From a virus, in the IMG/VR virus record IMGVR_UViG_3300027969_000347, positions 1 to 28,361 of that record: a DNA stretch of 28,361 nt, one strand, 5' to 3'. Both the position numbers and the translations under genes were made by a program. The number at the start of each line of letters is the position of its first letter. Position 1 is the first letter of the stretch. The notes under the pieces are model-generated. The model had not been told where the DNA came from and ran no database searches. It was given only the letters and a program-made list of their open reading frames with translations. Below are positions 1-28,361 of the stretch, in pieces.

Positions 1-1
1 T

Positions 2-307
2 CAGACTGTGCGCTCTAGTGGAGCATTAAGTTTTTTTGCTGACCTCCAAATATTTAATAATTCTAGTGGCACAGAACGCGCCCGTATCGACTCCAGCGGT
101 AACGTAGGGATAGGGACGAGTTCGCCTTCAGCTTCCGCAATTCTAGACGCACAGAGCACCACTAAAGGTGTGCGTATGCCTAACATGACCACTACGCAGA
201 AGAACGCTATTTCTAGCCCTGCTGCTGGCCTTATGGTGTTTGATACCACTCTTGCAAAACTGTGTGTTTATTCCGGCTCTGCATGGCAGACCATTACTTC
301 TATTTAA
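2..307 (+). CDS. Tail fibre protein, C-terminal fragment (5' end outside window)
   Basis: The reading frame is open from the first complete codon, so this is the 3' end of a longer gene; the GTG at position 8 is unlikely to be the true start. The visible 101 residues contain the motif IDSSGNVGIGTSSP, a repeat common in trimeric phage tail fibres, followed by a compact end domain rich in Thr, Ser and Ala (ILDAQST...GLMVFDTT...YSGSAWQTI). I read it as the distal, receptor-facing part of a fibre. It lies just upstream of a small gene with a good ribosome-binding site and the lysis cassette, a usual place for fibre genes. No catalytic or autoproteolytic chaperone motif is visible. Confidence in a fibre role is good; the receptor cannot be inferred. 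Confidence 0.75.
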   Translation, partial: QTVRSSGALSFFADLQIFNNSSGTERARIDSSGNVGIGTSSPSASAILDAQSTTKGVRMPNMTTTQKNAISSPAAGLMVFDTTLAKLCVYSGSAWQTITSI

Positions 308-320
308 CAAAGGAAATATC

Positions 321-614
321 ATGACTACATACAACTGGCAAATCGTACAGACTGACTACTTGGTAGCAGATGGATTCATCACCACGGCGCACTGGACTGT
401 AAACGCTATAGACGGTGATTACTCCGCTGGTTCATACGGCACTTGCGGCTTTGCTACTGCGACCCCTGCTATCCCCTATGCCCAAGTAACTGAGCAAGAG
501 GTGCTGAACTGGTGCTGGGCTAACGGCGTGGACAAGGACGCAACAGAGGCTAACCTTGCTGCACAGATTGCTTTGCAAAAGGCTCCAGTGACTGCAACCG
601 GAGTACCCTGGTGA
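321..614 (+). CDS. Small fibre-adjacent protein of unknown function, 97 aa
   Basis: ATG at 321 is preceded by an AAAGGA element at 309-314, so this start is preferred over the upstream in-frame ATG at 240, which would overlap the fibre gene. The protein opens MTTYNWQIVQTDYLVADG and has a Trp/Tyr-rich, beta-strand-like first half (residues 1-55) and an Ala/Glu-rich helical second half. I know similar small proteins next to fibre genes in phages of environmental proteobacteria, without an assigned function. It could be a fibre cap, assembly factor or minor virion protein. There is no signal peptide or membrane segment. The stop codon overlaps the next start (TGATG), which suggests translational coupling to the membrane protein downstream. 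Confidence 0.65.
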   Translation: MTTYNWQIVQTDYLVADGFITTAHWTVNAIDGDYSAGSYGTCGFATATPAIPYAQVTEQEVLNWCWANGVDKDATEANLAAQIALQKAPVTATGVPW

Positions 615-847
615 TGGACAAGCCAGAAATTGACCCTGTACGCTATGGAGTCCTCTGGCAGAAGGTCCAGGATTACGAGCGCCGGTTTGATGACATGAGC
701 GCCAAGATCGACAAGATGGAGTCATCTATCGAAACCCTGGTGGCTATGGCAAACCAGGGTAAGGGTGGTTTCTGGATGGGCATGGTTATTGTTTCTGCCA
801 TTGGAAGTCTTTTAGGTTATTTCGCGCACTTACTTGGCAAGCCGTGA
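614..847 (+). CDS. Small coiled-coil membrane protein, holin-like (XhlA-type layout)
   Basis: 77 residues from ATG 614, which overlaps the preceding TGA; a GTG at 611 is an alternative start. Residues about 14-44 form a heptad-like charged helix (YERRFDDMSAKIDKMESSIETL) and residues about 51-74 a single hydrophobic segment (FWMGMVIVSAIGSLLGYF). N-terminal coiled coil plus C-terminal membrane helix is the layout of XhlA-like lysis accessory proteins and some small holins, and the endolysin lies 1.1 kb downstream in the same direction. The membrane topology is read directly from sequence; the lysis role is inference from layout and position. It could also be a tail-associated membrane protein. 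Confidence 0.6.
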   Translation: MDKPEIDPVRYGVLWQKVQDYERRFDDMSAKIDKMESSIETLVAMANQGKGGFWMGMVIVSAIGSLLGYFAHLLGKP

Positions 848-853
848 TCCAAA

Positions 854-1324
854 ATGATCGACCCTATCACCGCCTTTGCGACTGCCCAAGCCGCGATAAA
901 GGGGGTGCAGGCTGCCATCAAGATGGGCAAGGACATCCACGCCATTGGTGGCGAGATGATGAAGTTTTTCGAGGCAAAGGACATAGTACAGAAGGAAGCG
1001 TCCAAGCCTAAGAGCAGTTTTGCTAAGTCAGATACGGCAAGAGCTTTTGAGATAGTGATGCAGGCCAAGCAGTTGGCAGATGCTGAGAGAGAGTTAAATA
1101 ATTACATGGTGATGTCTGGTAATGCCGACCTTTGGCAGCAGTTGATGGTGGAGAGAAACAACATCATCCAAAAGCGTAAGGTAGAAGAAATACTGGCAGA
1201 GAATCACGCCAAGAAACGTAAGGCAGAGATAGAGGATTTATTGACCTGGCTTATTGGCGGAGCCTTGGCTCTGCTCTTATTAGGTTTATGTTTTTGGTGG
1301 ACAACACTACTTTTGGAGAAATAA
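854..1324 (+). CDS. Membrane-anchored alpha-helical protein of the lysis region, 156 aa
   Basis: Not a family I can name with certainty. The first 35 residues are Ala/Ile-rich and amphipathic (MIDPITAFATAQAAIKGVQ), the middle (50-128) is strongly helical and charged, and residues about 130-152 are a single membrane segment (LLTWLIGGALALLLLGLCFW). The order helical body, then C-terminal anchor, would fit a tail-anchored inner-membrane protein. It sits between two other membrane proteins and ends one base before the next ATG (TAA|ATG at 1322-1327), so the genes are probably co-translated. A spanin-like or antiholin-like role is possible but not shown; there is no lipobox or obvious periplasmic domain. 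No strong ribosome-binding site precedes 854. Confidence 0.6.
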   Translation: MIDPITAFATAQAAIKGVQAAIKMGKDIHAIGGEMMKFFEAKDIVQKEASKPKSSFAKSDTARAFEIVMQAKQLADAERELNNYMVMSGNADLWQQLMVERNNIIQKRKVEEILAENHAKKRKAEIEDLLTWLIGGALALLLLGLCFWWTTLLLEK

Positions 1325-1840
1325 ATGCTTACGATCCTATCTACTCTTATCTCTTTCTTGATGGGTGGACTACCCAAACTTCTAGACTTTTTCCAAGACT
1401 GCAATGACAAGAAGCACGAGCTGGCGCTGGCACAGTTACAAATTGAGCGTGAACTAGAACTGCGCAAAGCTGGCTTTGAGGCGCAGGAACGCATAGAGCA
1501 GATACATAGCCAGCAACTAGAACTAGAGACTAGCGCCAAGGCTAATGAGAACCTGGTTAACGCTCAGGTGGCTGAGATGAGCGCCATTTATAAGCATGAT
1601 GAGTCTCTTGGAGAGGGAACATCACAGTGGATAAAAGACCTGCGTGCTGGTACGCGCAGTTTCATCACTATGGGATTTTTCTTCCTGCTGTGCTTTGTTG
1701 ATGTTGGTATGTTTATCTACGGGTACAACAATGGCGTTGCATTCCCTGCGCTGGCTGACAAATTGTGGGATAGCAATACCCAGGCACTGTTTGCTTCTAT
1801 CGTAGCATTTCACTTTGGTGGCAGAGCCTTTGGAAAATGA
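1325..1840 (+). CDS. Probable holin, 3TM (gene-transfer-agent holin) type
   Basis: 171 residues. Hydrophobic stretches lie at about 1-22 (MLTILSTLISFLMGGLPKLL), 113-134 (FITMGFFFLLCFVDVGMFIY) and 152-166, with a long charged coiled coil (28-90) between the first two. The RAGTRSFIT motif before the second membrane segment and the FHFGGRAFGK end agree with the '3TM holin' family known from gene transfer agents and phages. Such proteins are thought to permeabilise the inner membrane and release the endolysin. The start directly abuts the previous stop, and the stop overlaps the next start (ATGA at 1837-1840). The family call rests on layout and the two motifs. Confidence 0.6.
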   Translation: MLTILSTLISFLMGGLPKLLDFFQDCNDKKHELALAQLQIERELELRKAGFEAQERIEQIHSQQLELETSAKANENLVNAQVAEMSAIYKHDESLGEGTSQWIKDLRAGTRSFITMGFFFLLCFVDVGMFIYGYNNGVAFPALADKLWDSNTQALFASIVAFHFGGRAFGK

Positions 1841-1989
1841 TCTGGACCCTGGTGCTAGTTACAGGTATCAACATGAACTCAATAATGATCGTCGGTTATT
1901 TTGAGGTGGAGTCTGCCTGCCAGAAGGCGGCTAAAGAGTGGCGCGAGCTGGGCTACAAAGTAGGGTGCGTGCAAACGCAAAAGAAATGA
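1837..1989 (+). CDS. 50-aa secreted or membrane mini-protein with two cysteines
   Basis: ATG 1837 overlaps the holin stop (ATGA), and the TGA at 1987-1989 overlaps the endolysin ATG at 1986 in the same way, so it is coupled on both sides. Translation begins MIWTLVLVTGINMNSIMIVG and ends GYKVGCVQTQKK. The first 20 residues are hydrophobic and could act as an uncleaved signal or membrane anchor; Cys28 and Cys44 flank an AAKEW helix and would be able to pair in the periplasm. The pattern hydrophobic start, 'ESAC..AA', then 'GC' resembles small phage proteins of the DUF1482 type, whose function is unknown. Its place between holin and lysozyme suggests a role in lysis timing or envelope disruption, which is inference. 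Confidence 0.6.
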   Translation: MIWTLVLVTGINMNSIMIVGYFEVESACQKAAKEWRELGYKVGCVQTQKK

Positions 1990-2462
1990 AAGTCTCAGCA
2001 AAAGCACTATCCATGATTAAGCACCACGAGGGGACCAGGCAGCGTCCTTATCGTTGTCCGGCTCTGCTTTGGACTGTTGGCGTTGGCCATGTACTGTATC
2101 CAGCACAGGGTAAGCTAAAGCTAGAAGAACGCAATGGATACCCATTGAGGCCAGAGGATGACCGCCAATGGAGTATGGAGGAGGTAGATGGAATACTTGC
2201 AGCAGACCTGGAGCGCTTTGAGCGCGGCGTGGAACGATTCTGTCCTGTTGTTCTTACACAAGGTCAGTTTGATGGTCTTGTCAGTTTCTCTTTTAATGTG
2301 GGCCTTGGGACACTCCAGCGTAGTACGCTACGCCAAAAAGTGCTACGCCTTGATATGGAAGGTGCTGCGGAGGAACTTTTAAAATATTGCATGGCCGGTG
2401 GTAAGCCTTTAAAGGGTTTGCAGAATCGGCGCAAAGATGAGCGCGTCCTATTTTTGTCCTAA
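1986..2462 (+). CDS. Endolysin, GH24 lysozyme
   Basis: 158 residues from ATG 1986, which overlaps the preceding TGA; an in-frame upstream start near 1938 would lie inside the 50-aa gene and is less likely. GH24 enzymes hydrolyse the MurNAc-GlcNAc bond of peptidoglycan. The family triad spacing E-(8)-D/C-(5)-T is present as Glu15 (KHHEG), Cys24 (YRCPA) and Thr30 (WTVGVGH). The remaining hallmarks follow: QFDGLVSFSFNVG (about 114-126) and the C-terminal KGLQNRRKDE motif. Length matches family members of about 150-165 residues. There is no N-terminal signal-anchor stretch, so export should depend on the upstream holin. Cys in place of the second catalytic residue is a known variant (as in phage P1 Lyz). 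Confidence 0.92.
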   Translation: MKVSAKALSMIKHHEGTRQRPYRCPALLWTVGVGHVLYPAQGKLKLEERNGYPLRPEDDRQWSMEEVDGILAADLERFERGVERFCPVVLTQGQFDGLVSFSFNVGLGTLQRSTLRQKVLRLDMEGAAEELLKYCMAGGKPLKGLQNRRKDERVLFLS

Positions 2463-2480
2463 TGGTGGCACAATAAAACT

Positions 2481-3119
2481 ATGGCCATACAGCAAAAACT
2501 TGAGACTCCGACGCCTCCAAACCTGGGATATCCACCAGAGTTATACGAGCGCCGTAATTTCAATGAGTCCAATGGGTCACTCAATGCTTACTTTAGGAAG
2601 GTGACAGCGGTACTTGGAGCATTGTTTGGCGTTAAGGGCAGCCGGTACATCAATGCCCCGTATGGCGCCTTTCAGAGCACAGTAGACCAGACGGCAGCGG
2701 CTATCAATACCGCATACGCCATGACGTTTAATACGACTGATTTCACTAATGGAATAACTGTTGTAAGCAATTCGCGTATCACGGTCACCGACTCCGGCAT
2801 CTACAACTTGCAGTGGTCTGGGCAGTTTGAGAATACAGCCAGCCAGGACCATGATGTCAGGGTGTGGATCAAGATCAACGGGACAAACCTTGTCGGCTCT
2901 ACAGGATTTGCTGGGATACCATCTAAGCATGGATCAGTCAATGGCCACACGATAGTTGCCTGGAACTACTTTCTATCACTTGATGCCAACGACTACGTTC
3001 AGCTTTGGTGGGAGACTGATAGCACCGCAGTCAGCATCCAGGCATACGCTGCTGGATCATTTTATCCATCTACCGCGTCGCTGATTGCGACTATGCAATT
3101 TGTGTCTAACACAATGTGA
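2481..3119 (+). CDS. Virion appendage protein with C1q/TNF-like jelly-roll C-terminal domain
   Basis: 212 residues. Residues 1-55 (PPELYERRNFNESNGSLNAYFRKV) look like a conserved attachment segment; residues about 60-212 are beta-rich with the alternating pattern of a C1q/TNF-like jelly roll (TAYAMTFN, ITVTDSGIYNLQWSGQFEN, VRVWIKINGTNL, YVQLWWETDSTAVSIQA). Such domains trimerise and are found on head fibres or tail-associated spikes. It is followed within 10 bases by the probable tail hub gene, so it is likely a structural appendage. The jelly-roll assignment is pattern-based and cannot be proven without structure prediction; ligand unknown. A weak GGTGG element lies about 12 bases upstream of the ATG. 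Confidence 0.65.
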   Translation: MAIQQKLETPTPPNLGYPPELYERRNFNESNGSLNAYFRKVTAVLGALFGVKGSRYINAPYGAFQSTVDQTAAAINTAYAMTFNTTDFTNGITVVSNSRITVTDSGIYNLQWSGQFENTASQDHDVRVWIKINGTNLVGSTGFAGIPSKHGSVNGHTIVAWNYFLSLDANDYVQLWWETDSTAVSIQAYAAGSFYPSTASLIATMQFVSNTM

Positions 3120-3126
3120 GAACGTC

Positions 3127-4611
3127 ATGTACATACCCTTGAAAATACCACCAGGCATCTACCGTAACGGCACTGAGTACCAGTCATCTGGGCGCTGGTA
3201 CGACGCTAACCTGGTGCGCTGGTACGAGAACACTCTACGCCCTATTAACGGGTGGCGTAAGCGGATTACTGCTCAAACTGCAATGACAGGTAAGTGCAGG
3301 GGATTGCTTACATGGCGTGATAACACCAATGATCGTTGGATTGCAGCCGGTACTCATTCAAACCTATATGTAATGAACGAGTCAGGTACGCTAAAGGATA
3401 TCACTCCTACAGGTTTTACGACTGGCATTGCTGACGCTCAATCGTTTACTGGATATGGGTATGCTGCTTACGGATACTTTGCGTATGGCGTACAGCGTCC
3501 TGACATTGGAGACATCATCCCAGCAACTACCTGGTCAATGGATAATTTTGGTGAGTACCTTGTAGCGTGCAGCAGCTACGATAAGAAAATTTATCAATGG
3601 GCTTTAGACTTTGCAACGCCAACAAAGGCCACTGTAATCACCAATGCACCAGTAAACAACAATGCGGTAATGGTTACCGCTGACCGGATTGTGTTTGCCT
3701 TGGGTGCTGGAGGTAATGCCAGAAAGGTAGCATGGTCAGACCAAGAAAACAATACAGTTTGGACTGCCGCCATAGACAATTTGGCTGGTGATTACGAGCT
3801 ATCAACGCCAGGCACTTTGCTGGCCGGTAAGCGCGTCAAGGGTGTAAACCTACTGTTTACTGACGTTGACGTACACACAGCGCAGTACATTGGCGCGCCA
3901 TTCGTTTACGGGTTTGAGAAGGCAGGTAGCGGGTGCGGATTGATCTCAGCTCAGTCAGTTGCAGCCATAGACACCGCAGCAATTTGGATGAGTGGTAGTG
4001 GGTTTTGGATATATGACGGTTACGTCAAGCCATTGCCATGCGATGTATCAGACTACGTTTTTAACGACATAAACTTGACGCAAAAGTCAAAAATCTATGC
4101 CGTACACAATAGCAAATTTGGCGAGATATGGTGGTTTTACCCGTCAAATGACTCTAATGAGAACGATTCTTATGTGACGTATAACTATCGTGAGGGTCAC
4201 TGGAACATAGGCACATTGTCTCGCCTGGCGGGTACTGATGCTGGAGTGTTTACCTACCCTATCATGGTAGATAGCAGCGGCTACATTTACGAGCACGAGG
4301 TAGGATTTGCTTACGACTCTGCCACCTTGTACGCTCAATCTGGACCCATTGAGCTGGGGACAGGGGAAAACATTATGAACGTCAAGCAGGTTATTCCTGA
4401 CGAGCAGACTCTGGGTGAGGCGCTGGTTTCATTCACGTCAAGGTTCTATCCTACGGGCGCGGAGTCTACTTTCGGACCCTACACGGCGGCAAACCCTACC
4501 AGCGTCCGATTCTCAGGGCGCCAGGTTGAAGTCAAGGTCACGGGTAATACCTTGGCTGACTGGAGGATAGGGGTTATGCGCCTTGAGGCGACAGCCGGTG
4601 GGCGCCGGTGA
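3127..4611 (+). CDS. Tail hub/nozzle-like structural protein, 494 aa
   Basis: ATG 3127 (MYIPLKIPPGIYRNGTEYQS) is preferred over an upstream in-frame start at 3085, because the protein family I recognise starts with this motif. The N-terminal block continues GRWYDANLVRWYEN and PINGWRK, then repeated beta-strand blocks with W-D/Y spacing through most of the length (RGLLTWRDN, RWIAAGTHSNLYV, GEYLVACSSYDKKIYQW, IVFALGAGGNARKVAWSDQ), which suggests a beta-propeller. Homologues occur in podoviruses next to the internal virion proteins and probably form the tail tube or nozzle below the adaptor ring. This is a fold-pattern inference; the assignment to hub versus stabilisation protein is uncertain. 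Its TGA overlaps the GTG start of the next gene. Confidence 0.65.
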   Translation: MYIPLKIPPGIYRNGTEYQSSGRWYDANLVRWYENTLRPINGWRKRITAQTAMTGKCRGLLTWRDNTNDRWIAAGTHSNLYVMNESGTLKDITPTGFTTGIADAQSFTGYGYAAYGYFAYGVQRPDIGDIIPATTWSMDNFGEYLVACSSYDKKIYQWALDFATPTKATVITNAPVNNNAVMVTADRIVFALGAGGNARKVAWSDQENNTVWTAAIDNLAGDYELSTPGTLLAGKRVKGVNLLFTDVDVHTAQYIGAPFVYGFEKAGSGCGLISAQSVAAIDTAAIWMSGSGFWIYDGYVKPLPCDVSDYVFNDINLTQKSKIYAVHNSKFGEIWWFYPSNDSNENDSYVTYNYREGHWNIGTLSRLAGTDAGVFTYPIMVDSSGYIYEHEVGFAYDSATLYAQSGPIELGTGENIMNVKQVIPDEQTLGEALVSFTSRFYPTGAESTFGPYTAANPTSVRFSGRQVEVKVTGNTLADWRIGVMRLEATAGGRR

Positions 4612-4976
4612 CAGACTTGGATGACTTGCACAGGCTGCGCCAGCAGGTCGAATCGGCTTTAGAATACTCTGGAGGCACACACACATTTGACGATATAGCC
4701 CAGGCGGTTACCGAGAACAGGTTCCAAGTCTGGCCAGGCGTCAATTCTGTGGTGGTGACCGAGATCATTGTCTACCCGCGAATCAAGAACTTGCACTACT
4801 TCTTGGCTGGCGGCGACCTAGATGAACTCAAGCTGATGCGACCATACATCGAGCGTTGGGGCAAGAGTTTAGGTTGCACGCGAGTTACTCTCGCAGGGCG
4901 TCAGGGCTGGGCCAAGACGTTTCTGCGCGATGAAGGATACGAACCTAAGTGGTTCATTTTGAGCAAGGAACTTTGA
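4608..4976 (+). CDS. GNAT acetyltransferase-like small protein, 122 aa
   Basis: GTG at 4608 overlaps the previous stop (GTGA). The protein shows a GNAT-like sequence order: a strand with VVVTEIIVYPRIKNLHYFLAGG, a helix LDELKLMRPYIERWGKSLGC, then VTLAGRQGWAKTFLRDEGYEP, which resembles the acetyl-CoA-binding and 'GxxGY' end of GNAT enzymes. It is shorter than typical GNATs (about 150 residues) and the canonical Q/R-x-x-G-x-G/A pyrophosphate loop is not clear, so it may be a degenerate or purely structural member. I know similar proteins in the tail module of environmental podoviruses. Possible roles are modification of a virion protein or a fold reused for assembly. Confidence 0.5.
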   Translation: MTDLDDLHRLRQQVESALEYSGGTHTFDDIAQAVTENRFQVWPGVNSVVVTEIIVYPRIKNLHYFLAGGDLDELKLMRPYIERWGKSLGCTRVTLAGRQGWAKTFLRDEGYEPKWFILSKEL

Positions 4977-4977
4977 T

Positions 4978-6411
4978 ATGCCAGGACCAGGAAATAGACC
5001 AGAGACTCCAAGGATATATTCCCAAACACCAGGGCCTGGCATGGTTCCTGTTTACTCTGGTGTTGGACGTGATGGAAAGCCTACAGGCTTGTTAGGGTAT
5101 GAGCCAGACCTAAGTGGAGGAATAGTTGAAGTACCAAAACCATCAGAAGTAATTGCTTTAGAAAAAAAGATAGGAACAACTCTTGAGCCTTTCTATTCTC
5201 AAGGTAGTGCCCCTCATGGTGGTGTAAGAGATTCCGGTCCTCCTATTGGATACCGTTATGACAACGGTCAAAGCCAGTACGTTAACTATGATACAAGCGG
5301 AAATTATCAGAGTACGCAAGATAGAAATAACAGCCTATTACCAATGCTAGCCATTTTGGCGATGCCATTTATTGGGCCCGCTGCATTTGAGGCTTTAGGG
5401 TTAACTGGAGCTGGTGGCGCTGGCCTATTAGCTGACACCGCTGCGCTTGGTGCTGGCCAAGTTGCTGCTGCTGGAGAAACCGCCGCGCTTGGTACAACTG
5501 CTGCGAACTTAACGCCTGCTGCGATTGAATCATTATTGGGTACTGCTGGTTATGGAGCAAACGCATCTGCATTAGAGTTTGCAAAACAGTTAGGACTGAA
5601 CCTTGCAACAGTTGGTGCTGGTGCTAATTTACCTTTTCCTGGTGTAACGCCAACTCCTATTCCTACACCTACTCCACCAATACCAAAATTAACACCTGCT
5701 GCAATTGAATCGCTGTTAGGTACTTCTGGATATGGAACAAATGCTTCTGCATTAGAGTTTGCTAAACAGTATGGATTGGACCTTGCGACAGTTGGCTCTG
5801 GAGCAAATTTACCATTTGAAGGCGTGACCCCACCAACGCCACCAGTGCCAGAACCATCAAAACTCCCATCATGGGTAAACCCCACTAATGCATTACTAGC
5901 AGCAAGTGCCGTATCCAGCATTGCAAACGCAAACAAGACTGAACCCACAGCAGCGCCGTTCACAATGGCGCCGTATGTGCCGCCATCAGGTAGGCCATTC
6001 GCAAACATTGCAATGTCACCTATCGCAACCCCGTACACGCCGACAAGGATTCTTGGTCAGTATGATCCAACAATGACTCCTGGTGGCGTCTCTCCATACG
6101 AGCTAATCATGCAGCAGATGCAGGCGCCTAAGAACTTGTACGCTGACTTTGAGGCGGGTACAAATATTGGCGGGTTTGATCCGCAGAGGTTTGTTACTCC
6201 AGTAGCTGAAAACTACAAGGGCGGCATGATTGACAAGTCAAGGATGGTGGGTCCTAACCCTATGGGTCCAGATAACGGGTTTGCGTCTATTCAAGATGGC
6301 GAGTTTGTGATGAACCGAAAGGCTACACAAAAGTATGGCATTGAGCTAATGAACGCAATAAACAGTGGCAAGATTTCTAAGGGCAAGCTATCCGGCTTGC
6401 TGGAAGCATAA
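4978..6411 (+). CDS. Internal virion/tail protein with tandem 60-residue repeat
   Basis: 477 residues. An AAGGA element precedes ATG 4978. Residues 1-120 are Gly/Pro-rich and low complexity; about 121-175 is Ala/Gly-rich and hydrophobic (MLAILAMPFIGPAAFEALGL). Residues 178-237 and 238-about 295 are two copies of a unit beginning LTPAAIESLLGT and ending in a Pro/Thr-rich linker. The C-terminus (GPDNGFASIQDGEFVMNRKATQKYG, about 427-450) is a module I know from the ends of many phage tail or ejection proteins. Function is probably structural: a component ejected with DNA or attached to the tail. The upstream half is more A/T-rich in codon choice than the tail, which may reflect mosaicism. Confidence 0.65.
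   Translation: MPGPGNRPETPRIYSQTPGPGMVPVYSGVGRDGKPTGLLGYEPDLSGGIVEVPKPSEVIALEKKIGTTLEPFYSQGSAPHGGVRDSGPPIGYRYDNGQSQYVNYDTSGNYQSTQDRNNSLLPMLAILAMPFIGPAAFEALGLTGAGGAGLLADTAALGAGQVAAAGETAALGTTAANLTPAAIESLLGTAGYGANASALEFAKQLGLNLATVGAGANLPFPGVTPTPIPTPTPPIPKLTPAAIESLLGTSGYGTNASALEFAKQYGLDLATVGSGANLPFEGVTPPTPPVPEPSKLPSWVNPTNALLAASAVSSIANANKTEPTAAPFTMAPYVPPSGRPFANIAMSPIATPYTPTRILGQYDPTMTPGGVSPYELIMQQMQAPKNLYADFEAGTNIGGFDPQRFVTPVAENYKGGMIDKSRMVGPNPMGPDNGFASIQDGEFVMNRKATQKYGIELMNAINSGKISKGKLSGLLEA
5509..5862 (+). repeat. Two tandem copies of a 180-base coding repeat
   Basis: Copy 1 is 5509-5688 and copy 2 starts at 5689, in phase with the reading frame. The first 48 residues of the copies match at 42 positions, while I count 18 synonymous differences among the codons for identical residues. 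Each copy has an Ala-rich helix pair (AAIESLLG, ALEFAKQ) followed by LATVG and a Pro/Thr linker. Confidence 0.9.
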
Positions 6412-6422
6412 GGAGCACGATT

Positions 6423-7286
6423 ATGAGCAAAGGCGGCGGTCAGACACAAACTAGTACAACTAGCATTGATCCAGACATCAAGAGGGCGTACTTACAAAAC
6501 TATCAGGACGCGCAAAGCGTGGCGGCATCACTGCCGCAGCAGCAGTTTGCGCCAATGAACGCTATGTACCAACAAGGTGAGCAGGCGCTGACAAATGCAG
6601 CACTCGCCGGCCAGGGTCTTACGTCAGTGGACCAGGCTGCGGAGATGACTCGGCAGGCATCAGGTCCGCGTAACCTGTCGCTTGGACAGGGTCCTGGGAC
6701 ACTTGGCAGCTACATGAACCCGTACTCTCAAGGCGTGACTCAGAATGCTTTAGCTGACTTGGAGGCATCACGCCAGAACGCGATACGCCAGACTTCTCAG
6801 CAAGCGCAGCAGGCTCGTGCCTTTGGCGGTTCACGCCAGGGCGTAGCAGAGGCGCAGACAAACCTTGGATTTACCAAGCAATCTGGCGACCTATCGGCTC
6901 GCCTTAATGAACAAGCCTTCAACCAGGCTATGGGTGCGCAGCAGCAAGACCTTTCCCGCCAGATGATGGGTGCGGGTCAATTGAGTGGCATTGGTGGCCA
7001 GCAGCAGCAATTGCGTCTTGGTGGTGCGCAGCAGGTTATGGGAGCCGGTGGCGCACGCCAGCAACTTGAGCAGCAGCAGCTCGATGCTATGCGCAACCTG
7101 GCCACACAGCGCCTTGGTATCCAGCAGACTGCTTTGGGTATGCAGCCAGGTAATCTTGGACAGACTACCACCACACCGATGTACCAAAACCGTGTTGGTG
7201 GTGCTTTGGGTGGTGCTCTTGCTGGAAACCAAATTGGTGGTGGATGGGGCGCCGCACTCGGTGGCCTGCTTGGATACTTCGGTTAA
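6423..7286 (+). CDS. Internal virion (DNA-ejection) protein, 287 aa, Gln/Gly/Ala-rich
   Basis: AGGAG precedes the ATG by a standard distance. The sequence is dominated by Gln, Ala, Gly and short helices. A recognisable core, YMNPYSQGVTQNALADLE followed by RQTSQQAQQARAFGGSRQG (about 98-145), recurs in ejection proteins of short-tailed phages. The last 30 residues are glycine-rich and hydrophobic (GGALGGALAGNQIGGGWGAAL), suited to membrane insertion after ejection. Three such genes follow one another, as do the internal core proteins of T7-like and P22-like phages, so a role in forming the conduit through the envelope is likely. The specific function of this member cannot be assigned. Confidence 0.7.
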   Translation: MSKGGGQTQTSTTSIDPDIKRAYLQNYQDAQSVAASLPQQQFAPMNAMYQQGEQALTNAALAGQGLTSVDQAAEMTRQASGPRNLSLGQGPGTLGSYMNPYSQGVTQNALADLEASRQNAIRQTSQQAQQARAFGGSRQGVAEAQTNLGFTKQSGDLSARLNEQAFNQAMGAQQQDLSRQMMGAGQLSGIGGQQQQLRLGGAQQVMGAGGARQQLEQQQLDAMRNLATQRLGIQQTALGMQPGNLGQTTTTPMYQNRVGGALGGALAGNQIGGGWGAALGGLLGYFG

Positions 7287-7298
7287 AGGGGACACATC

Positions 7299-8741
7299 AT
7301 GGCAGATTTTGATTTAGGTGGCCTGCTGTTTGGCAATGCGCCATCCAGCGGCCTAGAGGGTTACCTAGACCCAGAGCAGCTAAAGCGGATGCAGCAGCAA
7401 GGCGTCATGCAAGCGGCTATGGCGCTGCTCAAGGCATCCGGTCCAAGCACGCAAAGGGTAGGGCTAGGACAGGCTCTGGGCGGCGCATACGAGGCTGGAC
7501 AGGCTGGCTATCAGCAGGCGCAGCAGCAGGGGTTAATGGGATTGCTTACCAAACAAAAATTGGATGAGGCAAAGCGCGCACAGTTGGGGCAACAAGAAGA
7601 AGCTACTAGAGCTAAAAAAATGCAGGAATTATTCCCGCAAGCGTTTACAAGCACGTTTACGCCAGAGCAGCAAACCATTTATGGAACTCCTGTACGAGTT
7701 GCAACAGATGATGAAGGTAACCTTATGCCTGGTGCGCAAGTAACGCCAGCATCTAGGCAATTAACGATTGACCCGAATAAATTACAAGCGTTAGCAATGC
7801 TTTCTAAGAATCCATTAGAGAGTCTTTCTCAGATTGCTAAGTTAGTTCCTGATTTACGCAAAGCTGGATTTACGGGTGGTGCAATGGCACAAGAAAATCC
7901 ATTTAGCGTATTTACGTCTGATGCGACAGTACCAGATAGTCTTAAAAGGATAGCCCAACAATACGAGAGAAGTTTTGCATCAGGTCAGATGGACCCTGAT
8001 AAAGTTGATGATAGGTTAAAAACATTGGCTGAAAGAGTACAGTCTGCTGCGCAGTTTTCTCAAACTCAATCTGGAATACAAGCACAAAGAGAGCAGACTG
8101 CTGCACAGTTTGCTCAAAGCCAAGCTGCTTTAGAGCAATCACGTAGACAAATGGAAGAATTTAGAAGGCAAGGCCTTGCTGATTCAGCCGAGGGAAGAAG
8201 GTTATCAAATCAAATTGCACAGCAATCTTTGGATTTGCGTAGAGAAACTGAAGCAAATAAGCCAGAGCAATTTTCTTATTCGCAGAAAAAAGATTTTGAT
8301 GTTATTGGAAAGAATTTAGCATCAGCAACAAATGCTGAAGATAGCGCAGCTATTGCAGCATCGGCATTGCCATTGATAGAACAAGCATATAGTGGAGTTT
8401 TTGAATCTGGTGCTAAAGGATTGCTCGGTGCAGTCGGTATCTCTACGCAAGCAAAAGAAGCAAACGATAGGCTTACCCAGCTATCGCAACAGTTGGCCTT
8501 GAAAACTCCTAAATTTAGTGGTCCTACTTCAGATGCGGACGCAAAACGATACGATAAAGCGGTTGGTGATTTAGCTAATCCAAGGGTATCGCCAGCGTCT
8601 AAAGTGTTAGCACTAAAAGACATTGGGGAATTAGCTACTAAGCAAAAAGACTTTGCGCAACAGCAAGAGAATTATTTCTACTCAAACAATAAGAGTCTTA
8701 AAGGATTCCAGTACGTTCCCTCTAACCCATTCGGGAAATAA
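7299..8741 (+). CDS. Internal virion protein, 480 aa, coiled-coil-rich
   Basis: AAGGGGA lies about 9 bases before ATG 7299. Residues 1-80 contain a glycine-rich stretch (FDLGGLLFGNAPSSGLEGY) and an Ala-rich helix (ALGGAYEAGQAGYQQAQQQ). Residues about 80-110 and 250-325 are long charged helices with Gln-rich heptads (AQFSQTQSGIQAQREQ; LEQSRRQMEEFRRQGL). There are no enzymatic motifs. With its neighbours it belongs to the set of proteins probably packed in the capsid and ejected. The base composition changes sharply after roughly 240 bases of the gene: a sampled 60-base line at 7381 is 60% G+C, whereas one at 8281 is 33%, which suggests a recombination boundary within the gene. Confidence 0.65.
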   Translation: MADFDLGGLLFGNAPSSGLEGYLDPEQLKRMQQQGVMQAAMALLKASGPSTQRVGLGQALGGAYEAGQAGYQQAQQQGLMGLLTKQKLDEAKRAQLGQQEEATRAKKMQELFPQAFTSTFTPEQQTIYGTPVRVATDDEGNLMPGAQVTPASRQLTIDPNKLQALAMLSKNPLESLSQIAKLVPDLRKAGFTGGAMAQENPFSVFTSDATVPDSLKRIAQQYERSFASGQMDPDKVDDRLKTLAERVQSAAQFSQTQSGIQAQREQTAAQFAQSQAALEQSRRQMEEFRRQGLADSAEGRRLSNQIAQQSLDLRRETEANKPEQFSYSQKKDFDVIGKNLASATNAEDSAAIAASALPLIEQAYSGVFESGAKGLLGAVGISTQAKEANDRLTQLSQQLALKTPKFSGPTSDADAKRYDKAVGDLANPRVSPASKVLALKDIGELATKQKDFAQQQENYFYSNNKSLKGFQYVPSNPFGK

Positions 8742-8743
8742 TC

Positions 8744-10993
8744 ATGGCTGAAAAAAAACCATCAACAAAAGATATTTATCTTCTGTCTCAGCGTCCTGAT
8801 CTTGCATCTAAATTTGATGAGGTGTATGGTGATGGATCAGCAGCGCAGGTACTTAGCAGAGTAAAGCCACAAGCATTGCAAAAACAATTATCTGAACCGC
8901 AAGGAAGTTATACAGGCGCTGCTCTTCGTGGACTAACTGGCCCTTTACTTGGCGCAGCCGTTGGTGCTCCATTTGGACCTATTGGTATGCTTGCTGGTGG
9001 GTTGGCTTTGCCAGCGGCTGACGCATTGACGGCATTGATGAATACGGCTACTGCTGGTGCTGAAAAAGTTACTGGTGGTTCGTATGGGCGCATGACATCA
9101 CCATCAGAAGGTATACAAAATTTGCTAACCCAATTTGGAGTACCGCAGGCCGAGACAACGGGACAGCGTGCATTGCAAACTGGACTTGGAGCACTTGGCG
9201 GCACTGCATCTCAATTGGGTGGATTACAGAAATTGGCTACTACTGCCACCACGCCTTTGGCAAGAGCAATTAGCGGACAAATGGCGCAACGCCCAGTTGC
9301 ACAAATGGTTGCCGCAGTACCTGCTGGTGCTGCTGGTCAGACTGCTGCTGAAGCTACCCAAAACTTAGGTCCTGTTGCATCGACTCTTGCGTCAATGGCA
9401 GCATCTACTGCTGTTGGTGGAATAGGGATGCCACAAAGAGGAAAACCTGTCCAAACAAATGCAGAAATGCGCGCTGCTGATATAGCGGCAAAAGCAAAGC
9501 AACTTGGATTTACTGGTGAAACTGCTTTGACTCCAGGACAAGCTGGAACAAGCAGAACAGCACAAATCTTTGAGGCTACTGCTGGAACCATACCTTTTTC
9601 TGCTGGGCAATTTACTAGACGCTATGGGATGCAGTCGGACTATGCCCAAGGAATAATCAATAAGGTCGCTGACCTGTTTGGTGGTATGCCGTCACAACCT
9701 GATGTTGCTTTTTCTTCTGGCGCTAGTGCGGTGAAGTCAGCGGCTGCGCGCAATGTTGATAGCGTTGGAAGCCAGATACGCCAGGTAGCGTCACAGACTG
9801 ACATTGACTTAAAGCAAGTGCCGAAATTTGAGGAATCAATTCTTAACGCGCGAAAACTTCTCTCCTCAATACCGCCTGCTTTAAGAAAAGACCCATTGTT
9901 TGAAAGTTTTGAGCAATTCTATTTTGGTAAGCCAAATGACGAATTGAAGTCAATGGTAGACACTGCATTGCAAACTGCTGGAGTCAATCCTACAAATGCA
10001 AATTACACAATGATGAAGGACAATTTTAGGAAGCAACTTGTAGACAGTGGAGTACCTGAATTTGAGTATTTGGGTTACCAGCAAAAAGGTTCAATTGCAG
10101 GTAATGACTATCAGGATCAACGTAGTTTATTCAGCGATTTAGCATATAAAAATAAAGGTACAAAAGTTGGTGAGGCTTTTAGAGCATTACGCAATTCACT
10201 CGATGATGCACGAGATGAGACGTTTAAACAGGCTGGGATGGATGACCAAGTTGTGAAACTTAAAGAATTGCGCGGCTCTTATGGAGAGGCAAAAGACTTG
10301 AACGACAAGATTAGATCAGCTAGTGACAAGACTGCTGTTAGTTATGTGATGAACAATCAGGACAGTTTTGCAAATAAAGTTTTACCATTGATGAATGATG
10401 TTGAAAAGCAGTCTATGGCTCAAGCAGTATTAGCTGACATCCAGCAAACATCTATGTTTCCAACTGGAGAGATGGACATCACAAAGTTTGGCAAAAATCT
10501 TATTAAGGATGTCAAAGCATCACCGACGACATTACCGCAAATTCTTGGTGCTGAAAATACCGCAACTTTGACAGACTTGGCACAGGTTGCTCAGTCAGCC
10601 TTAAAAGCAAAAGTGCCATCGTCTGGAACGTCAGAACGAACCGGAATGATGGGGATGCTAACGTCAATGCCAGCCAAAGTTGGTGCGGCTATGGCAGGTG
10701 GTACTGCTCTAACCGGTGAGCCAATTCTTGGGACTGCATTGGCGTTAGGCACGCCAGCACTTGCAACAAAAGCCTACTTGTCTCCAACAATGCAAAGAAT
10801 GTATGGGAATACAGCAGAGCCATTGTTTAACTATCTTGGTGCTCCAGTTGATCCAATGGCGCAATATTTATCAAGTCTAGGTTTGGTGAATACGCAATTG
10901 AATCAACCAGGCTCATACGTTGTCAAACCTACTGATGATGAAGAGCGTAAAAGGCTTGAAGCACTTCAATCAGGGCTGCTATACGCACCATAA
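8744..10993 (+). CDS. Large internal virion protein, 749 aa
   Basis: Starts two bases after the previous stop. Residues about 57-100 form a Gly/Ala-rich hydrophobic block (LRGLTGPLLGAAVGAPFGPIG..LAGGLALPAADAL), a second such region lies at about 155-225 and a third near the C-terminus (MPAKVGAAMAGGTALTGEPI). Between them are helical, Lys/Asp-rich stretches (about 300-600). It is the largest of the four ejection-type proteins and in gene order corresponds to the long core protein (position of P22 gp16 or T7 gp15/16), though I see no transglycosylase motif. The hydrophobic blocks would suit insertion into the host membrane. The gene ends the rightward module, and its last 28 bases overlap the 3' end of the leftward gene at 10966-11346. 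Confidence 0.65.
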   Translation: MAEKKPSTKDIYLLSQRPDLASKFDEVYGDGSAAQVLSRVKPQALQKQLSEPQGSYTGAALRGLTGPLLGAAVGAPFGPIGMLAGGLALPAADALTALMNTATAGAEKVTGGSYGRMTSPSEGIQNLLTQFGVPQAETTGQRALQTGLGALGGTASQLGGLQKLATTATTPLARAISGQMAQRPVAQMVAAVPAGAAGQTAAEATQNLGPVASTLASMAASTAVGGIGMPQRGKPVQTNAEMRAADIAAKAKQLGFTGETALTPGQAGTSRTAQIFEATAGTIPFSAGQFTRRYGMQSDYAQGIINKVADLFGGMPSQPDVAFSSGASAVKSAAARNVDSVGSQIRQVASQTDIDLKQVPKFEESILNARKLLSSIPPALRKDPLFESFEQFYFGKPNDELKSMVDTALQTAGVNPTNANYTMMKDNFRKQLVDSGVPEFEYLGYQQKGSIAGNDYQDQRSLFSDLAYKNKGTKVGEAFRALRNSLDDARDETFKQAGMDDQVVKLKELRGSYGEAKDLNDKIRSASDKTAVSYVMNNQDSFANKVLPLMNDVEKQSMAQAVLADIQQTSMFPTGEMDITKFGKNLIKDVKASPTTLPQILGAENTATLTDLAQVAQSALKAKVPSSGTSERTGMMGMLTSMPAKVGAAMAGGTALTGEPILGTALALGTPALATKAYLSPTMQRMYGNTAEPLFNYLGAPVDPMAQYLSSLGLVNTQLNQPGSYVVKPTDDEERKRLEALQSGLLYAP

Positions 10994-11346
10994 AACGCCG
11001 CAATCATTGGATCGCGCCGAGGCTTAATGCTCTTGGCGCGGTCCCTGGCCTGGCGAAACTCTTTGTCCTCCTGAGTCTCTTTAGCGCGCATCTTGCGCAC
11101 ACGCTCTGCGCCTGTTGCCCGTGGAGGCTTGGGCGCATCGACCCCGATGCCTGCGCGAAACAGGGCGGCAATGCCGTCCGGCTGCCTGCGCCACCCTGAC
11201 CTGTACACGAGTCCCCGTCTGCGCATACTGGCCAGCAGCTCCTGCGCACTGCGCTGGGTGCAGTGGACCAGGACGCATATCTCTGAGGTGGACATATCTT
11301 TGCGCCTCAAGATGTCCAGTATGCGCGGCTCTCTGACGGACTTCAT
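10966..11346 (-). CDS. Helix-turn-helix (winged-helix-like) DNA-binding protein, 126 aa
   Basis: Residues 1-55 match the common phage HTH layout: a first helix (EPRILDILRRKD), then MSTSEICVLVHCTQRSAQEL as helix-turn-helix, and LASMRRRGLVYRSGWRR as the wing region. The remainder is basic (APKPPRATGAERVRKMRAKE). I know similar small regulators with a 'GW..R ... DAPKPPR.T.AERVR' pattern in Burkholderiales phages. It is the last gene of the leftward operon, and its ATG overlaps the previous stop (ATGA). It could be a late-switch regulator or nucleoid-like protein. Its 3' end overlaps the rightward internal virion gene by 28 bases, so the two transcripts would be antisense to each other there. Confidence 0.65.
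   Translation of the reverse strand: MKSVREPRILDILRRKDMSTSEICVLVHCTQRSAQELLASMRRRGLVYRSGWRRQPDGIAALFRAGIGVDAPKPPRATGAERVRKMRAKETQEDKEFRQARDRAKSIKPRRDPMIAAFYGAYSSPD
11009..11044. terminator. Strong hairpin at convergent gene ends, possible bidirectional terminator without T-tract
   Basis: Arms 11009-11021 and 11032-11044 pair over 13 positions, with two G-T wobbles, around a 10-base loop. It starts 16 bases after the stop of the internal virion gene and lies within the 3' coding part of the leftward helix-turn-helix gene. There is no T-run on either side, so it is not a textbook intrinsic terminator; it may stall or protect the 3' end of the late transcript. Confidence 0.4.
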
Positions 11347-11582
11347 ACGCCACGGCTCCTGATCTGAAGATGGTCATTGGCGCCAGGTCTAGGTGTATCC
11401 ATCTTTGGAGGCTGGTACACTGGTTGGCGCCAGATTGAGATTGCTGGTGGCGGCGCCTCGCCTGCAAGTTTCTCTCTTGCTGACCACTCACCAGCAAGCC
11501 CGAGCACGCGGCGCTTAGAGTCACCGCCAATTGCAAAACGTCCGATAGATGATGCGCGTTTACTTTGATAGCCTGTCATCAT
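11343..11582 (-). CDS. Small basic protein of unknown function, 79 aa
   Basis: Start ATG at 11582 overlaps the stop of the gene upstream (reading AATGATGA on the minus strand); a TTG at 11591 would be a longer alternative. It begins MMTGYQSKRASSIGRFAIGG and continues with Arg/Lys-rich and later Pro-rich sequence (PPPAISIWRQPVYQPPKM). No recognisable domain, membrane segment or cysteines. It is supported mainly by its place in a chain of overlapping genes and by the 4-base overlap with the HTH gene downstream. It could be a structural or nucleic-acid-binding protein. In the opposite strands other open frames exist but do not couple with any neighbour. Confidence 0.5.
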   Translation of the reverse strand: MMTGYQSKRASSIGRFAIGGDSKRRVLGLAGEWSAREKLAGEAPPPAISIWRQPVYQPPKMDTPRPGANDHLQIRSRGV

Positions 11583-11797
11583 TTTCCCCAAAAAATAAAA
11601 GCTAGTAGCGTTATTGATGCGGTAACAGCTATAACCAAAATGAGTGCTTTAAAAGTGTCTGTAATGTCGTCATACGGGTCAGCAACCCTGCCCCAGCCGC
11701 CGCTGATGTACGCATCATCGGTTTCCTTGGCGCGTTGTTTCCTCACAGGGCAGTCACGCCCTTGTGTGCATTCACCGTTTGCATTGCAACAATTCAT
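11579..11797 (-). CDS. Small Cys-rich membrane protein, 72 aa
   Basis: The N-terminus has four cysteines (Cys3, Cys4, Cys10, Cys16: MNCCNANGECTQGRDCPVRK), then a hydrophilic stretch and one membrane segment at about 51-70 (ALILVIAVTASITLLAFIFW) ending GK. The cysteine spacing could bind a metal or form disulfides. With an Arg/Lys-rich part after the cysteines, the N-terminus probably stays in the cytoplasm. I recognise the layout from small proteins in beta-proteobacterial phages, all without function. It overlaps by four bases with genes on both sides (11794-11797 and 11579-11582), which supports translation as part of the operon. Confidence 0.6.
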   Translation of the reverse strand: MNCCNANGECTQGRDCPVRKQRAKETDDAYISGGWGRVADPYDDITDTFKALILVIAVTASITLLAFIFWGK

Positions 11798-11985
11798 GTC
11801 AACTCTCCTAGTCTTATGGTTAGGCGCTTGATGCGCGTTTGGTTAAACGAAATTATGCTCTGCGCGTACTCGGCGCCAGATTCAGCCTCAAGCAACTGTA
11901 TCGCTGCCTCGGCCAGCTCACGCTGGATCATTTCCCTTGGCGTCAAGTCGCGCCAGTAGTCCTTCAAAAATCTAAAAAAGCTCAT
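11794..11985 (-). CDS. Small helical protein, 63 aa, unknown function
   Basis: MSFFRFLKDYWRDLTPREMI... then a Glu/Ala-rich helix (ELAEAAIQLLEAESGAEYAQ) and a basic helix (QTRIKRLTIRL). It is predicted all-alpha with no membrane segment or cysteines. Similar tiny proteins with 'DYW.DLTP.E.I.RELAEA' occur in phages of Burkholderiales; function unknown. The ATG at 11985 overlaps the stop of the 156-residue gene upstream and its own stop overlaps the next ATG. A helical adapter or host-factor-binding protein would be consistent with the size, but nothing in the sequence proves it. Confidence 0.6.
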   Translation of the reverse strand: MSFFRFLKDYWRDLTPREMIQRELAEAAIQLLEAESGAEYAQSIISFNQTRIKRLTIRLGELT

Positions 11986-12452
11986 TCTGTTTTCTCCAAA
12001 ATTACCCGCGCTCTGCGGTTCTTGATTTCTGACTTCACAATATCTATCGCCTTCTCCATCTGCTCGATGTTGGTTACTTCAATCTGCGCATCATGTATCT
12101 CCATGCCAAGGTTGATAGAAACCAATTCCTGCGCCTTGAGCACGAACCGATACTCTCGGTCTATCCCGCGCCTGGAGACGGCATAAAGCGCGTCCTGGGC
12201 CTCTCTAAGCTCATCCCTGTACTCATCACCGATGCCAAGACGCTGCAATGCCTCGGCAATGTTCAGCGCCTCAATGATGCAGTCAATATCCTCTCTGTCA
12301 GCGATACCTTTTCTCAGGGCGTCGATGGCATTGTGGTTCTTGATCTGGACGTTGACAATGCCAGCCTGCGATATCGGCTTGAACCCATTAATGATCCACG
12401 CCACCGGATTAGCTAGCTGCGGCTTTGGCCTGTACGAGCTGCGCTTTCTCAC
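11982..12452 (-). CDS. Conserved phage protein, 156 aa, unknown function
   Basis: Starts MRKRSSYRPKPQLANPVAWI, with a basic N-terminus; the rest is mostly helical and charged: QIKNHNAIDALRKGIADREDI, EALNIAEALQRLGIG, LYAVSRRGIDREYRFVLKAQEL, and a final INLGMEIHDAQIEVTNIEQM helix. I know homologues in beta-proteobacterial phages with the same start (RKRS.YRP...NP) and the 'IHDAQ' motif. No function is established there. It is the longest protein of the leftward operon and overlaps its neighbours by four bases at both ends. Confidence 0.7.
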   Translation of the reverse strand: MRKRSSYRPKPQLANPVAWIINGFKPISQAGIVNVQIKNHNAIDALRKGIADREDIDCIIEALNIAEALQRLGIGDEYRDELREAQDALYAVSRRGIDREYRFVLKAQELVSINLGMEIHDAQIEVTNIEQMEKAIDIVKSEIKNRRARVILEKTE

Positions 12453-12694
12453 CGTTTGAGCTCCATGATCTCAAGCTCCAATTGCTTGCAGTGCTGGGAC
12501 AGGTTGTCGTAGTCCTGCTTGTACCTGGCGCTAGTCAGTTTCTCGGCGCCAGCCCACCCGATGAGCGTACCTTTGGTGGCCGCCGTGCGTAGATGGGCGC
12601 GCAGCTCATGCGCTGTCAGGATGCCGATTTGCCCTGGTTGCGGGGACAGCTCATCCACGACGGCGTCGATCTCTTTTTGCATTGACTCGGACAT
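12449..12694 (-). CDS. Small helical protein, 81 aa, unknown function
   Basis: MSESMQKEIDAVVDELSPQPGQIGILTAHELRAHLRTAATKG..., ending in a coiled-coil-like helix (NLSQHCKQLELEIMELKR). The ATG at 12694 follows the TGA of the 37-residue membrane protein by one base, and the stop overlaps the 156-residue gene start. The GTLIGWAGAEKL segment at its centre is the only non-helical part. It has no membrane segment. A small DNA- or protein-binding adapter is possible; I cannot name a family. Confidence 0.55.
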   Translation of the reverse strand: MSESMQKEIDAVVDELSPQPGQIGILTAHELRAHLRTAATKGTLIGWAGAEKLTSARYKQDYDNLSQHCKQLELEIMELKR

Positions 12695-12695
12695 A

Positions 12696-12809
12696 TCAGA
12701 CTCCCATGAAGAAGAAAAAGGCTAGGCCGACTCCGATGGCCAGGGCCAGGGCAATGTCTGCCCACTTACGGGTGACGGGTTGGATGGTGTAGTGCTCGCG
12801 GTAGCGCAT
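12696..12809 (-). CDS. 37-aa single-pass membrane protein
   Basis: ATG at 12809 has GGAG about 5-6 bases upstream (minus strand), and the frame ends at the TGA 12698-12696, one base before the next ATG. The protein is MRYREHYTIQPVTRKW followed by a hydrophobic helix (IALALAIGVGLAFFFFMGV) that runs to the C-terminus. It is a short basic N-terminus plus one membrane helix. Small inner-membrane peptides of this kind occur in phage early operons and in toxin or superinfection-exclusion systems, but here the role is unknown. It is preceded by the hairpin at 12827-12840. Confidence 0.55.
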   Translation of the reverse strand: MRYREHYTIQPVTRKWADIALALAIGVGLAFFFFMGV

Positions 12810-12826
12810 GGTGGACTCCTAAAGAT

Positions 12827-12840
12827 GGGGCCGTAGCCCC
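12827..12840 (-). promoter_or_regulatory. UNCG-type RNA hairpin in leader of 37-aa membrane protein
   Basis: On the minus-strand transcript the sequence reads GGGGC-UACG-GCCCC: a perfect 5-bp G/C stem closed by a C-UACG-G tetraloop, a member of the very stable UNCG class. It lies between the stop of the 79-residue gene (12851) and the start at 12809, about 8 bases before the ribosome-binding site. No U-run follows, so an RNA-stability or partial-termination role is likelier than full termination. Confidence 0.55.
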
Positions 12841-12850
12841 GTTTGGTTGG

Positions 12851-13090
12851 TTAAAGTGCAACTACTTGAGACCAAGGTGCGCGGAAAGCGGCAGGATTAT
12901 CCTCAACTTGAGGTGTTGCAACTCCGCGATAAAAATACGCGGCTACTTCAACAGCAAGATCAAAACGTGCGCGATCAGTACGACCAAATGCGCGAACTTC
13001 TTCAACTGACTTCCCAAAAACAGGAACGCAATTTGTTGCGCCCATCAATCCGATTGCGGGATAAACGATTGCTGTTGTAACTTTTGCCAT
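12851..13090 (-). CDS. First gene of leftward operon, 79 aa, unknown function
   Basis: A GGAG element lies 6 bases before ATG 13090 on the minus strand, the clearest ribosome-binding site in the operon. The protein reads MAKVTTAIVYPAIGLMGATN, then CVPVFGKSVEEVRAFGRTDR and ARFDLAVEVAAYFYRGVATP, ending FRAPWSQVVAL. It is a mixed alpha/beta small protein with no membrane helix except a weakly hydrophobic start. As the promoter-proximal gene it should be the most strongly expressed. No family recognised. The overlapping plus-strand frame (12847-13080) is an antisense shadow. Confidence 0.6.
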   Translation of the reverse strand: MAKVTTAIVYPAIGLMGATNCVPVFGKSVEEVRAFGRTDRARFDLAVEVAAYFYRGVATPQVEDNPAAFRAPWSQVVAL

Positions 13091-13148
13091 TTTTAGCTCC
13101 TAGAGTTTGCCTTGCGGCGGGTTGTTGATGCCTCGCATCTTACATGAA

Positions 13149-13176
13149 TTGACTACTTCATCAACTGATTTATCTA
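13149..13176 (+). promoter_or_regulatory. Candidate sigma70-type promoter for the rightward early operon
   Basis: TTGACT (13149-13154) and TATCTA (13171-13176) are separated by 16 bases. The -35 agrees with TTGACA at five of six positions; the -10 is weak. Transcription would start about 85 bases upstream of the Cro-like gene. Confidence 0.4.
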
Positions 13177-13198
13177 GGTGTTTTCCCTAAGTAAGCAA
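13171..13198 (-). promoter_or_regulatory. Candidate promoter for the leftward operon
   Basis: On the minus strand TTGCTT (13198-13193) and TAGATA (13176-13171) are 16 bases apart. Both boxes are weak; the interest is that this -10 is the complement of the rightward -10, so the two promoters would exclude each other. Confidence 0.25.
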
Positions 13199-13270
13199 AA
13201 ATATTTGTCTATCTAGTCAAAAAACACGCCTAGAATTGCGCCATTCGTCAATTTGGAGGTTACAGGCACA

Positions 13271-13480
13271 ATGATTACGTCAACAGAGCAAGCAATCGAG
13301 GCAATACGCCAGAGGGCAAAGGATGCAGGGTTCAAGATGAACGATATCGCGTACGCGGCTGGCGTGGACCCCGCCCAGCTATCGCGCTGGAGCACTGGCA
13401 AGACTGTCCCGCTATACAGCAACATTATGAAGCTGGAGCAGGCCGTGGACGCGCTGATAGCGGCAAAGGCGCCCCAATGA
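13271..13480 (+). CDS. Cro/CI-type HTH repressor, 69 aa
   Basis: ATG 13271 lies 11 bases after GGAGG (13255-13259). Residues 1-69 form a complete XRE-type domain: EAIRQRAKDAGFKMNDIAYAAG, then VDPAQLSRWSTGKTVPLY as recognition helix, then SNIMKLEQAVDALI. The length and the absence of any oligomerisation or protease-like domain match Cro, not CI. It is the first gene of the rightward operon and faces the leftward operon, so it likely binds the operator-like repeats between them. No CI or integrase gene is visible in this window; it may control early timing in a lytic phage. The stop overlaps the next ATG by four bases. Confidence 0.8.
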   Translation: MITSTEQAIEAIRQRAKDAGFKMNDIAYAAGVDPAQLSRWSTGKTVPLYSNIMKLEQAVDALIAAKAPQ

Positions 13481-13947
13481 TTGTCCTGTCCATTGACCCA
13501 GGCTTGAGTGGCGCTATGGCGGTGTTTGAGGGCGGTGCACTCATTGAAATCATTGATATGCCTACGCATACGTTACTACGCAACGGCAAGGATAAAAGGC
13601 AGATATCGGCGTCTGCGCTGGCCGGAATATTTAACCAGCACAAACCAGCTCACGTCATTGTGGAAAAGGTGTCTGCAATGCCAGGCCAGGGCGTCACATC
13701 AATGTTCTCATTCGGACGCAGCCTGGGCATCATTGAGGGCATCCTAGCGGCTTACAACATGCCTGCTACATACGTCACGCCGTCAGTATGGACAAAGGGC
13801 GTTGGCCGAGGTCAAGGCAAGGACGCATCACGAGCCAGAGCCTGCCAGATGTACCCGTCACACGAAAAGTCTTTTGCACGTGTCAAGGACGACGGGCGCG
13901 CGGATGCTGTTCTCATTGGCCTATGGTATTTACAGGGGCAAAAATGA
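13477..13947 (+). CDS. RuvC-like Holliday-junction resolvase (RNase H fold)
   Basis: 156 residues. The RNase H-fold hallmarks are visible: a first strand with Asp7 (VLSIDPGLSGA), a third strand with Glu63 (HVIVEKVSAMPGQG), and a C-terminal acidic helix with Asp138, Asp139 and Asp143 (KDDGRADAVLIGLWYL). Between them is the TYVTPSVWTKGVGRG loop typical of phage RuvC relatives. The enzyme would resolve branched DNA during replication, recombination or before packaging. Length is close to RuvC (about 170) and related phage enzymes. It starts in the repressor's stop (ATGA) and is followed by a 65-residue gene and the nuclease gene in one operon. Confidence 0.85.
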   Translation: MIVLSIDPGLSGAMAVFEGGALIEIIDMPTHTLLRNGKDKRQISASALAGIFNQHKPAHVIVEKVSAMPGQGVTSMFSFGRSLGIIEGILAAYNMPATYVTPSVWTKGVGRGQGKDASRARACQMYPSHEKSFARVKDDGRADAVLIGLWYLQGQK

Positions 13948-14141
13948 GCTTGCAAGACGTTAGAACCCTACGCGAGCACGCCGTGTACCTGGCCACGCAA
14001 CTCGAACAAGAGCGCAACGCATCACGCGCTAAGACTGAATTCCTAAAGCGCCTGGTGCATCCAGAGGACTTTGGTCACTGCGTATCGTCAGAAGTAAGAA
14101 ACCTAGCCTACCAATTACTCATCAACGAAAGCCCAGAATGA
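13944..14141 (+). CDS. Small helical protein of recombination operon, 65 aa
   Basis: ATG 13944 overlaps the resolvase stop and has AGGGG just upstream; the more distal in-frame start at 13788 lies inside the resolvase and is rejected. It is MSLQDVRTLREHAVYLATQL and then a charged helical stretch (EQERNASRAKTEFLKRLV) followed by HPEDFGHCVSSEVRNLAY. Likely all-helical, with no motif I can name. Overlaps by four bases with the nuclease start. It could be an accessory factor for the resolvase or nuclease. Confidence 0.6.
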   Translation: MSLQDVRTLREHAVYLATQLEQERNASRAKTEFLKRLVHPEDFGHCVSSEVRNLAYQLLINESPE

Positions 14142-15220
14142 AGCAATTACTTTTACGTCCATCATCAGCAACGCGCTGGATAGCCTGCCCAGCATCAGCA
14201 CGTTTGTCACTGAAAGTACCTTACGAGGAATCAGGTGAGGCTGCAAAGATAGGCACTGCCATCCACGCGCTGTCAGAGATTTGCTGGCAGCTCGACCAGG
14301 ACCCTATGGACTTCGTTGGTAAAACGATTGAGGGTATCGTGATGACCAGGGAGAACGCTGAATTTGCACTCGCGCATATCCGTACAGTGGCTGCCATGGA
14401 GTCTGAACTAGGAACGATCAAGGTGGAGCAGTACGGGGTTGCATACGAAACTCTGTTGGCCAAAATCGGTGGGACCGCTGACGTTGTCGGCTACAACCTA
14501 GACAAGTCAATACTAGAAATTGCAGACTTGAAAACTGGACGGCAGTGGGTGGACGCTGACTCTGCGCAGATGAAGATTTACGCGCTGGGCATTATGACTA
14601 AGTTAGTTAAGGTGTTCGACACTGTTCGCCTGACCATTGTGCAGCCGCAGACGGGAGAGAACCGCACTCACGTTATGACAGGTGACGAGCTCATGCAATG
14701 GAAGGCAGACGTTCTGATACCGGCTGCCGTGTCTGCTGCTGACGGACGCAGTGACCCTACGCCAGAGAAGTCAGCCTGCCAATACTGCCCAGCTAAGATG
14801 ATCTGCCCAGCTCAGACCAAGGCGCTGGCCGCGGTTCCTGTGACTGCTGACATTGCAACGCTGACGCCTGACCAGGTATCCGACTTGCTGGACAAAGCGG
14901 AACTGGTGGAGGACTTCATTGCCGCGCTGCGCAAGCAGGCCACCAAGACGCTGACAGAGGGCGGTGTGCTGCGCGGCTGGCAGATGGCGCCTAAACGCGC
15001 TACGAGGCAGTGGACAAAGGACGCTGACGCTGTCCAGGTGCTGCTGTCTTCTGGCGTACCCGAGACGCAGATATACGAGACATCAATGATTACGCCTGCT
15101 GCCGCAGACAAACTGTTGGGCAAGGACAGGAAACAAGTTTTGGATGCCGTGACAAAGAAGGTTTCTTCTGGACTCACGTTATCTAAATCCCGTGGGTTGG
15201 GCGAAAGCACATCCCTTTAA
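14138..15220 (+). CDS. Cas4/RecB-like Fe-S PD-(D/E)XK nuclease (DUF2800 type)
   Basis: 360 residues. Cysteines Cys17 (RWIACPAS), Cys214, Cys217 and Cys223 (CQYCPAKMIC) are spaced one N-terminal, three C-terminal, as in the iron-sulfur nucleases of the Cas4/AddB group. Nuclease motifs: His43 (GTAIHAL), Asp115 (GGTADVVGYN), Asp130 with Lys132 (EIADLKTG), and a Q-x3-Y element (Gln144, Tyr148). The C-terminal third (from about 260) is helical and unlike classic Cas4. The DUF2800 family, encoded beside ssDNA-binding DUF2815 proteins in phages, fits both the length and the neighbour downstream. It is likely a 5'-to-3' exonuclease for recombination or concatemer processing. No CRISPR genes are present. 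Confidence 0.85.
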   Translation: MKQLLLRPSSATRWIACPASARLSLKVPYEESGEAAKIGTAIHALSEICWQLDQDPMDFVGKTIEGIVMTRENAEFALAHIRTVAAMESELGTIKVEQYGVAYETLLAKIGGTADVVGYNLDKSILEIADLKTGRQWVDADSAQMKIYALGIMTKLVKVFDTVRLTIVQPQTGENRTHVMTGDELMQWKADVLIPAAVSAADGRSDPTPEKSACQYCPAKMICPAQTKALAAVPVTADIATLTPDQVSDLLDKAELVEDFIAALRKQATKTLTEGGVLRGWQMAPKRATRQWTKDADAVQVLLSSGVPETQIYETSMITPAAADKLLGKDRKQVLDAVTKKVSSGLTLSKSRGLGESTSL

Positions 15221-15241
15221 AACTCTGAAAGCTAAACGCAA

Positions 15242-15826
15242 ATGCTAAATCTATCATCATCTAGCGGCTCTGGTAACTACATCCGGTTCTCTCCACAGGC
15301 TAATGCCTGGACAAACAACAACAACGAGGAAATCCAACTCAAGAAGGTGGTATTCGACATCGACAATATTCACACCGGCTGGCTGTTGCTGGGTGTCGGT
15401 GTGCGCGACTGGGTGCAGGATGACTCTGTAGGCAAGAAAGGTCCGCAGCCGTCACCAGAGCACAAGCGCGGTTTCCAGGTTGTCCTGTACAACAAAGAGA
15501 TCGGCGCTGCCGAGTGGTCATCTAACGGCGTAGGCCCGAACATGGGGCTGGAGATTATGTACAAGGCCTGCGCAGCCGAGCGTGCAGCTAATCCTGGCAA
15601 GCTGCCTGTGCTGGAGTACAAGGGCTCCAAGGCAGAGAAGATCGGCAAAGGTACGACTCGCATCCCGCAGTTTGTGCTTACGGGCTGGGTTGCCCGTCCC
15701 GCGGGTCTGGATGCAGAGGCAGATGAGTTTGAGGCAGAGCCAGCGCCACCTCCAGTAGTGGTGCAGCCGGTACGCAAGGCAGCGCCCAAGCCCGTGGAAG
15801 TAGTAGAGGACGACGAGATTTTCTAA
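15242..15826 (+). CDS. ssDNA-binding protein, gp2.5/DUF2815-like, with acidic tail
   Basis: 194 residues. The N-terminal 140 residues are beta-rich and basic (QLKKVVFDIDNIHTGWLLLG, RGFQVVLYNKEIGAAEW, IPQFVLTGWVARPAGL) as in OB-fold ssDNA-binding proteins, and the end is a Pro/Ala/Val-rich linker followed by the acidic tip EVVEDDEIF. An acidic C-terminus ending in Phe is the interaction tail of T7 gp2.5 and bacterial SSB that docks replication proteins. Partners would be the primase-helicase and the nuclease on either side. The 21-base gap from the nuclease has only a weak ribosome-binding site. The gene ends just before two hairpins. Confidence 0.8.
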   Translation: MLNLSSSSGSGNYIRFSPQANAWTNNNNEEIQLKKVVFDIDNIHTGWLLLGVGVRDWVQDDSVGKKGPQPSPEHKRGFQVVLYNKEIGAAEWSSNGVGPNMGLEIMYKACAAERAANPGKLPVLEYKGSKAEKIGKGTTRIPQFVLTGWVARPAGLDAEADEFEAEPAPPPVVVQPVRKAAPKPVEVVEDDEIF

Positions 15827-15841
15827 GCGTTAGACTAACGC
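15827..15841. other. Perfect short palindrome after SSB gene
   Basis: GCGTTAG-a-CTAACGC, a perfect 7-base inverted repeat, begins directly after the TAA stop at 15824-15826. It lies next to the terminator hairpin and could be a protein-binding site or RNA 3'-end element. Confidence 0.6.
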
Positions 15842-15872
15842 GCCGACGGCTGATCCCCGTCGGCTTTTTTTT
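15842..15872 (+). terminator. Rho-independent terminator between SSB and primase-helicase genes
   Basis: Arms GCCGACGG (15842-15849) and CCGTCGGC (15857-15864) pair perfectly over 8 bases around a 7-base loop and are followed by eight T (15865-15872). The next gene starts 25 bases after the T-run, which leaves little room for its own promoter, so the terminator is probably partial. Confidence 0.9.
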
Positions 15873-15897
15873 CCCCTCGAATAACGAGAACGAATAA

Positions 15898-17904
15898 ATG
15901 GACACAGAAACAATAGCCAAGGCGCTGGGTAACGCCAAGCAGGTCAACGGGCAGTGGGTGTGCTCATGCCCCGTACCTGGCCACGGCAGAGGGAACGGAG
16001 ACAAGAACCCATCACTCTCGATCACCGAGTCAGACGGCAAGGTCCTGTTCCACTGCCACGGCGGGTGCGACCAGAGGGACGTGTTTGACGCTGTCAGAGC
16101 TAGGGACTTGCTACCCACCACACCAAAGCGGGAGGAGATTAGCTTTACCCAGCACCAGGCGCCGGTCTTAGAAAAGGAATGGCTGTACCGCACAGAGGAC
16201 GGCGATACCCTGTTCACTAAGCGCCGGTACAAGACTCAGGACGCTAAGGGCAAGACGTACTCCATACACCGCGTGGACGCCTCGGGAAAGCGCATAGCCG
16301 GACTTAAGGACACGCGCATCGTCCCGTACAACCTACCGGAACTATTGGACGCTAAGACAGCAGGCCGAGCCATCTACCTGGTGGAGGGTGAGAAGGCCGC
16401 GGACGCATTGGTCAGCATTGGCGCCATTGCCACAACGTCACACACTGGCGCAGGAAGTTGGCCAGCGGAGATAACGCAATACTTTGCCGGAGCCAACATA
16501 GTGGTGATACCGGACAACGACGAGCCAGGAAGGCAGTACGCCAGGCGTGCAATACAGAACCTGTTACCCGTGGCCAAGTCAATCCGCTACTTGGACCTGG
16601 ACCTGATGGTGGAGGGGGATGACGCCTACGAGTGGGTGCATCACGCCAAAGGCACGCGCAAGGAACTCGCGGACATGGCCAAGCAGGCGCCTGTTATCAC
16701 GCAAGAGATGCCTGTAACAGATGGCGAACAATCATCGGAAACAACGCAAACAGATCAGGAGGCGTACAACCCGACACCGCAACTGCTGAACATCGAGGCC
16801 TGGGACACGATCAAGGACGAGCCGGTCAGGTGGATCATTGAGAACGTGCTGCCGGAGAAGGGTTTTGCAGCCCTGTACGGGCCACCAGGCTCATACAAGT
16901 CATTTATCGCGCTTGACATAGCCGAGGCGGTGGCCACAGGCAGGCAGTGGATGGGTAACCAGGTAACAAACCCTGGCGCCGTCCTGTACATAGCCGGAGA
17001 GGGTCACGGCGGTATCGGGGCAAGGATCAAGGCCTGCAAGATCAACCACCAGACGCAGGACGGGGCAGAGATATACGTCATACGCTACCAATTGAACCTG
17101 AGATCGAGCGCGGATGACTTCAACCTGCTGATGGAGTCAATAGACAACCTGATCGAGCGCACAGGCATAGAGCTGAGCTTGGTGCAGATAGATACCCTAG
17201 CCAGAGCCTTCGGCGGTGGCAACGAGAACGACAGCCAGGACATGGGCGCATTTATCCATAACGCTGGCAGGCTGCAGCGCAAATTGGACTGCGCCTTGAT
17301 GGTTTTGCATCACTCTGGCAAGGACCAGACCAAAGGATTACGCGGTCACAGCTCACTATTAGGCGCCGTGGATACGCAGTTGGAGCTGCTGAAACTTGAG
17401 CAAACCGAGCGCAAGGATGGTGTCGCAGGACAAGGAATCATCACCATCAGCAAGCAAAAGGATGGCCAGGACAACCTTAAATTCGGCTTTGAGATGGTCA
17501 ATATCGACATTAATCAGGGTGCTGACAAGGGACTCGGGCTGGACGAAAACGTCTCATTAGCGGTCAAAGAGAACCAGGAAATGATCGACGAGCAGTACAA
17601 GACGCCACCAAAACCACCATCCAGGTCTGGTGCTGGAGGCGTCCAAAAGGTGGCTCTGGATGCACTTCATAAGGCAATTGGTGAGCACGGAGAGATGCGG
17701 GTAATTGACAACAAACGCAATAAATCTATTCATGTGGAACAGTGGCGCGAGGCGTTTGAAGCAGCACAAACAGACAAAAAAGGAATCACAAAGCGCTTTA
17801 ACAGGTGCGTGCAGAGCCTTCAGAACGCCAAAAAGGTAGAGGTTTTCGATCCATTTGTGTGGGTGATTTGGGGCGATGATGGTCAAAAAGATAGCGATTT
17901 CTAG
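15898..17904 (+). CDS. Primase-helicase (CHC2 zinc finger + TOPRIM + RepA/AAA helicase)
   Basis: 668 residues in three parts. (1) A zinc-binding region (about 20-57) with Cys22, Cys24, His29 and the FHCHGGC cluster (Cys53, Cys57), resembling DNA primase zinc fingers. (2) A TOPRIM domain: YLVEGEKAAD with Glu164, and VVIPDNDEPG with Asp206 and Asp208. (3) A RecA/AAA helicase of the RepA type: Walker A GPPGSYKS (328-335), Walker B LVQIDTLAR with Asp432, and a HHSGKD motif (471-476). The linker (about 250-300) is Gln/Thr-rich. It would synthesise primers and unwind at the fork, as T7 gp4. No DNA polymerase gene is in the window. The gene is followed immediately by an iteron-like array. Confidence 0.9.
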   Translation: MDTETIAKALGNAKQVNGQWVCSCPVPGHGRGNGDKNPSLSITESDGKVLFHCHGGCDQRDVFDAVRARDLLPTTPKREEISFTQHQAPVLEKEWLYRTEDGDTLFTKRRYKTQDAKGKTYSIHRVDASGKRIAGLKDTRIVPYNLPELLDAKTAGRAIYLVEGEKAADALVSIGAIATTSHTGAGSWPAEITQYFAGANIVVIPDNDEPGRQYARRAIQNLLPVAKSIRYLDLDLMVEGDDAYEWVHHAKGTRKELADMAKQAPVITQEMPVTDGEQSSETTQTDQEAYNPTPQLLNIEAWDTIKDEPVRWIIENVLPEKGFAALYGPPGSYKSFIALDIAEAVATGRQWMGNQVTNPGAVLYIAGEGHGGIGARIKACKINHQTQDGAEIYVIRYQLNLRSSADDFNLLMESIDNLIERTGIELSLVQIDTLARAFGGGNENDSQDMGAFIHNAGRLQRKLDCALMVLHHSGKDQTKGLRGHSSLLGAVDTQLELLKLEQTERKDGVAGQGIITISKQKDGQDNLKFGFEMVNIDINQGADKGLGLDENVSLAVKENQEMIDEQYKTPPKPPSRSGAGGVQKVALDALHKAIGEHGEMRVIDNKRNKSIHVEQWREAFEAAQTDKKGITKRFNRCVQSLQNAKKVEVFDPFVWVIWGDDGQKDSDF

Positions 17905-17921
17905 GTCTTTTAAAGGTGCTT

Positions 17922-17959
17922 GGACAAATGGGACAAATGGGACAAATGGGGGACAAATG
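17922..17959 (+). repeat. Iteron-like array, GGACAAATG x4
   Basis: Exact copies of GGACAAATG start at 17922, 17931, 17940 and 17951 (spacings 9, 9, 11 bases). A fifth copy is at 18010-18018 and one exact inverted copy at 18044-18052; an 8/9 inverted copy is at 17978-17986. A weaker relative, CCATTTGTG, is within the end of the primase gene (17851-17859). The array sits 18 bases after the primase-helicase stop and in a 214-base gap without a supported gene. Confidence 0.9.
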
Positions 17960-17984
17960 GGAGTACACACCAAATTCCATTTGT
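17953..17984. other. Potential hairpin linking iteron 4 to the inverted copy
   Basis: ACAAATGG (17953-17960) pairs perfectly with CCATTTGT (17977-17984) over 8 bases with a 16-base loop. It could form a second, smaller stem within the array. Confidence 0.5.
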
Positions 17985-18007
17985 ACCGGCATAAATTGGC
18001 TGGAAAA

Positions 18008-18054
18008 CGGGACAAATGGGCGCGTAAGTCTTAATACGCGCCCCATTTGTCCCG
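18008..18054. other. Large near-perfect inverted repeat (19-bp stem), candidate origin or regulatory hairpin
   Basis: Left arm 18008-18026 and right arm 18035-18054 pair over 19 positions with one bulged C (18041) and an 8-base loop. The arms contain iteron 5 and its exact inverted copy. Structures of this kind mark replication origins, primase start sites or terminators; there is no T-run, so simple termination is not favoured. Confidence 0.8.
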
Positions 18055-18075
18055 ATCAGTCAATGCCCAAACTTT

Positions 18076-18105
18076 TGCCCAAGTGGGCAGTTTCTAGTTT
18101 TTCTT
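18076..18105 (+). terminator. Weak terminator-like hairpin before the 215-residue gene
   Basis: TGCCC (18076-18080) pairs with GGGCA (18085-18089) around AAGT, followed by an interrupted T-rich stretch (18090-18105). It is a short stem with an imperfect T-tract, so termination efficiency is probably low. Confidence 0.35.
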
Positions 18106-18118
18106 GATGGAGCGATAA

Positions 18119-18766
18119 GTGGCAATAAAAAAACTTAAATCTTTGGCGATTAGTCAGCCGACCATGCCGAGCTTTCCAGCGGATCGTTTTGACGTGTTCA
18201 AAAACGCGGTCATGGTTGAACTGACAAACCGAAAGAATACCCATGATGCAATATGGGGTATTGATAGGCTGGTCTGGATGGTGGACAGCGAGCTGCGGGA
18301 AAAGGTGTGGCTGCAACTTGAACGGGTCTGGCAGGCACAGGAATCTAGGGACGACGTAAAGCTGGACAAGGCGGTCAAGGGGATGTGCAAGGCGTACCAG
18401 GCTATGGAGGACTGGGCTGCGGCTAATGGGGTCAGCGAGCTGCCGGACCTGGGACAGATCGAGCACCAGCGCGAGGATGGTACGGTTTTCGTGATCGTGC
18501 CAGACGAGAAGGCCAAGCAGCTCTACTGCCAGCAGTGGACAGGCTATACGGACAGGGAAGTCTGGACGGCAGCGGAAATTGCGATAATCGTCAACAAGCA
18601 GGCAGGTGGCAAGGTCAGCGAGATTAAGCAGTTATGGCCAGACAGTAAGCTGGTGGCGGTTGGTGGGCCAAGCGGGTTTGATGACATGGAGAACGATTTG
18701 GACATGACAAAGCCGAGCACGCTGCCTAAACTGTTCGACACAAAGGCGTTTAAAGGGGCTAGATGA
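18119..18766 (+). CDS. Unknown protein downstream of the iteron array, 215 aa
   Basis: GTG start at 18119, preceded by GGAG at 18109-18112. The first 25 residues are basic (MAIKKLKSLAISQPTMPS), then helical sequence (VFKNAVMVELTNRKNTHDAIW, WLQLERVWQAQESRDDVKLDK, KGMCKAYQAMEDWAAANG). The middle (about 120-135) has EHQREDGTVFVIVPDEKAK, and the end is Lys/Asp-rich (FDDMENDLDMTKPSTLPKL). No named domain. Its place between the iteron array and the terminase genes suggests a phage regulator, iteron-binding replication protein or packaging factor; helix-rich sequence with a basic start would allow DNA binding, but no HTH is certain. Its TGA overlaps the next micro-ORF. Confidence 0.6.
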   Translation: MAIKKLKSLAISQPTMPSFPADRFDVFKNAVMVELTNRKNTHDAIWGIDRLVWMVDSELREKVWLQLERVWQAQESRDDVKLDKAVKGMCKAYQAMEDWAAANGVSELPDLGQIEHQREDGTVFVIVPDEKAKQLYCQQWTGYTDREVWTAAEIAIIVNKQAGGKVSEIKQLWPDSKLVAVGGPSGFDDMENDLDMTKPSTLPKLFDTKAFKGAR

Positions 18767-18843
18767 TGCGTAGAAGCGATTTTGTTGGGTTGGGCATGGG
18801 TAAGGTGCTTTGGGTGGCTAAATTCGATTTAAAGGCTTTCTGA
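18763..18843 (+). CDS. 26-aa coupling micro-ORF before small terminase
   Basis: ATG 18763 overlaps the previous stop (ATGA), and its own TGA (18841-18843) overlaps the small terminase ATG at 18843. It encodes MMRRSDFVGLGMGKVLWVAK plus six residues. The perfect couplings on both sides suggest that ribosomes pass through it; the peptide itself may be irrelevant. It is too short for homology arguments. Confidence 0.4.
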   Translation: MMRRSDFVGLGMGKVLWVAKFDLKAF

Positions 18844-19280
18844 TGGCTGGTCAAAAGAAAAAGCGCGAGGACTTGGCGGTGCTGGACTCAATACCGGTAG
18901 AGCAGATCGTGACCATGTTTGAGGCAGGCAAGTCAACGGCGCGGATATGCGAGGCACTGGGAATTGGGAGGCGCGCGCTAGAAATCTGGTGCGAGATGCC
19001 CGACAACGAGCATAAAATTGCTCGCGCGCGTGCCCGTGCCGCTGATTCGCTGGTCTGCGAGACGCTGGACATAGCCGACCAGGCGGCGCCTGAGGAGGCT
19101 AACCTGGCTCGCGTGCGCATCCAGACGCGCCAGTGGGTCGCTGAGCGCTGGAAGCCTAGCGTCTACGCACAGCAGCGCGGTCCAGCGGTGAACATCAGCA
19201 TTGGCGGCTTGCGCCTGGATGCGCTGCGCCATGTCGAGGTGGTGCAGGACGCTGACAACGTCCAGCAGGTCTGTGGATAA
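18843..19280 (+). CDS. terS: Terminase small subunit
   Basis: 145 residues. The N-terminus has an HTH-like segment (VEQIVTMFEAGKSTARICEALGIGRRALEIW, about 18-50), then a strongly basic helix (HKIARARARAADSLVC) and a middle coiled-coil region, then the conserved RQWVAERWKPSVYAQQRGP segment (about 99-117). This order is that of the small terminases that recognise the packaging site and feed DNA to the large subunit. The large subunit gene follows 190 bases later in the same direction. The C-terminal tail (ALRHVEVVQDADNVQQVCG) is acidic and would contact the large subunit. A DnaA box overlaps its last codons. Confidence 0.8.
   Translation: MAGQKKKREDLAVLDSIPVEQIVTMFEAGKSTARICEALGIGRRALEIWCEMPDNEHKIARARARAADSLVCETLDIADQAAPEEANLARVRIQTRQWVAERWKPSVYAQQRGPAVNISIGGLRLDALRHVEVVQDADNVQQVCG
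19272..19280 (-). promoter_or_regulatory. Perfect DnaA box, copy 1
   Basis: TGTGGATAA at 19272-19280 is the exact complement of the consensus TTATCCACA. It overlaps the terS stop and is part of a 12-base word CTGTGGATAACC (19271-19282) that recurs at 19347-19358. Confidence 0.6.
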
Positions 19281-19282
19281 CC

Positions 19283-19474
19283 ATGTCTCAAGCATCTCTA
19301 CTGCATACGACGGGCATTATGTTAAGTTGTTCAGCCTGTGACTATCCTGTGGATAACCTAGCCATGTACGCTGGGTACTGGCCCGTCCGCCTGGCTCCGG
19401 TGGCCGCGACCCCCCCATTCGCTCCAGCAGCGGGGGCGGCAACTGCTGCACCTAAACACATACCGAGCCCATGA
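19283..19474 (+). CDS. Possible 63-aa ORF between terminase genes (uncertain)
   Basis: The frame starts MSQASLLHTTGIMLSCSACDY and becomes Pro/Ala-rich (LAPVAATPPFAPAAGAATAAPK). It ends in a TGA overlapping the large terminase ATG (ATGA), which supports coupling. Against it: no clear ribosome-binding site, a poly-C run and low-complexity sequence, and the DnaA boxes lie in it. The 190-base stretch may instead be a packaging or control region. Confidence 0.3.
   Translation: MSQASLLHTTGIMLSCSACDYPVDNLAMYAGYWPVRLAPVAATPPFAPAAGAATAAPKHIPSP
19348..19356 (-). promoter_or_regulatory. Perfect DnaA box, copy 2
   Basis: TGTGGATAA at 19348-19356, the same orientation as copy 1 and 76 bases away (centre to centre). 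It is within the same 12-base word, CTGTGGATAACC (19347-19358). Confidence 0.6.
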
Positions 19475-20997
19475 ACCCTGACCCCACCCCCCTGGCCCCG
19501 TCCCCGACACCGCCCACCGCCACAAAAAAAATAAAAACTGTGCCAACTATCGCGTCTACTGTCACCGAGATGACAGAAGCACAGTCGGAGCACTCCAAAA
19601 ACCCGTTTATTGAGTGGGCGAAAAAGTATTACCGCAACCCTGTTCTTTTTGTGCAGGAGGTGCTAAACACGGAACCGGACGCCTGGCAGAAGGCTTTTTT
19701 GATGCACATAGCTGCAGGCGAGCGCAGGATTAGCGTCAGGTCTGGCCACGGCGTGGGCAAGTCAACTGCCGCTGCCTGGGCGATTATTTGGTATGCGTTT
19801 CTAAGGTTTCCGGTCAAGATTGTGCTCACGGCGCCAACAAGCTCGCAGCTCTATGACGCCTTATTTGCGGAACTAAAGCGCTGGGTGAAGGCTCTGCCGG
19901 AGACGTTACAGAACCAGTTGGAGGTTAAGCAGGACCGGATTGAGTTTAAGGAATTCCCCAACGAGGCGTTCATAAGCGCCAGGACTAGTAGGGCAGAGCA
20001 GCCAGAGGCCTTGCAGGGTGTCCACTCAGAGAATGTCATGCTGGTGGCAGACGAGGCGTCAGGTATACCGGAGCAGGTGTTCGAGGCCGCGGCTGGATCG
20101 ATGTCGGGTCATAGCGCTGTAACTTTGTTACTAGGTAACCCCGTCCGGTCCAGCGGTTTCTTTTACGACACGCATAACCGTCTGGCGGGTGACTGGATCA
20201 CGATGAAGGTTAGCTGTGCGGACTCGCCCCGCGTGTCGGAGGCTTACATCGAGGAGATGAAGTCACGCTATGGCGAGGAGAGCAACGCCTACCGAATTCG
20301 CGTACTGGGTGAGTTTCCCAGGTCCGATGACGATACGGTGATACCGATGGAGTTACTGGAGATGGCCACACAGCGTGACGTGGCGCCAAGCACCAGCGCC
20401 AGGTTAGTGTGGGGCTTGGACGTGGCCAGGTTCGGCTCTGACAGGAGCGCCCTGTGCAAGCGCCAGGGTAACGCGGTGACCGAGCACATCAAGACCTGGA
20501 AGAACTTGGACCTGATGCAACTGACCGGCGCCATTGTGTCCGAGTACGAGGTCCTGATGCCTAGCCAAAGGCCGCACGAGATACTGGTTGACAGCATTGG
20601 TTTAGGTGCTGGCGTCGTTGACCGGCTGCGCGAGCTGAATTTGCCTGCGCGCGGTATCAATGTATCGGAGAGCCCAGCGATGGGCGGGACTTATAGGAAT
20701 CTGAAGGCTGAGTTATGGCACAAGGCCAAGGCGTGGCTGGAGCAGCGTGACTGCACCATGCCCAAGGATGATTTGTTGATCTCCGAGCTGGCCACTGTGC
20801 GGTATTCGTTTACCAGCAACGGCAAGATTCAGATCGAGGGCAAGGACGAGATCAGGAAGCGCGGGTTAGCGAGCCCCGACAGGGCTGATGCGTTTTGCTT
20901 GACGTTTGCCTCTGACGCGATCACGGGCGCATTTGGCTCTGCGTCCAGCAATAAGTGGGGACAGGCGCTGCGCAGGAACATACCCCGCGTAGCATAA
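19471..20997 (+). CDS. terL: Terminase large subunit (ATPase + nuclease)
   Basis: 508 residues. The ATPase half has Walker A SGHGVGKST (91-99), an adenine/Q-like FLRFPVKIVLTAPTSSQLYD stretch, and Walker B VMLVADE (189-195), followed by the coupling LLLGNPVRSSG. The nuclease half has the RNase H-fold acids Asp317 (WGLDVARFGSD), Asp374 (ILVDSIGLGAG) and Asp470/Asp473 (SPDRADAF). It drives headful or site-specific DNA packaging through the portal and cuts concatemers. The first 35 residues are Pro/Thr-rich and atypical; the core seems to start at about residue 40 (HSKNPFIEWAKKYYRNPVLF), so a downstream ATG at 19570 is an alternative start. Ribosome-binding site weak; probably coupled to upstream translation. 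Confidence 0.92.
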   Translation: MNPDPTPLAPSPTPPTATKKIKTVPTIASTVTEMTEAQSEHSKNPFIEWAKKYYRNPVLFVQEVLNTEPDAWQKAFLMHIAAGERRISVRSGHGVGKSTAAAWAIIWYAFLRFPVKIVLTAPTSSQLYDALFAELKRWVKALPETLQNQLEVKQDRIEFKEFPNEAFISARTSRAEQPEALQGVHSENVMLVADEASGIPEQVFEAAAGSMSGHSAVTLLLGNPVRSSGFFYDTHNRLAGDWITMKVSCADSPRVSEAYIEEMKSRYGEESNAYRIRVLGEFPRSDDDTVIPMELLEMATQRDVAPSTSARLVWGLDVARFGSDRSALCKRQGNAVTEHIKTWKNLDLMQLTGAIVSEYEVLMPSQRPHEILVDSIGLGAGVVDRLRELNLPARGINVSESPAMGGTYRNLKAELWHKAKAWLEQRDCTMPKDDLLISELATVRYSFTSNGKIQIEGKDEIRKRGLASPDRADAFCLTFASDAITGAFGSASSNKWGQALRRNIPRVA

Positions 20998-21027
20998 TTG
21001 GCGTAATTAATTTCTAGGAGCACAGAT

Positions 21028-21198
21028 ATGAAGATGACCAAGGCGCAGAAGAAAGTTGGCAAGGTGATGCACGAGTACAAGACCGGAAAGCTGCACTCTG
21101 GACCAGGCGGCAAGGTAGTAAAGAGTCCCAAGCAGGCGATTGCGATTGCTCTATCCGAGGCCAAGATCAAGCCTAAAGCCATGAAGGGGAAGATGTAA
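21028..21198 (+). CDS. Small basic protein, 56 aa (DUF6496-like)
   Basis: AGGAG (21016-21020) precedes ATG 21028 by 7 bases. It encodes MKMTKAQKKVGKVMHEYKTG, then KLHSGPGGKVVKSPKQAIAI and ALSEAKIKPKAMKGKM. The 'KVGKVMHE(Y/F)K.G.L.SG...V.S.KQAIAIALSEA' pattern is that of a widespread small phage and bacterial family (DUF6496 as I recall) of unknown role; the high Lys content suggests nucleic-acid binding. Its TAA overlaps the next ATG (TAATG). It lies between terL and the head genes. Confidence 0.7.
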   Translation: MKMTKAQKKVGKVMHEYKTGKLHSGPGGKVVKSPKQAIAIALSEAKIKPKAMKGKM

Positions 21199-21683
21199 TG
21201 GCCACCAGTATGCGAGATGTGCCAGCGCGCTACCAGGGCGCGATGAACCAGATGATGAGTAAGACCAGCACCAAGTGTCCGCTGCCTACGCAGGACGTGA
21301 CGCTCAATCTGAAGAACCGCGCCAAGGCGATTACCACTGCCGCGTATGGTCCTGAGAATCCAGCGCTGCCCAATACCGAGTATTGGAAGAAGAAAGCCAA
21401 TACCTGGAGCGTTACCATCCAAGACGCCAAGCAGAGCCGCTGCGGTAACTGCGCAGCGTTTAACGTGCAGGACTCCATCAAAGAGTGCATTGCCAAGGGT
21501 ATCGGTAACGAGGCAGACCCGTGGGGGACGATTGAGCTGGCAGACCTTGGGTACTGCGAGATATTTGACTTTAAGTGCGCGGCAAGCCGTACCTGCGACG
21601 CTTGGGTTGTTGGCGGCCCCAATGATGGAAGCAAAGACTCTGAGGAACCAGTTGACACGCAACTGGAAGGCGGCGTAGAGTAG
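21198..21683 (+). CDS. Cys-rich virion-region protein, 161 aa
   Basis: Six cysteines cluster in the C-terminal half: Cys82, Cys85 (RCGNCAAF), Cys97 (KECIAKG), Cys120 (LGYCEIF), Cys127 (FKCAAS) and Cys133 (RTCDAW), plus Cys27. The spacing CxxC-x11-C-x22-C-x6-C-x5-C suggests metal or Fe-S coordination or disulfides in a mature virion. The first 75 residues are helical. I know related proteins in environmental podoviruses between terminase and portal, with no function. It starts in the stop of the 56-residue gene and ends with the TAG overlapping the GTG of the next gene. Confidence 0.6.
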   Translation: MATSMRDVPARYQGAMNQMMSKTSTKCPLPTQDVTLNLKNRAKAITTAAYGPENPALPNTEYWKKKANTWSVTIQDAKQSRCGNCAAFNVQDSIKECIAKGIGNEADPWGTIELADLGYCEIFDFKCAASRTCDAWVVGGPNDGSKDSEEPVDTQLEGGVE

Positions 21684-22375
21684 TGATCTGCCCCATTGTC
21701 ATATCCACAGTACACGGCAAGGGCTTGGGCGTTTTGCTTGAGTCTATTAAGCAATACTGCCCCGAGATACCCGTCTACCTGCGCGGACCTGAGTCCGTGA
21801 TCGAGAACTTCAATGCTGACGTTAAAGTGTTTTCTCAGCCCACTAACTTTGGCAACGACTACAACGCCATCATTAACCGCGCACTTGAGGACTTTGAGTC
21901 CGTGGTGGTGGCCAATGACGATATCGTTCTGACGCCCACCAGCTACAGGGTACTGATGGAGGATGTGGATATCTTGCTAGATATGGATTTACCTATTGGG
22001 TGGGTGGCTTCCAGGACAGATGCTGCGCGCCAGGCGCAGAACATTAGGTTTAATCCTGATGGCGAGACGATTGATATGTGCCGGTTCAAGTACGAGTCCA
22101 AGATCAGGCCAGCAGAAGTAATTAGCCCGATATTCGCCTGGATACACGGGGATACATTCAAAGAGGCCAATTTTCCACCGCTGAACTGGTACTCCGATGA
22201 CGTTAACTGCCTTGACCTGACTGCAAAAGGCTTTGAGCACTACGTCTCCACCAGCTATGTCCACCACGTTGGCAGCCAGACAGTTGGAACTAACGCTGAG
22301 AAGTTGACCAATGAGGCAGTGCCCTGGTTGCTTAAAAACAGACCCGAATATGCCAAGCAGTGGTTTAACTCTTAA
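21683..22375 (+). CDS. Glycosyltransferase, GT2/GT-A-like, 230 aa
   Basis: GTG start at 21683 overlaps the previous TAG. The N-terminus is a Rossmann-like start (ICPIVISTVHGKGLGVLLESI); VVVANDDIVLTP carries Asp79-Asp80, the metal-binding pair expected of GT-A enzymes. Later, ISPIFAWIHGDTF and WYSDDVNCLDLTAKGFEHYV resemble the acceptor region of GT2 proteins, and VHHVGSQTVG is the typical ending. It would transfer a sugar to a protein or DNA base. It lies between the Cys-rich protein and a methyltransferase, so modification of virion proteins is possible. It is shorter than most bacterial GT2 enzymes. Confidence 0.7.
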   Translation: MICPIVISTVHGKGLGVLLESIKQYCPEIPVYLRGPESVIENFNADVKVFSQPTNFGNDYNAIINRALEDFESVVVANDDIVLTPTSYRVLMEDVDILLDMDLPIGWVASRTDAARQAQNIRFNPDGETIDMCRFKYESKIRPAEVISPIFAWIHGDTFKEANFPPLNWYSDDVNCLDLTAKGFEHYVSTSYVHHVGSQTVGTNAEKLTNEAVPWLLKNRPEYAKQWFNS

Positions 22376-22886
22376 CTTGGGATCGGGCCGTGATTGGCGC
22401 GATGACTGCGTCAATATGGACATTAACGAGAACAAGAACCCCGATTGGCACGGTGATATATGCACGATTGAGTGGGGTCAGAAGATACAGACGCACGCTG
22501 GTGAGATAACGGTAGAGCCTGGGATATTCACCAAGATACTTGCGCAAGACGTGCTGGAGCACGTCCCAGACCTAGTCAAGTGCATGAGGAACTGCCTGGA
22601 TTTATTGGACGTTGGTGGCGAGATGCACATCCACGTCCCGTATGACTTATCCCTTGGCGCATGGCAGGACCCGACCCATGTTCGTGCGTTTAACCAGAAT
22701 TCTTGGGTGTATTACTGCGCCTGGCACTGGTACTTGGACTGGAAGGATTTCCGGTTTGAGATGAAACACCTAGAGTACAGGCTGTCAAAGTACGGCGAAA
22801 GCCTAGAATTAGAGCAAGATGAGTTACTACGCACGCCGCGTGCGGTTGACTCCATGTACGTCGTTTTACGAAAGATACCCGTATGA
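22350..22886 (+). CDS. SAM-dependent methyltransferase, class I, 178 aa
   Basis: The core begins right after the start: LTLNLGSGRDWRDDCVNMDI holds the SAM-binding G-x-G and the acidic residue at the end of strand 2 (Asp24 with start at 22350). AQDVLEHVPDLVKCMRNCL (about 66-84) and LLDVGGEMHIHVPYD (about 86-100) complete the Rossmann pattern. ATG 22350 overlaps the previous gene by 26 bases; a second in-frame start (22311) would overlap by 65. Neither has a strong ribosome-binding site. The substrate is unknown; with the neighbouring glycosyltransferase it might decorate a virion or cell-surface glycan. The next gene starts inside its stop (ATGA). Confidence 0.75.
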   Translation: MPSSGLTLNLGSGRDWRDDCVNMDINENKNPDWHGDICTIEWGQKIQTHAGEITVEPGIFTKILAQDVLEHVPDLVKCMRNCLDLLDVGGEMHIHVPYDLSLGAWQDPTHVRAFNQNSWVYYCAWHWYLDWKDFRFEMKHLEYRLSKYGESLELEQDELLRTPRAVDSMYVVLRKIPV

Positions 22887-25060
22887 AAGACCTAGAGATA
22901 AGCACCGATGTCTCCGCGATGGAGCCTATGGGCGATGACGAGCTGGAGGCAATCATTGGCCAGGATTTAACCGATGCCGTTAGCTATGTAGATTCCGATT
23001 TATCACCTACCCGCGCACGCGGTACTGAGTATTACCGTGGCGACAAGTTTGGAAACGAGGAAGAGGGCCGCAGCCAGGTGGTGGCTATGGAGGTGCGCGA
23101 TACCGTATCTGCCATGATGCCTAGCCTAATGCGGGTGTTCTTCTCCAGCGAGAACGTGGTCGAGTTTGTGCCAGAGGGTCCAGAGGACGTAGCATTTGCC
23201 AAGCAGGCTACCGACTACGCTAACTTTGTATTTAACTCGGACAACAACGGGTTTATGACCACTTATGCCATCTTCAAAGATAGCTTGGTGCGTAAATGCG
23301 GTATTGCTAAATACTGGTGGGAGGAGACAGAAACTGTCCGCATTGAGGAATATTCTGGCTTAGATGACCAGACATTGCAGATACTTGCGCAAGAAGATGC
23401 TGAAGTCAAGATTGTTGTCTCTTACCCTGACTCTGCGGCAGTGCAGGCGATGCAGGGCATGGAGCCACAGATTGACCCAGCTACCGGCCAGCCGATGCCT
23501 ATGCCGACACCGCCTATGCTGCACGACGTGCAGATCAAGCGCGTACTGAAAGATGGTCGCATCAAGGTTATGGCAGTGCCACCGGAGGAGCTGCTGCTTG
23601 ATCGGCGCGCAAGATCGTTTGAGGATGCAGGGATCATTGCCCACCGCAAGATGGCCACAGTTGAGGAGCTAGTGGCTATGGGTTACGACGAGGACGAGGT
23701 ACGCGACAACATCACGTCTACAGATTTGGACAGTAATGAGGAGTACCTGGCGCGTCAGCCACTGTCCACCACCTTTGGAATGAACGACAGCGCAAACCCG
23801 ATGCAGCAGCGCGTCTTGTACATCGAGGCGTACTCACGCATTGACTACGATGGAGACGGCATTGCAGAGCTGCGCAAGATTTGCTGCATTGGCTCTGGTT
23901 ACAAGGTAGTGCGCAACCTGCCAGCGTCCTATATCCCGTTTGTTGACTTCCCCTGCGACCCAGAGCCTCACACCAGCCCACTTGAGGCGATGTCTATTTT
24001 TGATATCACGCACGACATCCAGGAGATCAAGTCAGAGATTCTGCGCAATACGCTGGACTCTCTGGCGCAGTCTATCCACCCGCGTACTGCGGTAGTGGAG
24101 GGCATGGTCAACATGGATGACGTGCTCAATAACGAGACTGGCGCCGTGATTCGTATGCGTCAGCCTGGCATGGTGCAGCCATTTAGCAATCCATTTGTTG
24201 GCCAGGCGGCATTTCCGATGATCGACTACATGGATCAGATGCGCGAGAACCGCACCGGCATGAGCAAGGCAGCGATGGGATTGGATGCAGATGCCTTGCA
24301 GTCGAGCACCAAGGCAGCGGTAGCAGCCACCATCAGCGCAAGCCAGGGCAGGATTGAGTTGACTGCGCGTTTGATGGCCGAGGGCATGAAAAAGCTGTTC
24401 AAAGGCATATTGTTCCTGCTGGTGACGCACCAGGACAAGCCTCGGATGATTCGTTTGAGTAACGGGTTTGTGCAGATGGACCCGCGTGCGTGGAATTCAG
24501 CGATGGACGTACACATCAATATCGGCCTGGGTAACGGGGACACCAACGAGCGCATCCAGGCTCTGATGATGATCTTGGCCAAGCAGCAAGAGGCACTGAC
24601 CCAACTAGGCCCACAGAACCCGCTGGTAACCCCGTCTCAGTATTCCCATACCCTGCGCCAGATCGTGGCGCTGTCTGGGTTTAAGGATACTTCTCAGTAT
24701 TTCAATGACGTGCCTGCTGATTACCAGCCGCCAGCCCCACCAGCCCCCAAGCCGACTCCCGAGGAGGTACTCGCGCAGGTGCAGGCCAAGTCTATTGAGG
24801 CTGATATTCAGAAGAAGGCGGCAGAGCTGGAGCTAAAGCATCAGCAGATGCTGCGCGATGACGATTACCGGCGTGATGCCTTGGCTCAAGATTTATACTT
24901 AAAGAAATATGAATTAGAGTTAAAGTACAACGCACAGATTTCTACGGCTGAGATTGAAGCACAGCAAAGTCTTAACCGAGAAGCAATGCAGCAGCAGACT
25001 ACCCTGGCACAAGCCCAGATGTCAGCGGCTGCGCCCATCAACCAATTTGGAATGGCATAA
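22883..25060 (+). CDS. Portal protein, P22-like
   Basis: 725 residues, the usual length of P22-type portals. ATG 22883 overlaps the methyltransferase stop. The N-terminal half has the diagnostic RGTEYYRGDKFGNEEEGRSQ (about 46-65) and AMEVRDTVSAMMPSLMRVFF (about 68-87) segments, a wing region with SLVRKCGIAKYWWEE (about 134-149), and then RRARSFEDAGIIAHRKM. The C-terminal 120 residues are Gln/Ala-rich coiled coil (QMLRDDDYRRDALAQ, AEIEAQQSLNREAMQQQ), as in portal barrels. It forms the dodecameric ring through which DNA is packed and ejected. A Pro-rich turn (APPAPKPTP) precedes the barrel. Confidence 0.88.
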   Translation: MKDLEISTDVSAMEPMGDDELEAIIGQDLTDAVSYVDSDLSPTRARGTEYYRGDKFGNEEEGRSQVVAMEVRDTVSAMMPSLMRVFFSSENVVEFVPEGPEDVAFAKQATDYANFVFNSDNNGFMTTYAIFKDSLVRKCGIAKYWWEETETVRIEEYSGLDDQTLQILAQEDAEVKIVVSYPDSAAVQAMQGMEPQIDPATGQPMPMPTPPMLHDVQIKRVLKDGRIKVMAVPPEELLLDRRARSFEDAGIIAHRKMATVEELVAMGYDEDEVRDNITSTDLDSNEEYLARQPLSTTFGMNDSANPMQQRVLYIEAYSRIDYDGDGIAELRKICCIGSGYKVVRNLPASYIPFVDFPCDPEPHTSPLEAMSIFDITHDIQEIKSEILRNTLDSLAQSIHPRTAVVEGMVNMDDVLNNETGAVIRMRQPGMVQPFSNPFVGQAAFPMIDYMDQMRENRTGMSKAAMGLDADALQSSTKAAVAATISASQGRIELTARLMAEGMKKLFKGILFLLVTHQDKPRMIRLSNGFVQMDPRAWNSAMDVHINIGLGNGDTNERIQALMMILAKQQEALTQLGPQNPLVTPSQYSHTLRQIVALSGFKDTSQYFNDVPADYQPPAPPAPKPTPEEVLAQVQAKSIEADIQKKAAELELKHQQMLRDDDYRRDALAQDLYLKKYELELKYNAQISTAEIEAQQSLNREAMQQQTTLAQAQMSAAAPINQFGMA

Positions 25061-25315
25061 ATGGAGAATGATGAACTTGTACGCAAGGGCCGAAAGGCAA
25101 GCCAGTTGCTGGAGGATGAAACTTTCAACATGGCAATCAACAAAATGGAAAACGACCAGCTCTGGTACTTTCGGTCAACGAAACCAGAGGAGTCAGCCAA
25201 GCGAGAGATCGCCTGGTCCATGCTAAAGGCAATTGACAATCTAAAGATTGAATTGCAAAAGATTGTTGATAACGCAAAGGTGGCGCAACGCGCTATCGAG
25301 CGTGCGAATAAGTAG
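25061..25315 (+). CDS. Small helical protein between portal and scaffold, 84 aa
   Basis: Starts directly after the portal stop (TAA|ATG). MENDELVRKGRKASQLLEDE, then NMAINKMENDQLWYFRSTKP and a final charged helix (AIDNLKIELQKIVDNAKVAQ). All-helical; no membrane segment. Phages with P22-like portals and SU10-type coats often have such a gene here. It might be a head assembly factor or small packaging chaperone. Confidence 0.6.
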   Translation: MENDELVRKGRKASQLLEDETFNMAINKMENDQLWYFRSTKPEESAKREIAWSMLKAIDNLKIELQKIVDNAKVAQRAIERANK

Positions 25316-25324
25316 AGGACATTT

Positions 25325-26311
25325 ATGCAACAAGCACAAACGGGTTCTGCGGGACCCATGAATCTGGACCAAGCGGCCCAGGCACTCTCAGCAATGCTGC
25401 CCGATGAGGGAGAACAGTCAATTGAGGAGACGTTTGACGATTCGCTGGAAGGCGAGTCGGCGGCGCAATCCGAAACATCAGCGGAAGATGCAGACGCAAC
25501 CGATGATGTCACGGATGGCGAACAGTTAGAGGAAAGTGAAGATTCCGAGGAAGAAAAGCCGGATCAGACCTTTACCGTCAAAGTTGACGGCACTGAGGTT
25601 ACTGTAACCCTGGACGAACTTCAGAAGGGATATTCACGGACTCAGGACTACACGCGAAAGACTCAGCAGATTGCCGAAATTCGACGCCAAGTCGAGTCGG
25701 AAGCCGAGGCCATTCGTGCCGAGCGTAGTCAGTACGCTCAGTTGTTAGGAGCATTGGAGTCGCAGGTTCAGCAAGCCGCGCAACCTAATATCGACTGGGA
25801 TCGCCTCTACCAAGAGGACCCCATCGAGTGGGTGCGGCAGAAAGAGGTGATGCGTGAAAACCAAGCAAAGTCGCAGGCTATTCAATTTGAGCAGCAGCGT
25901 CTTATGCAGATTTCACAGCAGGAGCAAGCTCAACAGATGCAGTCTTTTCTTGCGCAACAGCAAGACGAGCTGCTGAAGGTTTTGCCTGATTGGAAAGACC
26001 CAAACAAGGCGAAAAAAGAGAAAGAATTGCTCATTGACTTCGGCCAAAAGGCTGGGTTTAGCACCGATGAACTGAAGAACATATTCGACCACCGAGTCGT
26101 TAACGTGCTGCGTAAGGCGGCACTGTACGAGCAGATGATGGGCAAGAGGCAGAACATCAAGCCGGTGACGAACAATGGTCCACGTCCTGCCAAGCCAGGT
26201 GCAGCAGGCCGTGTCTCCACGACAAGTGAAGCTACTCGCGCAAAACAGCGTCTTGCAAAAACTGGTCGCGTCAACGACGCGGCTTCCGCAATTGAACTTT
26301 TATTAAAGTGA
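25325..26311 (+). CDS. Scaffolding protein
   Basis: 328 residues, with a GAGGA element before ATG 25325. The first 80 residues are extremely acidic (EGEQSIEETFDDSLEGES, EESEDSEEEKPDQ), followed by FTVKVDGTEVTVTLDELQKG, a YSRTQDYTRKTQQI motif often found in phage scaffolds, and long Gln-rich coiled coils (about 120-220). The C-terminus is basic (ATRAKQRLAKTGRVND) and would bind the coat. Position between portal and major capsid gene, and acidic-then-helical-then-basic layout, make this a strong call. It is expected to leave the capsid during maturation. Confidence 0.85.
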   Translation: MQQAQTGSAGPMNLDQAAQALSAMLPDEGEQSIEETFDDSLEGESAAQSETSAEDADATDDVTDGEQLEESEDSEEEKPDQTFTVKVDGTEVTVTLDELQKGYSRTQDYTRKTQQIAEIRRQVESEAEAIRAERSQYAQLLGALESQVQQAAQPNIDWDRLYQEDPIEWVRQKEVMRENQAKSQAIQFEQQRLMQISQQEQAQQMQSFLAQQQDELLKVLPDWKDPNKAKKEKELLIDFGQKAGFSTDELKNIFDHRVVNVLRKAALYEQMMGKRQNIKPVTNNGPRPAKPGAAGRVSTTSEATRAKQRLAKTGRVNDAASAIELLLK

Positions 26312-26318
26312 GTAAATC

Positions 26319-27281
26319 ATGACTATCGTAACTAACACCTTCACTACCTTTGATGCCAAAGGTATCCGTGAAGATTTGAGCAATATTATTACCAATATTG
26401 CACCGGAAGATGTACCGTACCAATCCAACATTGGACGCGAGTCGATCAGCAATTCTTTGTTTGAGTGGCAGACCGATACCTTGGCAGCCGCAGCAGCGAA
26501 CAAGCAATTAGAGGGTGACGATGTTGCATCCTTCGATGCTGTTGTCGCTACCGTGCGTTTGCAGAACTACGCTCAGATTTCGCGCAAGACTATTGTCTTG
26601 TCCGCAACTGAGGAAGTGGTTAACAAGGCAGGGCGTCGCAGTGAACTAGCCTATCAAATTGCCAAGCGGGGTTCTGAACTTCGTCGCGATCAAGAATTCA
26701 CCTTTCTCAATGGTGCAGTGGCTGCCGCTGGTTCTACCAGCGTTGCACGCGGTACTGCTTCGCTTGGTGCGTTTATCAAGACCAACGTGGATAAGGCGAG
26801 TGACGGCACTAACCCATCTTACACAACGCTGCCTAACAGCGCCCGTACTGATGGCACGGTGCGTACCTTCACCGAGACAATTTTGAAGAACGTCATCCAG
26901 CAAGTCTGGGCCGCTGGCGGTACTCCAAAAATCTTGATGGTTGGTCCTATCAACAAGCAGCGCGTCTCTGGTTTTGCCGGTATTGCGTCCTCGCGTTTCA
27001 ACATTGATGGTGGCGCAAAACCCGCCACTATCGTGGGGGCCGTGGATCTTTATGTCAGCGATTTCGGAAATGTGGCCACGGTTGCGAACAGGTTCCAACG
27101 TGAGCGTGATGCCTGGGTGCTTGACCCTGAGTACGCAAAGGTAGCCACCTTGCGTCCTTACCAGCAGATCGAACTGGCTAAGACCGGAGACGCCGATAAA
27201 CGTATGCTTATCGTTGAATACGGTCACAAGGTTTTGACTGAGAATGCCCACGGCCTAGCTGCTGACCTGATTACTTCGTAA
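26319..27281 (+). CDS. Major capsid protein, SU10-type
   Basis: 320 residues. It begins TNTFTTFDAKGIREDLSNI, then the NIAPEDVPYQSNIGRESIS segment and FEWQTDTLAAAAANKQLEG, which characterise the SU10 coat family (formerly DUF5309). Further conserved parts are AQISRKTIVLSATEEVVNKA and MVGPINKQRVSGFAGIA, and the ending KTGDADKRMLIVEYGHKVLT. It builds the icosahedral (or prolate) head with an HK97-like fold expected. It follows the scaffold by 7 bases and precedes a strong terminator, so it is likely the most abundant product of the module. Confidence 0.92.
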   Translation: MTIVTNTFTTFDAKGIREDLSNIITNIAPEDVPYQSNIGRESISNSLFEWQTDTLAAAAANKQLEGDDVASFDAVVATVRLQNYAQISRKTIVLSATEEVVNKAGRRSELAYQIAKRGSELRRDQEFTFLNGAVAAAGSTSVARGTASLGAFIKTNVDKASDGTNPSYTTLPNSARTDGTVRTFTETILKNVIQQVWAAGGTPKILMVGPINKQRVSGFAGIASSRFNIDGGAKPATIVGAVDLYVSDFGNVATVANRFQRERDAWVLDPEYAKVATLRPYQQIELAKTGDADKRMLIVEYGHKVLTENAHGLAADLITS

Positions 27282-27291
27282 TCAACAATGG

Positions 27292-27321
27292 AAGGGATCA
27301 GGGAAACCTGGTCCCTTTTTT
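27292..27321 (+). terminator. Rho-independent terminator after major capsid gene
   Basis: Arms 27292-27302 and 27307-27317 pair over 11 bases with one G-T wobble (27298/27311), closed by a GAAA loop (27303-27306), and a T6 tract (27316-27321). The next ATG is at 27324, two bases after the T-run, so it probably reduces rather than blocks downstream transcription. Confidence 0.9.
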
Positions 27322-27323
27322 AA

Positions 27324-27638
27324 ATGAGCGAATCAAGATTATTTAACACAAACTCAGACCTTGGCATCAATCGGACGTGGCACTACGACGAGGACACTGA
27401 CAAGGCAACCATTCAGACAAGTCAAGATGTAACGGCGATCATTGAAGAAAACCGCAGCATTTACAACCAGGGCGAGAAGCACGACAAGTATGGAGAGTGG
27501 AGCCGCGTGGCGTCCATACCACTGAGTGTCTATTTCAAGCTCAAGGCAGAGGGTAAGTTGGATGATGATGCGTACATGAAACGCTGGCTCAACGACCCCG
27601 AAAACCAATACTTTAGAACTCGCCCAGGACAAGTATGA
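27324..27638 (+). CDS. Conserved head-region protein, 104 aa, unknown function
   Basis: MSESRLFNTNSDLGINRTWHYDED, with TIQTSQDVTAIIEENRSIYNQG, EWSRVASIPLSVYFKLKAEGK and the ending YMKRWLNDPENQYFRTRPGQ. I recognise the 'VASIPLSVY..LKA.G...D....KRWLNDP.N..FRTRPG' pattern as a common small protein between major capsid and adaptor in environmental podoviruses; function unknown, perhaps head completion. The start has no independent ribosome-binding site because the terminator stem occupies the upstream purine-rich sequence. No other in-frame ATG lies near the N-terminus. It overlaps the next gene by four bases. Confidence 0.7.
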   Translation: MSESRLFNTNSDLGINRTWHYDEDTDKATIQTSQDVTAIIEENRSIYNQGEKHDKYGEWSRVASIPLSVYFKLKAEGKLDDDAYMKRWLNDPENQYFRTRPGQV

Positions 27639-28291
27639 ACTATGTAGCAGTCTGCACGCCAGCGCGTGATATGGTCCACACAAATTTCACCTACTGCCTG
27701 GTGAATATGGTGGCGTATCACACTATCAGCACCACCGACGCCGTATCTCTGAAGATTATGCAGGGTACGCTGATACAGAACCAGCGTGCTGATTTGGCTT
27801 TGGATGCGATGGCCGAGGGCTGCACGCACATCCTGTTTATTGACTCGGATATGACCTTCCCGCAGGACATGGTTGGCCGGCTGCTCAAGCACGACCTTGA
27901 CATTGTGGCCACCAACTGCGCACGGCGCCGTATGCCCACCGGACCCACAGCTCAGAACTACAAGCCTGACGGGACGCGGGAGCTGGTGTACACCATGCCC
28001 GAGTCCACCGGAATTGAGGAGGTTGGCTCCATTGGCATGGGCGTGATGCTGATTAAGCGTAACGTCTTTGAGAAGCTGTCAGAGCCTTGGTTTGAGACGC
28101 CGTGGCGCCCAAAGGAGCGCGGCTACATTGGAGAGGATATTTTCTTCTGCCGTAAAGCGCAAGATGCAGGGTTTAAAATCCACATTGACCATGACGTGAG
28201 CAAAGAGATTGGTCACATTGGCACGTTTGAATTCAAGCACGACCACACCTGGGTCATGCGCGAGCTTGAAGAAAAGGAAAAGGCAACGTAA
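27635..28291 (+). CDS. Glycosyltransferase, GT2/GT-A-like, 218 aa
   Basis: A typical small GT-A enzyme: first strand VAVCTPARDMVHTNF, then IQNQRADLALDAMAEGCTHI before the DxD motif LFIDSDMTF (Asp70, Asp72), then GSIGMGVMLIKRNVFEKL, and GYIGEDIFFCRKAQDAGFKI with the catalytic-base Glu-Asp. Ends with IDHDVSKEIGHIGTFEF. These proteins are common in head modules of phages infecting environmental bacteria; substrate not known. Its ATG overlaps the stop of the previous gene and its stop (TAATG) overlaps the next gene. Confidence 0.85.
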   Translation: MNYVAVCTPARDMVHTNFTYCLVNMVAYHTISTTDAVSLKIMQGTLIQNQRADLALDAMAEGCTHILFIDSDMTFPQDMVGRLLKHDLDIVATNCARRRMPTGPTAQNYKPDGTRELVYTMPESTGIEEVGSIGMGVMLIKRNVFEKLSEPWFETPWRPKERGYIGEDIFFCRKAQDAGFKIHIDHDVSKEIGHIGTFEFKHDHTWVMRELEEKEKAT

Positions 28292-28361
28292 TGGCTCTGA
28301 CAACGTACACGGAGTTAAAGACATCAATCGGTGATTGGCTTAACCGCACCGATTTAACGTC
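28291..28361 (+). CDS. Head-tail adaptor protein, N-terminal fragment (continues beyond window)
   Basis: The visible 23 residues, MALTTYTELKTSIGDWLNRT followed by DLT, match the start of a common phage adaptor family ('TYSELK.SI.DWLNR.DLT'), as in SU10-like and other podoviruses, which connects portal and tail nozzle. The start overlaps the TAA of the glycosyltransferase. The gene is cut by the window end. Confidence 0.7.
   Translation, partial: MALTTYTELKTSIGDWLNRTDLT

Follow-up and report, generated by a model that had tools for sequence, protein, structure and literature searches.

A 28,361-base IMG/VR virus contig (IMGVR_UViG_3300027969_000347, analysed over its full length and referred to below as the window) carries a 214-base gap between the stop codon of its primase-helicase gene (17904) and the start of a 215-aa ORF (18119). 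The gap holds an array of identical short repeats (iterons), followed by a hairpin. What is this array for, and which protein reads it? The features on which the analysis is based are listed below.

15898-17904, + strand: primase-helicase gene (668 aa), with a weak TOPRIM region (residues ~159-228), an AAA_25 RepA-like helicase (302-477) and a predicted C-terminal winged helix
17635-17901, + strand: predicted winged-helix domain at the C-terminus (residues ~580-668), the putative reader of the iterons (word covariation, AF2, weak PDB matches)
17785-17826, + strand: predicted recognition helix (residues ~630-643; AF2 and covariation)
17922-17930, + strand: iteron 1, GGACAAATG (repeat search)
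17931-17939, + strand: iteron 2, GGACAAATG (repeat search)
17940-17948, + strand: iteron 3, GGACAAATG (repeat search)
17951-17959, + strand: iteron 4, GGACAAATG, able to pair with 17978-17986 (repeat search)
17978-17986, - strand: inverted iteron, 8/9 match (GTACAAATG); close relatives also carry an inverted copy here
18010-18018, + strand: iteron 5, left arm of the hairpin (repeat search)
18044-18052, - strand: exact inverted iteron, right arm of the hairpin (repeat search)
18008-18054, no strand: hairpin of 19 pairs with a bulged C and an 8-base loop (compensatory changes)
18119-18766, + strand: 215-aa ORF with a GTG start, a neighbour without annotated function, proposed non-reader (no word covariation, helical fold)

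The preliminary description had reported the positions and spacing of the repeats and the geometry of the hairpin (19 pairs, bulged C, 8-base loop), and each of these details was confirmed. Exact + strand copies of GGACAAATG start at 17922, 17931, 17940, 17951 and 18010, the first four lying within 38 bases with spacings of 9, 9 and 11; the exact inverted copy reads CATTTGTCC and the 8/9 inverted copy CATTTGTAC. In the hairpin, the outer arms are iterons and the inner stem is formed by GGCGCGTA/TACGCGCC; its folding energy is -33.4 kcal/mol (RNA parameters). None of 5000 dinucleotide-preserving shuffles of the gap reached five copies of one 9-mer (the best contained four), nowhere else in the window do three copies of any 9-mer fall within 60 bases, and only one further exact copy of GGACAAATG is present in the window, at 9275. 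Since the gap is identical in three other contigs (L003-L005), the array is not an assembly accident. The earlier statement that the gap contains no gene also held: the 9, 9, 11 spacing breaks the reading frame and the repeated sequence (hereafter the word) varies between relatives, so no plausible gene runs across the array in any frame. Blastn of the gap against named phages gave no match.

Pfam analysis revealed AAA_25 as the only helicase family in the window primase-helicase (E=5e-41); neither DUF927 nor a D5/Primase_Cterm helicase was found in this protein. The structure of RSF1010 RepA (1g8y) matches residues 307-477 (E=0.0018). The Toprim match was below threshold (E=0.027-0.14), while Toprim_3 was detected at 1.6e-13 in a relative, L146. 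Farther upstream lie a RuvC-like gene, a DUF2800 exonuclease gene and the gene of a 194-aa protein, located where phage CRP-831 has an annotated ssDNA-binding protein. Downstream, the order is the 215-aa ORF, an Sf6-like small terminase (TerS, at 18843), the large terminase (TerL, at 19471) and an SU10-type portal. A block of small minus-strand ORFs with reversed GC skew (10966-13090), divergent from the replication genes, is possibly an early/regulatory region.

Relatives were gathered by scanning viral contigs with both flanking proteins, which yielded 52 distinct gap versions (a single genome scan gave distant helicase matches only); these contigs are metagenomic, and assembly may affect their array copy numbers. 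The layout recurs between the same two genes in these 52 relatives, and the shared design comprises (i) direct repeats 3' of the primase stop, (ii) usually an inverted half-site and (iii) a hairpin with the word as its outer arms. At least three NNNNNNAATGG words are present in 42 of the 52 relatives; the remaining 10, all distant, contain other repeated words, as judged by eye. The word itself changes. At 73-92% primase identity we observed GGACAAATGG, GGTACAAATGG, GGGCAAATGG, TGCCAAATGG, CGACAAATGG, GGAAAAATGG, AACGGAATGG and AACGAAATGG, and in more distant relatives CCTACAAATGG, TAAACAAATGG, TCAACGAATGG, GTTACAAA, CACCACAAACA and others.

The word copies inside one genome switch together. 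When L008 is compared with the window from 17977 to the 215-aa ORF, the words are 60% identical (mostly through the constant AATGG half) and the spacers 84%; in L020, whose words are nearly identical to those of the window, the values are 97% for words and 81% for spacers. The search for conserved repeats in close relatives that had been proposed as a check came out on the side of a function, although what is kept is the layout and not the word. All close relatives retain the 215-aa ORF along with the array. The terminases of about half of the close relatives (L023, L027, L035, L052, L089 and others) are unrelated, or only ~30% identical, to those of the window; the junction of this replacement is close to where the 215-aa ORF stops (its final residues differ too) and is a recombination hot spot.

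The hairpin is evidently kept by compensatory changes. In the window's hairpin type (type 1), 98.8% of cells pair and 8 of the 19 pairs change on both sides; two of these compensated pairs belong to the inner stem and are not part of the words. The corresponding figures for type 2 are 99.3% and five pairs. Sliding controls collapse, and the bulge occupies a fixed place in each type. Such a strongly covarying stem might be expected of a hairpin that works as RNA, i.e. a terminator, an attenuator or a structured regulatory RNA, and a match to the Rfam trpB motif was found at 17950-18053. This match is insignificant, however (it scores 24 bits where 59 are required, and many positions are left unpaired), and no family reached its Rfam gathering score in the window and five loci searched. 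Moreover, the hairpin is not followed by a T-run, the terminator scan flags different stems, and a role as RNA leaves unexplained both the joint word change in repeats outside the hairpin and the tracking of the word by a protein domain (see below). We therefore consider this explanation very unlikely.

In several loci from other phages (L142, L145, L146, L148, L144) the hairpin apex is often a short palindrome, CCC-TWWA-GGG, which is found across unrelated words (e.g. CCCTTTAGGG, CCCCTATATAGGGG and ACCTTATAGGT) and may itself be recognised.

In order to identify the protein that follows the word, word distance was compared with protein distance over 22 close relatives. Residues 585-668 of the primase-helicase gave a Spearman correlation of 0.88 with word distance (partial Mantel p=0.0005). 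Residues 1-580 taken together gave ~0; along the protein, the correlation is ~0 over residues 1-570, reaches 0.88 at residues 601-630 and is high through to the end. The values for other proteins in the same 22 relatives were -0.05 (215-aa ORF), 0.11 (TerS), -0.08 (TerL), 0.07 (the 194-aa protein, SSB) and ~0 (RuvC). Modest raw correlations were obtained for HTH75, a Cro-like HTH protein encoded at 13253-13480 (0.38), and for the exonuclease (0.32), both of which became non-significant after controlling for the C-terminal domain (HTH75: 0.18, p=0.17); under the same control the 194-aa protein gave a weak 0.19 (p=0.04). The domain keeps 0.86-0.92 whichever neighbouring gene is controlled, and none of the eight neighbours tested is a separate protein that covaries with the word. 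When the words were sorted into four coarse classes, the tree of the C-terminal domain required 3 changes (the minimum), compared with 7 for the remainder of the primase and 9 for the 215-aa ORF.

Because it changes in step with the word, the C-terminal domain of the primase-helicase is the most likely reader of the repeats, as far as covariation can indicate. Counting against this assignment, the diverged words GGTACAA and TGCCAA occur with nearly the same domain as GGACAA. The preliminary description had instead proposed the 215-aa protein, encoded immediately downstream, as the binder; its adjacency to the array and their joint conservation speak for this. The comparison did not support the proposal: besides the lack of overall covariation and the 9 word changes on its tree, no 30-aa stretch of the protein correlates with the word above 0.23. 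The protein is predicted to be mainly helical (three long helices and a small mixed domain), the structure search gave no DNA-binding or HTH-like fold match, and no Pfam or PHROG match was found. Binding of the array by the 215-aa protein is thus highly improbable.

For the C-terminal domain, AlphaFold2 (26 aligned sequences) places the elements helix-strand-helix-helix-strand-strand in residues 580-656, with a pLDDT of ~75 at best; in this medium-confidence model, the predicted order of helices and strands is that of a winged helix. Matches of the domain in the PDB are weak (E of 0.14 or above), and many of them are winged-helix domains; TM-scores of 0.57-0.66 (target-normalised) were obtained with the CUL1 WHB, linker histone H1 and MORF. 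The positions most strongly associated with the word (620-638 and 647-653) are found where the second helix ends, within the third helix, which is the recognition helix, and in the wing.

Only 20 bases separate the end of the C-terminal domain from the first iteron, which raises the possibility of linkage: recombination could move the 3' end of the gene together with the gap, and domain and word would then match without any functional pairing. The domain tree is indeed mosaic relative to the rest of the gene, and synonymous distance within the domain correlates weakly with the word (0.38). However, this correlation falls to 0.04 given the amino acids, whereas that of the amino acids given synonymous distance is 0.86. 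For the spacers that lie between the words, the correlation with the domain is only 0.17 (0.03 given the word), and the domain retains 0.88 with the word given spacer distance. In addition, the start of the 215-aa ORF, 65 bases past the hairpin, does not track the word, and in the CRP-831 family (see below) the same recognition helix and word recur in relatives of only ~55% identity. Since synonymous distance and spacers add nothing and the 215-aa ORF varies independently of the word at its start, functional pairing is the better explanation of the match between domain and word. Part of the covariation signal could reflect linkage, the domain and the array being adjacent, but linkage as the whole explanation is improbable. 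The pairs may arise by co-evolution or through swaps of matched cassettes; that swaps do happen can be seen from the domain tree.

The same layout, with its own words, is found in named phages that carry distant AAA_25 helicase-primases, namely Roseobacter phage CRP-831 (TGTATAAA), Alteromonas phage PB15 (TGGTTCA) and Rhizobium phage RHph_N65 (GGCGGAGAT, 9 of whose 10 genomic copies lie inside the gap), and also in Burkholderia BcepGomr and Vibrio 1.076.O. A significant repeated 7-mer is present 3' of the gene in 58 of 64 distinct members of the CRP-831 family, 20 of 23 of the PB15 family and 23 of 69 of the RHph_N65 family. Counting against the proposed role, an evident array is absent from the phages L140, L141 and L147, which have RepA-like proteins. 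In families A and C, which are more diverged, the Mantel test was not clearly replicated (0.19, p=0.03 for A; 0.06, p=0.10 for C); nearly all words differ there, power is low, and the support is qualitative. Within the CRP-831 family, CRP-831 itself combines the word GTATAAA with NPRSSYANAVKA as recognition-helix sequence. L255, at 83% identity to CRP-831, nevertheless carries the word CTACAAA and the recognition-helix sequence NPDSAYSGAVKS, as in CTACAAA phages of ~55% identity. When word-sharing pairs of this family (17 only) were compared with other pairs, the contrast was highest at the recognition helix.

In RHph_N65 an AEP-type primase replaces TOPRIM, which indicates that the set of helicase, winged helix and array is not tied to one kind of primase. 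A RepA-like helicase fused to an AEP/PriCT_2 primase, not TOPRIM, was also found in L148 (1430-3553), with an array and hairpin of the same kind 3' of it. A separate ATPase family (L123:10151, L130:3222, L132:10573, L139:8833 and L131:1793), for which no curated Pfam family scored above threshold, carries GGGACAAATGGGACAAATGGGACA in both orientations, flanking a spacer, immediately 3' of the ATPase gene and 5' of terminase genes; nearly the same word has apparently come into use here independently. Some exact pattern matches are not evidence, as they are due to coding repeats: those in L117, L120, L125, L134 and L135 are a coding coincidence (seven in-frame GGACAAATG copies in an ORF encoding a GQM peptide repeat), and those in L122 and L129 lie in a collagen-like gene.

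These comparisons also bear on two other functions that the location of the array might suggest. As the array lies upstream of the 215-aa ORF, it could be an operator through which the primase-helicase, or a phage regulator, controls downstream genes (the 215-aa ORF and the terminases). Initiators often autoregulate, and the raw correlation of the Cro-like HTH protein with the word points in the same direction, but this correlation loses significance when the C-terminal domain is controlled, as described above. Furthermore, a promoter scan of 17700-18400 found no sigma-70-like promoter, the downstream gene varies between phage families, and the array of RHph_N65 is located between convergent genes and is thus upstream of neither. 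An operator is, on balance, unlikely.

The array could also be a packaging site (pac/cosB-like) for the small terminase encoded 800 bases downstream. Both terminase genes follow closely, and the array of the unrelated L123/L130 family is likewise placed just before terminase genes. However, L023 and L035 keep the word although their terminases are unrelated or 30%-identical, the terminase is 6-8.5 kb away in RHph_N65 and PB15, and TerS does not follow the word in the close relatives; a packaging site is extremely unlikely.

We conclude, with a probability of roughly 0.7, that the array and hairpin are a replication origin, or at least an assembly site of the replication machinery, read by the predicted C-terminal winged helix of the upstream primase-helicase. 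The origin reading, which stems from comparison of sequences, is supported by the conservation of the layout, the covariation of the hairpin and the recurrence of the layout in unrelated phages with the same type of helicase. The initial suggestion of an origin or initiator-binding site is supported in these respects, but not by GC skew, which had been put forward as a check: both in the window and in three complete phages, the skew extremes lie away from the array.

A possible course of events can be outlined. Several copies of the protein would bind the direct repeats through their C-terminal domains, and this binding would concentrate and load the hexameric RepA-like helicase. By virtue of the inverted iterons, the hairpin might be extruded in single-stranded form, which could serve as an entry point for the helicase and as a template for the fused primase. 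Because the reader adjoins its site, the two would be inherited or exchanged as a matched pair, and phages could in this way change their specificity.

A broader proposal, which we regard as tentative, is that a large class of phages relying on RepA-like helicase-primases has a changeable origin address, with word and reader diversifying rapidly as a pair and defining mutually incompatible replication groups. This diversification is perhaps driven by competition among co-infecting phages, satellites and origin-targeting nucleases. If the proposal is true, the recognition rule could be deduced directly from the sequences of the many natural pairs.

To our knowledge, the origins of most environmental phages are unmapped. 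The layout (a word array and hairpin 3' of a RepA-like primase-helicase gene) would offer a sequence rule for locating them, and would at the same time name the likely reader. Origin specificity would, moreover, be highly evolvable within an otherwise unchanging replication machine. The words and domains form a natural series of pairs for working out how winged helices read DNA, and this series allows one to ask whether phages exclude rivals or parasites through origin identity, as shown for the PLE satellites.

The open-licence literature contained no description of such an origin type for AAA_25 phages, although several known systems share parts of the design. In SaPI Rep and SCC Cch2, the C-terminal domain recognises iterons that lie immediately 3' of the protein's own gene, and the isolated C-terminal domain of Cch2 binds its repeats (PMC7581432; for SaPI, as cited there from Ubeda 2007). 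The window system resembles them in the iterons directly 3' of the helicase gene, in C-terminal specificity (here suggested by sequence comparison) and in the presence of a primase in the module or in the same chain (SaPI5 Rep). The SaPI and SCC proteins differ in being DUF927 or D5/Primase_Cterm helicases located on chromosomal islands, whereas the window is from a free phage whose RepA-like helicase is of the AAA_25 type, with a TOPRIM-like primase, and has a conserved, covarying hairpin in addition.

In the alpha protein of P4, primase and helicase share a single chain with a winged helix at the C-terminus, and the protein binds origin repeats (as summarised in PMC4234260, citing Yeo 2002 and Ziegelin and Lanka 1995). 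The same three parts occur in one chain here, the winged helix being predicted. The helicase class is different, and the P4 origin has a second repeat site, crr, whereas one cluster is present in the 28.4-kb contig, which is possibly a fragment. In plasmid pRN1, a stem-loop origin lies directly downstream of the primase-helicase gene, whose product (ORF904) has a winged helix at its end; this protein showed no detectable specific binding to the stem-loop (PMC4234260). A conserved stem-loop 3' of the primase-helicase gene is thus common to both, but pRN1 has no iterons and combines an AEP primase with an SF3 helicase, in contrast to the AAA_25 helicase and iterons found here.

In PLE satellites, the DNA-binding domain of RepA co-varies with the origin iterons, modular swaps occur and only cognate pairs replicate, the origin being targeted by the ICP1 nuclease Odn (PMC8263062). 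PLE RepA is a separate satellite initiator of the RepA_N type with two specificity groups, whereas the proposed reader is fused and more than ten words are observed. A RepA-type hexameric helicase is likewise used with iterons (oriV) in the IncQ plasmid RSF1010. There, however, iteron binding (RepC), helicase (RepA) and primase (RepB') are the tasks of three separate proteins, as opposed to the one fused chain proposed here. Judged by its sequence, then, the window system would work like those of SaPI/SCC, P4, pRN1 and PLE, but with another helicase class, a covarying hairpin and many more specificities.
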